Shown here piece after piece: positions 1 through 64,000 of a stretch of 64,000 bases of DNA (the first letter of the stretch is position 1; every line of letters begins with the position of its first letter). The DNA is from Dictyoglomus sp. NZ13-RE01. Lineage in GTDB: Bacteria > Dictyoglomota > Dictyoglomia > Dictyoglomales > Dictyoglomaceae. The stretch lies in NCBI GenBank assembly GCA_002878375.1, contig NIRF01000004.1, positions 1-64,000 on the forward strand, read 5' to 3'. Position numbers and translations under genes: made by a program. The notes beneath the pieces were generated by a model. That model saw only the letters and a program-made list of their open reading frames with translations. It was not told the DNA's origin and did no database searches.

Positions 1-1
1 A

Positions 2-199
2 TTTATGGGAGCATTGTTAGTTATTTACTTAACATCAAAAATAGAGAAGGGAGAGCATAGAATAAAGTTATTAAAAGAGGAATTAAAGAGAGGAATAATA
101 AGCTTCATAAATTTTGCCTTAAGAATAATTGAGATATTAAGATTGAGGTTAAAGATAAGCAAGAAAGGAAGAATTGTGCTTATGATTGGGGGTGATTAA
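2..199 (+). CDS. Hypothetical protein, probably the C-terminal end of a gene entering from the left
   Basis: The reading frame is open from the window edge to a TAA at 197-199. An ATG at position 5 would give 64 residues, but the frame continues to the edge, so this may be the tail of a longer protein. The peptide has a short hydrophobic start, then Lys/Arg-rich helical sequence and a GGD end. I recognise no domain. It is followed by about 30 bases and then the promoter of the sugar transporter operon. Confidence 0.35.
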   Translation, partial: FMGALLVIYLTSKIEKGEHRIKLLKEELKRGIISFINFALRIIEILRLRLKISKKGRIVLMIGGD

Positions 200-228
200 A
201 AATGATTACAGATCAGAAAAACAAGTAG

Positions 229-257
229 TTGACAAAAATTTTTTACAATGTTAAACT
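229..257 (+). promoter_or_regulatory. Sigma-A-type promoter of the first sugar ABC operon
   Basis: TTGACA at 229-234 and TAAACT at 252-257 are separated by 17 bases. Transcription would start near 264, giving a leader of roughly 36 bases before the permease. The -35 box is a perfect consensus. Confidence 0.7.
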
Positions 258-299
258 AAGAATCGGTTGCGTAATTGTTAAAGAAAGGAGCTGATTATA

Positions 300-1256
300 A
301 TTATTAGAGAAAGTTTAGTTAAAACCACCAAAAGATTCTATTTTCGTGAGTTAAACATTCTATTAGCTCTCATCGTTCTCAGCCTTATAATAACTATAAT
401 CAATCCAAGGTTTTTAACCCCTTTTAATCTCCAAATAATAGCAAGACAAGTTGCAATTTTTGGATTACTTGCTATTGGTGAAACATTAGTGATAATTGGT
501 GGAGGTATAGATCTATCAGTAGGTTCGTTAGTAGCAATTACAGGGGTATTAGTTGCTCTTTTTATGAAAAATGGAATAGACATGATCATATCAATAATTT
601 TAGTTCTTTTAATATCCTCTCTTATTGGTCTCTGGCATGGATTTTTTGTTACCAAATTAAATGTTCCTCCTTTTATTATTACCTTAGGTACTTTAACAGC
701 AGCAAGAGGTCTTGCTTCTGTTATAACAAAAGGATGGCCTATTATTGGGTTACCTGAAAAATTCTTTTTTATAGGGCAAGGGGATATTCTTGGTATACCA
801 TTTCCTTTAATAATTCTTATCTTTTTTGCCTCTATTGCCTTCTTTGTTACAAAATACACTGTATTAGGGAGACAATTATATGCAGTAGGAGGAAATATTG
901 AGGCTGCAAGACTTTCTGGCATAGATGTGGATAATAGAAGAATATTCACCTACATTGTAAGTTCCTTTTTAGCAGGAGTGACAGGAATAATCGTTGCATC
1001 AAGATTAAGTCAAGGTCAGGCAGGGGTTGGAGGAGGATATGAGCTTAGCGCTATTGCAGCTGCAGTAATCGGTGGAACCTCTCTCTCTGGGGGAGAAGGT
1101 ACAATCTTAGGGACAATTATTGGAGCAACTATAATGAGTGTTATCTACAATGGACTCATTCTTTTGGAAATATCATCCTATTGGCATGATGTGGTTATGG
1201 GTTTTGTAATTGTTACTGCTGTAACTCTTGATATTTGGAGAAAAAGGAAGAGATAA
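300..1256 (+). CDS. Sugar ABC transporter permease, RbsC family, with a non-canonical start
   Basis: Inner-membrane permease of a ribose/xylose-type (CUT2) importer, working with the binding protein and ATPase downstream. The family signature GIDLSVGSL lies just after a GTG at 489. Homology clearly continues upstream: the frame is open back to a TAA at 279-281, and the segment before 489 encodes the usual first hydrophobic helix and a NPRFLTPFNL-type segment as in E. coli RbsC. No ATG, GTG or TTG occurs in that stretch. AAAGGAG at 284-290 is followed after nine bases by ATT at 300 (ATA at 297 is an alternative), which would give 318 residues, normal for RbsC. Starting at GTG 489 would remove a conserved membrane helix. 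The start is therefore an inference; a base-call error is possible. Confidence 0.85.
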   Translation: MIRESLVKTTKRFYFRELNILLALIVLSLIITIINPRFLTPFNLQIIARQVAIFGLLAIGETLVIIGGGIDLSVGSLVAITGVLVALFMKNGIDMIISIILVLLISSLIGLWHGFFVTKLNVPPFIITLGTLTAARGLASVITKGWPIIGLPEKFFFIGQGDILGIPFPLIILIFFASIAFFVTKYTVLGRQLYAVGGNIEAARLSGIDVDNRRIFTYIVSSFLAGVTGIIVASRLSQGQAGVGGGYELSAIAAAVIGGTSLSGGEGTILGTIIGATIMSVIYNGLILLEISSYWHDVVMGFVIVTAVTLDIWRKRKR

Positions 1257-1309
1257 AGGAGGTGAGATATTTAAATTTTCCTTTTCCCAAAAATTATTAA
1301 AAGGGGGAG
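1255..1309 (+). promoter_or_regulatory. Leader with two SD sequences before the binding-protein gene
   Basis: AAAGGAGG (1255-1262) sits directly after the permease stop but has no canonical start codon at normal spacing. CCTTTT (1280-1285) follows, then AAAAGG (1299-1304) inside the true SD, which ends in GGGGGAG at 1309. CCTTTT can pair with either SD. The second binding-protein gene has the same arrangement at 8941-9006, which suggests a translational control element. This is inferred from pairing only. Confidence 0.35.
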
Positions 1310-1315
1310 TAAAAA

Positions 1316-2332
1316 ATGCGTAAGATTTTACTTTTTGTTCTCTTAGCTTCTTTAGTCTTAACTTTTTCAGTTAGCTATTCTAAGGAAATCCATGTGGCAG
1401 TAATTGGAAAATCGGTACATCCTTATTGGTCAGAAGTAGAATTAGGTGTTAATAAAGCTGCAAAAGATTTAGGTATAAAAGCAACATTTTTCGTTCCACA
1501 AAAGGAAGATATTCCCGCACAAATTGCGCAAATGGAATCTTTCATTGCAATGGGAGTTGATGGGATTGCTATAGCTCCATCTGACCCTACCGCTATTGCA
1601 CCAACTATTGAAAAGGCTATGGCAAAAGGAATTCCTGTTATTACTTTAGATACTGATGCTCCACAAAGTAAGAGATTGGTTTATATTGGTACTGATAATT
1701 ACTCTGCAGGAAAGATTGCAGGACAAGTAATGTCTGACCTATTGGGAGTTCGCGGTGGTAAGGTTGCTATAGGGACTGGCTCTTTAACTGCAATGAATTC
1801 TTTGGAAAGAATGAGAGGATTTATGGATGGTATTGCAAGCAATAAGAGGATAAATGTTGTAACAAAGCCAGCTCTTTGTGATTTTGAAGATACAGGAAGA
1901 GCTGTCACATTAGCAGAACAAGCTCTATTAACTTATCCTGATCTTAGAGGGTTCTTTGGTGTTTATGCTTTTAATGGTCCTGCAGCTGCAAAGGCTGTAA
2001 AATCTGCAGGTAAAGTAGGACAAGTTATTATTGTATGTTTTGATACAACACCTGAGCATATGCAGTTAATAAAAGAAGGGGTCATAGCTGCAACCGTAGG
2101 ACAAAGACCATATATGATGGGATATAAGAGTGTAGAGACATTATTCAAAATGGCAACAAAAGGAGTAGATGCTACATTAAAAGAGCTTCCAGCAAATAGA
2201 GTAATCGATACTGGAGTTGATGTTGTTGCTGGTGATAAATATGTAAAGAGTATTAAGAGTGTCCAAGCCCTTACTGTAGAGCAATATAGAAAGAAATTAA
2301 ATGAATTAGGAATTCCAGTACAAGGATGGTAA
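1316..2332 (+). CDS. Sugar ABC transporter substrate-binding protein, RbsB/periplasmic-binding family
   Basis: Extracytoplasmic sugar receptor of the CUT2 importer. The 338-residue precursor has a classic signal peptide (MRK, a hydrophobic stretch to about residue 21, then SYSKE) with no lipobox cysteine, so it is probably released or tethered by other means. The mature part begins with an IHVAVIGK strand. The DGIAIAPSDPTA, GIPVITLDTDAP and VAGDKYVKS segments are typical of peripla_BP_4 proteins. It lies 59 bases after the permease and is followed by a hairpin, then the ATPase. The ligand cannot be told from sequence; ribose, xylose or a related pentose or hexose are the usual choices. Confidence 0.9.
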   Translation: MRKILLFVLLASLVLTFSVSYSKEIHVAVIGKSVHPYWSEVELGVNKAAKDLGIKATFFVPQKEDIPAQIAQMESFIAMGVDGIAIAPSDPTAIAPTIEKAMAKGIPVITLDTDAPQSKRLVYIGTDNYSAGKIAGQVMSDLLGVRGGKVAIGTGSLTAMNSLERMRGFMDGIASNKRINVVTKPALCDFEDTGRAVTLAEQALLTYPDLRGFFGVYAFNGPAAAKAVKSAGKVGQVIIVCFDTTPEHMQLIKEGVIAATVGQRPYMMGYKSVETLFKMATKGVDATLKELPANRVIDTGVDVVAGDKYVKSIKSVQALTVEQYRKKLNELGIPVQGW

Positions 2333-2341
2333 AAAAAATCA

Positions 2342-2370
2342 GGGAGGGCATACGCCCTCCCTTAAAAACT
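2342..2370 (+). terminator. Intercistronic hairpin between binding protein and ATPase
   Basis: A perfect 8-bp stem, GGGAGGGC (2342-2349) with GCCCTCCC (2354-2361), encloses ATAC and is followed by TTAAAAACTTTTTT. It lies ten bases after the binding-protein stop. It probably works as a partial terminator or 3' stabiliser giving excess binding protein. The second operon has an equivalent hairpin at 7903-7923. Confidence 0.7.
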
Positions 2371-2387
2371 TTTTTGAGGTGGTATAA

Positions 2388-3878
2388 ATGAGCCAAGAAC
2401 TACTTTTAAAAATGGAAAATATTTCAAAACATTTTCCAGGAGTTCAAGCCCTATCAAATGTAGACTTGGAAGTTTATAAAGGAGAAATTTTAGCACTTGT
2501 TGGCGAAAATGGCGCAGGCAAATCTACTCTTATGAAGATTTTGGCTGGTGTCTATCAAAAAGATTCAGGAAAAATCATATTTAAGGGAAGAGAAATAGAG
2601 CCATTAAATCCAAAACATGCTCAGGAGTTAGGTATTTCCATGATACATCAAGAATTTAATCTTGTTCCAAATTTGGATATAGCTACCAACATTTTTTTAG
2701 GAAATGAACCTAAAAAGGGTAAACTCATAAAAACCTTTGATTATAAAACCGCATTCAATAAAGCAAAAGATCTACTAAATTTAGTAGGATTAGACATATC
2801 TCCTGATACCATAATCAAGGATCTTACTATAGCTCAACAACAAATCGTAGAAATTGCAAAGGCTTTAGCCCTAAAATCAGAACTAATAATAATGGACGAG
2901 CCTACATCTGCATTAGCAGGAAAAGAAGTAGAAAGACTTTTTGATATTATTAGAAGATTACAAAATGAAGGAATCTCAGTAATTTTTATCACTCATAGAC
3001 TTGAGGAAGTTTTTAAAACTGCAAATAGGATTGTAGTTTTAAGAGATGGAAAAAGAGTAGGTGAATTAAAAACAGAAAATGCACGGATAGATGAGGTAAT
3101 AAAGATGATGGTGGGAAGAGACATTAGAGTCATTCCAAGAGCTTCCTTTAGTATCTCAGACAACATTATTTTAGAAGTAAAGAATCTTTCATCAAGATCT
3201 ATTAAGAATATTAATTTTTACTTGAGAAAGGGAGAAGTATTAGGTATTGCTGGTTTAGTAGGAGCCGGAAGAACAGAGATTGTAAGAGCCCTTTTTGGAG
3301 CAGATCCCAAAACATCAGGAGAAATTTATTTAGAAGGAAAAAAAGTTCAGATAAATTCGCCTAAGGATGCTGTAAAATTAGGCATTGGGCTTGTACCTGA
3401 AGATAGAAAATTACAGGGACTTATCCTTAACATGGCAGTTCATGAAAATTTGTCTTTACCAAGTCTCCCCTTCATATTTCCAAAAGGGAAAATAAATTTC
3501 AAAAAAGAATTTGAGTTAGTAAATAACTTTGTAAACAAGCTAAAAATACGTACCCCACATATCTTTCAAAAAGTAAATAATCTATCAGGAGGAAACCAGC
3601 AAAAAGTAGTTTTAGCAAAGTGGCTCGCATTAAAACCAAAAGTGCTCATTTTAGATGAGCCTACGAGAGGCATAGATGTTGGAGCTAAGGCGGAAATTCA
3701 TTCTCTAATTGATCAATTAGCAAAAGAAGGAATAGGAATAATCCTAATCTCATCGGAACTTCCTGAGATCTTAGCCTTATCCGATAGAATCCTTGTCGTA
3801 TCTAAGGGAAGAATTACTAAAGAGCTATCAAGAAAGGAAGCTACCCAAGAAAAGATTATGGAATATGCAATAATTTAA
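2388..3878 (+). CDS. Sugar ABC transporter ATP-binding protein with two nucleotide-binding domains, RbsA/MglA family
   Basis: Cytoplasmic ATPase that drives the CUT2 importer. At 496 residues it has the usual duplicated layout. Domain 1 has a canonical Walker A, GENGAGKS (39-46), and Walker B LIIMDEPTSAL. Domain 2 has the degenerate Walker A GLVGAGRTE but a good signature LSGGNQQK and Walker B LILDEPTRGIDVG. This asymmetry is normal for RbsA. GAGGTGG precedes the ATG. It is the last gene of the plus-strand operon, and its end overlaps the convergent PATAN gene by four bases. Confidence 0.93.
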   Translation: MSQELLLKMENISKHFPGVQALSNVDLEVYKGEILALVGENGAGKSTLMKILAGVYQKDSGKIIFKGREIEPLNPKHAQELGISMIHQEFNLVPNLDIATNIFLGNEPKKGKLIKTFDYKTAFNKAKDLLNLVGLDISPDTIIKDLTIAQQQIVEIAKALALKSELIIMDEPTSALAGKEVERLFDIIRRLQNEGISVIFITHRLEEVFKTANRIVVLRDGKRVGELKTENARIDEVIKMMVGRDIRVIPRASFSISDNIILEVKNLSSRSIKNINFYLRKGEVLGIAGLVGAGRTEIVRALFGADPKTSGEIYLEGKKVQINSPKDAVKLGIGLVPEDRKLQGLILNMAVHENLSLPSLPFIFPKGKINFKKEFELVNNFVNKLKIRTPHIFQKVNNLSGGNQQKVVLAKWLALKPKVLILDEPTRGIDVGAKAEIHSLIDQLAKEGIGIILISSELPEILALSDRILVVSKGRITKELSRKEATQEKIMEYAII

Positions 3879-5290
3879 ATTTTCTTTCTCTCCCTTACAT
3901 ATAGTAATTCTAAGTTTTGGAAAACTGGAAATTTTCTTAATGCATTAAGGGCATTATTCCAGATATTATTGATTTCTTCCCCTAAATTCTCTTCACCAAC
4001 TTTAAAAATTACATCTACAGAGTTCTTTATAAATCCCTTTATTTCCTCCTCTGTGTATTTTGGTAAATTCTTGTAAAAGTATACCCAGTTAGGTTTTAGA
4101 TTTTCTACAATATTTTCAAAAATATATTTTACCTCTTGAATATTGCTCTCTATAAATTCTTCCCATGATGTTATTAATTTTTGATAAACATTATATTTTT
4201 TGTAATAATTAACCACTTCTATCCAAAATCTCCAAAAAGTAAATATGAGAAGTAGTTTTGGGTCTTCTTCAAAGGAGACTATTTTCTTTTCTTTTAAAAG
4301 CTTACCAAGAATATTTTGAGTTCTTACCCTCTCAAATATGGAACTATCCAAAATCTCCTTTAAGGTTTTTTCTCCATCAAAAAACCAAGAGAAAAATTCT
4401 TCCTCAAAGGACTCATAAGGTTTAACAAAAAGATAATAGTTATTTAGATTTTCTTCTATAAAGTTTGATATTTCAAAAGTCTTTGCAGCATCAATTACCA
4501 TATCAATTCGTGTTCTTCCTAAGGTAAAAAAAATTTTTATTCCTTCTCTTGAAAATTTCTCTATGGGCTCCAACTCGTATTCATTTAAATGTCTGTAAAA
4601 ATAATGCCAAGAAACCTTATCGTTACTCGTTAAATCATCAAAAATATCTTTTACTTTTTCCTCTCTTTTATTTAAGAAATTTTGCCACTCTCTTCTAATT
4701 GTTCTTTCATTTACTGCAATTTTAGGATACTCCCGAAGAGCATGCACCCAATATCTCCAAAAAATATAAAGCCAAAAGAGCTTCGGGTCCTCATTGATTC
4801 TCAGCAATTTCTCCTCTCTTATTAGCTTTCTAACAATATCTAAGGTTTTTACTTTCCCTAAAACGCTCTCTTCTGCTACATCTTTCACCTTTTTCAAACC
4901 ATCAAAAGAAGATGAAACAGCTTCTTCTTCTATCGCAAGTCCATCTACCCTTACGGGCAATAATATCATATCTCCTAAATAATCCATTAAATCCATATAT
5001 TTTGCTGCTGCTATCAATATTTCAAAAGGATCCAAATCTAAAGTCAAACTTGGAGCTTTCTCATCTGGAATAAACACAAAACTTCCTTTTCCCCACAAAG
5101 CTAAATCCAACAGAGCATCCATATTTTCCAGTAACCCTAATCTGGCATAAACAATTCTACCATCTTTAAAAAATACTTCCGCTTTTCTATCCTTATCTTC
5201 TACTTGAAATTTACCTGTTTTTCTTCCTGAGGAAAGAAGTTGAAGTACCTCCCAAAGAGGTAAACTTAATAAATCTCCCCTTAATCCCAT
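3875..5290 (-). CDS. PATAN (DUF4388) domain protein with an internal duplication
   Basis: Residues 1 to about 105 form a PATAN/DUF4388 domain (GDLLSLPLWEVLQLLSSGRKTG, then FFKDGRIVYARLG), a module linked in other bacteria to regulation and two-component systems. The rest is a tandem duplication of about 130 residues. The copies, about 152-285 and 320-450, share the pattern EDPKLFWLYIFWRYW / EDPKLLLIFTFWRFW, then a W-x2-F segment, then WHYFYRHL / WVYFYKNL. I recognise no function for the repeat. The gene lies 62 bases after the second transporter's permease on the same strand, so it may be the last gene of that sugar operon. SD GGAGGAAG precedes the ATG. Confidence 0.8.
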   Translation of the reverse strand: MGLRGDLLSLPLWEVLQLLSSGRKTGKFQVEDKDRKAEVFFKDGRIVYARLGLLENMDALLDLALWGKGSFVFIPDEKAPSLTLDLDPFEILIAAAKYMDLMDYLGDMILLPVRVDGLAIEEEAVSSSFDGLKKVKDVAEESVLGKVKTLDIVRKLIREEKLLRINEDPKLFWLYIFWRYWVHALREYPKIAVNERTIRREWQNFLNKREEKVKDIFDDLTSNDKVSWHYFYRHLNEYELEPIEKFSREGIKIFFTLGRTRIDMVIDAAKTFEISNFIEENLNNYYLFVKPYESFEEEFFSWFFDGEKTLKEILDSSIFERVRTQNILGKLLKEKKIVSFEEDPKLLLIFTFWRFWIEVVNYYKKYNVYQKLITSWEEFIESNIQEVKYIFENIVENLKPNWVYFYKNLPKYTEEEIKGFIKNSVDVIFKVGEENLGEEINNIWNNALNALRKFPVFQNLELLYVRERKKI

Positions 5291-5352
5291 TTTTCATCTT
5301 CCTCCTAAATATTTAACTTTTATTTCCTTTTAGCAGGCGGTTTTTTACTCTA

Positions 5353-6345
5353 TTACTTCATTAGTCCTAATCTTCTTTTTCTATATTGATCGAATATGAT
5401 AGCTAAGATAATTATAGTTCCAATAGCTGATGGTTGCCAATAGGCAGGAAAACCTAATAGCACCATACCTGTTCTTAAAACTTGCATTATTGCTGCACCA
5501 ATCAAAACTCCTAATATAGTTCCTTCACCACCACTAAGAGATACTCCTCCAATTACCGCCGCTGCAATAACATCCAATTCATACCCTTGGGCTGCAGTGG
5601 GAGCAGCAACACCAAGTCTTGCTGTCATCAATAAACCACCTATGGCTGTAAGAAATCCACACAATGTATACACCAATAATTTAATTCTACCAGTATTTAT
5701 TCCAGAAAGTCTTGCAGCCTGCTCATTTCCGCCAACTGCATATATCTTATATCCCCATGAAGTCCTATTTAAAAATAGCGAAGTTAATATTCCAATAATT
5801 ATCATTACCACTACAGGCAAGGGAATTCCAATACCAAAGAAGGGAATATCATATTGCCCCCAAAAAATAAAACTTCTTGGTAATTCCCTTACAGGCCATC
5901 CACCTGTTAAACCATAGCAAAAACCTCTTGCAATATTCATAGTACCTAATGTCGCAATGAAAGGAGGTAGATTGGTCTTGCTAACTAAAAAGCCATTTAT
6001 AAAGCCTACAAAGGCTCCAACTAATAAACCTCCCAATATAGATAGAAAATCCCCTAAGTTAGCTCTTAACATCATAGCAGTAATTAATCCAGAAAGAGCC
6101 ATTACAGAACCAACAGACAGGTCTATTCCTCCCGTAATAATAACCATACTTATTCCAAAGGCACTGATAGCAATCCATGAAAATGCTCTTAAAATATTAA
6201 AAATATTTGTAGAGGTTAAAAAGGTAGGAGTAGCTATACTAAGGAATATAGATAAAGCTAATAAAATAACTAAAATACCAATCTCTTGAAATCTTTGGAA
6301 TTTTAAAAATTGGGAAGTTCTTTCCGATAAATTTCTGTTTTTCAT
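5353..6345 (-). CDS. Sugar ABC transporter permease, RbsC/XylH family
   Basis: Inner-membrane permease of the second CUT2 importer, 330 residues with about ten hydrophobic segments. It has the same GGIDLSVGS motif and [20 protein letters not shown] segment as the permease at 300-1256, but here the gene has a normal ATG behind GGAGGAGG. Its full N-terminus, including the segment before GGIDLSVGS, supports the upstream extension proposed for the first permease. It follows the ATPase by 15 bases. Confidence 0.93.
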
Positions 6346-6360
6346 TAAATTACCTCCTCC

Positions 6361-7878
6361 TTAACTCACCTTAGAATTTATTCCACTTGCAGCATATGCC
6401 ATTATCTTTTCTTGAGTTGCCTCTTCTCTACTAAGTTCTGCAACTATCCTACCCTCATTCATTACTAAGATCCTATCACTCATAGCTAAAACTTCGGGTA
6501 TTTCTGAAGATATCATAATAATACCAATTCCTGATTTTGCTAATTGGCTCATAATCGCATGAACTTCCGCTTTCGCTCCCACATCAATACCCCTCGTAGG
6601 CTCGTCTAAAATAAGTACTTTTGGTTTTAATGCAAGCCACTTCGCTAAAACTACTTTTTGCTGGTTTCCTCCTGATAAATACAAAACCTTCTGAAGCAAA
6701 CTTGGAGTTTTTATATTTAACATTTGGACAAAATTCTGAGCAATTTGTGTTAACCTGTTTCTATCTACAAACAATATTCTTTTCAAGTTATCTAATACTG
6801 AAACACCAATATTTTCTCTAACTGCAAGGTTTAAAATAAGTCCCTGGTTTTGCCTATCCTCAGGCACAAGTCCAATACCTAATTTTACAGCATCTTCTGG
6901 TGAATTTATATCAACTTTTTTACCCTCCAAATAAACTTCTCCTGTATCCTTTTTGTCTGCACCAAAAATTAATCTAACCATCTCTGTTCTTCCAGAACCA
7001 ACCAACCCGGCAACTCCTAAAATCTCACCTTTATGAAGTTTAAAATTGATATCCTCAACTACTCCTTTCTTTGAAAGATTTTTAACTTCTAAAATTACAT
7101 CTCCTAATTTTGCCTCTTCTTTTTTGAACATATCTTGAAGAGGTCTATTTACCATTAAGAATATAACCTTTTCCATAGTTGCTTCATCTTTATTCATTAC
7201 TCCTACTAATTTACCATCCCTTAATATGGTAATTCTATCTGCAATTTTAAAAACCTCTTCTAATCTGTGAGATATAAAAATTACTGAAATTTCTTGCTCT
7301 TTTAACTGCTCAATTATCTTAAAGAGTCTCTCTACCTCCTCAGGACCAAGAGCAGAAGTAGGCTCATCCATAATTATTATCTTTGCCTTAAAAGATAATG
7401 CTTTTGCAATTTCAACCATTTGCTTTTCTGCAATAGATAAGTTTCTTACAAGTTCCTTTGGAGATATGTTTGCTCCAAGAGTATCCAAAAGTTTCTTCGC
7501 CTCTTTCTCCATCTCATCTACATCAACAAAACCCAAGGTTCCTAATATACCCTTTTTCTTCGGTTCTCTATTACAAAAAATGTTCTGAGCTACCGTTTGA
7601 TTAGGAGTGAGATTAAATTCTTGATAAATGGTACTGATCCCTAAGTTTTGAGCATGAAAGGGATTTTCAATTTCAATTCTTTTCCCCTCTAAATAGATTC
7701 TTCCACTATCTTTTTTATAAGCACCACTAAGAATTTTCATAAGAGTAGATTTACCTGCACCATTTTCACCAACAAGCCCCATTACCTCTCCCTTATAAAC
7801 TTCAAAATCTACTCTATCAAGAGCTTGAACCCCTGGGAAAGATTTTGATATTCCTTCCATTCTCAAAAGTGGCTCCAT
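6361..7878 (-). CDS. Sugar ABC transporter ATP-binding protein with two nucleotide-binding domains
   Basis: ATPase of the second CUT2 importer, about 505 residues. The first domain has Walker A GENGAGKST and Walker B IIIMDEPTSAL. The second has the degenerate GLVGSGRTE, signature LSGGNQQK and LILDEPTRGIDVG. It is a clear paralogue of the ATPase at 2388-3878. Start: ATG at 7878 is ten bases after GGAGG. A TTG one codon upstream (7881) is possible and would add one residue. The gene lies 58 bases after the binding-protein gene, across a hairpin. Confidence 0.93.
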   Translation of the reverse strand: MEPLLRMEGISKSFPGVQALDRVDFEVYKGEVMGLVGENGAGKSTLMKILSGAYKKDSGRIYLEGKRIEIENPFHAQNLGISTIYQEFNLTPNQTVAQNIFCNREPKKKGILGTLGFVDVDEMEKEAKKLLDTLGANISPKELVRNLSIAEKQMVEIAKALSFKAKIIIMDEPTSALGPEEVERLFKIIEQLKEQEISVIFISHRLEEVFKIADRITILRDGKLVGVMNKDEATMEKVIFLMVNRPLQDMFKKEEAKLGDVILEVKNLSKKGVVEDINFKLHKGEILGVAGLVGSGRTEMVRLIFGADKKDTGEVYLEGKKVDINSPEDAVKLGIGLVPEDRQNQGLILNLAVRENIGVSVLDNLKRILFVDRNRLTQIAQNFVQMLNIKTPSLLQKVLYLSGGNQQKVVLAKWLALKPKVLILDEPTRGIDVGAKAEVHAIMSQLAKSGIGIIMISSEIPEVLAMSDRILVMNEGRIVAELSREEATQEKIMAYAASGINSKVS

Positions 7879-7902
7879 CAATATAACACCTCCATATTTA
7901 AA

Positions 7903-7923
7903 GGGGAGGGATTTGCCCTCCCC
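7903..7923 (-). terminator. Intercistronic hairpin between binding protein and ATPase
   Basis: A perfect 8-bp stem GGGGAGGG / CCCTCCCC with a five-base loop lies 13 bases after the binding-protein stop on the minus strand. It has no strong T run behind it, so stabilisation of the upstream message or partial termination is more likely than full termination. It matches the hairpin at 2342-2361 in place and composition. Confidence 0.65.
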
Positions 7924-7936
7924 AACATTTTACTCT

Positions 7937-8932
7937 TTAGAATGCTGGTGGAAGAGGAGTCTTGAAATCTTTAAGTAGCCATGCTCTAATCATTGCATCT
8001 ACATTCTTCTTTGTTACTATGTCCATTCCACTATCTATCCAATCTGGGAACTTCTCTCCCTTTACCACCTTACGATATAAGATATCTACGGTATCGTAGC
8101 CCCAGCCCCAATACTTTTGTCCAACAAGTCCGCAGAGTAATCCTTCTTTCAAAAGTTGTAATTCCACGGGAAGAGTATCAAATGCAACTGTAAATACCTT
8201 CTTTGCTTTTGCTGCTTTCTCCCAAAGAGGCATAGAACCACGCTCTGCAAATAATGGCCAAAGCCCTACAAAGAACCAGCCTCTAAGTTTTGGATATGCC
8301 TGCATAACCTCTTCTACTACTTGAACACCCTTATTAATATCATCATAGCAGGCTACTGTTGTTACAATCTTAATGTCTGGATATTGTTTAATTTCATCTC
8401 TAAATCCTCTCATTCTCTCTTCCAAGTTAAGTGCTCCAGGAACACCTGTGAGCATTGCAATATCGCCTTTAGTTCCCATTGCTTTAACTAATAGTTTCGC
8501 AGCCCATCTTCCTCCTTCATAGTTATTAACGCCAAGATAAGTAAATCTCTTGCTCTTTGGAGAATCAGCATCAAAAGTCATAACAGGAATTCCTGCATCT
8601 ACAGCTTTATTAATAACATCTATCAAGGCGGTAGGATCATTACAAGAAATTCCTATCCCATCCACTTTTCTTGCTATTACATCTTCCACTACTCTTGCCT
8701 GTTCTGTAGCATCTGAGGCTACTGGTGCCACATATAATATCTCTACTTTATATGGTCCTTGTTTTGATAATTCCTCCGCTCTCTTAAAAGCTCCATCTCT
8801 TCCCAACTCAAATACTGGATTGTTTAGTGCTTTTGGTATCCAGGCAAAAACGAGTTTTTTAGGTTGTTGAGCAGTTGCGGACATAAGGATAAAGATTACA
8901 ATTAAAGAAATTACTAAAAGAAACTTTTTCAT
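7937..8932 (-). CDS. Sugar ABC transporter substrate-binding protein
   Basis: Extracytoplasmic receptor of the second CUT2 importer. From the ATG at 8932 it has 331 residues and a signal peptide (MKKF, hydrophobic core, SATAQQ) without a lipobox. The earlier GTG at 8941 lies inside the SD, so the ATG eight bases after GGAGG is preferred. Peripla_BP_4 features include [27 protein letters not shown] and a VAFDTLP segment. Its operon with xylulokinase and a PfkB kinase suggests a pentose or ketose ligand. The gene has its own likely promoter at 9020-9048 and an 80-base leader. Confidence 0.9.
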
Positions 8933-8940
8933 GAAAGACA

Positions 8941-9006
8941 CCTCCTTTTAAAATTAGAAAGGAGACTCTGTTGAAGAGAAACTTTTACTTTTCCACCACC
9001 TCCTTT
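8941..9006 (-). promoter_or_regulatory. Leader with a duplicated SD and an anti-SD, candidate translational switch
   Basis: Read on the minus strand, AAAGGAGG (plus coordinates 8999-9006) is followed by CTCCTTT (8958-8964) and then the true SD AAAGGAGG (8941-8948), which is eight bases from the ATG. CTCCTTT is perfectly complementary to both SD copies. Pairing with the near copy hides the ribosome site; pairing with the far copy would free it. No known riboswitch family was recognised. The same plan occurs before the other binding-protein gene at 1255-1309. Confidence 0.45.
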
Positions 9007-9019
9007 AAAATTTTAATTT

Positions 9020-9048
9020 ATTTTAGCATAAAATTTATTTGAAAACAA
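9020..9048 (-). promoter_or_regulatory. Internal promoter for the second binding-protein gene
   Basis: On the minus strand TTGTTT (9043-9048) and TAAAAT (9020-9025) are separated by 17 bases. The -35 box lies inside the 3' end of the PfkB gene. It would start an approximately 80-base leader and let the transporter be made without the kinases. Confidence 0.55.
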
Positions 9049-9985
9049 GTTTATCATTTATAAAAGATAAAACTTCCTCCCATTTAGGAATTCCAGACGA
9101 TGCTCCAACTTCTCTAACACAAAAAGCTCCTAAAGCATTCCCCAATAAAGCACAATTTTTAATATCCCAACCTAAAAGAACACCCTTCAAAAAACCTGCA
9201 ACGTAAGCATCCCCTGCTCCTGTAGTATCTTTTACCTCTACTTTGAAAGCAGGAACAAGATATTCTTCTCTTCCATTTGTTACATAAGAGCCCTTTTCTC
9301 CCATCTTTATAGCTACCACCTTAACTCCCCTCTCTAAGAAAAATCTTGCTATCTCATCTGGTTTATTTTTATGAGATATTGCCTTTGCCTCTTCATAATT
9401 AGGTAAAAAATAATCTAAAAAGGGGAAAACAGGTTCCATATTTTCAGACCAAGTATTTTGGGAGTTCCAGACGGTATCAAGAGATGTGATTATGTTATAA
9501 TTTTTGGCTATACTTAGAAGTTTTCTTGTAGGCTCACCATCCAAAGAAGGCATTACATTAGTTCCTGCTATATGCAATATTTTTGTTTTTAATAACATTT
9601 CTTCAGAAATATCCTCTAAGCTTAGATTGTAATTTGCTCCTAAGTAATGCCAAAAACTTCTCTCTCCTTCAGAGGATATTGCAACCATTGTAGCGGAAGT
9701 CTTCTTTTCTAAATCTTTTTTAATGCCATCTGTAATTACTCCATATTTATTAAGCTGAGATATAATGAATTCGCCAAAACCATCATCGCCAACTCTTGCA
9801 ATTACACCAACTTTTACTCCAATTTTAGCTAATGCTATCGCAGTATTTACAGCACACCCCCCAGTACTTAGAGTAATTTCATCAATTAACATTAATTTGC
9901 CTTTCTCAGGCATAAAATCGATAGGTTTCCCTAATACATCAGCTACCGCAATTCCCACACAAAGCACATCGATTTTATCCTTCAT
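9035..9985 (-). CDS. PfkB-family (ribokinase-like) carbohydrate kinase
   Basis: Cytoplasmic kinase that phosphorylates a sugar or nucleoside, 316 residues. It has the N-terminal GG switch motif (LSTGGCAVNTA), the PfkB signature 1 region VGVIARVGDDGFG, and the C-terminal anion hole and catalytic base DTTGAGDAYVAGF. It overlaps the end of xylulokinase by 11 bases, so the two are translationally coupled. Substrate is unknown; the operon points to a sugar imported by the adjacent ABC system. Confidence 0.88.
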   Translation of the reverse strand: MKDKIDVLCVGIAVADVLGKPIDFMPEKGKLMLIDEITLSTGGCAVNTAIALAKIGVKVGVIARVGDDGFGEFIISQLNKYGVITDGIKKDLEKKTSATMVAISSEGERSFWHYLGANYNLSLEDISEEMLLKTKILHIAGTNVMPSLDGEPTRKLLSIAKNYNIITSLDTVWNSQNTWSENMEPVFPFLDYFLPNYEEAKAISHKNKPDEIARFFLERGVKVVAIKMGEKGSYVTNGREEYLVPAFKVEVKDTTGAGDAYVAGFLKGVLLGWDIKNCALLGNALGAFCVREVGASSGIPKWEEVLSFINDKLVFK

Positions 9986-11516
9986 GATATTTTTCTACCC
10001 ATAATGCCAATTTTCTAAAGTAATCCTTCATAATAGGATATAATTCTTTGTAAAGTCCGTAAAGTTCTTCATAAGCCTTCAAATTTTTCTCATTTGGTTC
10101 TTCTCTTGTTACCACTTTAATAGTTGTGTCACATGCAGATTCAACGCTATCAAAGATTCCTACACCAACACCTGCAAGCAATGCAGCACCATATGCCGCT
10201 CCCTCAGTAACATTTATAGTAACTATAGGAGTCCCGAAAATATCTGCTAATATTTGCCTCCATAGAGGACTTCTTGCTCCTCCTCCTGAGGCTCTTATTT
10301 CCTTTATTTCAATACCAAGCCCCTTTATCAACTCCAAAGAATCCCTTAATCCAAAAGAAACTCCCTCAAGAAGAGACCTTACAAAATAAGGTTTAGTATG
10401 TCGTAGTGAAATACCTACAAAGACTCCCCTTGCTAATGGGTCTGGATAAGGAGTTCTTTCTCCTGTAAGATAGGGAAGAAATATTAAACCTTCAGAACCA
10501 CGAGCAACCTTCCCAGCCTCCAATGTAAGAAATTCATACGGATCCTTTCCAGTCCATTTTGAAAGAGAAATCTCAGTATCCCCAAAAGCATCTCTAAACC
10601 ATCTAAAAGATCCTCCAGCAGAAAGCATCACTCCCATAGTATGCCATTTTCCAGGGACAGCATGACAAAAAGTATGAAGTTTTCCTTCTTTTTCCCTTTG
10701 TGGACTCTCCAAGTGAGCAAAGACAACCCCTGAAGTTCCCAATGTTACAGATACAATTCCATTTCTTACAATACCTGTACCTACCGCTTGAGCAGCCTGA
10801 TCCCCTCCTCCTCCCACTACTGGAATACCTGGAACCAAACCAATCTCTTCCGCTACACTTTGTAATACCTTTCCAGTAATTTCAGGAGATTCATAAACCC
10901 TTGGCATCCAATCCTCAGGAATTTCCAATAAAGAGAGCATCTCTTTAGACCATCTTCTATTTTTTACATCAAAAAGAAGAGTTCCTGAAGCATCTGAAAC
11001 TTCGGAGGCATATTCACCTGTAAGTCTATAACGAATATAATCTTTTGGAAGTAAAACTTTCCTCACTTTTTCATAATTTTCTGGTTCATTCTCTCTTAAC
11101 CATAAAATTTTTGGGGCAGTAAATCCTGTTAAGGCAAGATTTAAAGTAAGCTCTAATAATCTTTCTATTCCACCAACTCTCTCAACAATCTCATCACACT
11201 GCTTTGCTGTTCTTTGATCATTCCAAAGTATTGCTCTTCTAATCACATTACCATTCGCATCTAAAAAAACGGAACCGTGCATTTGACCTGTTAATCCTAT
11301 TCCCTTTATATCTTTTGGTGAAATACCTGAATTTTTTATAATCATTTGAATTGCCTTCTTAGTTGCCTTCCACCAGTCCTCAGGGTCTTGTTCAGACCAA
11401 CCTGGATAAGGAATATGTAATGGGTATTCTTCTGTCCAAGACTGAATAACATTCCCATTTTCATCTATTAATAAAGCTTTAGACCCAGATGTTCCAACAT
11501 CAATCCCAAGTAACAA
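9975..11516 (-). CDS. xylB: Xylulokinase, FGGY family
   Basis: Phosphorylates D-xylulose to xylulose 5-phosphate in the cytoplasm. It starts with the FGGY nucleotide-binding motif GIDVGTSGSKALLID. It continues with the xylulokinase features GLTGQMHG, ILWNDQRT, GGGGDQAAQAVGTG and LPYLTGERTPYPDP, and ends about 513 residues later, the normal length. An upstream GTG at 11525 would add three residues, but then the SD would have to lie in AAGAG touching the start. TTG at 11516, five bases after GAGGTGG, fits better and matches the N-terminus of E. coli XylB. First gene of the operon. No xylose isomerase is in the window. A related ketose is not excluded. Confidence 0.9.
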   Translation of the reverse strand: MLLGIDVGTSGSKALLIDENGNVIQSWTEEYPLHIPYPGWSEQDPEDWWKATKKAIQMIIKNSGISPKDIKGIGLTGQMHGSVFLDANGNVIRRAILWNDQRTAKQCDEIVERVGGIERLLELTLNLALTGFTAPKILWLRENEPENYEKVRKVLLPKDYIRYRLTGEYASEVSDASGTLLFDVKNRRWSKEMLSLLEIPEDWMPRVYESPEITGKVLQSVAEEIGLVPGIPVVGGGGDQAAQAVGTGIVRNGIVSVTLGTSGVVFAHLESPQREKEGKLHTFCHAVPGKWHTMGVMLSAGGSFRWFRDAFGDTEISLSKWTGKDPYEFLTLEAGKVARGSEGLIFLPYLTGERTPYPDPLARGVFVGISLRHTKPYFVRSLLEGVSFGLRDSLELIKGLGIEIKEIRASGGGARSPLWRQILADIFGTPIVTINVTEGAAYGAALLAGVGVGIFDSVESACDTTIKVVTREEPNEKNLKAYEELYGLYKELYPIMKDYFRKLALWVEKYHEG

Positions 11517-11548
11517 ATCTACCACCTCTTTTCACACGTTTTTATAAT

Positions 11549-11577
11549 ATTGTATTAAATCGTTTTTCTAATGTCAA
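11549..11577 (-). promoter_or_regulatory. Promoter of the xylB operon
   Basis: On the minus strand TTGACA (11572-11577) and TACAAT (11549-11554) are spaced by 17 bases, a near-perfect sigma-A promoter. Transcription would start near 11542, about 26 bases before the xylB start. Confidence 0.85.
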
Positions 11578-11590
11578 GAAAATAATTTTT

Positions 11591-11622
11591 GATAAAAAGA
11601 GAGCTGCAAAAAAGCAGCTCTC
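11591..11622 (-). terminator. Rho-independent terminator of the hydrogenase-type operon
   Basis: A perfect 9-bp stem GAGAGCTGC (11599-11607) / GCAGCTCTC (11614-11622) has a six-base A loop on the plus strand. Read on the minus strand it is followed by TTTTTATC. It lies about 34 bases after the hydB-like stop. Confidence 0.85.
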
Positions 11623-11655
11623 CAAAGATAATAAAACCGTTTATATATGATTGGT

Positions 11656-13446
11656 TTATTCTTTCTTAATAGCCTTAAAAGGACATACTTGGAAACAAAT
11701 TCCACACTTTGTACATTTTTCCTGATCAATCACATAAGTACCATCTTCATCTTTGAAAATTGCTCCTACTGGGCAATTTTTGAAACATATAGCACATTTT
11801 CTACATTGTTCCCTAATAACTTCATAATGAATTAATGCAGTACATACCTTAGCAGGACATTTCTTATCCCTAATATGAGCAATGTATTCATCTCTAAAAT
11901 ATTTTAAGGTAGTTAACACAGGATTCGGCGCTCCTTTTCCAAGTCCACACAAGGAAGTATTCCTCACAACCTTTGCAAGCTCTTCAAGTTCGTACAAGTC
12001 TTCTTCCTTTCCTTCACCTTTTGTTATTCTATCTAATATCTCTAACATTCTTTTTGTTCCAACCCTACATGGAATACATTTTCCACAGGATTCATCCTGG
12101 GTAAAGGTTAAGAAGAATTTTGCTACATCGACCATACAATTGTCTTCATCCATTACTATTAATCCACCAGACCCCATAATAGCACCAAGCGAAGTTATAG
12201 ATTCGTAGTCAACAGGCGTATCTAAATAATCAGCAGGAATACATCCACCTGCAGGACCTCCTATCTGAACAGCTTTGAACTTTTTCCCGCCAGGAATTCC
12301 TCCTCCAACATTATAAACTATTTCTCTTAAGGTTATACCCATTGGAACCTCTATTAAACCAGTCATATTAATTTTTCCTGCAAGAGCAAAAACTTTTGTC
12401 CCTTTGCTTTTTTCTGTTCCTAATGATGCAAACCAGTCTGCTCCTTTAAGAATTATAACAGGTATATTTGCCCATGTTTCCACATTATTAATCACAGTTG
12501 GTTTTCCCCAGAGTCCAGAATTTACTGGGAAGGGAGGTCTTGGACGTGGCATTCCTCTCTTACCTTCCACAGAAGCAATAAGGGCTGTTTCCTCACCACA
12601 TACAAAAGCTCCTGCTCCAATTCTTATTTCGATGTCAAAAGAAAAATCACTTCCTAATATGTTTTCTCCTAAGAGACCATAATTTCTTGCTTGCTCTATG
12701 GCTGAAGTCAATCTCTTTATTGCTAAAGGATATTCCGCTCTTATATATACATATCCCTTTTTGGCCCCAATAGCATAAGCACCAATAAGCATTCCTTCAA
12801 TTACAGAATGAGGATCTCCCTCCAAAATACTTCTATCCATGAAGGCTCCAGGATCCCCCTCATCCGCATTACAGATTATATACTTTTCATCTCCTTTTGC
12901 TTTTCTTCCGAGCTCCCACTTTAATCCTGTTGGAAAACCTGCTCCCCCTCTTCCCCTTAATCCAGATTTTTTTACCTCGGAAATAACTTCTTCTGGCGTC
13001 ATTTCTGTTAATACTTTAGCCAGAGCAGAATATCCATCTCTCGCAATATATTCTTCTATGTTTAAAGGATCAATAAAACCAACGTTTCTCAAAGCAATTC
13101 TTACCTGGTTTTTAAAGAAAGGAAGATCATTTATTGTTGGAAGAGGCTTCTTCAATTCTGGTTCCTTTACTAATAATCTTTCCACAACTCTTCCCTTTAG
13201 TAGATGTTCATTCACGATCTCTTTTGCATCTTGAGGTTTTAAATGGATATAAAAGGTACCTTCTGGATAAATTACCATAACAGGTCCCAAATCACATGTA
13301 CCAAAACATCCTGTTTCTATAATCTTTACCTCTTCGTAGATGCCAGCTTCCTTTAACTCCCTTTCTAAAGCGGACTTAAAGCTTTCTTCACCTGCAGATA
13401 TACATGCTGCTCCAGCGCATATTAGAATGTGCGCCCTCTCTGCCAT
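11656..13446 (-). CDS. hydB: NuoF/HydB-type flavoprotein subunit of an NAD-dependent hydrogenase or related oxidoreductase
   Basis: Cytoplasmic NAD(H)-binding FMN/iron-sulfur subunit, 596 residues. An N-terminal thioredoxin-like [2Fe-2S] domain has C10, C15, C47 and C51. The NuoF core follows, with GRGGAGFPTGLKW and the NADEGDPGAFMDR segment. The 4Fe-4S motif ESCGKCIPCR plus SLCGLG comes next, then two ferredoxin clusters (CRKCAICFKNCP, CTKCGICFQVCP). This fusion is typical of HydB in electron-bifurcating [FeFe] hydrogenases and of related NADP-reducing or formate dehydrogenase complexes. It is the last gene of the operon. No catalytic HydA follows; a terminator does. The symbol is given by resemblance to the Thermotoga arrangement. 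Confidence 0.88.
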   Translation of the reverse strand: MAERAHILICAGAACISAGEESFKSALERELKEAGIYEEVKIIETGCFGTCDLGPVMVIYPEGTFYIHLKPQDAKEIVNEHLLKGRVVERLLVKEPELKKPLPTINDLPFFKNQVRIALRNVGFIDPLNIEEYIARDGYSALAKVLTEMTPEEVISEVKKSGLRGRGGAGFPTGLKWELGRKAKGDEKYIICNADEGDPGAFMDRSILEGDPHSVIEGMLIGAYAIGAKKGYVYIRAEYPLAIKRLTSAIEQARNYGLLGENILGSDFSFDIEIRIGAGAFVCGEETALIASVEGKRGMPRPRPPFPVNSGLWGKPTVINNVETWANIPVIILKGADWFASLGTEKSKGTKVFALAGKINMTGLIEVPMGITLREIVYNVGGGIPGGKKFKAVQIGGPAGGCIPADYLDTPVDYESITSLGAIMGSGGLIVMDEDNCMVDVAKFFLTFTQDESCGKCIPCRVGTKRMLEILDRITKGEGKEEDLYELEELAKVVRNTSLCGLGKGAPNPVLTTLKYFRDEYIAHIRDKKCPAKVCTALIHYEVIREQCRKCAICFKNCPVGAIFKDEDGTYVIDQEKCTKCGICFQVCPFKAIKKE

Positions 13447-13491
13447 TTCTATTATAACCTCCTTTTATCTATGTAATTTTCTACACCTCTT

Positions 13492-13860
13492 TTACTCTGT
13501 TGATAAAACATCCTCTGTAACGATCTGTCCATTAATTACATGTTGAGCAATAATTTTTCTTGCCTTCTCAGGAGTTACATGCTTATATAAAACTTTTGGA
13601 CCTCCAACTTTTTGAACAGATATTAAAGGTTCATATTCACAGAGACCAATACATCCAGCCTGAGTTACTACAACATTTTGCAAATTTCTCTTTTCAATCT
13701 CATCTAAAATAGCTAAAAGAGTCTCGCGCGCACCTGCTGCTATCCCACAAGTACCCATGTGAACTACTATTTTATCCTTTCCCTCAGGAGAGCGAGCTTG
13801 AAGATCGCTTTGGGCTTTCTCTTTAATCTTCTTCAATTCTTCTAAAGTTAACTTTTTCAT
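13492..13860 (-). CDS. Thioredoxin-like [2Fe-2S] ferredoxin-domain protein
   Basis: A 122-residue protein placed between the GHKL ATPase and hydB, as in the Thermotoga maritima hydrogenase cluster. It has the thioredoxin-like ferredoxin fold pattern (MGTCGIAAGARE, then QAGCIGLCEYEP). Only three cysteines stand at ligand positions (C38, C70, C74). H34 occupies the place of the first cysteine of NuoE (C85 in the neighbouring HydC). The cluster may have a His or other ligand, or may be absent. Probably an electron carrier or assembly/regulatory partner. Overlaps the upstream gene by four bases. Confidence 0.82.
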   Translation of the reverse strand: MKKLTLEELKKIKEKAQSDLQARSPEGKDKIVVHMGTCGIAAGARETLLAILDEIEKRNLQNVVVTQAGCIGLCEYEPLISVQKVGGPKVLYKHVTPEKARKIIAQHVINGQIVTEDVLSTE

Positions 13861-14396
13861 ATCCCTATACCTCCTAAATTTTGATTTAGATATGATTTTA
13901 TAAATCTAATAACTTCAGGATCAAAAAATGAATTATCTCCCCCTAACTTACTCTTAATATCCTCAGTAGATATCTCAAAAGACCCTTTTTCTGTTTTAAT
14001 TTTAAAATTAAAATTAATCTCAGGATGGGTAACAATTAAAGCATAAATTGTATCAGCCAAATTTCCCCATGGGGGTAGATCTATATGATTAGAAGGAAAC
14101 TCAGAGATTAACTCAGTTCCCTCTCCTACTTTCGACTTTATATTGAGTTTTCCACCACAATTTGTAATTACCTCATTAAATAGAGAAATTCCTAAGCCAA
14201 CCTTTCTTGTTCTCCTTGTTGTAGTAAAGGGATTAGTTATATCCCTTAATACGTCCTCAGGTATTCCTTTTCCATCATCTACTATTCTTAGCACAGTTTT
14301 TTCTTTATTTTTATTTATTTCTATAAATATATTTTTTGCCCCCGCCTCAATAGAATTTTCTATAAGATCTAAAAGATGCAAAGATAATTCTTTCAT
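13857..14396 (-). CDS. GHKL (histidine-kinase-like) ATPase domain protein
   Basis: A 179-residue protein made largely of a HATPase_c fold. It has N box LIENSIEAGAKN, G1 DDGKGIPED, and G2 VGLGISLF followed by GGKLNIKSKVGEGTELI. There is no histidine phospho-acceptor domain, so it resembles anti-sigma kinases or stand-alone ATPases. An equivalent gene lies between hydC and the small [2Fe-2S] gene in Thermotoga. Role is unknown, probably regulation or maturation of the complex. It overlaps both neighbours by four bases. Confidence 0.8.
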   Translation of the reverse strand: MKELSLHLLDLIENSIEAGAKNIFIEINKNKEKTVLRIVDDGKGIPEDVLRDITNPFTTTRRTRKVGLGISLFNEVITNCGGKLNIKSKVGEGTELISEFPSNHIDLPPWGNLADTIYALIVTHPEINFNFKIKTEKGSFEISTEDIKSKLGGDNSFFDPEVIRFIKSYLNQNLGGIGI

Positions 14397-14881
14397 GGAT
14401 TCTCTTTTCTAAAATCCTCTAACAATTTCTTTACCTTATTGGGAGTTAATCTTCCATAAACCTCATCATCAATCATCAAAGCAGGTGCCATACTACATGC
14501 CCCAATACATCTAACTAAGTCCAAAGAATAATATCCATCTTCAGTAACTTTACCCTCTTTTAATCCCATCTGTTCTAAAGCAGTTAGTAAATCTGCAGCA
14601 CCTTTCACATAACATGCAGTTCCCATACAAAGCCTTATTACATGTTTACCTTGAGGTTCTAATCTAAAGAAGGAGTAAAAGGTAACAACACCGTAAATCT
14701 CGCTCAATGGAATCCTCATTCTATTTGATACCATTTCTAACGCCTCTTTGGGCAAATATCCAAATTTTTCTTGAATAGCATGTAAAATCATAATTAAAGT
14801 TCCAGATGACCCAGCATACTTATCTAATATCTTCTCTACCTCGTTCTGAGCATATTCTGAAAATTTTAATTGTGCTTTCAT
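14393..14881 (-). CDS. hydC: NuoE/HydC-type [2Fe-2S] subunit
   Basis: A 162-residue subunit that passes electrons to or from the HydB flavoprotein. It has an N-terminal helical bundle, a YGVVTFYSFF motif, then a thioredoxin-like [2Fe-2S] domain with all four ligands C85, C90, C125 and C129 (CMGTAC and CIGAC). Length is normal for NuoE/HydC. It sits one base after the PHP gene and overlaps the next gene by four bases, in an operon that ends with hydB. Confidence 0.87.
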   Translation of the reverse strand: MKAQLKFSEYAQNEVEKILDKYAGSSGTLIMILHAIQEKFGYLPKEALEMVSNRMRIPLSEIYGVVTFYSFFRLEPQGKHVIRLCMGTACYVKGAADLLTALEQMGLKEGKVTEDGYYSLDLVRCIGACSMAPALMIDDEVYGRLTPNKVKKLLEDFRKENP

Positions 14882-14882
14882 C

Positions 14883-15620
14883 TTACACCTCCAATTGATA
14901 CTTTATATTTTTACATTTTAATGCTTTTACAAAATCTTTCCAAGAGAAATCTTCCATACCTAAAAAAGTTTTAGGTTTTATCATATCCTCTAAATAATGA
15001 GCATCCGAAGAAATGATTACAGGTTTATTTTTTATATTATACATGTTTGAAAACTTATTAAGATCACAATTTTTTGACAATTCCAAAACATCAAAATTTA
15101 AATCATCTGGTATAAATCCCAGGTTAGAAATTACACTATACATGGGCTTATCAATATGAGCAAGAACAGCTAACCCCTCATACTTTTTAATTAATTCAGT
15201 TACTTCTTTTAAAGATAGAGATGTAGATGTAAGTAATAATCTTTCCTCAATTCTTTCAACCTCATCTTTTTCATTAATAACTACTTGTAAGCCAAACAAG
15301 TCCTCGTTATTTTTCATAATTGGCAAATATCTCCATATAACTTTCTGAAATTCTAAGGCAGTCTCATAATTTTCAAATAATCCCACAACATGTACTTCTT
15401 CCCTGCTTTGAATCTCCATGCCAGGTATTACAATAACATCCATCTTATCTCCCCAATATTTAACAGCAGGATAATTCTCTACCATATGGTGATCTGTTAT
15501 GGCTAATATCTCAACTCCTAACATTTTTGCCCTTTTTACTATATTTTTTGAAGACATTTCAAAATCTCCACAAGGAGAAAGTACTGTATGAACATGTAAA
15601 TCAATACCATACCATCTCAA
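14883..15620 (-). CDS. PHP-domain metal-dependent phosphoesterase
   Basis: A 245-residue PHP-fold protein. Metal ligands are visible in GIDLHVHTVLSPCGD near the N-terminus, ITDHH, IPGMEI, LAHID and the late SSDAHYLED. The family hydrolyses phosphate esters, for example 3',5'-nucleoside bisphosphates. It is embedded in the hydrogenase-type operon and overlaps the upstream DRTGG gene by four bases. Such PHP genes are also found in related hydrogenase clusters, so a link to nucleotide signalling is possible but unproven. Confidence 0.82.
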   Translation of the reverse strand: MRWYGIDLHVHTVLSPCGDFEMSSKNIVKRAKMLGVEILAITDHHMVENYPAVKYWGDKMDVIVIPGMEIQSREEVHVVGLFENYETALEFQKVIWRYLPIMKNNEDLFGLQVVINEKDEVERIEERLLLTSTSLSLKEVTELIKKYEGLAVLAHIDKPMYSVISNLGFIPDDLNFDVLELSKNCDLNKFSNMYNIKNKPVIISSDAHYLEDMIKPKTFLGMEDFSWKDFVKALKCKNIKYQLEV

Positions 15621-16000
15621 GAGTTTGTCCCTTCTCCCTTTATTCTAACTGCCCCTTCTATACCATTTTTATATAGAATTCCACTTACAACAAAAACAAT
15701 GTGTTTTGTTCTAACTAATACGATATTTTTCTCCTTTGCCAGATTAATAGTTTCTTCTGGAACAATCTTTCCTCTTGCTACAATAACCATGGGAATATCC
15801 AGCATTTCCGCAGTTCTAATGATTTGAGGATTAGTTATTCCTGTGATAAGAACTACATCCTTATTCTTACACTCTACAAGAGATAATACGTCACTCATTA
15901 AATCTGCAGAAAAGCCTCTTTTTATATCTATCTCGTCTAATAGATGCTCACCAGCCAAAACTTCCCCATTAATAAGGGCTACAATTTCTCTTGCCTTCAT
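15617..16000 (-). CDS. DRTGG-domain protein (second of three)
   Basis: A 127-residue stand-alone DRTGG domain, the domain that also lies between the two halves of some phosphotransacetylases. It begins MKAREIVALINGEVLAGEH and has the ADLMSDVLSL, LITGITNPQIIRTAEMLDI and VRTKH segments shared with the protein at 18526-18888. DRTGG domains are thought to sense small ligands; the ligand here is unknown. Seven bases after the preceding gene in the operon. Confidence 0.82.
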   Translation of the reverse strand: MKAREIVALINGEVLAGEHLLDEIDIKRGFSADLMSDVLSLVECKNKDVVLITGITNPQIIRTAEMLDIPMVIVARGKIVPEETINLAKEKNIVLVRTKHIVFVVSGILYKNGIEGAVRIKGEGTNS

Positions 16001-16007
16001 ATTTTTA

Positions 16008-16358
16008 TTATATTTTTCTTTCCTCCCCTTTCACTCCTAACTTGTATAATTCTCCAACTATTTCAAAAGCAGATTTTGGGGATGAATATAAATTTATGCC
16101 CTCCTCTTTAGCTTTATTAATTGTTTCCTCTCCAGGCTCTTGCCCAGAAACAAAAATAATACTTTTTATTCCTGTTAAAACTGCAACAGCCACAGTATTT
16201 AGATGAGTCTGAACAGTCACCCATACCGATTCTTCTACGGCATGAGCCATAACAAAAGAAAGAAGATCACAACAAATACCATACTTAATATCCTCATCTC
16301 CCTTTGGTTCAACAATAACTTTTAATGATAAAATATTAGCAATCTCTCTACTCTTCAT
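16008..16358 (-). CDS. Divergent DRTGG-domain protein (third of three)
   Basis: A 116-residue paralogue of the two other DRTGG proteins in this operon. It keeps the MKSREIANILSLKVI start and the CCDLLSFVMAH core, but has VQTHLN in place of the usual TG-x-T-x-PQ loop and SSPKSAFEIVGELY in place of the RTKH end. The changed loop suggests altered or lost ligand binding. It overlaps the hydrogenase-like gene by 11 bases. Confidence 0.75.
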   Translation of the reverse strand: MKSREIANILSLKVIVEPKGDEDIKYGICCDLLSFVMAHAVEESVWVTVQTHLNTVAVAVLTGIKSIIFVSGQEPGEETINKAKEEGINLYSSPKSAFEIVGELYKLGVKGEERKI

Positions 16359-17670
16359 CTCTCTCTTCCTTTCTTTTTGGAATTATAGAGACTGATCTTC
16401 GAGATATTTCCTCCATCTCTTTTGCCATCTCTCTCAATTTTTCCTTTAATACAAAAATACAATCATATATTTGAGCATTACCTCTTACAATATCCTCCGC
16501 CAAGGCGGAACATGTAGGAGAACCACAAGAACCACAGTCAAGACCAGGTAGGATTTTTAAAATCTCTCGCATTTCCTCCATCTTTTTTAGTGCCTTTCCC
16601 ATATCCTCATCCAATTTCCATATAGGTCTCGGTAAAATTGCCTTATTCAGTAACATATCTGAGATACTTATTAAATTATCCAGTTTCTTTAATAACTCTT
16701 TATCCTCTTTAGTAGTTTTTATATGGTACATCAATCTTTTTTTAGCCACATATTTATCCTCTGGATTCAATACCCCACCTATACAACCTTCCCTACACGC
16801 TCGCAACTCAAGAAATTTTATATCTTGAAATTTATTTCTTTCTAAGTCCTCCAATACTTTTACTACCTCATCCATTCCCCCCACAGATATTGCGGATTCC
16901 TCAGGCAAAAACGAACTTTCACCGCCTAATCCACCCCAAAGTAATCCTGGAGAATAAACATAGGATTCCTCTTTTTCATCTGTTATATTTCTTTTTATAT
17001 TGATAAAAACATTATCTATGCCTAATACAGAACTAAAAACAGATTCTCTTCCATCCAAAGGTTCTTTTATATTGGTCACTTGAGCAGGACAAGGAGCTAA
17101 ATAAACCAAATTTATACTTTCTTCAGGATGACTCTTTTTCCAAAGCTTTTTTACTATTTCTCCCATTATCTCAAAGGGCGGTCTAAAGGGGGACAAATGA
17201 GGAATAAGAGTTGGAAACTTAACCTGAATTAGCTCTACAACAGCAGGACAATAAGTAGATATTAATGGGAGATTAGAAGTTGTAGATATGTATTGCTCTA
17301 AAGCCTGCTGTAAAAAATATATAGCTATAGTAGTATCCCAAACCTCCTTCGCGGAGAAAGTCCTTTGGACTCCTTTCTTTATCTGACCTAAGGTGTAACT
17401 TGTGGGGAATTGTGCATAAAACTCTGGAGGAAAAATTACTATTATATTTTCCAAAGAGGCAATACTTTCTAAAGTCTGAGTAAAAGCAAAAGGAGCATGA
17501 TAAGGACACACCCTAATGCATTCTCCACAATCTATACAACGATGGGAAAGAATTAAAGCTTTCCCATTTCTTACCCTCATTGCCTCTGTAGGACAATGCC
17601 TTATACAATGGATGCATCCCCTACATCTTTGCAGATTTATAGCTACTGAATGAAATAACTTTTCATTCAT
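16348..17670 (-). CDS. [FeFe]-hydrogenase-like iron-sulfur protein, sensory type without PAS domain
   Basis: A 440-residue cytoplasmic protein. Two ferredoxin clusters use C16/19/22/26 and C45/48/51/55. A hydrogenase large-subunit-like domain follows. The four cysteines that hold the H-cluster cubane are kept: C141 in STYCPAVV, C194 in APCPAQV, and C291 and C295 in RACREGCIGG. The proton-transfer cysteine of the TSCCP motif is Tyr140, and the MPCxxK lysine is missing. A CGSCGSPTC four-cysteine FeS domain and a charged helical tail end the protein, before where the PAS domain of HydS-type sensors would start. It is therefore more likely a redox or H2 sensor, or an electron relay, than a catalyst. 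Confidence 0.8.
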   Translation of the reverse strand: MNEKLFHSVAINLQRCRGCIHCIRHCPTEAMRVRNGKALILSHRCIDCGECIRVCPYHAPFAFTQTLESIASLENIIVIFPPEFYAQFPTSYTLGQIKKGVQRTFSAKEVWDTTIAIYFLQQALEQYISTTSNLPLISTYCPAVVELIQVKFPTLIPHLSPFRPPFEIMGEIVKKLWKKSHPEESINLVYLAPCPAQVTNIKEPLDGRESVFSSVLGIDNVFINIKRNITDEKEESYVYSPGLLWGGLGGESSFLPEESAISVGGMDEVVKVLEDLERNKFQDIKFLELRACREGCIGGVLNPEDKYVAKKRLMYHIKTTKEDKELLKKLDNLISISDMLLNKAILPRPIWKLDEDMGKALKKMEEMREILKILPGLDCGSCGSPTCSALAEDIVRGNAQIYDCIFVLKEKLREMAKEMEEISRRSVSIIPKRKEERDEE

Positions 17671-18529
17671 TTTTTCTTATATACACTCGTGAAATTAATT
17701 TAGTCCCCTTTCCTACCTGGGACTCTATTTTCAAATCATCAGAACAATTTTTAATATTTGGAAGTCCCATTCCAGCCCCAAATCCCATTTCTCTAATATT
17801 ATCTGGAGCTGTAGAGTATCCAGGTTGCATGGCAAGCTCAATATCAGGAATTCCAGGCCCCTCATCTTCCGCTATTATCTCAATAACTTCAGGAGAAAGA
17901 AAGACCCTTAACACACCTCTATAAGCATGAATAACTATGTTCATTTCTGCTTCATAAGTAATAATTGCAACTCTCCTAATTATTGCAGGATCAACCCCTA
18001 ACTGCTGTAATGCTTTTTTAACAGCGGAAGAAGCCATACCGGCAGATGAGAAGTCTCCTCCCAAGACTGGATATTCCAAAACTAATGGCTCTATTTCTGA
18101 TTTTTTCTCAATCTTAATTTCTTTTTCTTCTACATCCAACAGTTTAATAACAATATCCCTTGTACTTAATATTCCTATTGGTTCTCCATTATCATTTATC
18201 ACAGGAAACCTTCCAAATCTATATTGTCTAAAAAGACATAATGCAGTATATAAATTATCATCAGGTTTTAAATATTTCGGATCCTTTACCATATATTTTG
18301 AACATGGTGCATTTAAATCTCCATTTACTAATGCAGAAATAACATTCTCTACAGTAACTAAACCTATCATCTTCCCAATATCATTCACTACAGGTAGACC
18401 ATCAATTCTTTTAATCCTCATAATCTCTTGAATTGATCTCATATCATGGTAAGATGTAACTTTAACAATATCAGTATTCATTATTTCTTTTACCTTAATT
18501 GACTCAAAAAATTCTTTTGGAATTCTCAA
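17663..18529 (-). CDS. CBS-pair protein fused to an anti-sigma-type GHKL ATPase
   Basis: A 288-residue protein. Two CBS domains (about 14-130: VKEIMNTDIVKVTSYHDMRS and CSKYMVKDPKYLKPDDNLY) usually bind adenine nucleotides. They are followed by an RsbW/SpoIIAB-like ATPase domain with N box EAEMNIVIHAY, G1 DEGPGIPD and G2 GFGAGMGLPN. The layout suggests energy- or nucleotide-dependent switching of a partner, possibly the hydrogenase-like protein whose gene overlaps it by eight bases. Such fusions recur next to DRTGG genes in hydrogenase clusters of anaerobes. Confidence 0.85.
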   Translation of the reverse strand: MRIPKEFFESIKVKEIMNTDIVKVTSYHDMRSIQEIMRIKRIDGLPVVNDIGKMIGLVTVENVISALVNGDLNAPCSKYMVKDPKYLKPDDNLYTALCLFRQYRFGRFPVINDNGEPIGILSTRDIVIKLLDVEEKEIKIEKKSEIEPLVLEYPVLGGDFSSAGMASSAVKKALQQLGVDPAIIRRVAIITYEAEMNIVIHAYRGVLRVFLSPEVIEIIAEDEGPGIPDIELAMQPGYSTAPDNIREMGFGAGMGLPNIKNCSDDLKIESQVGKGTKLISRVYIRKNE

Positions 18530-18888
18530 AGAACCCCTTCAACCTTCCTTCCCTTTAATCCTGCATTATATAACTTCCCACAAGCCTCATACATGGGATA
18601 CTTTGTTCTAAGAAGAGGAATATTTAATTTTCTTGCAAGCTCTATAGTTTCTTGAGGTGGCATTTTTCCCCTTACAAATACAATTGCAGACAGATCGAGC
18701 ATTTCTGCTGTCCTAATAACCTGAGGCGTAACAAGACCAGTAAGAAGAAGAGCTCCACCCTCCCCTAATAATGCAAGAGCATCACTCATTAGATCTGCTG
18801 CACCAGCAATCTTTATCTCCCGATCTAATTCGTTTTCCCCCACAAGAACTTCTGCCTCAAGAATATCTTTTACTTCTCTCAGTTTCAT
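18526..18888 (-). CDS. DRTGG-domain protein (first of three)
   Basis: A 120-residue stand-alone DRTGG domain and first gene of the ten-gene operon. Core segments: MKLREVKDILEAEVLVGEN, GAADLMSDALAL, LLTGLVTPQVIRTAEMLDL and LLRTKYPMYEACGKLYNAGLKG. It overlaps the CBS/ATPase gene by four bases. It is closest to the protein at 15617-16000. Ligand unknown. Confidence 0.82.
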   Translation of the reverse strand: MKLREVKDILEAEVLVGENELDREIKIAGAADLMSDALALLGEGGALLLTGLVTPQVIRTAEMLDLSAIVFVRGKMPPQETIELARKLNIPLLRTKYPMYEACGKLYNAGLKGRKVEGVL

Positions 18889-18912
18889 ATTCTACCTCTC
18901 CATTTAGCTTTA

Positions 18913-18942
18913 ATTTAACCATGAAATAGTTATTATTGTCAA
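18913..18942 (-). promoter_or_regulatory. Promoter of the hydrogenase-type operon
   Basis: On the minus strand TTGACA (18937-18942) and TTAAAT (18913-18918) are spaced by 18 bases, about 25 bases before the first DRTGG start codon. It lies back to back with the patatin promoter. Confidence 0.65.
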
Positions 18943-18963
18943 TTAAAACAATATTAATGATAT

Positions 18964-18992
18964 TTGACTTTATCCTCAAAAAGCTTTATAAA
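18964..18992 (+). promoter_or_regulatory. Promoter of the patatin gene, predicted leaderless transcript
   Basis: TTGACT (18964-18969) and TATAAA (18987-18992) are spaced by 17 bases. Transcription would begin at about 18999-19001, which is the ATG itself. No SD lies before the ATG. Confidence 0.6.
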
Positions 18993-19000
18993 TATTTATT

Positions 19001-19930
19001 ATGAGAGATATAAAAATAGGTTTAGTATTAGGAAGCGGAGGGGCTAAAGGACTCTCCCATATTGGAGTTCTTAAAGTCTTAGAAAGGGAAGGCATAGAGA
19101 TAAATTATATATCTGGAAGTAGCATTGGAGCCTTAGTCGGTGGTTTTTATTCAAAAGGCTATTCCTCCTATGAATTAGAAAAAATTGCATTAAGTTTAAC
19201 AAAAAAAGATTTCTACGAGTTATTAGATTTCTCTCCATCTCTACAGGGAATAATATTAGGAGATAAAATATTAGATTTTTTGAAGAATTATTTAGATGAT
19301 ATTGAATTTTCAGAGCTAAAAATTCCTTTTATAGCTATTTCTGTAGATTTAATTACAGGGAGTAAAATTATATTCAAAGAAGGAAAATTAATTCATGCAA
19401 TAAGAAGTAGTATTTCAATACCTGTAATTTTCAAACCTTATCAATACAATGACAAACTGCTCATTGATGGTGGGGTTTTATCACCTCTTCCTGTAGAGGA
19501 ATTAAAAGAATTATTCAAACCAGATATAATAATTGCAGTAAATCTACAAAGCTCTCCCTCCTACGATCCAAATGCAAAAAATACATTTCCTGAGATTCCT
19601 ATAGAACCAAAGACCTTTTCAGAAAAAGTAATTTATAGATTATCACAAGCCCAAGTATTTAAAGAGTTTCAAAAGAGATTAAATCCTTTGTTAAATCCCT
19701 CACTTTTCGAAGTTTTAATGCAAACCATAAATATCATGAATTGGGAATTAACAAGAAAGAATATGGCCCTTGCGGATATAGTTATAAACCCACAAGTATC
19801 AAACTACAAAACTTTTGACTTTGATAAAGGAAAAGAGCTAATTGCCTTAGGAGAAGAGGCAACCTATAAAGTAATTGATAAAATCAGAGAGAAAATAAAG
19901 AAAAAGAAGAGAAAATTCCCTTGGTTTTAA
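19001..19930 (+). CDS. Patatin-like phospholipase, RssA/YlbK type
   Basis: A 309-residue cytoplasmic or peripheral lipid acyl hydrolase with a Ser-Asp dyad. The oxyanion loop GSGGAKGLSHIG is near residue 13, the nucleophile elbow is SGSSIGALVGG, and the catalytic Asp is in LLIDGGVLSPLP. The C-terminus is Lys-rich. It has its own promoter with no room for an SD, so it is probably translated from a leaderless message. Its end overlaps the convergent nitroreductase by four bases. Confidence 0.9.
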   Translation: MRDIKIGLVLGSGGAKGLSHIGVLKVLEREGIEINYISGSSIGALVGGFYSKGYSSYELEKIALSLTKKDFYELLDFSPSLQGIILGDKILDFLKNYLDDIEFSELKIPFIAISVDLITGSKIIFKEGKLIHAIRSSISIPVIFKPYQYNDKLLIDGGVLSPLPVEELKELFKPDIIIAVNLQSSPSYDPNAKNTFPEIPIEPKTFSEKVIYRLSQAQVFKEFQKRLNPLLNPSLFEVLMQTINIMNWELTRKNMALADIVINPQVSNYKTFDFDKGKELIALGEEATYKVIDKIREKIKKKKRKFPWF

Positions 19931-20433
19931 TAAAATCTCACAATATCATTTAATGGCACTCTCGGTCTTGGAGCAGGATTTTCTGCTGGATATCCCAATG
20001 TCATAAGTTGTATTATTTCTGCCTCTTCTGGTAATCCTAAGACTTTTCTAACTTTATCTGGATAAAAGGAACCAATCCAACATGTTCCAAGCCCCTCTTC
20101 TACTGCTTGAAGATGCATATGAGTTAAAGCAATAGCCACATCTATATAATGAGCAGGAACCCCACATCTCATGACATAATCTTTATCTAACGTATAAGCC
20201 ACAATAATTACAGGTGCAGATAACATAAAAGGCTGATGGGGAGAAGCTTCTTTCACTAATTCTTCTCTCTTCTCCTTACTAATTACTACTGCAAATCTCC
20301 ATTCCTGCCTATTTCTTGCAGAAGGAGCAAGCCTACCTGCCTCAAGAACTCTTAACAATTTTTCCTTCTCAACTTCTTTAGGAAGATATTTTCTTATACT
20401 TCTTCTCTCTTTAATAGCCTCAAATACCTCCAT
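19927..20433 (-). CDS. Nitroreductase-family FMN oxidoreductase
   Basis: A 168-residue NAD(P)H:FMN oxidoreductase of the short nitroreductase type. Visible are the N-terminal FMN-binding RRSIRKYLPKEV motif, PSARNRQEWRFAVV, the dimer segment LTHMHLQAVEEGLGTCWIGSF and the C-terminal LMTLGYPAENP. The physiological substrate is unknown. It overlaps the end of htpX by 14 bases, so it is the third gene of the lemA-htpX unit. Confidence 0.88.
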   Translation of the reverse strand: MEVFEAIKERRSIRKYLPKEVEKEKLLRVLEAGRLAPSARNRQEWRFAVVISKEKREELVKEASPHQPFMLSAPVIIVAYTLDKDYVMRCGVPAHYIDVAIALTHMHLQAVEEGLGTCWIGSFYPDKVRKVLGLPEEAEIIQLMTLGYPAENPAPRPRVPLNDIVRFY

Positions 20434-21352
20434 ACTCTCCTCCTTTCTCTAACTTTCTCCATCTTTCCCCCATCATTCTTAACCTTTTTATTCTTTCCTC
20501 AATAGGTGGATGAGTATTAAATAAATTACTAAAGCCTCCTTTTTTTAGAGGATTAACAATATATAAGGGAGCAGTCATATAATTTACATTTTTAACAGGT
20601 AAATCACTTTCAGCAATTTTCTCTAAAGCAGAAGCAAGCCCTTCAGGATATCGAGTTAACATAGCAGAGCCAGCATCAGCTAAGTATTCTCTCTGTCTTG
20701 ATAAAGCAAACCTCAAAAGAGTTGCTAAAAGGGGGGATATTATGGCTATTAATAATGCTATTAAACCCAATATATTTTCATCTCTATCTTTACTTCTCCT
20801 TTTTCCATAATAAAAACTTTTTTTCAAGACATCTCCAAGAATAACTATCATGCCAACCATGACAGCACATATAGTTTGTAGTCTAACATCATAGTTTTTT
20901 ATATGGGAAATTTCATGCCCAATAACTCCCTCAAGTTCTAATCTATTTAATCTTTCCAATAAACCCGTTGTAACAGCTATGGCACTGTTATTAGGATCTC
21001 TTCCTGTAGCAAAAGCATTTGGAGAAGGATCATCAATCACATATATCTTAGGGGTGGGAATTCCTCCTGCAATACTTAAGCCCTCTACCACATTGATTAA
21101 ATAAGGATATTCTTCTTTCTTAGGCTCTCTTGCTCCACTAATAGAGAGAATTATTTTATCGCTATTATAATAAGCATAATAGTTAATTATTATGACTAAA
21201 AGTAATGAAAGTATTATTGAGAGAGAGCCAAGCTCAAGCCAATAGCAAATAGCATAGATTACTATGAAAAGTAATAGAGAAACTAAAGTTACAATGATCC
21301 AACTTTTTCTTCTATTGGCAGAGATAGCCTCATAAAAAGTAAAAGGTCTCAT
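20420..21352 (-). CDS. htpX: Membrane zinc metalloprotease HtpX, M48 family
   Basis: A 310-residue inner-membrane protease that degrades misfolded membrane proteins. It has two N-terminal membrane segments and an active site GHEISHIKNYD (HEXXH). Another hydrophobic pair follows the active site, then REYLADAGSA with the third zinc ligand Glu, and a C-terminal THPPIEERI. It overlaps the end of lemA by four bases; lemA-htpX pairs are common in bacteria. Confidence 0.92.
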   Translation of the reverse strand: MRPFTFYEAISANRRKSWIIVTLVSLLLFIVIYAICYWLELGSLSIILSLLLVIIINYYAYYNSDKIILSISGAREPKKEEYPYLINVVEGLSIAGGIPTPKIYVIDDPSPNAFATGRDPNNSAIAVTTGLLERLNRLELEGVIGHEISHIKNYDVRLQTICAVMVGMIVILGDVLKKSFYYGKRRSKDRDENILGLIALLIAIISPLLATLLRFALSRQREYLADAGSAMLTRYPEGLASALEKIAESDLPVKNVNYMTAPLYIVNPLKKGGFSNLFNTHPPIEERIKRLRMMGERWRKLEKGGEYGGI

Positions 21353-21903
21353 TGAGTAAAACTAACTTTAAATGGCTCTCTTTCTTTAGCTTCTTTTATC
21401 TCGAAATATTCTCTTGGTTTAAAGTTAAATATACTTGCAACGATATTATTTGGGAAAATTTCTAAGGACTGATTGTATATCATTACAATATCATTGTAAA
21501 ACTGTCTGGCATAAGCAATTTTTGACTCTGTTCCTGCCAATTCTTCCTGCAACATGATAAAGTTTTGATTGGCTTTAAGCTCCGGATAATTTTCTGCAAG
21601 AGCGAAGAGAGTTTTTAATGTCCCTGATAACCCTTCATTTGCCTCAGCAGCTTCCCCTGGAGTCTTCGCCCCAATCATTTGAGATCTGTACAAGGCTATC
21701 TTCTCAAAAATCTCCTTTTCATGAGACATATAACCCTTTACTGTTTCTACTAAATTAGGAATTAAATCATATCTTCTTTTTAATTGTACATCAATTTGAG
21801 CCCAAGCATTATCAACTCTATTCTTTAAGACCACTAATCTATTGTATATAGCAATAAAAAGAATTATCAAAACCCCTATTATACCTAAAATTATCCACAT
21901 CAT
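21349..21903 (-). CDS. LemA family membrane protein
   Basis: A 184-residue protein with one N-terminal membrane helix and a cytoplasmic or extracytoplasmic helical domain. The family pattern is clear: YNRLVVLKNRVDNAWAQIDVQLKRRYDLIPNLVETVKGY and the late ARQFYNDIVMIYN-x-FP segment. Biochemical role is unknown; it is often coupled to HtpX, as here. A TATAAT -10 box (21932-21937) precedes it with a poor -35. Confidence 0.9.
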   Translation of the reverse strand: MMWIILGIIGVLIILFIAIYNRLVVLKNRVDNAWAQIDVQLKRRYDLIPNLVETVKGYMSHEKEIFEKIALYRSQMIGAKTPGEAAEANEGLSGTLKTLFALAENYPELKANQNFIMLQEELAGTESKIAYARQFYNDIVMIYNQSLEIFPNNIVASIFNFKPREYFEIKEAKEREPFKVSFTQ

Positions 21904-21955
21904 ATTCTGCCTCCCAAAAAGAATTTTTTTAATTATATCATGATAAATAAAAATC

Positions 21956-22963
21956 CTAAAATCTGATCTCTATTGTTTTATCTCGATTAAGTAAATTTTG
22001 AACAGCAGAAAGTGGGGAAAGATTTTCATATAATACATAATAGGTTTGTTCAGTTATAGGCATATCTACATTATAAATTTTCGACAATTCATAGACTGCT
22101 TTCGTAGTTTTTACTCCCTCAACAACCATCCCTATAGAGCTTAATACTTCATCAAGTTTTTTCCCTTTTCCAATCTCGATTCCTGCCCTTCTGTTCCTTG
22201 AATACCAACTGGTACAAGTAACTATTAAATCTCCTAATCCAGTTAAACCACTAAAGGTTATAGGATTTGCACCTAACTTTACTCCTAATCTTGTTATCTC
22301 TGCTAAGCCTCTTGTAATCAAGGCTGCTTTAGCATTATCTCCAAAACCTATTCCCTCAAGAATACCTGTTGCCAAAGCAATTACATTTTTTAAAGCTCCT
22401 CCTAATTCCACTCCTACCAGATCGTTATTAGTATATATTCTCAAAGTTGGCAACATAAAAGTCTCTTGCACATATTCCTGAATTTTTTTATTAAAAGCTG
22501 ATACCACAAGAGCAGTAGGCATATTTCTTGAGACTTCTTCTGCATGACTTGGTCCTGAGATTACTGAATAATTCAGATAATTCGCAGGCATTTCTTCCTG
22601 ATACACTTCTGATAAACGATATAACGTATCTACTTCCAATCCCTTAGCTCCATTGACTACAACCGTTTCTTTTCTTATATAAGGTTTTGCTAATTTTAAT
22701 ATTTCTCGGAAAGCATGAGATGGAACTGTAAATAGAACAATATCTGACTTATATAAAGCCTTCTCCAAATCTGCCTCTAAGTCTACATTATGAGGAATTT
22801 TTATACCTAACAAATATTTCTTGTTTTCTCTATCCTTTTCAATTTCCTCTATAAGTTGTTTATTTTTATTCCAAAGCCTAATTTTATAACCCTTTTGAGA
22901 AAGAACTATTGACAGAGCAGTTCCCCAACTTCCTGCCCCTAAAACTGTTATAATCTTTTCCAT
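21956..22963 (-). CDS. gpsA: NAD(P)-dependent glycerol-3-phosphate dehydrogenase
   Basis: Reduces dihydroxyacetone phosphate to sn-glycerol 3-phosphate for phospholipid synthesis; cytoplasmic. It is 335 residues with the N-terminal Rossmann motif GAGSWGTALS, followed by FTVPSHAFRE, SGPSHAEEV, the catalytic Lys segment ELGGALKNVIALATG, and SGLTGLGDLIVTC. It sits one base after ahcY at the end of the reverse gyrase operon. Confidence 0.95.
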   Translation of the reverse strand: MEKIITVLGAGSWGTALSIVLSQKGYKIRLWNKNKQLIEEIEKDRENKKYLLGIKIPHNVDLEADLEKALYKSDIVLFTVPSHAFREILKLAKPYIRKETVVVNGAKGLEVDTLYRLSEVYQEEMPANYLNYSVISGPSHAEEVSRNMPTALVVSAFNKKIQEYVQETFMLPTLRIYTNNDLVGVELGGALKNVIALATGILEGIGFGDNAKAALITRGLAEITRLGVKLGANPITFSGLTGLGDLIVTCTSWYSRNRRAGIEIGKGKKLDEVLSSIGMVVEGVKTTKAVYELSKIYNVDMPITEQTYYVLYENLSPLSAVQNLLNRDKTIEIRF

Positions 22964-22964
22964 T

Positions 22965-24209
22965 TTATACTTCCCAACTTTTTAAATACTTTTTCTGCTC
23001 TTCCGTTAACAGATCCCATTTTATCCCCATACTTTCTAATTTTCTTTTCGCTATATTCTCCTCTATTTCTCTTGGAACATCTATAACAGAATGTGGTAAA
23101 TTTCTCCCCTTCTTATTTAACCAAAGCATTACCAAATACTGAACTGCAAAAGACAAATCCATAATTTCAACAGGATGTCCATCCCCTCCTGCAAGATTTA
23201 GAAGTCTACCTTCTGCAATCACATATATTCTTCTTCCATTTGGGAGAAGATACTCCATTATATTTTCTCTTACTTCTTTCTTCTCCTTTTTTATCTTTTC
23301 TAATCCCTCCATATCAATCTCTACGTTAAAATGTCCAGCATTAGCTAAAATTGCTCCATCCTTCATAGAAAGAAAATGTTCTTCCCTTATAACCTTACAA
23401 TTTCCTGTAGCAGTTATAAAAACATCTCCTATCTTTGCAGCATCATCTATTGGCATTACTTCAAATCCTTCCATGACTGCTTCCATAGCCTTAACAGGAT
23501 CTACTTCTGTAACAATAACTCTCGCCTTCATTCCTTGTAACTTTTGGGCTAAACCCCTTCCAACCCATCCAAAACCGGATATAACAAAAACTTTACCTCC
23601 CACTAAAAGATTCGTATTCCTCATAAAAGAAGCTAATGCAGATTCTCCTGTTCCATATCTATTATCAAAAAGGAATTTTACCCGTGCATTATTTACTGCT
23701 ACCACAGGAAAGGGAAGTCCTTTTTCCTCTAAAAGTGCTTTTGCCCTGATAACTCCTGTGGTAGTTTCTTCTCCAACTCCAATAACCCTTTCCTTCAATG
23801 AGGGAAATTCTTTTAAAAGAGTTGTTGTAAGATCAAAGCCATCGTCTATCAAAATATCTGGCTTTAATCTTAAAACTTCTCTTAAATTTTCTTTGTATTC
23901 ATCAATAGTTTCCCCCCTCCAAGCAAACACCTCTATGCCTTCCTTTACTAAACTTGCGCAAACATCATCTTGGGTTGACAGAGGATTACTACCACATAAT
24001 GCAATATTAGCTCCTGCATTTTTTAAAGCTAAAGCCAGACATGCAGTTTTTGCCTCTATATGTATACACATTCCAATAGTTTTTCCTAATAAGGGTTTGT
24101 GTAATCCATAATCTTTATCTAAAGAATTTAAAACAGGCATGTGAATTTTTGCCCAATAAATCTTTTTATCCCCTTCCCCCCATAATCTACTATCCTTTAT
24201 TTTGCTCAT
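22965..24209 (-). CDS. ahcY: Adenosylhomocysteinase
   Basis: Hydrolyses S-adenosylhomocysteine to adenosine and homocysteine, recycling the product of methyl transfers. It is 414 residues, the short form found in archaea and Thermotoga. It shows HIEAKTACLA, the VNNARVKFLFDNRYGTGES active-site region, the NAD-binding GFGWVGRGLA, and NAGHFNVEID. It overlaps the HTH regulator gene by four bases. Confidence 0.94.
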   Translation of the reverse strand: MSKIKDSRLWGEGDKKIYWAKIHMPVLNSLDKDYGLHKPLLGKTIGMCIHIEAKTACLALALKNAGANIALCGSNPLSTQDDVCASLVKEGIEVFAWRGETIDEYKENLREVLRLKPDILIDDGFDLTTTLLKEFPSLKERVIGVGEETTTGVIRAKALLEEKGLPFPVVAVNNARVKFLFDNRYGTGESALASFMRNTNLLVGGKVFVISGFGWVGRGLAQKLQGMKARVIVTEVDPVKAMEAVMEGFEVMPIDDAAKIGDVFITATGNCKVIREEHFLSMKDGAILANAGHFNVEIDMEGLEKIKKEKKEVRENIMEYLLPNGRRIYVIAEGRLLNLAGGDGHPVEIMDLSFAVQYLVMLWLNKKGRNLPHSVIDVPREIEENIAKRKLESMGIKWDLLTEEQKKYLKSWEV

Positions 24210-24619
24210 AATTTACTTATTACCCCTTCTAATTTTTCTAATATTTCCAAAAGCTCCTTTTTTATCTCTGAATATTTAGAGGGACTTGCAAGAATTGCAT
24301 CAATATCAAGCTCTCCAGATTTTAGCATTTCAAAAGTTTCATTAATTAACTTACCTGCCTTTGAAGTACCTTTTATATGTTCTCTAATTGTGGCTTCTGT
24401 TCTCCCAAGCTCATCCGCAATTTGAGAGACAGTCATATTAGCCTTAGCCCTGGCAAGTGCTCCTGCTGCTACCGCAAGACTATCTACCCAGGTAAGCCTT
24501 TCTGAAGAGTTTCTTATCTCTTCCATCACTTCTTTTCTAAAAAGGGTACCGACAAGAAGGGCAGTTTCTAACTTATGAATCTCTTCCCTACTAATAGGAT
24601 TGAAAGTTAAATCCAACAT
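24206..24619 (-). CDS. Archaeal-type HTH transcriptional regulator (COG1318-like)
   Basis: A 137-residue putative DNA-binding protein. A conserved N-terminal segment (REEIHKLETALLVGTLFRKEV, then ERLTWVDSLAVAAGALARAKA) precedes a helix-turn-helix (MTVSQIADELGRTEATIREHIKG), then GKLINETFEMLKSGEL. This architecture is best known to me from archaeal genomes, where it often stands near KaiC-type ATPases; the family assignment is from memory. It lies 19 bases after the KaiC gene and overlaps ahcY. Confidence 0.7.
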   Translation of the reverse strand: MLDLTFNPISREEIHKLETALLVGTLFRKEVMEEIRNSSERLTWVDSLAVAAGALARAKANMTVSQIADELGRTEATIREHIKGTSKAGKLINETFEMLKSGELDIDAILASPSKYSEIKKELLEILEKLEGVISKL

Positions 24620-24638
24620 GGCTCTCCACCTCCTTTAA

Positions 24639-25346
24639 TTAATCTATATGAACTACAATTCCCTTATCAGTAATATCAAAGGGATGCCTTTTCATAGAAT
24701 GGGCAGTCCCCCTCATCTTCCATACAACAAGACTTCTCTTCAATACACCATCTATCTCATCCAAGTCCAGTCTAATAATCCCATCTACACCATGTTCAAC
24801 TCCAGGACCACCAAATCCCTTCTCAGTAACCGAAACCTGACTCACGAAGAGAGAAGTACATCCAAGTCCTGCTAAAACCTTCTTTAACTGAAAGATAACA
24901 CTCCTCGCCATCATAGGTTTTGAAATATAAAGGGTTGTTACAGAATCGATAACAACTCTTTTCGCTTGATGTTCTTTAATGGCTCTTCTTAATACATCAA
25001 TTAACTCCCTCTCATCACCAATATCTTTCACAATATATTCCTCATATTCTGCACTACTTCCAATTCCCCCAGTAAAACCATCTACAATTACAAAAAGCCC
25101 ATCCTTCTCATAAGTCTCAACATCCCAACCAAACTGTTCCATATTCTTCCTAATCTGTAGAGGATGTTCCTCTAATGCAAGATAAACACCAGCTTCTCCA
25201 TTTTGTAGTCCATTCCATAAAAATTGTTGGCTAAAAATCGTCTTTCCTGTCCCAGGACCTCCAGAAAGTAACACAATATTTCTCTCTGGTATTCCTCCAT
25301 ATAGAATCTCATCCATTCCGGGAATTCCTGTCCTAACCTTTCTCAT
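24639..25346 (-). CDS. Single-domain KaiC-like RecA-superfamily ATPase, archaeal type
   Basis: A 235-residue ATPase with one KaiC domain. It starts [19 protein letters not shown], then Walker A GGPGTGKT, catalytic Glu pair ALEEHPLQI, Walker [12 protein letters not shown] and a late [17 protein letters not shown] segment. This short form is abundant in Archaea and rare in bacteria; its function there is poorly known. It is 18 bases downstream of reverse gyrase, and the HTH gene follows at once. Confidence 0.87.
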
Positions 25347-25364
25347 AATCCTCCACCTCCTTTC

Positions 25365-28300
25365 CTATTCCCTCATTAGTTTTTGAAGGTCACTATATAA
25401 AGAACTTAAAACTTCCTGGTAATCTTTTTCTCCCTTTTCTACAATCTCCATCAATTTTTCTAAATCTCTTGTGGTTTCTTCAACGATATAATCTCTATAT
25501 TTATTCTTTAAAAAAGTGTATACTTTTCTCCCGAGCTGAGTTGATCTAATCCTTTTATAGGAGTCCTCTATAATATAACCCCTCTTAAATAATATGTCTA
25601 TGATTTTCGAGTAAGTAGATGGTCTACCAATCTCCTTATTTCTCATTTCCTCAATTATAGAAGCTTGAGTATATAAAGGAACTGTATGTTTCTTATAAGT
25701 CCTCCTTTCGAATTCATATAATCCATCAGAAAAAGGAGCATATACTGAAATTGGATAGAAAATGTTCCAACCATCCTCTTTAATATCAAAGATCAACTCA
25801 CTTATTATTTCTCTTCCATCAGTTTTTATAAGTATCTTCTGTTTTCTTACTATTGGATTTCTCATTTGACTTACTAAAAATCTATTAAATATTAACTTGT
25901 AAATGTTTAGATGTTTTTTAGTTATTTCCTGGGCTATTTTTTCACTAATAAAATCTGCCAGTTCTCTTTCATTTATTGGTTTTACCGGTCTTATTGCCTC
26001 ATGAGCACCTTCGCTCTCCCAACTTCTCCCTACAAAAAGGTCTGTTCTCCCAACTTTTTCCAAATAATTTTTTGCAACAAATTGTCCTGTTACAGAAATA
26101 CGTGTTGAATCCGTTCTATGATAGGTTATTAGTCCATACTCAAATAGATCCTGCAAAATATCCATAACTTCTTGCACACTATAACCATATCTACGGGAAC
26201 TTTCCGAGAGAATTGAGGATGTAGTAAATGGTGGAAGAGGGGACAATGTCTCTTCTAAAGTATCTAAAATCTTCACTTCCGCCTTATCTTCATGAATATT
26301 GCCTTCTATCTCTAAAGAGAAATTATTACCAAATTTAATTTGGGTAAACTCTTTCTCACTCTTTAAATACTCTGCCTCTCTTTCTATTATCCAACCAAGG
26401 ACAGTACTTTGCACTCTTCCAGCAGAAAGATTATATGAATTGAAGTTTTTTTGTAACTTCCCGCTTAATTCAAATCCAATCCATCTATCCTCTATTCGTC
26501 TAACCACCTGTGATTTAACCAAACTTTCTGAAACATATCTCTCCTCTTTCCGAGCAGACTCAAAACCGTGTCTTGTAATTTCATGCATCTCTATTCTTTT
26601 AATATTTCTATTAACAGGTAAAATATATTGGAAAACATCCCAAGAAATTTTTTCTCCTTCCACATCAGGATCAGTCGCAACTAATATCTCATCCACTTCT
26701 AATGCTAACTCTCTTAATGTTTTAAGAATTTCCTTTTTGTCATCTATATTATTAGAATTACATTTAGGACAATTTTCCTCCTCATCAGTGAATTGATAGC
26801 CACAAGACAAACACCTCTTAATTGAGTTATATCTGGGGATAAACTTATCATCTAAGACTTCAACCCCATATACACCATTTTTTGTTTCCAAATCGTAAAC
26901 ATGCCCTTTAGTAGCCGTTACTAACAAAATACTATTTGGTGTTAATGATTCGTGAACCAAAAGTTTTCCATACCTTCTTGTATCTGCCTTTTCTAAAAAT
27001 TTTGATATAGTATCCGCCTTTGTTGGGGATTCTACAATCATAAGAATTGACTTCACATTATCAATTGTAGGCTCCCCTCTCAAAACTCTACTTTCTTCTA
27101 CCTCTTCTATTAGTTTACTCCAATCAATTTCTTCTTCAGAAACCCAATCTTCTTCAGTTAAAAACATTAATCTGGAGCGCAAAGATTCAAAAACAATATC
27201 ATCATCCTCAAAGAGGATTGAAATACCTCTTGTTAATCTACCCTCAAGCATTCTTGAGGTTCTTCCTGACGCCTGTATATAGGTATAGACGTCTGGAACA
27301 ACCATTTCCTTATTTTCAAATTTTATATTTGGAAATAACTCTTTTAAGTATTTATCCCATTCTTCTGAGGATATAAACTTACGTACAGACTCCCTCAAAC
27401 TCTCTATAGGAATATTACTTAAATTAGATATGAATCTACTCATCTTTTGATTATCTTCAAGTTTTTCTCTTAAAACTCTCTCTATAACAAACCTTGGAGC
27501 CTTATCTATATCAGTAGAGAAACGGAAGCATGGAGTACCCCAAAAAACTGCATACTTTATCCTCGTAGGTAGATCTATACCTCTCACTAACTTACCATAA
27601 TAGGTATAAATACCACATAAAACATCCAATTCTCCGCTTTTAAACCTCTCAAAAGAGTCCATAAAATTATCCCATGACTTTCCAACCCTAATACCATTTT
27701 CCAATAAGTAATCTACTAATTTTTCCCCTTCTTCCTCATTTTCAACAAACAATAAAACACCATCTTTTAGTAATCTTATAATTTCCAATAATCTTTCCTT
27801 ACTCTTTTTATTTACTCTAACATTTACAATATTTCTAATGCTTAGAACAAATCTTCCAATTTCGAATCCTAATAGTTCTCTAAATAAAAGAGGTCTAATG
27901 CCTCGGGGTTTTGCAGTTGCCGATGAAACAATCAATATTCCATGATTTTCTATTCTATTATTGTTTAAAGTTCCAAACTTTCTAAGTTTAATATTTGTAA
28001 GAGCTTCATTTATTAACTCCTTTGGAATACCTATCATCTCTAACAAAGTATCAATATTTTTTGATGATTTTAATACAGCATCCACATCGTCTACAAAAAC
28101 CAAATCAAATTTCTTAGAGGAAAATATATCTCTCCTTCTTGATATAAATTGTGAGGAAATAATTAAGATATCAAAATTGTCCTCTAAAAAGTCCTTTTCG
28201 AATTTTTCCTTATCCTTAGAATTCATAGAAGAGTGATAAGATAAGATTTTAATATTATCCTTGGGCTCTCCTTCAGAATACTTCCTTAGCCTTTCTTCTG

Positions 28301-28709
28301 CCTGTTTTACTAAAGAAACTGTAGGGAAAATTAAAGCTACTTTTTTATTATTCCTTGCAAACCATAAAGCAGATATAAGTCCAAAGGTTGTTTTTCCAAT
28401 ACCTGTTGGAGCAACCATAGTAAAACTCTTTGATAGTAGTAATCGCTTTGCCCAAAACCTTTGATAGCCTGTTAAAGGTTTTCCGAATTTTTTCTCAAAA
28501 AATTTGAGAAATTCTTCGTATTGGGAGTAAAAATTAGAATAGAAAAGATAATCCTTTAAAGTATTAAATTTTTCTAAGTCATGAAGCAAGTTATCTGTGC
28601 CCTCTGTAGGTAAACACTTCTCACAGGGAAGTCCTTTCTCATTCCTGTGGTCAGTATTAATATCACCACAATTAACACATGAATGATAATATTTAGCTCC
28701 AATTGCCAT
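25365..28709 (-). CDS. rgy: Reverse gyrase
   Basis: ATP-dependent introduction of positive supercoils into DNA, the marker of hyperthermophiles and extreme thermophiles. The 1114 residues hold an N-terminal zinc finger (CVNCGD ... CEKC), a helicase-like domain with Walker A APTGIGKTTFG and DDVD, and a SGRTSRML motif. The second half is topoisomerase I. It has TOPRIM MIVESPTKADTI and ATDPDVEGEKI, a zinc finger CLSCGYQF ... CPKC inside the TOPRIM region, and the catalytic Tyr in LITYHRTDSTRIS. All key residues are present, so it is likely active. It follows hsp20 by 62 bases, most of which is a terminator, and it heads KaiC, HTH, ahcY and gpsA. Confidence 0.96.
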   Translation of the reverse strand: MAIGAKYYHSCVNCGDINTDHRNEKGLPCEKCLPTEGTDNLLHDLEKFNTLKDYLFYSNFYSQYEEFLKFFEKKFGKPLTGYQRFWAKRLLLSKSFTMVAPTGIGKTTFGLISALWFARNNKKVALIFPTVSLVKQAEERLRKYSEGEPKDNIKILSYHSSMNSKDKEKFEKDFLEDNFDILIISSQFISRRRDIFSSKKFDLVFVDDVDAVLKSSKNIDTLLEMIGIPKELINEALTNIKLRKFGTLNNNRIENHGILIVSSATAKPRGIRPLLFRELLGFEIGRFVLSIRNIVNVRVNKKSKERLLEIIRLLKDGVLLFVENEEEGEKLVDYLLENGIRVGKSWDNFMDSFERFKSGELDVLCGIYTYYGKLVRGIDLPTRIKYAVFWGTPCFRFSTDIDKAPRFVIERVLREKLEDNQKMSRFISNLSNIPIESLRESVRKFISSEEWDKYLKELFPNIKFENKEMVVPDVYTYIQASGRTSRMLEGRLTRGISILFEDDDIVFESLRSRLMFLTEEDWVSEEEIDWSKLIEEVEESRVLRGEPTIDNVKSILMIVESPTKADTISKFLEKADTRRYGKLLVHESLTPNSILLVTATKGHVYDLETKNGVYGVEVLDDKFIPRYNSIKRCLSCGYQFTDEEENCPKCNSNNIDDKKEILKTLRELALEVDEILVATDPDVEGEKISWDVFQYILPVNRNIKRIEMHEITRHGFESARKEERYVSESLVKSQVVRRIEDRWIGFELSGKLQKNFNSYNLSAGRVQSTVLGWIIEREAEYLKSEKEFTQIKFGNNFSLEIEGNIHEDKAEVKILDTLEETLSPLPPFTTSSILSESSRRYGYSVQEVMDILQDLFEYGLITYHRTDSTRISVTGQFVAKNYLEKVGRTDLFVGRSWESEGAHEAIRPVKPINERELADFISEKIAQEITKKHLNIYKLIFNRFLVSQMRNPIVRKQKILIKTDGREIISELIFDIKEDGWNIFYPISVYAPFSDGLYEFERRTYKKHTVPLYTQASIIEEMRNKEIGRPSTYSKIIDILFKRGYIIEDSYKRIRSTQLGRKVYTFLKNKYRDYIVEETTRDLEKLMEIVEKGEKDYQEVLSSLYSDLQKLMRE

Positions 28710-28724
28710 ATCTATCCCCTAAAA

Positions 28725-28766
28725 AAAATAAATTGAGAGGGGGATTTTTTATTCCCCCTCTCAATT
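28725..28766 (-). terminator. Terminator between hsp20 and reverse gyrase
   Basis: A perfect 13-bp stem, 28731-28743 with 28754-28766 (AATTGAGAGGGGG / CCCCCTCTCAATT). On the minus strand it is followed by a T-rich run, TTTATTTTTTTT, ending just before the reverse gyrase SD. It ends the hsp20 message strongly, unless read through. Confidence 0.85.
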
Positions 28767-28771
28767 ATAAA

Positions 28772-29224
28772 CTATTTCTCTTCCTTTATCTTTATCTTAA
28801 TTCCTTCTACTTTTTCTGGTTTAGCTTTTGGTAATGTTAAGGTAAGGATTCCATTTTTATAAACAGCCTCTGCTTTATCTGGTACTACAGGCTTTGGAAG
28901 GTCAATTCTTCTATATACTCTTCCGTATCTTCTCTCTTTTCTGTAAACATTCTCCTCTTTAACTTCTTGTTCTTCCTTAACCTCTCCTTCGATTACTACT
29001 TGATCCTCTGTTACACTAATATCTACGTCCTCTGGTTTAAATCCTGGTAAATCTACCTTTAAAACTAAATTTTCTGGAGTTTCATATAGATCAATAGCTG
29101 GAGCAAAAGCAGTTCTTGTTCTTTCCTCAAAAGGTTCTATAGCAGTAAATTCGGAGAATAACCTATCAATCTCTCTTTCTAATCTTCTAAGTTCAGCAAA
29201 TGGATCCCAATATCTTCTTAACAT
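28772..29224 (-). CDS. Small heat shock protein, Hsp20/alpha-crystallin family
   Basis: ATP-independent holdase chaperone, 150 residues from ATG 29224 (eight bases after GGAGG; the GTG at 29233 overlaps the SD). It begins MLRRYWDPFAELRRLEREIDRLF. The alpha-crystallin domain spans about 45-140, with LYETPENLVLKVDLPGF, FxPEDVDISVTEDQVVI and the terminal GILTLTLPK motif. The C-terminal IKIKIKEE lacks a clear IXI beyond IKI. It has a strong promoter and its own terminator. Confidence 0.94.
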   Translation of the reverse strand: MLRRYWDPFAELRRLEREIDRLFSEFTAIEPFEERTRTAFAPAIDLYETPENLVLKVDLPGFKPEDVDISVTEDQVVIEGEVKEEQEVKEENVYRKERRYGRVYRRIDLPKPVVPDKAEAVYKNGILTLTLPKAKPEKVEGIKIKIKEEK

Positions 29225-29282
29225 AGTACCCACCTCCCTTTCAAGTATTTTTTAAATTTACCTATATAATTTTTACATATAT

Positions 29283-29310
29283 ATTATAGCATTACTTGTC
29301 AAAATGTCAA
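29283..29310 (-). promoter_or_regulatory. Promoter of hsp20
   Basis: On the minus strand TTGACA (29305-29310), 16 bases, TATAAT (29283-29288). A second TTGACA copy lies in the spacer, giving the pattern TTGACATTTTGACAAG, a possible operator. No CIRCE element is seen. Confidence 0.8.
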
Positions 29311-29334
29311 GTAAATTAAAACAAAAAAATTAAA

Positions 29335-29961
29335 TTAGCCTTTAGGATAAATCAGGGAAGATGCTTTCTTCTCCTCTGTGGATATAAAATATTCTACATA
29401 TCTCTTTAATATTTGTAAGAAAAAGGCTTGACCAACATTCTTATTATTCTCTTGATACCTTAAAATTCTATCTTTCTCCCAAGAAACTACTTTTCTAATA
29501 TCATCATAAGAGTAAAGGGGAAAACCAAACTCATTATTTATCTCTAAAACCTTATTAAAAACCTCTACAAGGCGATTCTTTAATTTCAAAGCCCTTGGAG
29601 ACTTAGGCATAAGGGGAGGAGAAAACAACCCTTTTACCCTTATTTCAAACTCTTTATCTAAAACAGAAAGAGCGTCAAGATAATCAGCATCTGTTAAGTC
29701 AGGATTTTCTCCTAAAAAGGCATATACCTCATACTCCATTTGTAAATGCAAATTCCACATTTTTTGTTCACTCCAAGGAGGTGGAAGCTCCTCAATTTTT
29801 TCTAAGGAGTATTCTTTTGCCTGTAATACATATGGGCAATCAGATGGGCATCTTATTTCTTTAAATCTTTTCTCACCACAACATTCAGCACATATCCATT
29901 GCCCTAAACTTTTACAAAATCTTTTTCCCTTCCTTTTATTACATATAGCACACTTTGCCAT
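29335..29961 (-). CDS. Zinc-ribbon protein of unknown function
   Basis: A 208-residue protein with a cysteine-rich N-terminus (CAICNKRKGKRFC, then CAECCGEKR and CPSDCPY) that looks like a zinc-binding cluster. A helical region of about 160 residues follows, with SEQKMWNLHLQMEYEVYAFL and YFLKRY-like segments. I recognise no catalytic motif. SD AGGAGATG and a promoter at 30004-30033 precede it. Confidence 0.7.
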   Translation of the reverse strand: MAKCAICNKRKGKRFCKSLGQWICAECCGEKRFKEIRCPSDCPYVLQAKEYSLEKIEELPPPWSEQKMWNLHLQMEYEVYAFLGENPDLTDADYLDALSVLDKEFEIRVKGLFSPPLMPKSPRALKLKNRLVEVFNKVLEINNEFGFPLYSYDDIRKVVSWEKDRILRYQENNKNVGQAFFLQILKRYVEYFISTEEKKASSLIYPKG

Positions 29962-30003
29962 ACCTTACATCTCCTATTTTCTCTTCATTATAGAATTTTG
30001 TGG

Positions 30004-30033
30004 ATTATATCATAAAATTTATGCTAATGACAA
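30004..30033 (-). promoter_or_regulatory. Promoter of the zinc-ribbon gene
   Basis: On the minus strand TTGTCA (30028-30033), 18 bases, TATAAT (30004-30009). It lies back to back with the phoU promoter. Confidence 0.6.
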
Positions 30034-30058
30034 TTGATGCTAATTAATATAACTTTAA

Positions 30059-30087
30059 TTGAAATTTAAATCTTACTTAAATATAAT
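30059..30087 (+). promoter_or_regulatory. Promoter of phoU
   Basis: TTGAAA (30059-30064), 17 bases, TATAAT (30082-30087). The predicted start of transcription is near 30094, which rules out the TTG at 30059 as a translation start because that TTG is part of the -35 box. Confidence 0.75.
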
Positions 30088-30127
30088 TTACTTTATGAAT
30101 TCCTACAATAGAAAGGAGCAATCTTCC

Positions 30128-30775
30128 GTGGATATAGAAAAAGAAATAATGGAGATCAGAGAAGATGTAGGAAGAATGAGTAGCATTGTAGAGAAAATGC
30201 TACATCAAATATTAGAATCTCTTAGAAAAAGAAACTTAGACTTAGCCTTAGATGTTATTCAAAAAGATGATTTAGTGGACAAATTATATTGGGATATAGA
30301 AAACAAATGTATAAAAATATTATCAGAATATAAGCCAAACTCACAAAACTTAAGGGTAATTGCTTCAACGATGAAGATCATTAAAGATATTGAAAGAATA
30401 GGAGATTATTCAGTAGATATAGCTAAGTTCTCTTCTAACCTTCTTAAAAACTTTTTTGAATTGCCATGGAAAGATGTATTTATTTTAGGAGAATTATCTG
30501 AATATATGCTGAAAGAAATAACAAGAATCTATCTTAATTCTGATCTAAAGGCAATTGAAAATTTAGCTTTAAAGTATAAAGAAATAAATCAAAAATACCA
30601 GGACATACTTAACAATATGATGGAACATATACAGAAAAATCCTAAAATTACCCAACAAATAATCCAATTAATAATGATCTCTCGATATTTAGAGAGGATT
30701 TCCGATCATATTACTAATATGATTGAGATTATATATTATATGGAAACAGGAGAAAAAAAGGAACTACATGGTTAA
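30128..30775 (+). CDS. phoU: PhoU-family phosphate regulator
   Basis: A 215-residue helical protein with two PhoU repeats. It begins DIEKEIMEIREDVGRMSSIVEKML and has the metal-binding-type motif ERIGDYSVDIAKF in the first half and RYLERISDHITNMIEIIYY in the second. It normally connects phosphate transport to signalling, but no Pst or PhoR gene is nearby. GTG at 30128 is ten bases after AAAGGAG (30111-30117) and fits the family N-terminus. An in-frame ATG at 30095 lies near the transcription start and has no SD. Confidence 0.85.
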   Translation: MDIEKEIMEIREDVGRMSSIVEKMLHQILESLRKRNLDLALDVIQKDDLVDKLYWDIENKCIKILSEYKPNSQNLRVIASTMKIIKDIERIGDYSVDIAKFSSNLLKNFFELPWKDVFILGELSEYMLKEITRIYLNSDLKAIENLALKYKEINQKYQDILNNMMEHIQKNPKITQQIIQLIMISRYLERISDHITNMIEIIYYMETGEKKELHG

Positions 30776-31913
30776 ATACGAGATTATTCCCTTTGGATTT
30801 TCTATTAATGACCTTTATAGCCTAAGTAAAGAGCCGTGTGACATAGTATTATCAAAAGAGTCTCAGGAAAGGATTATAAAAAGTAACCAATTATTAGAAA
30901 AGTTCTTCTCTGAAGAGAACTTTTCAAAAAATATAAGTAAGTTAAAAGCTTCTATGGATTTTGCCATAAATTTGAATGAGATAGAGATTAGAGCTACTAT
31001 TATATCCCTCGTATATTCCCTTTCCTTAGGTTATTCTGGAGTAAGGCTACAAACCATTAATAAAATTTTAGAATTGATAAGGGAAAATGTACTACCTACT
31101 ACATTAAAAGATATTTTAAAAAATTGGGACCTAACACCATATGAAGAATTAGCAATTACCAACGAACTTAAATCTTTGAAGGGTCTTCTTGTCCTTTTAT
31201 ATTACAAAACAAAGGAGTTACTAAAAATATCTGAAGTTGCCTATGCTATTTTGATTGACATCTTGAGAATACAAGACAATAGCTGGCAAAATCCCCACTT
31301 TTGGGTCCTAAAACCCCACTTGGGACAACTTAAGTTCTACGAAAATCTGACAAAACTTTTGGTTAATTGGAAACCAGGAGAAAATAAATATAATCCATTA
31401 ATATCGAAAAGTCAAATATTTGCAATTTTCCATCAGATATTAGACTTTATTGAGGATGTATTGGAGATTGAAATAAATTCAAACAATAACTCTTTTTATA
31501 CAATAATTGAGGAAGAAAAGGTCATTCTTCAAGAAAATTATGACGATAATTTTCTTTTATACAGTGTTTATTATTTAATAATATCAATAATAAATATAAT
31601 AAGCTCCTTAAAGGAACTAATAGAACATAATTTACAAGAAAACATAGAATTTTTTGAAGATAATTCCTTTGACCCTAACCTTAATTATTTCAATTCATTG
31701 GAGATTCTAAAAAAGAAAATAGACCAGTGGGAAAATTTATTAGCACAGATTTTTTTGACAATATGTAATAAGATAGAGAAAAATAATCTACAAAATTATA
31801 GCCTTCCTACTCAAATCACTTTTAACTTCATAGAAGAGAATCCATTCTCTATAAAAGAAAATTTTCACTCTTTATTAGAAAGAATAGAAAAAGAAGTAGG
31901 AGAACTTTTTTAA
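30768..31913 (+). CDS. Unknown protein coupled to phoU
   Basis: A 381-residue protein that I do not recognise. It is Leu/Ile/Asn/Lys-rich and appears all-helical, without membrane segments or Cys motifs. ATG at 30768, behind AAAAGGAA, overlaps the phoU end by eight bases, so the two are translationally coupled. The frame extends upstream inside phoU but without an SD. Coupling suggests a role with PhoU. The end overlaps the convergent kinase gene by four bases. Confidence 0.7.
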   Translation: MVKYEIIPFGFSINDLYSLSKEPCDIVLSKESQERIIKSNQLLEKFFSEENFSKNISKLKASMDFAINLNEIEIRATIISLVYSLSLGYSGVRLQTINKILELIRENVLPTTLKDILKNWDLTPYEELAITNELKSLKGLLVLLYYKTKELLKISEVAYAILIDILRIQDNSWQNPHFWVLKPHLGQLKFYENLTKLLVNWKPGENKYNPLISKSQIFAIFHQILDFIEDVLEIEINSNNNSFYTIIEEEKVILQENYDDNFLLYSVYYLIISIINIISSLKELIEHNLQENIEFFEDNSFDPNLNYFNSLEILKKKIDQWENLLAQIFLTICNKIEKNNLQNYSLPTQITFNFIEENPFSIKENFHSLLERIEKEVGELF

Positions 31914-32545
31914 CAAATGATATTAACAGCTTTCTTAATTAATTCTACAGCCTTTTCTACACTTACAAATCCTGTATTAATTACAAGATGGTAAAGTTCA
32001 GGATTATTCCAGTCTACATTGTAAAATCTCATTAAGTATCCTTCAGCAGATTTATCCTTTTCCAATATAATCCTTTCCGCCTCTTCCTCAGGAATATTTC
32101 TTTCTTCCATTAAATTTTTTATCCTAAACTCTAAAGGGGCAATAATTCTCACATGAAGCACGTTAGGTACGTCCCTTAATAGCACCTGTCCTCCTCTACC
32201 AACAATTACAACATTGCCCCACTCTCTTAATTTCTTAATAACCGATTGCACAAAAGAAATACAGCCTTCCTCATCAAAAGTCTTAATAGTAATAGAAGAA
32301 TTTTTATCTTTTACTGTTACCTTTGCTATGGGCTCTCTTCTTTTAAATAGCATGTCAAAAAATCCTTTAACTTTATAGTTGTCCTCATTATAGTCTATAA
32401 CCTCATCCTCTGAGAGCCCGGAAGCTATTGCTATCTCAGTCATTAAAAATTTATCAAAATATCTATAATTTAATTCCTTTGCTAATTTTTCTGCAATTTC
32501 GTCACCCTTACTCCCATATTGCCTGGATATGGTTATAATTGCCAT
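31910..32545 (-). CDS. Cytidylate kinase-like P-loop protein
   Basis: A 211-residue protein of the cytidylate kinase-like family (PF13189 type). The N-terminus TISRQYGSKGDEIAEKLAKELNYRYFDK contains a variant P-loop (RQYGSKGDE). VVIVGRGGQVLLRD, LHVRIIAPLEFRI and a lid-like RIILEKDKSAEGYLMRFY follow. It probably phosphorylates a nucleotide or related substrate; true Cmk has a different sequence. SD AAGGAGGGGG. Confidence 0.82.
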   Translation of the reverse strand: MAIITISRQYGSKGDEIAEKLAKELNYRYFDKFLMTEIAIASGLSEDEVIDYNEDNYKVKGFFDMLFKRREPIAKVTVKDKNSSITIKTFDEEGCISFVQSVIKKLREWGNVVIVGRGGQVLLRDVPNVLHVRIIAPLEFRIKNLMEERNIPEEEAERIILEKDKSAEGYLMRFYNVDWNNPELYHLVINTGFVSVEKAVELIKKAVNIIC

Positions 32546-32564
32546 ACAAACCCCCTCCTTCTAA

Positions 32565-33047
32565 TTATAATTTATAACCTATTTTTCTTAAGAATTCCTT
32601 TCTCTTCGCAATATCCTCATCTCCTTCTACACCCTTAGGTTTTACTCCATCTATAACCCCTAAAATCCCTCTTCCCTCACCATCATCTGCCACTATAACC
32701 TTAACGGGGTTTGCTGTGGCACAGTATATATTCACTACTTCAGGAACATGTTTAATTGCATTCAATACATTAATGGGATAGAAATTTCTCAAAAATATTA
32801 AAAAGGAATGTCCAGCACCAATTTTTTGAAGGTTTTTTATGGCAAGATCTTCCAATTCTGGATCTGTACCAATATGTCTTATTAATGCAGGTCCAGAAGA
32901 TTCACAAAAGGCAATCCCAAATTTTGCAGATGGAACAGTATTTACTATAGCTTCATACAAATCTTCAACGGTTTTTATAAAATGGGATTGTCCAAGAATT
33001 AGGTTTATATCACCAGGTTTTTCAATCTCAACAATATGGATATCCAT
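32565..33047 (-). CDS. Adenosine-specific kinase family protein (PF04008)
   Basis: A 160-residue protein of a family described in archaea and thermophiles as binding adenosine. Conserved segments are LILGQSHFIKTVEDLYEAIV, KFGIAFCESSGPALIRHIG, GHSFLIFLRNFYPINVLNAI and IYCATANPVKVIVADDGEGRGILGVIDG. Cytoplasmic. It is 19 bases before the kinase gene on the same strand. The family name comes from structural work; in vivo substrate is unclear. Confidence 0.88.
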   Translation of the reverse strand: MDIHIVEIEKPGDINLILGQSHFIKTVEDLYEAIVNTVPSAKFGIAFCESSGPALIRHIGTDPELEDLAIKNLQKIGAGHSFLIFLRNFYPINVLNAIKHVPEVVNIYCATANPVKVIVADDGEGRGILGVIDGVKPKGVEGDEDIAKRKEFLRKIGYKL

Positions 33048-33127
33048 GTATACTCTCCTCCCTTTCCGAAATTTATAGTATTATTATATCAAATTAGAAT
33101 TTAAGAGGTAAGAAAAGAGGTAAGAAA

Positions 33128-33535
33128 ATGAAAATATATTTTGCAGGTGCCATTAGAGGAGGAAGAGAAAATCAAGAAATTTTTGAGAGAATAATAAAAT
33201 TCTTAAAAGAAAAAGGACTAATTGTATTAACAGAACATGTAGGATATAAAAATGTTTTAGAGGTAGAATCTAATTTTACTCCAGAAGAGATCTATGAAAG
33301 AGATATGAGATTCTTAAAAGAATGTGACTTATTAATCGCTGAAGTATCAACCCCATCCTTAGGAGTTGGTTATGAAATTGCTAAAGCAGAGGATATGGGG
33401 AAAGATATAATATGTTTTTGTAAAAGCAATATTCCACTTTCTGCTTTAATCCTGGGTAATAAAAACTTAAAACTGTACTTTTATGATTCTATTGAGGATA
33501 TTTTTAATATTTTAGATAAATATATACGGGGGTAA
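33128..33535 (+). CDS. Nucleoside 2-deoxyribosyltransferase-like protein (Rcl/DNPH1 type)
   Basis: A 135-residue protein with the N-terminal IYFAGAIRGGRE motif, ERDMRFLKECDLLIAEVSTPSLGVGYEIAKAE with the catalytic-type Glu, and a short C-terminus. The family cleaves N-glycosidic bonds of deoxynucleosides or their 5'-phosphates. SD GAGGTAAG before the ATG. Transcribed alone and closed by the hairpin at 33526-33551. Confidence 0.82.
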   Translation: MKIYFAGAIRGGRENQEIFERIIKFLKEKGLIVLTEHVGYKNVLEVESNFTPEEIYERDMRFLKECDLLIAEVSTPSLGVGYEIAKAEDMGKDIICFCKSNIPLSALILGNKNLKLYFYDSIEDIFNILDKYIRG

Positions 33536-33556
33536 TTTGAATTACCCCCGTAATTT
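33526..33556. terminator. Bidirectional terminator
   Basis: A perfect 12-bp inverted repeat, ACGGGGGTAATT (33526-33537) / AATTACCCCCGT (33540-33551), sits between the convergent deoxyribosyltransferase-like gene and clpC and overlaps the stop codon of the first. T-rich sequence follows on the plus strand (AATTT); the upstream A-rich flank serves the minus strand. Confidence 0.8.
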
Positions 33557-33562
33557 AGTATC

Positions 33563-36268
33563 TTAATTAGTCTTTGGGTCCACTCCTTCTTTAACTTCTT
33601 CCTTACTTTTTACTTTTTCAAAAACTACCTTTTTCTCATCCTCATCATATCTAACCAATACCTCATCTCCTTCTGTAATATCACCTTTAAGCATGGCTTC
33701 TGCTAATTTTGTCTCAAGCTCTGTTCTAATCTTTCTCTTCAACTCTCTTGCTCCATATTCTGGTTGATACCCCACTTTAGCCAGGTAATCTATAATAGAT
33801 TCATCAAAGTTTAACAAAATTCCTTGTCCTTTGGCAGTTCTCTTAACTCTTTCAAGTTGCAATCTTACTATGTCCTTAATATTCTCCTGACTTAACGCAT
33901 GGAAAACTATTATTTCATCTATCCTATTAAGAAATTCTGGTCTAAAGTGCTTTCTCAAAAGTCCCATCAATTTCTCTTTTAATTGTTCATAACTTAATTT
34001 CTCGTGCTCAGGAGCATTCAAATTATACTGAATTATATCAGAACCAATATTACTCGTAGCTATTATAATTGTATTTGTAAAGTCAACAGTTCTTCCTTTT
34101 CCATCTGTTAATCTACCCTCATCGAATACCTGCAATAATATGTTATGAACATCAGGATGTGCCTTTTCAATCTCATCTAATAGAATAACACTGTATGGTC
34201 TTCTTCTTACCTTTTCAGTTAATTGTCCGCCCTCTTCATATCCTACATATCCTGGTGGTGCGCCAATCAATCTTGAGACTGTATGTCTCTCCATGTATTC
34301 ACTCATATCTATTCTTATTATTGCATCCTCATCACCAAACACAGCCCAAGCTAATGCTTTAGCAAGCTCAGTTTTTCCAACACCAGTAGGTCCTAAGAAG
34401 AGGAATGTAGCTATAGGACGGTTTCCTTCTCTTAATCCTGCTCTTGCAAGCCTAATTGCATTAGCTACCGCTTTTACTGCTTCCTCTTGTGCTACTACTC
34501 TTTCATGAAGCTTCTCTTCTAATCTTAACAATCTTTCTCTTTCATCTACTGTAAGCTCAGTTACAGGAATACCCGTTAGAGTAGAGACTATCTCAGCAAT
34601 ATGCTTTGCCTTAACCTCTGCAGTACCTGATGATACTTGTTTTTTCCAATTCTCTTCTGCATTCCTTAATTCTTCTTCTAATTTCTTAATTTGCTCCTCC
34701 AATTCTTTTGCTTTATCAAATTGTTTTCTTGAAGTAGCATACTCTTGTTCTCTCTTTAATTGGTTAAGTTTAGCTTCTAATTCATGAATTTCTGCAGGTC
34801 GAGAAGTTAAACTTATTCTCACTTTTGCACAGGCTTGATCCAATAGATCTATTGCCTTATCAGGAAGATATCTATTTGTTATATATCTATCCGCCAAAGT
34901 AGCAGCAGCAACAATCGCCTCGTCTGTTATTTTGACCTTATGATGTGCCTCAAATCTATCCCTTAACCCCTTAAGAATCATTATGGTTTGCTCAACTGTT
35001 GGCTCTGATATAAATACTGGCTGAAATCTTCTTTCCAAAGCAGCATCTTTTTCAATATATTTTTGATATTCATTCAATGTAGTTGCTCCTATGAGATGTA
35101 ATTCTCCTCTTGCAAGAGCCGGTTTAAATACATTGGCAAGATCCATGGTACTTTCGCCAGCTGCACCAGCTCCTACAATGTTATGAATCTCGTCAATAAA
35201 TATTATGAGCTTGTCTTGATTTGCTATTATCTCATCTAAGACTTGTTTTACTCTTTCTTCAAATTCACCCCTATATTTCGTACCAGATACTAAAGAATTA
35301 ACATTCAATTCTACTAATCTTTTATTCCTCAAAACCTCTGGAACTTCTCCTTTAACAATTCTTTGAGCTAATCCTTCAACAATAGCGGTTTTACCTACCC
35401 CTGGCTCACCAATTAAAACAGGATTATTTTTCTTTCTCCTTGCTAATATTTCAATTATAGTTTCTATCTCCTTTGCTCTACCAATTACAGGATCAAGTTT
35501 CCCTTGTCTTGCAAGGGCGGTTAGATCTCTTGAATATTTATCAAGGTTTGGTGTTGGTGTACCATACCTTGACCTTCCCTCTTCCATTCCTCTTCCAACA
35601 AGCTGGACAACCGATGGTCTAACTTCTTCAGGATTTACTCCAAATCTTTTTAATATGTCATAAGCTAAACCATCAGGCTCCTCCGCAAGACCAATTAAAA
35701 GATGTTCAGGACCAATATAATTATGTCCAAGTTCCCTTGCAGACCAAAATGCTCTCTCTAAAGCACTTTTCAGCCTTGGAGAAACATCCATTTCAAACTC
35801 TCTATTTGGTGCCTTAAAAGTCCCTCTTGGGGCATTATATTCAATATAACCTCTTATATCTTGAGGGTTCACATTAAACCTCTTAAGAATTTCTTGAACA
35901 GTTTCATTTTCTGTAAGTACATAAAGAAGATGTTCTGTGTCTACCTGCGACATACCAAAATCTAAAGCCTTTTTTCCAGCTTTTTGTAAAAGTTCTTTGG
36001 CAATGTCGCTGAGATAGGATTCAAGATCTACAGCCTCCCTTTCAAATCCCTCTTCAAAACCAAAGGGTTCAAATTCTTCTCCAAAGAAATCTTTTAGAAA
36101 ATCACCTAAAAATAAAGATTCCAGTGGAGAGAATCTTCTCTCCCTTTGTCTTAATTTCATATAATCCTCTTGACATAGATCAAGGGTTTGTCTCCTTCCA
36201 TTTCTTATAATTGAAACCCGCACTGTAGCAGGTCTTATTCCACATATATCGCACATTTTCTGTGCCAT
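33563..36268 (-). CDS. clpC: ClpC-type AAA+ chaperone with a ClpE-like zinc finger
   Basis: A 901-residue Hsp100 unfoldase that would feed ClpP. The N-terminal finger has C6, C9 and C32, with Asp35 where the fourth Cys of ClpE stands. It is followed by two Clp_N repeats (about 65-215). AAA1 has Walker A GEPGVGKTA. A UVR-like coiled segment (KREQEYATSRKQFDKAKELEEQI) follows, then AAA2 with GPTGVGKTE and the arginine-finger region. C-terminal D2-small GYQPEYGARELKR is present. ATG 36268 follows GGAGGTGATATA; the upstream ATG frame (36301) lies before the SD. Clp_N together with a ClpE finger is an uncommon combination. Confidence 0.93.
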   Translation of the reverse strand: MAQKMCDICGIRPATVRVSIIRNGRRQTLDLCQEDYMKLRQRERRFSPLESLFLGDFLKDFFGEEFEPFGFEEGFEREAVDLESYLSDIAKELLQKAGKKALDFGMSQVDTEHLLYVLTENETVQEILKRFNVNPQDIRGYIEYNAPRGTFKAPNREFEMDVSPRLKSALERAFWSARELGHNYIGPEHLLIGLAEEPDGLAYDILKRFGVNPEEVRPSVVQLVGRGMEEGRSRYGTPTPNLDKYSRDLTALARQGKLDPVIGRAKEIETIIEILARRKKNNPVLIGEPGVGKTAIVEGLAQRIVKGEVPEVLRNKRLVELNVNSLVSGTKYRGEFEERVKQVLDEIIANQDKLIIFIDEIHNIVGAGAAGESTMDLANVFKPALARGELHLIGATTLNEYQKYIEKDAALERRFQPVFISEPTVEQTIMILKGLRDRFEAHHKVKITDEAIVAAATLADRYITNRYLPDKAIDLLDQACAKVRISLTSRPAEIHELEAKLNQLKREQEYATSRKQFDKAKELEEQIKKLEEELRNAEENWKKQVSSGTAEVKAKHIAEIVSTLTGIPVTELTVDERERLLRLEEKLHERVVAQEEAVKAVANAIRLARAGLREGNRPIATFLFLGPTGVGKTELAKALAWAVFGDEDAIIRIDMSEYMERHTVSRLIGAPPGYVGYEEGGQLTEKVRRRPYSVILLDEIEKAHPDVHNILLQVFDEGRLTDGKGRTVDFTNTIIIATSNIGSDIIQYNLNAPEHEKLSYEQLKEKLMGLLRKHFRPEFLNRIDEIIVFHALSQENIKDIVRLQLERVKRTAKGQGILLNFDESIIDYLAKVGYQPEYGARELKRKIRTELETKLAEAMLKGDITEGDEVLVRYDEDEKKVVFEKVKSKEEVKEGVDPKTN

Positions 36269-36306
36269 TATATCACCTCCATATATATTAATTTTGAACA
36301 TATATA

Positions 36307-36334
36307 ATTATAACACTATTTTTAAAAAGGGCAA
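36307..36334 (-). promoter_or_regulatory. Promoter of clpC
   Basis: On the minus strand TTGCCC (36329-36334), 16 bases, TATAAT (36307-36312). An imperfect inverted repeat AAAAAG ... CTTTTT surrounds the -35 box and could be an operator. No canonical CtsR heptads are seen. Confidence 0.55.
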
Positions 36335-36368
36335 GGGCTTTTTTATGGAAGTTATAATTCAAATTGAG

Positions 36369-36374
36369 TATAAT
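36369..36374 (+). promoter_or_regulatory. -10 box immediately before a start codon, predicted leaderless message
   Basis: TATAAT ends eight bases before the ATG at 36382, so transcription would begin at or next to the start codon. The -35 region is weak (TGGAAG at 36346-36351). Confidence 0.5.
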
Positions 36375-36381
36375 ATGTTAT

Positions 36382-36741
36382 ATGAAGAGTCATAAAGAGC
36401 TTTTAATAATTATCCTTGCTGTTATAATATACATATTTTTTATGGTGCTAAGCCACATTGGATTTAAAAATTCTGTGACCCATCAAGGATTCAGAAACTT
36501 TATCTATTGGCAGATAGTTGGAAATTTTGCGGGCTTTCTTTCCGTTTTAGTTTATACATACTTATTAACAAAGCTCCCTCTTTACTTAGCTTTTGCTTTA
36601 ACTATGGGATTAGGTCAGATATTTGTAGAGGTATTTGCAGCACGAATTTTCTTTAAAGAGAAGATAACATCAATGCAATGGATAGGAATACTTTTTATTG
36701 TATTAGGTACTATTATGCTTATAAAGGGAAAAAACCAATAA
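36382..36741 (+). CDS. Small four-helix membrane transporter, EamA/SMR-like
   Basis: A 119-residue inner-membrane protein with four hydrophobic segments. ALTMGLGQIFVEVFAARIFFKEKITSMQWIGILFIVLGTIMLIKGK matches the C-terminal half of SMR/EamA transporters. Substrate unknown, possibly a cation or lipid. No SD lies before ATG 36382; an in-frame TTG at 36364 overlaps the promoter. Its other possible role is as a half-size EamA protein acting as a dimer. Confidence 0.75.
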   Translation: MKSHKELLIIILAVIIYIFFMVLSHIGFKNSVTHQGFRNFIYWQIVGNFAGFLSVLVYTYLLTKLPLYLAFALTMGLGQIFVEVFAARIFFKEKITSMQWIGILFIVLGTIMLIKGKNQ

Positions 36742-36752
36742 AGTAATTTTAA

Positions 36753-36781
36753 TATTGCAAAAAATGAAAAAGTTGTATAAT
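36753..36781 (+). promoter_or_regulatory. Promoter of the metallo-beta-lactamase-fold gene
   Basis: TATAAT at 36776-36781 is preceded by TATTGC (36753-36758, 17-base spacer) or TTGCAA (36755-36760, 15-base spacer). GAGGAGG and the ATG follow about 40 bases later. Confidence 0.5.
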
Positions 36782-36824
36782 TTTGTTAAAAAAATAGATT
36801 AATTACTTTAAGAGGAGGAAAAAA

Positions 36825-37934
36825 ATGGCTTTACGAGTAGAAAAAGTAATCGAAAACTTATACCTTATTAGGACAGAGGAAAGACCCTTTGTCTCTAATA
36901 GTTATCTTTTATCTCTTGCTAATAATGGAAATACAGTAAACATTTTAATTGATCCTATTCCATTAATAAACTTTAATGACCTCATAGCAGTATTAAAGGA
37001 GTTAATTGGTGGAGTAGAAAATTTAGATATAATTTACGTTAACCATCAGGATCCTGACGTAACCTCATCCCTTCCAGGATTAATGTCAATGAATAAAAAT
37101 GCAATGCTTATTACCTCTGAGGATACATGGAGATTAATTAGAATGTATGGATTAGATGAAAATAGGTACCAAGCAATTGAACATTTCCCTAATAGAAAAG
37201 TCATACTAAGGACAGGACATTCTTTTCAATTCATCCATACACCCTTCTGCCACTTCAGAGGTGCTTTTATGGTTTATTATCCTACAAAAAGAGTGCTTTT
37301 TTCAGGAGATGTAATGGGAGGTTTAATCACAAAGAAAGAAGATAACATATATGCAAATAAAGATTCATGGACAGGAATTAAAATATTTCATCAAATATAT
37401 ATACCCTCAAAAGAAGCCTTAAGACTTACAGTAGATAGGATTGGGAGATTAGATCCTTTACCTGAGCTAATTCTCCCACAACATGGAGATATCATAAAAG
37501 GAGACTTAATTCTTGAGTTTTCAAAAAGATTAAACGAATTAGAAGTAGGATTAGATCATTTATTAGAACAGGAAAGGAAAGAGGATACATATCTCTATGC
37601 CTTTAATGAAATAATTAGGATTTTTAAGGAAAAGTGGGGAGAAAGTGTTGTTAGAGAAAAGATTGAAAATATAAATTCATCCCCATATTTTCCTGAGCTT
37701 ATTCATTTTGAAAACGGTGTTGCATTAGCATTTAGAGTTTCTCCTCTTTCAGCTATAGAGATAATTTATAAGAACTTTGTAGAAGATCTAAATCCAAGAG
37801 AAAGAGAAAACTTGAGAGCGGAAATTACTGGCATATTAAATAAATATAACTTAGATATTCCTGAAGGAATTTACGAAGAAAGAACCTCTGTCTGGGATAA
37901 TTTTAGAAGAATATTTAGAATATTTCAGAGGTGA
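36825..37934 (+). CDS. Metallo-beta-lactamase-fold protein, flavodiiron/ODP-like
   Basis: A 369-residue protein. The first 250 residues resemble the di-iron beta-lactamase domain of flavodiiron proteins and of the ODP oxygen sensor. The ligand pattern is NHQDPDV (HxDxD rather than HxExDH), HTPFCHFRG, LFSGDVMGG and LPQHGD. There is no flavodoxin domain; instead about 110 residues of unrecognised helical sequence follow. The missing second His of HxExDH makes sensing or O2/ROS binding as plausible as catalysis. FmdB follows after five bases. Confidence 0.78.
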   Translation: MALRVEKVIENLYLIRTEERPFVSNSYLLSLANNGNTVNILIDPIPLINFNDLIAVLKELIGGVENLDIIYVNHQDPDVTSSLPGLMSMNKNAMLITSEDTWRLIRMYGLDENRYQAIEHFPNRKVILRTGHSFQFIHTPFCHFRGAFMVYYPTKRVLFSGDVMGGLITKKEDNIYANKDSWTGIKIFHQIYIPSKEALRLTVDRIGRLDPLPELILPQHGDIIKGDLILEFSKRLNELEVGLDHLLEQERKEDTYLYAFNEIIRIFKEKWGESVVREKIENINSSPYFPELIHFENGVALAFRVSPLSAIEIIYKNFVEDLNPRERENLRAEITGILNKYNLDIPEGIYEERTSVWDNFRRIFRIFQR

Positions 37935-37939
37935 TAATT

Positions 37940-38137
37940 ATGCCCATTTTTGAGTACTTATGTATGGATTGTGGTGAAAAATTTGAAAAACTCGTTTTCA
38001 ATTTTGAGAATATGAATTGTCCTAACTGTGGTGGATCAAATGTAAAAAAATTAATATCAAAATTTTCTTCGCCTGGATTAGATAAGGGAGGGTGTAGCTC
38101 CTGTTCTGTAAAAGGCTGTAGTGGATGTGGTAGGTAA
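37940..38137 (+). CDS. FmdB-family zinc ribbon protein
   Basis: A 65-residue protein starting MPIFEYLCMDCGEKFEKLV, then MNCPNCGGSNVKKLISKFSSPG, the standard FmdB zinc ribbon. It ends in a Cys/Gly-rich tail (CSSCSVKGCSGCG) that could bind another metal. ATG 37940 follows AGAGGTGAT; an upstream GTG overlaps the SD. Function unknown, proposed regulatory. Confidence 0.85.
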   Translation: MPIFEYLCMDCGEKFEKLVFNFENMNCPNCGGSNVKKLISKFSSPGLDKGGCSSCSVKGCSGCGR

Positions 38138-38151
38138 ACCAAATTTTAATA

Positions 38152-38180
38152 TTGACATTGTTCAATATTTTGTTTAATAT
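38152..38180 (+). promoter_or_regulatory. Promoter of the DUF6504-like gene, with inverted repeat
   Basis: TTGACA (38152-38157), 17 bases, TAATAT (38175-38180). The -35 lies inside ATTGACATTGTTCAAT, an inverted repeat (ATTGA / TCAAT) that could be an operator. The neighbouring lexA makes a LexA site thinkable, but the sequence does not match a known LexA consensus. Confidence 0.6.
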
Positions 38181-38212
38181 TTCAGTATAAATCCTTGGTA
38201 AGGAGGTCCATT

Positions 38213-38494
38213 ATGGGAAATATATGTCATTATCATATAAAAGTTAATATAGAAGCCACAGGAGTACCCTCCTACTTTATTTGGAACGGAAAAATCTACA
38301 AAATAGCATTTATAGAAAAGAGCTGGAAGATAGATTATAAAGTTTTAGATAAAAGTGGATATAAATATTATTTTAGAGTAAAGGATATATCTCAGAATAC
38401 CTTTGAAATTGCTTACGATTCTCTATTAGATGAATGGTTTTTAGAAAGAATAGATCCTAAAATTTTCTTATTAACCCCACAACCTTCCCTATAA
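38213..38494 (+). CDS. Small protein, DUF6504-like, convergent with lexA
   Basis: A 93-residue protein. HIKVNIEATGVPSYFIWNGKIYKIAFIEKSWKIDYKVLDKSG resembles the DUF6504 fold in which an Arg/Trp-rich strand segment precedes YYRV-like strands. Some members lie beside SOS polymerase accessory genes. ATG 38213 is behind AAGGAGGTCC. The last 38 bases overlap lexA on the other strand. A role in DNA repair is only suggested by the neighbour. Confidence 0.6.
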   Translation: MGNICHYHIKVNIEATGVPSYFIWNGKIYKIAFIEKSWKIDYKVLDKSGYKYYFRVKDISQNTFEIAYDSLLDEWFLERIDPKIFLLTPQPSL

Positions 38495-39047
38495 TTTCAA
38501 AGGCTTCTTCTATTCTGCGATAATTTGGATTGGCAGGCTCCAATAAGAGCCTGCCATTTTCTCCCTTTAGAAATTTTATAGTTACTTCATCTCCAACCAT
38601 TGCCACAACTATATCTCCAATTTCTGCTATCTTCTGCTTCCTTACAATAACTAAATCTCCCTCTATTATATGGGCTCCAATCATGCTATCCCCTTTTACC
38701 CTCAATAGGAAAAAACTACCATTACCTTTTAGTAAAATCTCTGGAACAGGAATATAGTCTTCAATCAATTCTATACTCTCAACAGGATAGCCTGCTTTAA
38801 TACTTCCAACTAAAGGAATATATCTAAAGCCCTCTTCTGAGATGTATTTCCACTTGAACCTGCCATGCGCATCCTTCTCCAGTAGACCCTTTCTAACTAA
38901 AGCCATCAAGTGAAAATACCCAGAGCCTGAAGATCTAAGCCCTAAAGCTTTAGTTATTTCCCTTACTGTAGGGAACTCTCCTGTTTCTTCCCATGTCTTT
39001 TTTATATAATTTAACACTTCCCTTTGCCTTTTACTTAACTTTTTCAT
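38457..39047 (-). CDS. lexA: LexA repressor
   Basis: SOS repressor, 196 residues. The winged helix-turn-helix spans about 1-68 (PTVREITKALGLRSSGSGYFHL). The cleavage bond is Ala85-Gly86 (SIKAGYPV), nucleophile Ser121 (GDSMIGA) and base Lys158. All self-cleavage residues are present. It starts two bases after the tldE stop without an SD, so its translation depends on the upstream gene. No separate promoter is evident, unlike most autoregulated lexA genes. Confidence 0.95.
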   Translation of the reverse strand: MKKLSKRQREVLNYIKKTWEETGEFPTVREITKALGLRSSGSGYFHLMALVRKGLLEKDAHGRFKWKYISEEGFRYIPLVGSIKAGYPVESIELIEDYIPVPEILLKGNGSFFLLRVKGDSMIGAHIIEGDLVIVRKQKIAEIGDIVVAMVGDEVTIKFLKGENGRLLLEPANPNYRRIEEAFEIIGKVVGLIRKF

Positions 39048-39049
39048 TT

Positions 39050-40378
39050 CTAAAATTCAGTAGTGCCTGTAAAATTAAAATCCTTTATCCTTAAACCAGG
39101 AACCCTTGAAAAACCAGCAAAAAATGGCATTATTACAGTTTCCTTTGATATTTCCTCCACATTTCCAAGAGCAGATATAAAACTTTGAGTAAACCTCATG
39201 TTCTTAATAGGCTTTTTAATTTTACCATTTTCAATGAGAAAAGTTCCGTCCCTTGTCATGCCAGTTGCAAGAACATTAATAGGATCTAAAAAGGCATTTA
39301 CATAATGAAAACGTGTTACTAAAATACCTTTTTCTAATTTTGAAATCATTTCTTCCAATGACACTTCCCCTGGCACAAAAAATAAATTTGAAGGGAGAGG
39401 TCCAAAATTATTTGTAGGAGGTAAAGCATGTCCTGTAGATTCTTTACCTACTTTTTCCCCCTCATAAGTGTCATAAACTGGACCCAAAGGTATACCATCC
39501 CTTACTAATTCCACTCTCTTTTTAGGTACACCTTCAAAATCTATAGGTATAATTATCCCCTTAGGATCCAAACCATCATCGTATATATTGACCTTAGTGG
39601 AAAATATTTGCTGTCCTTGATAGAGAGCCAAAAAAGATCTTTTTTCTCTTACGGCTTTTGCAGAAAAGCCAAAATAAGAAACTTGCTCCATCATCTCAGA
39701 AACAGCCAAAGGTTCAAGAATTACAGTATATTTACCTGGTTCTAAATCTTGGGGATTTTGAGATAGCAAACACTTTTCTAATGCTCTATAAGATAAATAT
39801 TCAAAATCAATACTTTCCATGTTATTTCCTGAACACTCTTGATATCCTGAAGAAGTATCACTCATATACATTACTTTTCCATGAGCATAGCCAATGGGAG
39901 CATATCCAAAAAGCCCATTTGAGTTCATTACACCGAGCTCCATAATATTTTCTGAAACTGCTCCAAAAGTATTTAATTCTTTCTCTTCACCAATCTTTAT
40001 AATCTTATTTACAATTTGAGCTCTCTTTTCTGGAGAAGGTTCAAAAGTGACATTATTAACTTCTTTATAATCCTGAGGTTTTGGTAGAATTAACTCTTCA
40101 TTTTCTGGTTGATTTTTTAGGATAATTTTTAAACTTTCAATCGCATTTTTAAAAGAGTCTTCATCAATTCTATTAATCTCAATTACGGCTTTTCTTTTAT
40201 TCTCTCCTACTCTTATAAACAAGTTTAAGTTTACTTCCCCTACGTTCTGATGAATCCTATTATTTGCAAACCTTGTCAATTCCTCAGTATTTATAACCAA
40301 AACCAATTCATTTCTTTCAAAGGGCAATTTTTTCATTAAACCCTCTAAAGTCTCAAAAATTCTTTCCTTTCCCCACAT
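39050..40378 (-). CDS. tldE: TldE/PmbA-type metalloprotease subunit (pair 1)
   Basis: A 442-residue partner of TldD that lacks the HExxxH motif. It shows NRIHQNVGEVNLNLFIRVG near the start, LEPLAVSEMMEQVSYFGFSAKA at the position of the active-site helix, and the NNFGPLPSNLFFVPGE and TRFHYVNAFLDPINVLATGMTRDGTF C-terminal segments. TldDE cleaves unfolded peptides and processes some modified peptides. It overlaps the tldD stop by one base and is followed by lexA. Confidence 0.9.
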   Translation of the reverse strand: MWGKERIFETLEGLMKKLPFERNELVLVINTEELTRFANNRIHQNVGEVNLNLFIRVGENKRKAVIEINRIDEDSFKNAIESLKIILKNQPENEELILPKPQDYKEVNNVTFEPSPEKRAQIVNKIIKIGEEKELNTFGAVSENIMELGVMNSNGLFGYAPIGYAHGKVMYMSDTSSGYQECSGNNMESIDFEYLSYRALEKCLLSQNPQDLEPGKYTVILEPLAVSEMMEQVSYFGFSAKAVREKRSFLALYQGQQIFSTKVNIYDDGLDPKGIIIPIDFEGVPKKRVELVRDGIPLGPVYDTYEGEKVGKESTGHALPPTNNFGPLPSNLFFVPGEVSLEEMISKLEKGILVTRFHYVNAFLDPINVLATGMTRDGTFLIENGKIKKPIKNMRFTQSFISALGNVEEISKETVIMPFFAGFSRVPGLRIKDFNFTGTTEF

Positions 40379-41814
40379 TATTTACCACCACCTACCTTAA
40401 CATTTCTAAATCTTGCAGGAGATGTTCCATGTCCTACCCTTGCTACCTGCATAGGTTCTCCTTTTCCACAATTTGGAACTCCCCATACTCTCCAATATTT
40501 TTCATTGGCAATAGCATCACAGCTTCTCCAAAACTCATAAGTAATTCCTGTATAGTATGGATTCTTATAAATTTTCCCCAATTTTCCATTCTTTATTTCG
40601 TAGGCAATCTCACAGCCAAAATGGAAGTTTAATCTTTTATCGTCAATAGACCAATTCTTATTTGTTTCCATATAAATACCTTCATCTGTAGACTCTATAA
40701 TTTCTTCAAATGTCTTATCTCCTGGTAATAGATTGATATTAGTCATTCTAATAATAGGAATCCTATTCCAACCATCCGCCCTCATAGTCCCATTTGAGAC
40801 TTCACCTATAATAGAAGCAGTTTCTCTTGAAGTTAAGTAACCTACGAATCTGCCATTTTTAACCAAATAACTTTTTTGAGCAGGAACACCTTCATCATCA
40901 AAACCAAAAGAACCAAGACCATAAGGATGAGTGGCATCTGCTACTATATTAACGATTTCAGATCCATATTGAAATTTGCCTAACTTATCCAATGTAAGAA
41001 AGCTCGTACCTGCAAAGCTTGCTTCATCTCCCAAAACCCTATCTAATTCTGTGGGATGCCCACATGACTCATGTACTTGAAGGGCTAATTGACTGCCATC
41101 AAGAATTAGAGTAGTGACCATTTCAGGAAGTGGTTCCGCCCTAAGGAGAAGAACAGCTTCTTTTGCTATCCTTTCTGCATTTCCAATAAGATCAAGTTCC
41201 TCAATAAATTCCCATCCGCCTTTTCTAAAATCCCCACCAAAAGAATTTGGATAAGATCTTCTTTGAACATCATTTCCCTCAATAGCAAAAGCAAAAATAC
41301 CTGCTCCACTTTCTAAAATACTTTGTTCTATTTCTGCCCCTTCACTACTTAAAAATACTTTGTCCTCTTGAAAAAATTCCATCTCGGAAACAGCAATAGA
41401 TACCCCTGCAACTTTTCGCATAATATTATTACTTTCAAAAAGAAGGTTTAACTTTTTTTCAAAAGGAACTGCGAAGGGATTTATTTTAAAATTACTTTTC
41501 CATACCGCCTTCTCAGGATTTAAAGGAGATAAAGTCACTTTCTTTTTATTTACCTCAGAACTTGCCTTTGCTATCAAGAAAGCTTTCTCCACTATAGATT
41601 TATAATCATCTACATTAAAAGAGGACATAAAACCCCAAGCACCTTTATACAGAACTCTAACCCCAAAACCGTAACTTTCAGTCATATTTGCTGTCTCCAA
41701 GACACCATTTTTTACAGATAATTCTTCTCTCTTTCTTTTCACAATTCTTACATCCACATAATCAGCACCCAATGAACTCGCATAATTCAATATCTCCTTA
41801 CCAATACTTTTCAA
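40378..41814 (-). CDS. tldD: TldD-type zinc metalloprotease subunit (pair 1)
   Basis: The 478-residue catalytic half of TldDE. The zinc motif HESCGHPTE (HExxxH) lies near the middle, followed by GSFGFDDEGVPAQ, GYLTSRETA and the C-terminal CGKGEPMQVARVGHGTSPARF. A second, more divergent pair is at 46826-49500. It lies 26 bases after the PHP gene. Confidence 0.92.
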   Translation of the reverse strand: MKSIGKEILNYASSLGADYVDVRIVKRKREELSVKNGVLETANMTESYGFGVRVLYKGAWGFMSSFNVDDYKSIVEKAFLIAKASSEVNKKKVTLSPLNPEKAVWKSNFKINPFAVPFEKKLNLLFESNNIMRKVAGVSIAVSEMEFFQEDKVFLSSEGAEIEQSILESGAGIFAFAIEGNDVQRRSYPNSFGGDFRKGGWEFIEELDLIGNAERIAKEAVLLLRAEPLPEMVTTLILDGSQLALQVHESCGHPTELDRVLGDEASFAGTSFLTLDKLGKFQYGSEIVNIVADATHPYGLGSFGFDDEGVPAQKSYLVKNGRFVGYLTSRETASIIGEVSNGTMRADGWNRIPIIRMTNINLLPGDKTFEEIIESTDEGIYMETNKNWSIDDKRLNFHFGCEIAYEIKNGKLGKIYKNPYYTGITYEFWRSCDAIANEKYWRVWGVPNCGKGEPMQVARVGHGTSPARFRNVKVGGGK

Positions 41815-41840
41815 ATTTATCCCTCCTCTCTTTCTTAAGA

Positions 41841-42647
41841 TTATTTTATATCAATATACTTTGGAACTCTCTTCTCAAAAATTGTCAACTTTTTGAATCC
41901 TAAATTCTTAACAAAATTATAGTATTCCTCTATATTTTTACCCACATCCTCTGGGCTATGAGCATCTGAACCAAATGTCAATGGTATATCATATGGAGCT
42001 AAAATTTCTAAAAATTTCGGCGAAGGATATATCTCTTTTACCGGTCTTCTAAGTCCTGATGTATTTATTTCTATAGATAGAGCTCTCTCCTTTAACATTG
42101 AGGCAATTCTAAGATATATATCTGTAAGATTTTCAGGTGGCGAATATCCCCAGAGCTTGACCAAATCTATATGTCCAATAATATCAAAAAGTCCACTTTT
42201 AATTGCTAATTCTAACCTTTCAAAATAATCTAAAAAAATTTGCTTTGATTCTTTTTTCCATCGTTCATCATTTGGATCAATATCAAATCCAAATCCATGG
42301 TTTAACCAATGTACAGAACCAATAACATAATCAAATTCATAATTTTCGAGAATTTCCTTAATCTCTTTCTCCTTATCTGGTAGATAATCCATTTCAATAC
42401 CTAATTTTACGGGATATTTCTTTTTCATAGAGTTTATAAACAAAAAATACTCTTCTAAAGATGAATCACACCATTTATCTGTGTAGGGCAAATCTTTATA
42501 AACTGGTCTTAACTCAATAAATCTATGCCCATGCTCAGAAATACCTATCTCTTCAATTCCTTTTTCTTTAGCCTTTTGCCAAAAAAGCAAAAACCAATCT
42601 TCAGAAAAAGGTCCTCTCTCTAAGTGCATATGGTAGTCGATCAACAT
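41841..42647 (-). CDS. PHP-domain phosphatase, histidinol-phosphatase-like
   Basis: A 268-residue PHP phosphatase. The metal-binding pattern includes LIDYHMHLERG, EIGISEHGHR, GIEMDYLPD, GSVHWLNHG, GHIDLVKLWG and FGSDAHSPEDVG. This is the HisJ/K pattern, but no other histidine gene is nearby, so another phosphoester may be its substrate. It is five bases after the epimerase gene. Confidence 0.85.
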   Translation of the reverse strand: MLIDYHMHLERGPFSEDWFLLFWQKAKEKGIEEIGISEHGHRFIELRPVYKDLPYTDKWCDSSLEEYFLFINSMKKKYPVKLGIEMDYLPDKEKEIKEILENYEFDYVIGSVHWLNHGFGFDIDPNDERWKKESKQIFLDYFERLELAIKSGLFDIIGHIDLVKLWGYSPPENLTDIYLRIASMLKERALSIEINTSGLRRPVKEIYPSPKFLEILAPYDIPLTFGSDAHSPEDVGKNIEEYYNFVKNLGFKKLTIFEKRVPKYIDIK

Positions 42648-42652
42648 TTCCT

Positions 42653-43687
42653 TTACCCCTTTCTTACCCTTATTATTGGTCCTTCCTGTATAAAATCTCC
42701 TCTAAATTCTTCGTCCGCTATGGAAAGGTGAGAATCTAAATCGTGATAAGTAAAAGCAGAAGTCCCTAAAGAAAAATGCACACTTTGAGAAATGCCAAGG
42801 CTTGACTCCCCCATGCATCCAATCATTAATCCCTTATTACTTGCCCTTGCAATCTCTATTATTCCTAACGCATCATAAATACCAGATTTCATCAATTTAA
42901 TATTGATAAAATCAATAGCATCCTCCTTTATTAATCTTAATGCATCGTAAACTGTATAAACACTTTCATCAACAGCGACAGGAAATGGAGAATTGTACCT
43001 AACATACTTTATACCATCATGATCATCTTTATGGACAGGTTGTTCAAAGACTAATACTTCTATCCCCTCTCTATAAAGGGTATTTATGAAGTAATTAGCA
43101 ATTTTGGGTGTATAACCTTGATTTGCATCTATAATAAAATCCACATCTGGCAATATTCTCTTTATTTCGATAACTTTTCTTAAATCTTCCTCCAAATCCA
43201 ATCCTACCTTAATTTTTAGTATTCTAAATCCAGCATCATAATATTCCTTTGCTTTTCTAATAGTATTCTCAAAATCACTAATTCCAATAGTTATATCTGT
43301 TTCAATCTCCTCCCGCTCCCCACCAAAAAATAAATAAGGGGAAATACCTTTCCAATTACAATAAGCAGAAACCAGTGCATACTCCGTACCTGCCATTATT
43401 GCGGGAAGAAATTGTAAACTTTTAAGTTTTTTCCAAAGATATCTAAGTTTTAATATATTTTCCCCTATAAGTAGATCTTTTATACTCTTTTCCAAAACAA
43501 CATAAGAATTTTCAGAAATTATCTTAGAAATTAAAGAGGAAGAAGCCTCTCCTACTCCTATCGTTCCATCTTTTAAAAATATTTCTATTTCCAAATTCAG
43601 TATTTCCGATCTTTCACCCGTAGCAATTTTAAATACTTCTTTTAATCTGTATTTTTTCGGAGTCAGTTTAACATCTACTATCTCCAT
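42653..43687 (-). CDS. Dipeptide (L-Ala-D/L-Glu-type) epimerase, enolase superfamily
   Basis: A 344-residue muconate lactonizing/dipeptide-epimerase subgroup enzyme. It has the catalytic lysine pair region LKIKVGLD, metal ligands in FIIDANQGY, FEQPVH and AVDESVYT, the second Lys in FINIKLMKSG, and the GCMGESSLGISQ end. It would isomerise dipeptides, for example from peptidoglycan, which fits the TldDE peptidase genes of the same operon. Two bases separate it from the GH106-like gene. Confidence 0.88.
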   Translation of the reverse strand: MEIVDVKLTPKKYRLKEVFKIATGERSEILNLEIEIFLKDGTIGVGEASSSLISKIISENSYVVLEKSIKDLLIGENILKLRYLWKKLKSLQFLPAIMAGTEYALVSAYCNWKGISPYLFFGGEREEIETDITIGISDFENTIRKAKEYYDAGFRILKIKVGLDLEEDLRKVIEIKRILPDVDFIIDANQGYTPKIANYFINTLYREGIEVLVFEQPVHKDDHDGIKYVRYNSPFPVAVDESVYTVYDALRLIKEDAIDFINIKLMKSGIYDALGIIEIARASNKGLMIGCMGESSLGISQSVHFSLGTSAFTYHDLDSHLSIADEEFRGDFIQEGPIIRVRKG

Positions 43688-43689
43688 AA

Positions 43690-46600
43690 TTATCCTCCTA
43701 TTTCTATTTTTATAGGGCTAAAAAGCCCAAAGGGGTGCAATACATACTCATCGGTATATTCATCTCCTTCTGTTCTGAATGAGCGGGAATCTGTCCACGG
43801 TGTTCTTCCTTGTTTTTTATGAAGAGGTCCCAACATATTCCTTGGAGAACTTACTACTTCAATTTCAATATCATTATCTCCATTATTCAAATATTTTGTA
43901 ATATCCAATTTGTTTGCACATCTCCAAGGAATAACACCTATTAGATTACTATTTACCCATATTCCTACAACAATACCGGAAAAATCCCCCAAAGTAAGTA
44001 TTACCCTATCTTTATTATCCAACTCTAATGTTATCTTTTCTTTATAATAAATACTTCCAGTATAAAAGGGATATCCCTGTAAGCACCAATCACCTAACCT
44101 AAGAAATTTTGGTTCACTAATAATCTCCTTTGTAATAGGATCAACACCAAAATCTCCTATTATAAAACAATCCTCTATTTCCATAGAATTTTTATAGTAA
44201 CACTGTAAAATTATCTCATTCTCTCCAACTTTTATATTATTTACCTCAAGTTTATCAAAAGATCTATCTAAAAACCAACCATCAACTTTTTCGATCTTTT
44301 GACCATTAATGAAAATATTATAATTATTTGCCCCCTCAATCACAAAATAGGTATTTTTAGGTAAATCTTTTACTATAAAAGTTAGCCTCAATTCCACAAA
44401 TGTATTATCATTAGGATGAGGTTTATCTACCCATAACCAGCGAGAAGGATTGATTCCATTTATATGTATATTAGGCATACCTAATCTTTCCCTTATCTCC
44501 TTCTGAGCCTTCCAAATAGACATGACCTTCGACCAGTCCTCCCCTTGAAAACGATATTGGCATGTATCTAAAACTAAAACATTAGGGTTATCTCTCCTAA
44601 ACTCAAAAACTGGACCAAGGTATATAGTTCTTTTAGCATTAAATTTTTTCTCAATTTTTAAAATTGAAGATTCATTAGGGTAAATTATAAAAATCTTAGA
44701 TTCTGCAGGACCAAATTTTGTCCTAATATGTTGATAACCATTTATTTCTATGGAAGAAACTTGATTAATTTCACCCCTTAAGGGATCCCATTCCTCAACT
44801 CTTCCTCTTGTTCCAAAAGAGATATCTACCTCATATTCCTTATTCCTATCATTATTAACTATAAAGAATATCCTTTTCCCATCGTACTCTCTTTCCATGT
44901 AGAGAAAATCTTCCGCTTCCTGGGTAGGAATATTCCTAATAAAAATTCTACGTGGAAGTAATTCTTCCAATAGTTTACCAAGTGCCCTTTTCCCCTCTAA
45001 TATAAAAATATCATCTCTTTCGAAGAGATCTTTTAATTTGTCGTTAGACTCTCCCTCAATATATTCAGGTATAGGCTCTAATGCAATAACTTTACCTCCA
45101 GCATCTAAAAATTCCTCAATTAATTCTAAGGTTTTCTTTCTAATGGTTATCATAGGAGGAAGAATAACTACTTTATAACTTGCATTCCCTATTATAAATT
45201 CTTTCTTTGCTTTATCTACATGTCCATATTTCTCAATCAAAGATTCATCACCCAAATCAAAATCCCAATGTAGTCCCAAGAGAGTTTTGCAAAGATTTTG
45301 AAAATCCCTTCCCCTCTCATCCGCTACTGAAAAATCCATCCCATCAAATTCACACCAAGCACTTTCTATGGGATGAATTACTAAAACTTCCCTCACTGGT
45401 TTTCCCAAGGTTAAAAGGTAAGATAGTCTTGCAAAATAATCCTCTACAATCTTATTATATTTCCACCATATGTTATGGTAATTAAAGGATGGAGGATAAT
45501 CTCTCTTTCTACAACCCCTCAAAGTATATAAAACTAAATGTTGACACCTTAAGTTAACTCCTAAGGCGTATTGCCAATCCCCTACCCATTTTTGTCCTTC
45601 AAAAGTAAACTCCCATCCAGTACATCCGTATAACTCAGAAATCAATCTTTCTTTTTTCAGCTGATGAGCAACACTACTTGCTTGTTTTACAGTAAGAATC
45701 TCGTTTGTTGCTTCAGTTAGAATGTCAATTCCTGGTATATGTTGATACTCGTAATGGGGCATTATGGCTCCACTAACTAATATACTTCTCCCAAATTCAT
45801 TTTCATATAAGTAATGCCCAGTAAACTTTAAATTATGTTTTTCACACCAATCATATAATTGTTTAGAATAGGCTTCTACAAAAAGTTCTGTAATAGTTCT
45901 CCAATAGTCATACCTTGCCTTTACCGTTTTATCTCCCCGAAAAATAATATAAGGAGCAATCTCAAAAAAGTCATATCCTCTCTTTTCCTTAAAATATTCA
46001 GGAAATATATCTGTCCAAGGGAGCGAAATTTTATTTTCTCTCAACCAAACATTGGAGTAAATATTAGGTTCATCGGTAAATATTCCTGGAACTGTCCTTC
46101 CAAACTCCTCTCCAACTTCTTGATAATATTTTTCATAAGTTGTATCAATGAAAGCTTTCACACACTCAGGATTTAAGTTATCCACATAAGTATCATTGTT
46201 AAACCAGGGAGAGGGTTTTGCAAATTCTCTTTTCAGAATTAGAAATGTTCCTTTTCCCTCTTTAATACCTTCTTTCCCAAGTTTAAGAATTTCTTTTATA
46301 TTTTTCCCTTCTAATTCAATTCTATATATTGCAAGCTCATCTCCTCTTAATTTGGATATATCCTCAGTCAGTTCAAAAACCAACTTTTTTTCTCTTCCTT
46401 TATCACCAATCTTCTTAATTACTAAACCACCTGCAAATCCTGAAGGCCATCTATCCTCATCATAAAGCCATGCATTCATTCCGATATCCTTCGCTTTCTT
46501 TACAACCTCTTTTACTGCTTCCATCCAATCCTTTCCCAAATACTCCGTTTCTAATCCCTCTCGAGAATGCATAAAAAATCCACCCATTCCCTTATCCTTC

Positions 46601-46716
46601 ATATCTTCCACTTGCCGAATAAGTTCTTGAATAGATAATTTGTCATTCCAAGACCAAAAAGGGGAAGATCTAAAATCTTTATCTGGGTTTAAAAATTTTT
46701 TCTTAATTTCTTCCAT
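43690..46716 (-). CDS. Alpha-L-rhamnosidase-like glycoside hydrolase, GH106-like (PF17132)
   Basis: A 1008-residue enzyme, first gene of the six-gene operon. The N-terminal barrel begins FRSSPFWSWNDKLSIQELIRQVEDMKDKGMGGFFMHSREG and continues with NAWLYDEDRWPSGFAGG and PGIFTDEPNIYS. The latter carries an Asp/Glu typical of the active site. A beta-rich C-terminus contains a galactose-binding-like region (GPVFEFRRDNP, then RLGDWCLQGYPFYTG). No signal peptide, so it acts inside the cell on imported glycosides. The family is assigned from the pattern, not a search. Confidence 0.8.
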   Translation of the reverse strand: MEEIKKKFLNPDKDFRSSPFWSWNDKLSIQELIRQVEDMKDKGMGGFFMHSREGLETEYLGKDWMEAVKEVVKKAKDIGMNAWLYDEDRWPSGFAGGLVIKKIGDKGREKKLVFELTEDISKLRGDELAIYRIELEGKNIKEILKLGKEGIKEGKGTFLILKREFAKPSPWFNNDTYVDNLNPECVKAFIDTTYEKYYQEVGEEFGRTVPGIFTDEPNIYSNVWLRENKISLPWTDIFPEYFKEKRGYDFFEIAPYIIFRGDKTVKARYDYWRTITELFVEAYSKQLYDWCEKHNLKFTGHYLYENEFGRSILVSGAIMPHYEYQHIPGIDILTEATNEILTVKQASSVAHQLKKERLISELYGCTGWEFTFEGQKWVGDWQYALGVNLRCQHLVLYTLRGCRKRDYPPSFNYHNIWWKYNKIVEDYFARLSYLLTLGKPVREVLVIHPIESAWCEFDGMDFSVADERGRDFQNLCKTLLGLHWDFDLGDESLIEKYGHVDKAKKEFIIGNASYKVVILPPMITIRKKTLELIEEFLDAGGKVIALEPIPEYIEGESNDKLKDLFERDDIFILEGKRALGKLLEELLPRRIFIRNIPTQEAEDFLYMEREYDGKRIFFIVNNDRNKEYEVDISFGTRGRVEEWDPLRGEINQVSSIEINGYQHIRTKFGPAESKIFIIYPNESSILKIEKKFNAKRTIYLGPVFEFRRDNPNVLVLDTCQYRFQGEDWSKVMSIWKAQKEIRERLGMPNIHINGINPSRWLWVDKPHPNDNTFVELRLTFIVKDLPKNTYFVIEGANNYNIFINGQKIEKVDGWFLDRSFDKLEVNNIKVGENEIILQCYYKNSMEIEDCFIIGDFGVDPITKEIISEPKFLRLGDWCLQGYPFYTGSIYYKEKITLELDNKDRVILTLGDFSGIVVGIWVNSNLIGVIPWRCANKLDITKYLNNGDNDIEIEVVSSPRNMLGPLHKKQGRTPWTDSRSFRTEGDEYTDEYVLHPFGLFSPIKIEIGG

Positions 46717-46747
46717 TTTTCCACTCCTTACTTATAAATTCTTTCTA

Positions 46748-46776
46748 ATTTTATTATTTTTTACCTTTACAGACAA
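46748..46776 (-). promoter_or_regulatory. Promoter of the GH106-like/lexA operon
   Basis: On the minus strand TTGTCT (46771-46776), 17 bases, TAAAAT (46748-46753). A possible plus-strand promoter for the second tldD overlaps it (TTTACA at 46766-46771, weak -10 near 46790), so the two would compete. Confidence 0.5.
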
Positions 46777-46825
46777 TATCGTGATAAAATAATAGTGCTT
46801 TAAATTGTAGATACAGGAGGGAAAA

Positions 46826-48187
46826 ATGATTGAAAAATTAAAAGAGATTATTTCTAAAATACCTGCGGACTATGCAGATCTAAGATATGAAATCTTAAGA
46901 GAGACAAAAATAATTTTCAAAGGAAAGGAACTATATCAGGTAGGAGAGAATACAGGAGATGGTTATGTTCTTAGGGTGTTAAAAAATGGAGGATTTAGTT
47001 CAATATCCTTTACAAAACCAGAGTTTTCAGAAAAAGCTATAAAGACCGCCATAGAAAATGCAATTTTAATGGGGAATAATACAAAAAAGCCTGTAGAGTT
47101 AGCAAAGGTTGAAATAATTAAGGATACATTCATACCAAATTTAGCAGAAGATCCAAGAAAAGTTAGTTTAGATGAGAAAATCGAATTAGTAAGAATGTAC
47201 AACAAAATTCCCCTTCAATTTTCCAACACAACTACCACCTTGCAATATACAGAAGTCATTAGAGAAAAATACTTTGTAAGTTCTGAAGGGACTGAAATTA
47301 GAGAGGATCTAATAACCACCTTTATAAGAGGAGAAATTATTAGTTTTGATGGAAATTTAGTTCAAAATGTAAGAATAGGAATTGGGGGAAGCGATGGATT
47401 CCATAGATTGAGAAATAGAGAAGATGTCTTCGAAAAAAGAACAAAGATCGCATTAGATCTGTTGAAAGCAAGACCTGTTGAAGCAGGAGTTTACAATGTG
47501 ATTTTAAATCCCAACATGGCAGGAGTATTCGCCCATGAAGCCTTTGGTCATTTTTCAGAGGCAGACTTAATCGAGGATAATCCTTCCATGAGAGAAAAAA
47601 TGAAATTAGGAGCTAAACTTGGAAGTGACATATTAACAATAATAGATGATCCTACAATGCCTAACCAATTAGGTTTTTATAAATATGATGATGAAGGAGT
47701 TAAAGCCAGAACTACATATCTACTAAAAAATGGGATATTAGTAGGAAGGCTCCACTCCCGCAGAACTGCAGTAGAGTTTGGAGAACCTGTGACAGGGCAC
47801 TGTGTAGCAGAAGATTATAGATATGCACCTATTATAAGAATGGGGAATATATTTATAAAACCAGGAGAAAAATCCTTTGAAGAGCTTTTGGATGAACTCC
47901 AAGATGGTTTATATATATTAGATGCAAAGGGAGGACAAACAAGTGGTGAAAACTTTACATTTGGAGCCCAATATGGTTATGTAGTAAAAGATGGAAAAAT
48001 AAGAGACATGATAAGAAATATAAATATATCTGGGAATTTATACAAGACTCTTCTTGACATAACTTCCATATCAAAGGATTTTGAGTTAACGGAAGTAGGA
48101 GGCTGTGGAAAAGGACAACTCAATATCAGATCATCCCATGGTGGTCCCCATATACTTGTCAAAAATGTAGTCATTGGAGGTGTATAA
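46826..48187 (+). CDS. TldD-type zinc metalloprotease subunit (pair 2)
   Basis: A 453-residue TldD paralogue with zinc motif HEAFGHFSEADL. It is followed by IIDDPTMPNQLGFYKYDDEGVKA, GRLHSRRTAVEFGEP and the GGCGKGQLNIRSSHGGP end. SD AGGAGGG is five bases before the ATG. Start and stop match the next gene with a one-base overlap. It is more divergent than the pair on the minus strand and may act on other peptides. Confidence 0.9.
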   Translation: MIEKLKEIISKIPADYADLRYEILRETKIIFKGKELYQVGENTGDGYVLRVLKNGGFSSISFTKPEFSEKAIKTAIENAILMGNNTKKPVELAKVEIIKDTFIPNLAEDPRKVSLDEKIELVRMYNKIPLQFSNTTTTLQYTEVIREKYFVSSEGTEIREDLITTFIRGEIISFDGNLVQNVRIGIGGSDGFHRLRNREDVFEKRTKIALDLLKARPVEAGVYNVILNPNMAGVFAHEAFGHFSEADLIEDNPSMREKMKLGAKLGSDILTIIDDPTMPNQLGFYKYDDEGVKARTTYLLKNGILVGRLHSRRTAVEFGEPVTGHCVAEDYRYAPIIRMGNIFIKPGEKSFEELLDELQDGLYILDAKGGQTSGENFTFGAQYGYVVKDGKIRDMIRNINISGNLYKTLLDITSISKDFELTEVGGCGKGQLNIRSSHGGPHILVKNVVIGGV

Positions 48188-49500
48188 TGAGCGTGGATAA
48201 AGTTTTAGAAATTGCCCAAAAATATTGTGAAGAAGCAGAAGTATACCAATTAGATTACATATCTGATGAAATCTCTTTTGAGAATGGAAAGTTAAAAGAT
48301 ATTGAGAGCAAAATCCAATCAGGAATAAGTTTGAGAATAATAAAGGATGGAAAAGTAGGATTTGCTTTTACAAAAAATATAATAAATCCTGAAGAAATAG
48401 TAAATAATGCTTTAAATTCTTTAAAAGGCGAAATTAAGGTGGATTTCAATCTACCTTTAACAAAAAATATAAAGTCTGTAAGCTCCTATGATCCATCCAT
48501 TGAAGAATTATCTACATCAAAATTGGTAGAAGAATGCAAAAGAGTATCAGATATTCTAATATCTTCTACAAAAACCCAGATAAATGTAGGGGCAGAAAAA
48601 AACATAATTAATATCAGAATTATAAATTCAAAAGGTACAGATCTTACTACTAAATTATCTAACTACTATCTTTTTGCCTATGCTATATTTCCAGGTTCCT
48701 ATGCAGGTATTTCAAGACTTATTGCAAGTAAATCCTTCAGAGAATTTTCAAAGGAAGACTTTGACTATATTACTAACTTATATAATGCCTCTAAGAAGGA
48801 AGTAAAAGTCAAAAGTGGAAAATACAAGACCTTATTCTTACCTAACACTGTTTATGTTCTTATGTGGAGATTTATATATGCCACAAATGGAGAAAATATA
48901 TATAAAAACACATCACCCTTAAAGAACAAAATAGGAGAAAAGATTTTTGATTCAGCTCTAACCATCTATGACGATCCTCTAAATGATATTAATCCAAACG
49001 CAAGAAGTTTTGATGACGAAGGAGTACCATGTAAATATCTCACTTTAGTTGAAAATGGTGTATTAAAAAATTTCTACTTTGACTTATATTATGGAAGTAA
49101 GCTAAAAAGAGAATCTACAGGACATGGTTACAAAACTTCCGATTGGGGAGGAGAAATCATAAGAGTTATGCCATCCCCTTCACTAAAACATCTTTATATA
49201 AGAACTGGAGATAAAACCCTATCTCAAATGATAAGCTCCATGGATAAGGGAGTAATTATTGCAAATGCTTTAGGAGCACATAGTGGAGATATACCAAATG
49301 GCGATTTTTCAATTGGACTTTCTCCAGGATTATATGTTGAGAATGGAGAAGTTATAGGACATATTAAAGATGCAATGATAGCTGGAAATATTTATGATGT
49401 TTTAAAAAAAGTTTTAGCAATAGAAAATAAAACCTATTTGTCAAATATGGGATTCTTCCCCTCTTTATTATTAGAAGATGTGAGTTTAGCTGTTAAATAA
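48187..49500 (+). CDS. TldE/PmbA-type subunit (pair 2)
   Basis: A 437-residue non-catalytic partner of the preceding TldD; no HExxxH. Family segments: EISFENGKLKDIESKIQSG, GISLRIIKDGKVGFAFTKN, NARSFDDEGVPCKYLTLVENG and GVIIANALGAHSGDIPNGDFSIG. The start overlaps the tldD stop by one base. The end overlaps the convergent amidotransferase by eight bases. Confidence 0.88.
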   Translation: MSVDKVLEIAQKYCEEAEVYQLDYISDEISFENGKLKDIESKIQSGISLRIIKDGKVGFAFTKNIINPEEIVNNALNSLKGEIKVDFNLPLTKNIKSVSSYDPSIEELSTSKLVEECKRVSDILISSTKTQINVGAEKNIINIRIINSKGTDLTTKLSNYYLFAYAIFPGSYAGISRLIASKSFREFSKEDFDYITNLYNASKKEVKVKSGKYKTLFLPNTVYVLMWRFIYATNGENIYKNTSPLKNKIGEKIFDSALTIYDDPLNDINPNARSFDDEGVPCKYLTLVENGVLKNFYFDLYYGSKLKRESTGHGYKTSDWGGEIIRVMPSPSLKHLYIRTGDKTLSQMISSMDKGVIIANALGAHSGDIPNGDFSIGLSPGLYVENGEVIGHIKDAMIAGNIYDVLKKVLAIENKTYLSNMGFFPSLLLEDVSLAVK

Positions 49501-50155
49501 AGTTCTTAAGAAATTCAAAAATTTTATTAGAGCTTTCATCGCTTAGTCTCTCAGGATGCCACTGCACCCCGAGAAGGGGATAATTTTCCTTTTCGATAGC
49601 CTCTATAATATTCAGACCACTATCGAAATACATTGCGGATATCTTTAAGCCTTCCCCTAAAACTTTTATTCCTTGATGATGGGAACTATTTACTAAAATA
49701 CTTTTTTCTCTTATTAGATCGAATAAATTACTTTTTTCCTTTATATCAATTTTGTGATAAGAATCTTTTCCATCCACACTCCAATGAATTTGGGTAATAA
49801 CATTTTCCTTTTTCAGTTTTATAAGATCCTGATAAAGTTTCCCTTTAAAATAAACATTGATCAATTGGTGTCCTCTACAAATTCCCAAAACTGGCAATCC
49901 TTTATAAATAGCTTTATCTAAAAGATCTAATTCAAATTCATCTCTTTCCAAATTTAAACTCAAATTTTCTTCTCTTATTTCCTCTCCGTAAAATTTTGGA
50001 TGTACATCCTCTCCTCCAATGAATAAAATGCCAAAAATTTCATACCAAGGAATGAAATCTCCAGGAGATAAAATCAAGTATGGAATATCCAAAGATTTTA
50101 ATTTATTAATATAGTTAATATTCCCTTTAAACCAACTTATCGCTATTTTCCCCAT
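49493..50155 (-). CDS. Class I glutamine amidotransferase-like hydrolase, PuuD type (gamma-Glu hydrolase)
   Basis: A 220-residue peptidase C26 protein. Catalytic Cys is in LGICRGHQLINVYF, catalytic His/Glu in GVQWHPERLSDE, and a GGEDVHPKFYGEE segment is present. PuuD hydrolyses gamma-glutamyl-GABA; related enzymes cleave other gamma-glutamyl amides. Its neighbours, an L-Ala-Glu-type epimerase and TldDE, suggest peptide recycling. Confidence 0.87.
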   Translation of the reverse strand: MGKIAISWFKGNINYINKLKSLDIPYLILSPGDFIPWYEIFGILFIGGEDVHPKFYGEEIREENLSLNLERDEFELDLLDKAIYKGLPVLGICRGHQLINVYFKGKLYQDLIKLKKENVITQIHWSVDGKDSYHKIDIKEKSNLFDLIREKSILVNSSHHQGIKVLGEGLKISAMYFDSGLNIIEAIEKENYPLLGVQWHPERLSDESSNKIFEFLKNFI

Positions 50156-50177
50156 AATTCACCTGATAAATCATTAT

Positions 50178-50192
50178 ATTTTATGATAAAAT
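50178..50192. repeat. 15-bp palindrome in a divergent intergenic region
   Basis: ATTTTATGATAAAAT is a perfect palindrome around a central G, 72 bases between the divergent amidotransferase and alpha-galactosidase genes. It overlaps a minus-strand TATAAT (ATTATA at 50173-50178). It may be an operator, although in such AT-rich DNA chance palindromes occur. Confidence 0.35.
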
Positions 50193-50227
50193 AACTTAGC
50201 ATTTTATTTTTGTAAAGGGGGAATAAC

Positions 50228-52405
50228 ATGATATTATTTGATGAAAGAAATCAAATCTTTCATATTAAAGCTTGTAACACCAGTTATATTATTAAGATAT
50301 TCAAGAACAAATACTTAGCACATCTATACTGGGGGAGAAGATTAAAAGATTCTGACTTTACTGACGCTTTAGCAGTCTCTCCTTTTGGAGGAACACCTGA
50401 TCCCAATGATAAGACATATACTCTTGACTCCTTAATGCAAGAATATCCATCCTATGGTACTTCCGATTACAGACATCCAGCATACCAGATAGAGCAAGAA
50501 GATGGTTCCAGAATCACGCACTTATTTTTTAAATCTTTCAAAATCTATCCAGGAAAGCCCAATTTAGAAGGTCTTCCTTCTACTTATGTGGAGGATAATA
50601 ACTTAGCCCAAACCTTAGAAATTGAGCTATATGATGAACTTATTGATCTATCAGTTATTTTATACTATACAGCCTTTGAAAATTATAATGTTATTACAAG
50701 AAGTGCAAAATTTATTAATCATGGAAAACAAAAGCTCAAAATTCTTAGAGCATTAAGTATGAGCTTAGATTTTAACACAGACAAATTTGATATACTCCAT
50801 CTCTGGGGATCATGGGCACGAGAAAGATTCATAGAAAGAAAACCCTTAATTCATGGTCTACAAGTAATAGAGAGTTCCCGTGGTGAAAGTTCTCACCAAC
50901 ATAATCCATTTGTTGCTTTACTTTCAAAAGATGCTAATGAAAAAAATGGAGAAGTTTATGGATTTAATTTAGTGTATAGTGGAAATTTTGCTATATTTGT
51001 TGAAGTTGATCAATTTAACACAACAAGAATATCAATGGGAATTAATCCTTTTGAATTTACATGGATTTTGGAGCCAGGAGAAAGTTTTCAAACTCCTGAA
51101 GCAGTTATGGTATATTCTGAAAATGGTTTAGGAGGGATGTCTCGCACTTTTCATAAGCTATATAGAAAACATCTTTGTAGAGGTTACTATAGAGATAGAA
51201 GAAGACCAATAATTTTAAATACCTGGGAAGCAGTTTACTTTAACATTAGTGAAGAAAGATTATTAGAATTAGCAAAGGAAGCCAAAGATTTAGGAATTGA
51301 ATTATTTGTTTTAGATGATGGATGGTTTGGAGAAAGAAATGATGATACTTCTTCTTTAGGAGATTGGTACGTTAATAAAAAGAAAATACCAAGCGGTCTT
51401 GATGGCTTAGGGAAAAAGTTAAATGACATGAATCTGAAATTTGGAATCTGGTTTGAACCAGAGATGGTTTCTCCTAATAGCGAGTTATATAAAAAGCATC
51501 CCGATTGGTGTATCCAAGTTAAAAATAGAACCTTAACCCAATGCAGAAACCAGTATGTTCTTGATATCACAAGAAAAGATGTGAGAGAAGAAATTTTACG
51601 AATGATGCGAGAAATTCTTAAAAGTGCTCCTATAGAGTATGTAAAATGGGATATGAATAGACCCCTTACAGAAGTTGGATCTTTGGCTCTACCTCCAGAA
51701 AGGCAAAAGGAGGTTTTTCATCGTTATATACTATCTTTATATGAAATGATGGATACTCTTACAAAAGAATTTCCCCATGTTTTATTTGAAGGATGCTCTG
51801 GAGGTGGTGGTAGATTTGATCCAGGAATTTTATATTTCATGCCTCAAATTTGGACCAGTGATGATACAGATGCCATTGAAAGATTGAAAATACAATATGG
51901 TACAAGCATAGTATATCCTCCTATTACAATGAGTTGTCATGTATCTGCTGTACCAAACCATCAGGTAGGTAGAATAACTCCATTAGATACCCGTGGATAT
52001 GTTGCTATGTCTGGTAGTTTTGGATACGAATTAGACCTAACAAAATTATCTCAAGAGGAAAAAGAAATTATTAAAAAGCAGATAGAATTTTATAAAAAAA
52101 TAGAGCATATTATACATCATGGAGACTTTTATAGATTGATAAATCCCTTTGAAGAGAATGCTTGTGCCTGGATATTTGTAACAGAGGATAAAAATGAGGC
52201 TTTCGGTTTATATGTTCAAATCTTAGCAGAACCAAATCCCCCTTTCAAATGGCTTAAGCTTGAAGGTTTAGATCCCGATAAAAAGTACAAAATCGATGGA
52301 ACAGATAAGGTCTATAACGGTGACGAACTGATGAACATAGGAATTTTACTTCCCAGGCTAAAAGATTTTGAGTCCTTTGCTTTTCTTCTCCAAGCCTTAA
52401 CCTAA
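50228..52405 (+). CDS. Alpha-galactosidase, glycoside hydrolase family 36
   Basis: Retaining exo-alpha-galactosidase, 725 residues, no signal peptide, so cytoplasmic. The N-terminal beta domain spans about 1-300. The barrel has LFVLDDGWFGERNDD, FGIWFEPEMVSPNSELY, nucleophile Asp in YVKWDMNRPL and acid/base Asp in WTSDDTDAIERL, all in place for GH36. SD AAAGGGG before the ATG. A GH18 gene follows after 21 bases. Confidence 0.94.
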   Translation: MILFDERNQIFHIKACNTSYIIKIFKNKYLAHLYWGRRLKDSDFTDALAVSPFGGTPDPNDKTYTLDSLMQEYPSYGTSDYRHPAYQIEQEDGSRITHLFFKSFKIYPGKPNLEGLPSTYVEDNNLAQTLEIELYDELIDLSVILYYTAFENYNVITRSAKFINHGKQKLKILRALSMSLDFNTDKFDILHLWGSWARERFIERKPLIHGLQVIESSRGESSHQHNPFVALLSKDANEKNGEVYGFNLVYSGNFAIFVEVDQFNTTRISMGINPFEFTWILEPGESFQTPEAVMVYSENGLGGMSRTFHKLYRKHLCRGYYRDRRRPIILNTWEAVYFNISEERLLELAKEAKDLGIELFVLDDGWFGERNDDTSSLGDWYVNKKKIPSGLDGLGKKLNDMNLKFGIWFEPEMVSPNSELYKKHPDWCIQVKNRTLTQCRNQYVLDITRKDVREEILRMMREILKSAPIEYVKWDMNRPLTEVGSLALPPERQKEVFHRYILSLYEMMDTLTKEFPHVLFEGCSGGGGRFDPGILYFMPQIWTSDDTDAIERLKIQYGTSIVYPPITMSCHVSAVPNHQVGRITPLDTRGYVAMSGSFGYELDLTKLSQEEKEIIKKQIEFYKKIEHIIHHGDFYRLINPFEENACAWIFVTEDKNEAFGLYVQILAEPNPPFKWLKLEGLDPDKKYKIDGTDKVYNGDELMNIGILLPRLKDFESFAFLLQALT

Positions 52406-52426
52406 AAAATTAGGAGGATTAACTTT

Positions 52427-53545
52427 ATGGAAAAATTTAGAATTGTGGCATATTTCCCTGAATGGTCTGTTAAAGAGGAGTTTTTAAGCTATTCTATAGA
52501 AAGCATACCTTGGGATAAAATTACCCATCTAAATTATGCCTTTTTTCAGATAAAAAATGGTCGTGCATTTCCAACTGAAGAGGATTTATTTAAAGAAAAC
52601 ATTAAGGTTATAAATAAATTTAAAAAGGATTTTGATGTAAAAGTACATATATCTATTGGAGGATGGACCCTATCAGGTGAGTTTTCCGATGTGGCATTAA
52701 CTGAAGAGTCTCGAAAAACCTTTGCTAAAAGCTGTTTAGAAATTATACAAGAGTATAATTTAGATGGAATTGATATAGATTGGGAATTTCCAGTAAGTGG
52801 GGGATTGCCTACAAATAAATATAGACCTGAGGATAAAGAAAATTTCACTCTATTATTAAAAACCATAAGAGAAGTTTTTGAAAATTATGGAAAAAAGAAT
52901 TACCTACTATCCTGTGCAGTACCTGCTGGATATTTACAAATACAAAATACAGAACCTGATAAATACCACCCCTTTGTAGACTTTATAAATCTCATGACCT
53001 ATGATTTTCATGGTTCTTGGGACAAGTATACAAACCATCACTCTCCTTTATATGGCAATCCCATGGACCCTGATCCTATTAGCAGAGAAAAATTAAACTG
53101 TGACTTTGCCGTTAAAGAATATCTTCGCTATGGGGTACCATCCAAAAAAGTAAATTTAGGAATTCCTTTTTATGGAAGAGGATGGATTACAAAAAATGAA
53201 GGCTATAATGGACTATTTGCAGAAGTAAAAGATATTCCTGAAGGAATCTTTGATGAAGACAAACCTTCTGGATACAATCAATTCTTCTTTATAAAAGGGG
53301 TCTTAGAGAAGGACCCAGAGTTTAAGAAATTTTGGGATGAGCATGCAAAGGTTCCATGGCTTTGGAATCCCAAAAAAATGATAATGTTCAGCTATGATGA
53401 CGAAAAATCTATCTTAGAAAAATGTAATTATCTAAAAGCATTAAATTTAGGCGGAATTATGTTTTGGGAAATAACAGGAGATTATCCTTTTAAAGGGGAT
53501 ACATTAGTTACCTTAATTTATAATTCTTTGAGAGGTGAAAAATAA
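52427..53545 (+). CDS. GH18 chitinase-like glycoside hydrolase
   Basis: A 372-residue GH18 enzyme with the DxxDxDxE signature YNLDGIDIDWEFP and the strand SIGGWTLSGEF. MTYDFHGSW and the late GGIMFWEITGDYP complete the fold. There is no signal peptide or binding module, so it probably cleaves imported chito- or other GlcNAc oligosaccharides inside the cell. SD AGGAGG. The GNAT gene starts at its stop codon. Confidence 0.92.
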   Translation: MEKFRIVAYFPEWSVKEEFLSYSIESIPWDKITHLNYAFFQIKNGRAFPTEEDLFKENIKVINKFKKDFDVKVHISIGGWTLSGEFSDVALTEESRKTFAKSCLEIIQEYNLDGIDIDWEFPVSGGLPTNKYRPEDKENFTLLLKTIREVFENYGKKNYLLSCAVPAGYLQIQNTEPDKYHPFVDFINLMTYDFHGSWDKYTNHHSPLYGNPMDPDPISREKLNCDFAVKEYLRYGVPSKKVNLGIPFYGRGWITKNEGYNGLFAEVKDIPEGIFDEDKPSGYNQFFFIKGVLEKDPEFKKFWDEHAKVPWLWNPKKMIMFSYDDEKSILEKCNYLKALNLGGIMFWEITGDYPFKGDTLVTLIYNSLRGEK

Positions 53546-54702
53546 TGGAGATTAAAAACCTAACAAGGAATGAGATAGATGAGCTTATTGAACTTTGGAG
53601 CCAATCTTTCATTTTCCCAAGAGAACAAATAGCAGGTTGGGTAAATGAAGAAAATATTAAAAATTGTATAGGTGTTTTTGAAAATAATAAACTAACTTCT
53701 GCTCTTAATATAATACCCTTTGAATTTTATATAAGAGGAAAGGTTTTGCCTCTTGCAGGGATAGGAGGAGTAGCAACATACCCAGAATACAGAGGAAAAA
53801 ACTATATTCACTATTTATTATCTGAAGCTATAAGAATAGCAAGAGAAAAGGGCTTTATTTATTCTATGTTGTATCCTTTTTCATATGAATTTTATAGAAA
53901 TTTCGGATGGGAGCTTGGAGGCTTTCAAAAAAGATATATTCTTAAAACTTATAATATTCCTAAATTTAAAGAGATGGAATATGTACGAAAAATACCTTTA
54001 GAAGAATATCAACTTATTAAAAAAATTTACTATGAAAGAGCTAAAACCTTTACAGGACCGATAAAAAGGGATGAGAATAGGTGGGAAAGCTTAATATATA
54101 GAACTCGAAATCTAACATATCTATATATTTATGAAAAAGACGAGATTGAGGGATATCTTTTATATTCAGTAGATACTATTAATGTAAACAAAATTATAGT
54201 TAAAGAAATGATATTCAATAATATATCCGCCTATAAAGGATTTTTAGCCCTCTTCTCAAGACAATCTATGAATATTGAAGAAGTCCATTTTACAATGCCT
54301 CTAACGGATAATTTACCCTTTATATTAAGCAATCCCAGAGTAAATACAAATATTGAACCCACTTTTATGATTCGTATCTTAGATTTTGAAAAGGCAATAA
54401 AAAATTTAGAATTTAGTGAAGATATAAATACAACCCTAAGAATCCAGGTCATTGATGAATATGCAAAATGGAACAACAATATATGGAGATTAGAAATTAA
54501 AAATAAAAAAGTAAATTTATTTGAAGATAAAGGCTATGATTTATCTATTAAAATACAGACCTTATCGCAAATAGTAGCAGGAGTTTTAGATCCCATAGAT
54601 GCATACAAACTTGGATTAATAGAGACGAAAATCCCCGATACTATTCATACTTTAGAAAAGCTCTTTCCTTGCTATAATACTTTTTGTTGGGATTATTTTT
54701 AA
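53545..54702 (+). CDS. GNAT acetyltransferase, Eis-like with C-terminal sterol-carrier-like domain
   Basis: A 385-residue protein. The acetyltransferase domain has LPLAGIGGVATYPEYRGKNYIHYLL, the acetyl-CoA motif (R-x2-x2-G). FIYSMLYPFSYEFYRNFGWELGG follows, and a last third of SCP2-like character. This is the two-domain plan of Eis-type acetyltransferases. The substrate is unknown. Translationally coupled to GH18 (one-base overlap), so a role on amino sugars is thinkable. Confidence 0.82.
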   Translation: MEIKNLTRNEIDELIELWSQSFIFPREQIAGWVNEENIKNCIGVFENNKLTSALNIIPFEFYIRGKVLPLAGIGGVATYPEYRGKNYIHYLLSEAIRIAREKGFIYSMLYPFSYEFYRNFGWELGGFQKRYILKTYNIPKFKEMEYVRKIPLEEYQLIKKIYYERAKTFTGPIKRDENRWESLIYRTRNLTYLYIYEKDEIEGYLLYSVDTINVNKIIVKEMIFNNISAYKGFLALFSRQSMNIEEVHFTMPLTDNLPFILSNPRVNTNIEPTFMIRILDFEKAIKNLEFSEDINTTLRIQVIDEYAKWNNNIWRLEIKNKKVNLFEDKGYDLSIKIQTLSQIVAGVLDPIDAYKLGLIETKIPDTIHTLEKLFPCYNTFCWDYF

Positions 54703-55349
54703 ATCTTGCTCAAAATATTTCTCCAAAAATTAAGAAGCTCCTTTAAGTCTTTAAAAATATAGTGAGGGTTTTCCCTTTCTAAGTCATCTATTTTACTAAA
54801 AGGAGAGATAATAGCTAAAACATATTTTATACCTGCCTTTTTTCCCATAATTATGTCTCCTGCTGTATCACCAATGTATATGCACTCTTCAGGTTTCACT
54901 TTAAAAATCTCTAAAATCTTAAAGAGAGGCTCAGGATCAGGTTTTTTCTTTTCTGCATCTTCAAAACATATAAACTTATCAATATACCTTTCTGGCCTCA
55001 AGTATTTAGACTCCTCGTTTATATCCCTCCTTGTACTTGCGGTGACTACACCCTGTTTAATACCCAAATCTTTAATTAATCGTAAATTTTCCTCCGCTCC
55101 TTCTCTCCATTTCACCTCTGAATAATCAAAATGTTTATACCATAAACTATCTATAACCTCCCAAAGTTCTTTCTCAATACCAAAATTCTCATACATTTTG
55201 TACCAATTAGGATAAAAATTTTTCACATATTCTTCCTCGGTAATATTTTTCTCAAACAAAGAAAAAATCTTTTTTGTGGTTTTAAAACATGCAGAAAAAG
55301 AATCTACCAAAGTACCATCCCAATCCCATATTACTGCTTTTACTTCCAT
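54699..55349 (-). CDS. HAD-superfamily hydrolase, phosphoglycolate phosphatase-like
   Basis: A 216-residue HAD phosphatase with motif I WDWDGTLVDS, motif II VVTASTR and motifs III/IV KKPDPEP and YIGDTAGDIIMGKKAG. A helical cap lies between motifs I and II. Substrate is not predictable. It overlaps the end of the EamA gene by ten bases and the convergent GNAT gene by four. Confidence 0.87.
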   Translation of the reverse strand: MEVKAVIWDWDGTLVDSFSACFKTTKKIFSLFEKNITEEEYVKNFYPNWYKMYENFGIEKELWEVIDSLWYKHFDYSEVKWREGAEENLRLIKDLGIKQGVVTASTRRDINEESKYLRPERYIDKFICFEDAEKKKPDPEPLFKILEIFKVKPEECIYIGDTAGDIIMGKKAGIKYVLAIISPFSKIDDLERENPHYIFKDLKELLNFWRNILSKI

Positions 55350-56203
55350 GTAGTAATACTCACCCCAATAATAATTAAAATTCCTCCAAACACTTGCACT
55401 ATCCCTAAGGACTCTTTAAGAAATATTACACCCCAAATAGCTCCAAATAGTGGTATCAGGTTTAATATATTGACTACCTGACTTACAGCCAAAACTTTTA
55501 ATCCAAAATTATATAGGAGATACCCTAAAGCGGAACAAAAAAATGCTAAATAAAAAATTCCAATTAGCCCTGAGAAAGTTGAAGGTATCCTTATCCCTGT
55601 AAAGAATAGAAATGGAATAAACAAAATTGTTCCATAAAGCATTTGAAAGAAAGTTAAGACCTCATAAGAATACTTATGGTTCACTTTTTTTATCTGCCAA
55701 TTATATAAAACCCAACTCAATCCCGATAAAAGAATTAAAATATCACCAAATAAATTACTTAGTCTAAAACTAATTCCAGAGTTTCCAACGATAAGACTTA
55801 CTCCAAGTAAAGATAATACAACTCCCAAAGTTCTGTTAGATGGAAATTTCTTTTTCTCTGTAAGGATTTCAATAAACAAACCCAAAGCAGGAAATGATCC
55901 AACTAACAACGCCCCTTCTGACGCTGAGGTGAATTTTAACCCCCAATTCTCAAATATAAAGTATAAAGTTACACCTAAAAGCCCTGCAATAAGTAGAGGT
56001 TTTTGATAATCCCAATTGAATTCAGCTCTTCTTATACTTTTATAGAAAAACAAGTCGGCAAAAATGCTTGCTAACAAGAAACGTATGAATGCAAGCTCAT
56101 AAGGGGTTAATTCCCTTAAAAGAATCTTGGAAACCGAAAAGGATATGCTCCAAAAAATACAAGCTATAACAACGCTTCCAACTGCCAATATTTTTCTGTT
56201 CAT
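55340..56203 (-). CDS. EamA-family transporter (DMT superfamily)
   Basis: A 287-residue inner-membrane protein with ten hydrophobic segments in two repeats. ACIFWSISFSVSKILLRELTPYELAFIRFLLAS begins the first and LSGLSWVLYNWQIKK the second. It likely exports a metabolite or amino acid. It overlaps the parB stop by four bases, an unusual partner. Confidence 0.9.
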   Translation of the reverse strand: MNRKILAVGSVVIACIFWSISFSVSKILLRELTPYELAFIRFLLASIFADLFFYKSIRRAEFNWDYQKPLLIAGLLGVTLYFIFENWGLKFTSASEGALLVGSFPALGLFIEILTEKKKFPSNRTLGVVLSLLGVSLIVGNSGISFRLSNLFGDILILLSGLSWVLYNWQIKKVNHKYSYEVLTFFQMLYGTILFIPFLFFTGIRIPSTFSGLIGIFYLAFFCSALGYLLYNFGLKVLAVSQVVNILNLIPLFGAIWGVIFLKESLGIVQVFGGILIIIGVSITTWK

Positions 56204-57015
56204 TGCATCAACTTTTCTATTATTCTCTCCAATTCGTTTAAGTTTTTGTACTCTATAATTACTTTACCTTTTTCAGAGGATTTAGGAGAAATTTTTACAG
56301 AAGTATTTAAATACTCCCGTAATTTTCTCTCCAAGGCTTTCAACTCAGGAATTTCTTCTATCTTTTTACTCTTCTTTCTTACAAGCTCTTCAGTTTCCCT
56401 TACAGAAAGTTTTTCATTTATTACTTTCTGTGCCATCAATTTTTGAAGGTATGGATCATCAAGACTGAGAATAGCTCTGGCATGCCCATAAGTTATATTT
56501 CCTCTTCTTATTTCCTCTTGTATCTCCAAAGGTAAATCTAATAACCTCAATAAATTAGTAACCTCCGCCCTACTAATACCAATTCTCTTTGCTAATTCTT
56601 CATGGGTAACCTTATATGTATTAAGGTAATTTTGAAAGGCTTTGGCTTTTTCAATGGGATTTAAATCTTCTCTTTGAAGATTTTCAATAAGAGATATTTC
56701 ATAAGCTTCTTGATCATCTATTTCCAAAACTATTGCGGGAATCTTTGAAAACCCAAGAAGCTTTACTGCCTGATATCTTCTCTCTCCAGCAATTATCTCA
56801 AACTTACCATTTTTAGGTCTTACTAATATAGGCTGTAAAATGCCTTTTTCTTTTATTGATTCTGCCAATTCCTGTAACCCTTGTAAATCCTTGCTTTCTC
56901 TGGGTTGATTAGGATTAGGAATCACATCTTCAACGTTTAATTCCTGAAGTTTTGATACTTCTTCAGAGGGAATAAGGGCGGATAATCCTCTTCCTAATCT
57001 CTTTTCCTTAGGCAC
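56200..57015 (-). CDS. parB: ParB chromosome-partitioning protein
   Basis: A CTP-dependent clamp that loads at parS, 271 residues. The N-terminal ParA-binding tail RLGRGLSALI is present. The CTPase domain has the GERRYQAVKLLG motif, and SLIENLQREDLNPIEKA leads to the HTH domain (TYGHARAILSLD). The C-terminal dimerisation segment is present. It overlaps the parA stop by eight bases. No parS-like GTTTCACGTGAAAC was seen in the gaps of this window. Confidence 0.94.
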   Translation of the reverse strand: MPKEKRLGRGLSALIPSEEVSKLQELNVEDVIPNPNQPRESKDLQGLQELAESIKEKGILQPILVRPKNGKFEIIAGERRYQAVKLLGFSKIPAIVLEIDDQEAYEISLIENLQREDLNPIEKAKAFQNYLNTYKVTHEELAKRIGISRAEVTNLLRLLDLPLEIQEEIRRGNITYGHARAILSLDDPYLQKLMAQKVINEKLSVRETEELVRKKSKKIEEIPELKALERKLREYLNTSVKISPKSSEKGKVIIEYKNLNELERIIEKLMQ

Positions 57016-57781
57016 GTTCTATCAACTCCTTTGCTAATTCCATGTAGGATAGAGCACCAGGAGAGTCAGGAGCATATTCAAAAATAGATAAAGAAAAGCT
57101 TGGAGCCTCACTTAATCTCACGTTTCGCGGTATAACCGTTTTAAAAACTTTCTCTTTAAAAAACTTTCTTGCCTCCTCTGCAACTTCTTGAGACAATGTT
57201 GTTCTATTATACATTGTTAATAATACTCCGATAATATCTAAATTATTGTTAAGGTTTTTTCTTATAATCTCAATAGTTTTCAACAACTGAGTTATTCCTT
57301 CCAACGCATAATATTCGCATTGAAGGGGAATTAATACATAATGGGCGGATGACAAGGCATTTATTGTAAGAAGCCCAAGAGAGGGTGGCGAATCTATTAG
57401 TATATAATCGTATTTATCTATTATGGGATCTAATACCTTCTTAAGTCTCAACTCTCTCAAAAACATAGAAACCAGTTCTATTTCTGCGCCAGCCAAATCA
57501 ATGTTCGAAGGCACAAGATAAATATTCTCTCTTACATGATTTTTATTATCTTTTAAAGAATAAATAACATTATCAATTTGAACATCTCTTATTAGGGCAT
57601 CATATAAATTAGGCTTAATGTTTCTATTTTGCGTAACCCCACTTGTTGTATTTCCCTGGGGATCTGCATCTATAAGTAAAACTTTACGCCCCAAATTTGC
57701 CAAAGCAAACCCTAAATTTATAACTGTTGTGGTTTTTCCTACCCCACCTTTTTGATTAGCAACTGCGATAACAACTCCCAT
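57008..57781 (-). CDS. parA: ParA/Soj chromosome-partitioning ATPase
   Basis: A 257-residue deviant Walker ATPase that binds DNA nonspecifically and is stimulated by ParB. It has KGGVGKTTTV near the start, DADPQGNTT, the Walker B YILIDSPPSLG, and IPRNVRLSEAPSF near the end. The usual oriC neighbours of parAB (rsmG, mnmG, dnaA) are not in the window. It follows the ferritin-like gene by one base. Confidence 0.95.
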   Translation of the reverse strand: MGVVIAVANQKGGVGKTTTVINLGFALANLGRKVLLIDADPQGNTTSGVTQNRNIKPNLYDALIRDVQIDNVIYSLKDNKNHVRENIYLVPSNIDLAGAEIELVSMFLRELRLKKVLDPIIDKYDYILIDSPPSLGLLTINALSSAHYVLIPLQCEYYALEGITQLLKTIEIIRKNLNNNLDIIGVLLTMYNRTTLSQEVAEEARKFFKEKVFKTVIPRNVRLSEAPSFSLSIFEYAPDSPGALSYMELAKELIERA

Positions 57782-57782
57782 T

Positions 57783-58091
57783 CTACTTCTTTGACAAATC
57801 CTCCTTCATTTCTTCAACTTCCTTCTCTCCATCTTTATAGTAATTCTCCTCATCCTTTTCTATTTCTTTTAATAATTTTAAAAATTCTCCTGCATGAACT
57901 CTCTCTTCATTTGCTATATCATATAAGACTTTTTTAGCAAGAAGATCGTCAGTAGCCTCTGCCACTTGAGTGTAAATCTGAATAGCCTCGTATTCAGCTG
58001 AAATGAAAAACCTAATAGCTCTTACCAATTCTTCTTTTTTGAGTTTTCTATCCATAGATAAAAGGAAAGATAAGTTAACAAATTCTGGCAT
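57783..58091 (-). CDS. Ferritin-like (rubrerythrin fold) protein related to encapsulin cargo
   Basis: A 102-residue four-helix-type protein. Iron ligands appear as SAEYEAIQIY and ANEERVHAGEFLKLL (ExxH). The sequence closely recalls the ferritin-like domain fused to the encapsulin shell protein in Pyrococcus and the separate cargo ferritins in Thermotoga. No encapsulin gene is in this window. ATG 58091 is nine bases after AAGGAGG; a TTG at 58100 lies too close to the SD. It lies one base before parA. Confidence 0.82.
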   Translation of the reverse strand: MPEFVNLSFLLSMDRKLKKEELVRAIRFFISAEYEAIQIYTQVAEATDDLLAKKVLYDIANEERVHAGEFLKLLKEIEKDEENYYKDGEKEVEEMKEDLSKK

Positions 58092-58236
58092 CTTATTCAA
58101 CCTCCTTACAAGTTAAACTTAGTATATTTTAACATAAATAACTCTTTTTTAGCTATTAGAAATTATTTATCAATTTAAAGCAATAATCAGTTAAACTATT
58201 GATAAAAACTACTTTTCATAAACTTAATTAAAACAC

Positions 58237-58264
58237 TTGAAAATAATTTAAAAAGTGTTATAAT
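58237..58264 (+). promoter_or_regulatory. Promoter of a candidate small RNA
   Basis: TTGAAA (58237-58242), 16 bases, TATAAT (58259-58264). No plus-strand protein gene follows before the terminator. Confidence 0.65.
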
Positions 58265-58270
58265 TTTACA

Positions 58271-58388
58271 ACTAAGGGAAAGGAGTAGGAAGATTTTATT
58301 TATAGGAAGAAAAAACAAAAAGGATTTTACCCCTTAAACCTTTCATTAAATCAAAAGGGGCAGGTTTTTCAGACCTACCCCTTTTTTT
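58271..58388 (+). ncRNA. Candidate small RNA or orphan leader, about 118 nt
   Basis: A transcript from the promoter above would run from about 58271 to the T run at 58382-58388. It carries AAAGGAG at 58279-58285 and a possible 14-codon ORF from ATT 58293 to TAA 58335, with no ATG/GTG/TTG start. ACCCCTT (58329-58335) and a second CCCCTTTT in the terminator can each pair with AAAAGGGG (58353-58360), so the RNA has two exclusive structures, as in an attenuator. No gene follows on the plus strand. The RNA is predicted only. Confidence 0.4.
58353..58388. terminator. Terminator of the nitronate monooxygenase-like gene and of the candidate small RNA
   Basis: AAAAGGGGCAGGT (58353-58365) pairs with ACCTACCCCTTTT (58373-58385) with one C-A mismatch. 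Seven T follow on the plus strand; on the minus strand TTTTGATTT follows. It lies just after the minus-strand stop at 58391. Confidence 0.75.
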
Positions 58389-58390
58389 AC

Positions 58391-59449
58391 CTAATAATCT
58401 ACCAAATCTCCAATTAAGTCTTTTACCCTTACAATCTTATCAATCCTATAAGCATTAGCCCCAGCAAAAGCGAAACCATTTTTCAAATTTCCTTTCTTCG
58501 CATTTAGAAGAGCTATTGCAATACAATAAGGAGAATTCTGATAATCACAAGTTTTTATACAATGGAAAGGACATGTGAAGGGCTTCTTTTCTCCCCTCTC
58601 AACAGCTTCCAAAAATTCATTTTTTATGGCTCTTCCTGGAAGACCTACAGGACTTTTTATAATTATAATATCTTCTTTTTTAGCATCAATGTATGCCTTC
58701 TTAAAATTATCATCTGCATCACATTCTTCTGTAGCCACAAATCTTGTAGCCATTTGTACTCCATCTGCTCCCAAATTTATAAATTTTTCAATATCTTCCT
58801 TAGTATAAATCCCACCTCCTGCGATTATAGAAATTTTTCGATTGTATTTTTCTTCTAAAATCCTCACTTCGTTAACTACTTCCTTCAATCTTTCTTCCAA
58901 AGCGGATTTTGGATCTTCTAATTCTTCCCTCTTAAAGCCTAAGTGTCCACCTGCTAAAGGTCCTTCAACCACTACTGCAGGAGGTATATACTGAAATTTT
59001 TCTATCCATGATCTTGCAATAATCTTAAAGGCTCTTCCTGAAGAGACGATAGGTACTAATTTTGTAATACTTTCTTTCGTTAAATATTTAGGTAAATCTA
59101 ATGGAAGACCAGCTCCAGAAAAAATTATATCAATCTTCTCCTCAATAGCAGTTCTTACCATGTCTGAAAAATTAGTCAAAGCTACCATTATATTAACTCC
59201 TATAATTCCTTTAGTTTTTTCTCTTGCTTTTCTAATCTCTTTTCTCAAAGCCCTTATATTGGCAGATAAAAAATTTTCTGAAAAATCAGGTTCAGTCATC
59301 CCTATTCCTGCAGTTCCTATTACTCCAATGCCTCCTTCATTCGCTACAGCAGATGCAAGATTTGAAAGGGATATACCTACCGCCATGCCACCTTGAATAA
59401 TGGGAATATCCGCAGTAAGATTATCAATTCTTAACTTTGGAAGTCTCAT
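58391..59449 (-). CDS. Nitronate monooxygenase / FabK-like FMN oxidoreductase
   Basis: A 352-residue TIM-barrel flavin enzyme of the 2-nitropropane dioxygenase family. Visible are PIIQGGMAVGISLSNLA, GIIGVNIMVAL, VVVEGPLAGGHLGF, IAGGGIYTKEDI and GADGVQMATRF with the phosphate-binding loop. A cysteine-rich C-terminal part (CPFHCIKTCDYQNSPYC) is present, as in many members from anaerobes. True substrate unknown; enoyl-ACP reductase is an alternative. Confidence 0.87.
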   Translation of the reverse strand: MRLPKLRIDNLTADIPIIQGGMAVGISLSNLASAVANEGGIGVIGTAGIGMTEPDFSENFLSANIRALRKEIRKAREKTKGIIGVNIMVALTNFSDMVRTAIEEKIDIIFSGAGLPLDLPKYLTKESITKLVPIVSSGRAFKIIARSWIEKFQYIPPAVVVEGPLAGGHLGFKREELEDPKSALEERLKEVVNEVRILEEKYNRKISIIAGGGIYTKEDIEKFINLGADGVQMATRFVATEECDADDNFKKAYIDAKKEDIIIIKSPVGLPGRAIKNEFLEAVERGEKKPFTCPFHCIKTCDYQNSPYCIAIALLNAKKGNLKNGFAFAGANAYRIDKIVRVKDLIGDLVDY

Positions 59450-59480
59450 AAATTTTCTCCTTTTTTAAAATAATTTTAGT

Positions 59481-59510
59481 ATTATAACATAAAAATCTTC
59501 ATGATATAAT
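59481..59510. promoter_or_regulatory. Two interlocked divergent promoters
   Basis: TATAAT at 59505-59510 faces right and TATAAT on the minus strand (ATTATA, 59481-59486) faces left. Each -10 lies near the -35 position of the other, so both promoters cannot be open at once. The right one ends eight bases before the MoxR ATG. Confidence 0.55.
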
Positions 59511-59517
59511 TTTGTAT

Positions 59518-60471
59518 ATGAAGAATATCTTTAATAAAATAAATGAGCTAAAGAGCAATATAAAGAAAGTAATCATTGGGAAGGATAATGTCATAGATTA
59601 CGTAATAGTATCCCTATTAAGTCAGGGAAATATTCTTCTTGAGGATGTTCCAGGGGTAGGGAAAACAGTACTTGCAAAAGCATTAGCAGAAAGCATCAAT
59701 TTGGATTTTCGTAGAATTCAATTCACTCCAGACATGCTTCCATCTGATATCTTAGGTACAAATGTCTTCAACCCTAAGACTTTAGAATTTGAATTTAAAA
59801 AAGGTCCAATATTTACAAATATTTTGTTAGCAGATGAGATCAATAGAACATCTCCCCGAACTCAAGCAGGTCTTTTAGAAGCAATGGACGAGGGGGGAGT
59901 AACCATAGATGGTATATTCTACCCATTACCAAAACCCTTTTTAGTTATTGCCACACAAAATCCGAGAGAACACTTTGGTACTTATCCTTTACCAGAATCA
60001 CAGCTGGACAGGTTTTTTATGTCCCTTACTATGGGATATCTATCATTAGAAGAAGAGGTTCGTATGCTAAATGAGCAAAAATTAGAACATCCTTTAGATA
60101 AATTAACCCCTGTTTGGGAAAAGGAGGATGTATTCTTTATACAAGAGCAAGTAAAACAAGTATATTTAGATAAAAGTATATTGGAATTTATCGCAAATAT
60201 AGTAAGAGCTACAAGAGAAGATCCAAAAATCTCCTTAGGAGCAGGACCCAGAGGATCTATCTCATTAATGAGAGCTAGCCAAGCAATGGCTCTTTTAAGG
60301 GAGAGAGACTATGTTATACCTGAAGATGTATTAGACTGTTCTATTCCTATTTTAGTGCATAGAATTGTTTTGAAAGAACAGATAGAAAGTGTAAGACAAA
60401 AGAGAGAAGAAATTATAAAAGAAATAATAGAAAGAGTGAAAATACCTAAGGTAAAAGTGCCTTGGAGATAA
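59518..60471 (+). CDS. MoxR-type AAA+ ATPase
   Basis: A 317-residue MoxR chaperone, often working with DUF58 and transglutaminase proteins. It has Walker A DVPGVGKTVLAK, FTPDMLPSDILG, Walker B LLADEINRTSPRTQAGLLEAM, and sensor 1 VIATQNPREHFGTYPLPESQLDRFF. Start: ATG 59518 without an SD and seven bases after a perfect -10, so probably leaderless. The TTG two codons upstream falls before the start of transcription. Confidence 0.92.
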   Translation: MKNIFNKINELKSNIKKVIIGKDNVIDYVIVSLLSQGNILLEDVPGVGKTVLAKALAESINLDFRRIQFTPDMLPSDILGTNVFNPKTLEFEFKKGPIFTNILLADEINRTSPRTQAGLLEAMDEGGVTIDGIFYPLPKPFLVIATQNPREHFGTYPLPESQLDRFFMSLTMGYLSLEEEVRMLNEQKLEHPLDKLTPVWEKEDVFFIQEQVKQVYLDKSILEFIANIVRATREDPKISLGAGPRGSISLMRASQAMALLRERDYVIPEDVLDCSIPILVHRIVLKEQIESVRQKREEIIKEIIERVKIPKVKVPWR

Positions 60472-61547
60472 GATTTAATTTTACTATTGCAGGTTTTCTT
60501 CTACTTATCGGCAATCTTATCATCACCTTTATAGGTATAAATGTATCATCAACTCCTATAATTATCATGTCTTCTCTAATTTATTCTCTATATATTTTCA
60601 ACCTTATAGAGCTTTTTCTCTCTTTATCCCCAATAAAATTAGAAATTATTACACCTAACTTAATTGAGGAAAAAAAAGAAGAAAATCTGATTGTAAAAAT
60701 AGCAAATAAATCTTCGATTCCAAAAAGAAAATTCTACATAATATTAGAAAATTCAATAAGTGAAGGATCTCTTTTAGGAAAAGAGGAAAAAACCTTTTTA
60801 ATCCCTTATCATTTCAATAAAAGGGGAATAATTATATTTAAAGGAGTTTGGATAAAGTTTACAGGCACACTTGGTCTTCTTTATGTTAAAAAATATTTTA
60901 GATTTTATAAAGAAACCTTAGTTTATCCAACATTTTATAATATTCATAAAGACATAGCATTAGAAAGTGAAGAAGGAGGTACCCTTTCAAATACCTCTTC
61001 AACTTTTGGAGATGAATTTTATTCATTAAGAAAATACGTACCAGGAGATTCCTTTAGAATTATAGCCTGGAAGGCTTCAGCAAAAAAGGGAGAATTAGTA
61101 TCGAAACAATTTGAAAAGACAACAAAAAGAGAACCTACATTCTTATTAGATAACACCTCTTCTGAAATAGGTCAAATCCATTTAGAAGAGTTTGATGAGC
61201 TTTTAAGACTTCTACACTCCATTTCCATCTCCTATGTGACCCAAGGAATAAAATTAAAAATCGTTACCCTTCTCCCATATAATGTTTTTGTGCCAGAGGA
61301 TTGGAACCATTTAAAGATATTTTTAGGCAAAATAAAATTAGAAAAGTCGGAAATAAATTTTAAAGAAAAGGAAAATTATGATTTGATATTCACAATAAAT
61401 TATGAATACTGGTATAGTAGTGGTTTACAGAACAGAATAATTGGAGTAGAATTTCACAAGGAAAAATTTGAAGTACCTTATTTTGTATTTAGAAAAAATA
61501 GTAATCCTTATGACTTTCTAAATATCTGGAGCTCTAAAAATGGTTAA
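60462..61547 (+). CDS. DUF58 domain membrane protein
   Basis: A 361-residue protein. Two N-terminal membrane segments are followed by a beta domain and the DUF58 core GDEFYSLRKYVPGDSFRIIAWKASAKKGELVSKQFE. Start TTG 60462 overlaps the MoxR end by ten bases and is preceded by CTAAGG. It works in the MoxR-DUF58-transglutaminase module, whose function is not settled. Confidence 0.85.
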   Translation: MEIRFNFTIAGFLLLIGNLIITFIGINVSSTPIIIMSSLIYSLYIFNLIELFLSLSPIKLEIITPNLIEEKKEENLIVKIANKSSIPKRKFYIILENSISEGSLLGKEEKTFLIPYHFNKRGIIIFKGVWIKFTGTLGLLYVKKYFRFYKETLVYPTFYNIHKDIALESEEGGTLSNTSSTFGDEFYSLRKYVPGDSFRIIAWKASAKKGELVSKQFEKTTKREPTFLLDNTSSEIGQIHLEEFDELLRLLHSISISYVTQGIKLKIVTLLPYNVFVPEDWNHLKIFLGKIKLEKSEINFKEKENYDLIFTINYEYWYSSGLQNRIIGVEFHKEKFEVPYFVFRKNSNPYDFLNIWSSKNG

Positions 61548-63612
61548 TGTAAATAGAAGGATAAATATAAAAATTGAAGATTCATTAGTTTTGAGATTAA
61601 GTATATTATACATGACCATAGTATCTTTAATTTCCTCTTGGTACTTCTTAGAACTTTCCATAGATTATATTTCTTTTGTTATTTTTCTGACTACCATAGG
61701 TTTTCTTTTTAGTTATAAAAATAGGTATAAGAGCAATATTATTCTAAAGCTTTTAATGACATTCCTAATGTTATATTTCCTCAGAGAATTCTTTAGAAAT
61801 TTACTTTCCCAACCTTACGATCCCAGAATACCTTTGGCGGTTTTCTTAATAAACCTAAACACAATCCATAGTTTTGATCTTCCCACACGTATAGATCTTA
61901 GCTTTTCCTTTTTCATAAGTTTAATTCTCATGGTAATCTCTGGCATATTTGCAAGAGAGAGTACATTTATAGTGTTCTTATTTTTTTACATTATAGGTTT
62001 GACTCTTACTTTGGCTCTTCTAAACAATTACAGACCAAGTATTAAGTATTTAAGCTCCATAATCCTTTTAGCATCATTAATAAGTTTCTTAATATTTCCT
62101 ATGATACCAAAATCCCTTCCCTTTACTTTCAGACAAGATATAATGTCTCAAATTATCCAAAGAATATCAACTTATAGAGGCGAGATTAGAACTCCTGATA
62201 ACTACACAAACTTTTACTTATATAAATTACCAGAAGGAAGAAATATTCCTCCTCTCCCATACAATCCAGAAAACTATTTTGGATTTGCTCCTTTTGTAGA
62301 TTTGAGACAGAGAGGATTTCCCTCTTCAACCTTGATTTTTAGGGTCTTAACTCCATATCCTATATACCATAGGGGACTTGCCTTTGATACTTATAATGGT
62401 TTTGGATGGTATCAAAGTTTAGAGGAAAAAGTAGATGTTATAAATACTGTAAATCAACCCTTTGACCTTGATAAAACCCTAAATACCGAAGAGAATTTAA
62501 TAAGAGCTACATATTTTATTGAAAAAGATTTAAATAATTTAGTCTTCTTACCTTATAACTCAAAAAAGCTTTATTTTCCAGCCCCTTTTATATATAAGGA
62601 TATAGAAGATGACATAAGAAGCCCCTTTGATATACCAAAAAAACTAATCTATACCTCTTTATATATGGAAAAAACTTTTTCTGCAAAAGCTCTATTAAAT
62701 GCTAAAGTACCCAAAATTACTAAAAGTATGGAAAGATATCTAAATCTTCCCAATATACCAAAAAGGGTCAAAGATCTCACTCTAAATATAACAAAAAACT
62801 ATGAAACTCCATGGGAAAAACTCATGGCAATAGAAAAATATTTAAAAGAAAACTATCCCTATTCCTTAGACATACCTCCTCTCAAGGATGATTTAGATGC
62901 AGTAGATGATTTTCTTTTCGTAACAAAAAAAGGCTACTGTGAACAATTTGCTACTGCTTTTGCAGTTATGTCAAGAATTATTGGAATTCCATCAAGATTT
63001 GTGACAGGTTTCTCTCCAGGAAGACTTAATCCATGGACTGGTATGTATGAGATTAAAAACGACAATGCTCATGCCTGGGTAGAAGTCTACTTGGAACCTA
63101 TAGGTTGGATCCCTATAGATCCTACTCCAGAAAGCTTAAAGTTTATAGGAGAGAGAGGACTTAGTAATTTTAGCTTCTTTGGTTTAATTTTTGAATCCTT
63201 AGGAAATGTACTAAAAGGGTCCATCATATTTTTATATAAACTCTCTACTTTATATAAACTTGTTATATCTTTAACTATAATATTGCTTATAGTTTATTTG
63301 ATGATGAGAATTATTAATAGGTATAGAATGAACAAGGAAGATAGAATCTTTGAAAAGGTTATAAGAAAGTTGACAAAAGAAAAGCTTATTACCCCAGGAA
63401 ATTCTCTCTATAACTCTACAAGAAACCTCAATAAAGAAATAAGAGAATTCATAAGTGACTACTATGCTCTAAAGTTTGCTCCCCTAAATGATTTGGAAAG
63501 AAAAAGATTAAGAAATGAATTAATAAAAAAAGGTAAGATAATATTAAAAACTAAATTCTCTTCCCAGTACCCAACAAATGGTCAAGGATTAAATAAAAAT
63601 CATCAAAAGTAA
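61540..63612 (+). CDS. Membrane transglutaminase-like protein, TgpA type
   Basis: A 690-residue protein. The N-terminal half has about five to seven membrane segments. The middle has an extracytoplasmic region. The transglutaminase-like core carries KKGYCEQFATAFAVMSRIIGIPSRFVTGF with the catalytic Cys, DNAHAWVEVYLEPIGW with His, and IPIDPTPES with Asp, so the triad is complete. One membrane helix follows near the C-terminus and then a short cytoplasmic tail. ATG 61540 overlaps the DUF58 stop by eight bases; SD TGGAGC. The end overlaps the convergent small gene by 62 bases. Confidence 0.88.
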   Translation: MVNVNRRINIKIEDSLVLRLSILYMTIVSLISSWYFLELSIDYISFVIFLTTIGFLFSYKNRYKSNIILKLLMTFLMLYFLREFFRNLLSQPYDPRIPLAVFLINLNTIHSFDLPTRIDLSFSFFISLILMVISGIFARESTFIVFLFFYIIGLTLTLALLNNYRPSIKYLSSIILLASLISFLIFPMIPKSLPFTFRQDIMSQIIQRISTYRGEIRTPDNYTNFYLYKLPEGRNIPPLPYNPENYFGFAPFVDLRQRGFPSSTLIFRVLTPYPIYHRGLAFDTYNGFGWYQSLEEKVDVINTVNQPFDLDKTLNTEENLIRATYFIEKDLNNLVFLPYNSKKLYFPAPFIYKDIEDDIRSPFDIPKKLIYTSLYMEKTFSAKALLNAKVPKITKSMERYLNLPNIPKRVKDLTLNITKNYETPWEKLMAIEKYLKENYPYSLDIPPLKDDLDAVDDFLFVTKKGYCEQFATAFAVMSRIIGIPSRFVTGFSPGRLNPWTGMYEIKNDNAHAWVEVYLEPIGWIPIDPTPESLKFIGERGLSNFSFFGLIFESLGNVLKGSIIFLYKLSTLYKLVISLTIILLIVYLMMRIINRYRMNKEDRIFEKVIRKLTKEKLITPGNSLYNSTRNLNKEIREFISDYYALKFAPLNDLERKRLRNELIKKGKIILKTKFSSQYPTNGQGLNKNHQK

Positions 63613-63991
63613 TTTTTTCACTATTATAATCATAACTCTCAATTAACCTTATTACCATTTCTCTAAACCTTTCCCACTTTAAAACTAACTTTTCATAATC
63701 CTTAGGAGTTAATTTATCTCTAACTTTTTTCAAATGATATAAACAAAGCTCTGAATAATCTATATTGTTTTTATAAAACTCCTCTTCTATTTTTCTTTCA
63801 AATTCACAAACAAAGCAATTTTCCTCTCCACTGAAATTATCCCAGCTTATAAAAGATGTATCAATAACTTTACAAACCTCTTTAAAATGTTCCTTGCAAA
63901 GAGGAGGGAAAAAATCCTTAGAAAAGCTTTTATATAAATTTATTTTTTCTCTTTTTATTTTTTCGCAAAGAGGACAATTTGGTATCTCCAA
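63551..63991 (-). CDS. Small Cys-motif protein of unknown function (DUF6062-like)
   Basis: A 146-residue protein with two CxxC-type pairs (CPLCEKIKREK near the start and CFVCEFERK near residue 78) and single Cys/His groups (CKEHF, LCLYHLKK), consistent with zinc binding, in a helical Lys/Glu-rich background. TTG 63991 follows a TAA in the same frame, so the start is here or later; no SD is visible before the window edge. The 3' 62 bases overlap the end of the transglutaminase gene, which is unusually long for convergent genes here. Confidence 0.65.
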   Translation of the reverse strand: MEIPNCPLCEKIKREKINLYKSFSKDFFPPLCKEHFKEVCKVIDTSFISWDNFSGEENCFVCEFERKIEEEFYKNNIDYSELCLYHLKKVRDKLTPKDYEKLVLKWERFREMVIRLIESYDYNSEKITFDDFYLILDHLLGTGKRI

Positions 63992-64000
63992 TTAAAATTT

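Follow-up and report, generated by a model that had tools for sequence, protein, structure and literature searches.

Group D (M2e) [FeFe]-hydrogenases have no PAS domain and no Cys299, carry an extra C-terminal Cx2Cx4Cx16C cluster, and are often encoded beside group A hydrogenase genes (PMC8163306). One of them, TamHydS of Thermoanaerobacter mathranii (PMC8163306, PMC10407848, PMC13104023), has Ala at position 299 and Ser at position 353, is active after loading with a synthetic [2Fe] subsite, and is encoded with a histidine-kinase-like ATPase gene adjoining and bifurcating hydrogenase genes nearby. The group D proton path has been named as E252-E289-S249-D265 (PMC10407848). The group C HydS of Thermotoga maritima, also a putative sensory H-domain protein with a changed second sphere and a C-terminal Fe-S cluster, has a PAS domain and Gly at position 353 (PMC10055695). 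Among bifurcating [NiFe]-hydrogenases, NiFe-HydABCSL of Acetomicrobium mobile (7t2r) is encoded in one operon, and the parts of the report cited here describe no FeFe-derived sensor for that operon (PMC8880783).

The window, by which we mean the whole 64,000-nucleotide stretch of Dictyoglomus DNA analysed, encodes a group D-like protein, HydS-D, within an operon that also carries HydB and HydC, putative subunits of a bifurcating hydrogenase (Table 1). On balance, we think it probable that a bifurcating [NiFe]-hydrogenase has this group D relative, which probably lacks the diiron site, as its Fe-S redox sensor. In this variant the sensor is uncoupled from FeFe catalysis, and one may ask if a diiron site is required for its role. 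A prior report of it was not found in the open-access literature, a scope too narrow to prove novelty.

Table 1 Genes of the HydS-D operon, and one further open-reading frame, in the window
Feature	Position	Strand	Length, matches and remarks
DRTGG-domain protein, first operon gene	18526..18888	minus	PF07085 8.5e-9; 4-nt overlap
Two CBS domains + SpoIIAB-like HATPase	17663..18529	minus	Pfam CBS 1.7e-26, HATPase_c_2 4.3e-9; overlaps HydS-D by 8 nt
HydS-D, group D-like [FeFe]-hydrogenase-related protein	16348..17670	minus	440 aa, no internal stop
Small DRTGG-like protein	16008..16358	minus	No Pfam match; resembles the DRTGG proteins encoded at group D loci; 11-nt overlap with HydS-D
Third DRTGG-like protein, extra copy in Dictyoglomaceae	15617..16000	minus	Hpr_kinase_N 1.9e-5 and DRTGG 3e-4, below cut-off
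PHP-domain protein	14883..15620	minus	PF02811 2.1e-8
HydC/BfuC (NuoE-like [2Fe-2S])	14393..14881	minus	PF01257 1.8e-50; PDB matches NfnC, HydC, 7t2r_C
GHKL ATPase	13857..14396	minus	PF02518 6e-17
Thioredoxin-like [2Fe-2S] protein	13492..13860	minus	PF01257; 88-93% identical across Dictyoglomaceae
HydB/BfuB (FMN/NADH module, C-terminal 2x[4Fe-4S])	11656..13446	minus	Closest solved relative NiFe-HydABCSL subunit B; no HydA after
Open-reading frame resembling reverse gyrase	25365..28709		1114 aa; helicase + topoisomerase I

Architecture and class membership of HydS-D

A Pfam scan of HydS-D found N-terminal ferredoxin domains, Fe_hyd_lg_C (E=1.2e-23), and an FeS domain at residues 374-406 (E=1.1e-13), after which the protein ends; as the initial annotation had said, there is no PAS domain. 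Sixteen Fe-S cysteines make up two N-terminal [4Fe-4S] ferredoxin motifs (C16-C55), the four-cysteine cubane set of the H-domain, and a C-terminal Cx2Cx4Cx16C motif (C379-x2-C382-x4-C387-x16-C404), and this is the group D architecture, with the same domain order and three Fe-S modules as TamHydS. The cubane cysteines are C141, C194, C292, and C296; the first two had been correctly assigned before, while the other two had been placed one residue too low, at C291 and C295. The structure prediction that had been proposed as a check gave an AlphaFold model (49 sequences, pLDDT 92.9), and the PDB matches listed by Foldseek for it are [FeFe]-hydrogenase H-domain proteins. Alignment with the HydA of the same genome puts Tyr140, which directly precedes the invariant C141-P142, where the TSCCP motif has C299 (CpI numbering), in agreement with the earlier claim of a tyrosine at that cysteine, and the lysine of MPCxxK (the Lys358 equivalent) is indeed absent, being Gln197 in HydS-D and E, E, L, and L in four orthologues. 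Further pocket residues are Glu83 at S232 and Arg290 at M497.

Scanning genomes with the window protein and related sequences yielded 564 confirmed relatives, from which 80 group D loci were retained for counts. All of these loci have the four cubane cysteines; at position 299, 73 of them have Ala and 3 have Tyr, and the Lys358 equivalent is a lysine in 77 and an arginine in the remaining 3. Given these counts and the published description of the group (PMC8163306), a protein without PAS and without Cys299 is ordinary for group D. The relatedness to HydS proposed in the initial annotation therefore stands, and the oddity that it attached to the missing PAS domain and cysteine does not, as TamHydS lacks both (PMC8163306); what that view left out is that Lys358, kept in group D, is lost here, that HydE, HydF, and HydG went undetected in the family, and that HydB and HydC look to be of the NiFe type.

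Judged by its sequence, HydS-D belongs, as a diverged member, to the group D (M2e) family of sensory [FeFe]-hydrogenases. In a tree of group D-type sequences that left out TamHydS itself and HydDB, it is nested among the group on its own long branch, its placement with locus L067 being unsure, and the Dictyoglomaceae stem measures 2.0 changes per column vs a median of 0.23 for end branches. Tyr299 and Arg497 also occur together in a separate clade made up of L056, L057, and L121; a single shared origin of the two residues is unsupported, as the Dictyoglomaceae stand apart from that clade (long branches, placement unsure). The M353 position is Ala in three of the five Dictyoglomaceae orthologues and Thr in two, and Ser/Thr in 76 and Ala in 4 of the 80 loci.

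The window genome also has a separate group C HydS, beside HydABC (L005:13310-14944). This copy belongs to a cluster, found with its orthologues, of canonical HydABC, group C HydS with a PAS-like tail, and a Rex-like gene (G000:C2, L005:7178-14944). A PP2C (SpoIIE-like) phosphatase gene adjoins the group C HydS (L005:12184-13332), while the neighbour of HydS-D is a SpoIIAB-like kinase gene.

Active-site pocket and maturation genes

All five Dictyoglomaceae orthologues (G000-G004) have Tyr299, Glu at S232, and Arg at M497, and all five keep the 16 Fe-S cysteines. At the Lys358 equivalent they have Q, E, E, L, and L, vs K or R in 80 of 80 group D loci, and among the 81 positions that are at least 95% conserved across those loci, 11 are changed in all five, Lys358 included. 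Along the group D proton path, E251/E252 and E288/E289 are kept, S249 is replaced by Leu, and D265 by Gly; S249 is also variable among the 80 loci. Lys358 is kept in the HydA of the same family (6 of 6) and in the aligned group C HydS copies. Purifying selection on HydS-D is indicated by dN/dS values of 0.074 (G001) and 0.077, and these values, the tyrosine found in five of five orthologues, and the conservation of the 16 cysteines together indicate that Tyr140 is not a chance substitution. What is new in the five orthologues includes the loss of the CN-anchoring lysine together with two of the four proton-path residues. TamHydS, in comparison, has none of Tyr299, Gln197 in place of Lys358, Glu83 at S232, Arg290 at M497, or the loss of S249 and D265.

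Such losses, together with the accelerated stem branch, could also be those of a decaying pseudo-sensor, functionless and retained by its position in the operon alone. We regard this as highly improbable, given the low dN/dS (0.074-0.077), the 16 cysteines kept in five genomes, and the retention of HydS-D in G001, a 99% complete genome that keeps the operon and has neither HydA nor a group C HydS.

Profile searches for HydE (TIGR03956), HydG (TIGR03955), and HydF (TIGR03918) gave no match over cut-off in any of the seven Dictyoglomaceae genomes, two of them single-contig, and the T. maritima positive control was over cut-off in each search. The HydF tetramer domain PF18133, present in 8 of 41 genomes examined, was likewise not found in the seven. 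The HydF matches that did appear in the family cover the GTPase domain only, and the one HydG-like match inspected, at L122, proved to be ThiH-like and to have a ThiG-like gene beside it. HydA is nevertheless kept in six of the seven genomes and is canonical where its motifs can be read, and published work puts the hydrogenase genes of D. turgidum where the NiFe and HydABC clusters of the family sit (PMC5167688). Because the family HydA is fully canonical, an H-cluster may still arise by other means; if a Dictyoglomaceae HydA or HydS does carry one, an assembly route other than HydEFG would follow. The combination of a canonical HydA and no detected maturase, in a family of which some members are in culture, makes it testable whether an H-cluster can form without HydEFG. 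Over lineages, a link between a non-lysine residue at position 358 and missing HydF was only suggestive and not significant (Fisher p=0.073), and L121 has Arg at this position, yet HydF is present. Separately, another genome (G019) without matches to HydE or HydF has a canonical HydA, on a small contig (C41, L141) that may be a contaminant.

The replacement residues around the site (Tyr, Gln, Glu, and Arg) do not amount to proof that the diiron subsite is gone, and TamHydS is functional with no Cys299. HydS-D could instead be an ordinary group D H2 sensor that obtains its diiron subsite via unknown or undetected maturases and senses H2 in the way proposed for TamHydS, with Gln/Glu/Leu and Tyr299 acting only in tuning. 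The activity of TamHydS without Cys299 (PMC8163306), the retained E251/E252 and E288/E289, and the canonical HydA in six of seven genomes, which would be odd if diiron assembly were absent, speak for such a sensor; we still consider it unlikely, as none of the five orthologues has the lysine or arginine that all 80 other group D loci keep, S249 and D265 are lost, HydE, HydF, and HydG went undetected, and the stem branch is long. The loss of Lys358, the undetected maturases, and the apparently NiFe-type HydB and HydC described below make an ordinary H2-sensing H-cluster in HydS-D doubtful, and the first two argue against its binding a complete H-cluster and turning over H2. We infer that the diiron site has probably been lost. 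Such a state, with cysteines kept and the diiron site gone, would have a parallel in the H-domain relatives Nar1/IOP1, eukaryotic Fe-S assembly factors of unrelated function that kept their Fe-S cysteines and lost the diiron site.

Operon organization and candidate signalling partners

The operon runs in the order DRTGG, CBS and SpoIIAB-like ATPase, HydS-D, two DRTGG-like genes, PHP, HydC, GHKL, [2Fe-2S] protein, and HydB; its first genes overlap one another by 4, 8, and 11 nt. The ATPase upstream of HydS-D matches the NCBIfam model spIIAB at 1.3e-16, below the model cut-off. In 76 of the 80 group D loci, the closest upstream gene of HydS-D that could be recognised encodes a SpoIIAB-like ATPase, within 300 nt in 72 and farther in 4, and in 2 more of the 80 it is fused in frame to the HydS-D N terminus (L084:7539-9362 and L087:3941-5755). 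In L057, DRTGG is fused to HydS-D. The ATPase is thus a likely output partner of HydS-D. The initial annotation had proposed a CBS-GHKL protein as partner in trans, and the adjacency and the fusions support the ATPase part of that idea; the CBS part is particular to the Dictyoglomaceae, where all five copies are CBS-fused and 287-290 aa long, compared with about 145 aa in most others. For group D "sensors", which have had no demonstrated signal path, the neighbouring ATPase, the two ATPase fusions, and the one DRTGG fusion name candidate partners. Classic partner switching (a SpoIIAB-like kinase, a STAS protein, and a PP2C phosphatase) does not apply in its simple form, as STAS was not found in the seven Dictyoglomaceae genomes.

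The hydrogenase probably associated with HydS-D

In contrast to the loci of TamHydS and most other group D proteins, the HydS-D operon has no FeFe HydA. HydA never follows HydB in the five Dictyoglomaceae operons, whereas other group D loci with a readable A subunit after HydB have an FeFe HydA in 46 of 48 cases. Elsewhere in the window genome, contig C13 carries a homologue of the HydA N-terminal part (560 aa) with NiFe small and large subunits, HydD, and Hyp genes. No HydB or HydC was found beside this A-S-L cluster within the region read, nor beside its counterparts in G001, G002, and G003. In the window genome the NiFe A-S-L and HydB/HydC genes form two complementary sets, which lie on different contigs, a point against their pairing. 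The best solved match of the window HydB, and of the A and L subunits on C13, is the NiFe-HydABCSL of A. mobile (PMC8880783; 7t2r), whose genes form a single operon; in the Dictyoglomaceae they are split.

The window HydB scores 957 bits against NiFe 7t2r_B vs 880 against FeFe 7q4v_B, and that of G003 scores 956 vs 892. As controls, two FeFe-linked group D HydBs prefer 7q4v_B (1015 vs 908 and 947 vs 935 bits), and the canonical HydB of the window genome prefers the T. maritima FeFe subunit 7p5h_B; the HydC comparison does not discriminate NiFe from FeFe. The window-type HydB is 91-92% identical across two genera of Dictyoglomaceae. These comparisons suggest that HydB and HydC pair with the NiFe A-S-L subunits. 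A third HydB/HydC-like pair on C2 (L177:467-2772), in which HydB is without the C-terminal 2x[4Fe-4S] and seemingly without the N-terminal [2Fe-2S] cysteines, is a possible competitor for this pairing.

Both gene sets occur in one operon in a distant bacterium, on the contig of L057 (L220), where the run is HydC, ATPase, HydS-D, PHP, GHKL, HydC, [2Fe-2S] protein, HydB, then NiFe A, S, L, and HydD. There, HydS-D has Tyr299 and Arg358, the NiFe S and L subunits are 53% and 61% identical, HydC is present twice, and the 1020-aa HydB is a fusion with an NfnB-like part. No HydF was detected in this genome, a MAG that may be incomplete.

With HydA missing after HydB in five operons, HydS-D itself might take its place as an electron-relay third subunit of a HydB/HydC complex rather than act as a sensor, and its ferredoxin clusters and the conservation of HydB at 91-92% would suit that role. 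This is improbable: HydS-D coexists with a normal third subunit elsewhere, FeFe HydA following HydB at 46 of the 48 group D loci outside the family that have a readable gene there, it is without the N-terminal extension of HydA, and the NiFe A subunit can take the HydA place.

In the reading that we favour, HydS-D would keep the ferredoxin clusters of its N terminus, its H-domain cubane site, and the Fe-S cluster at its C terminus, with the CO/CN diiron subsite probably absent, and would report, via four [4Fe-4S] clusters, the electron load on a bifurcating [NiFe]-hydrogenase made up of A-S-L encoded elsewhere in the genome and B-C from its own operon. The signal would pass to the translationally coupled CBS/SpoIIAB-like ATPase and the DRTGG proteins, which may tune the expression or activity of the complex. 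That HydS-D is a former H2-sensing [FeFe]-hydrogenase that gave up its diiron site and became a pure Fe-S redox sensor controlling the bifurcating [NiFe]-hydrogenase, in a family without HydE, HydF, and HydG, is plausible and is offered tentatively.

Elsewhere in the window, the open-reading frame that resembles reverse gyrase (Table 1) fits a thermophile.
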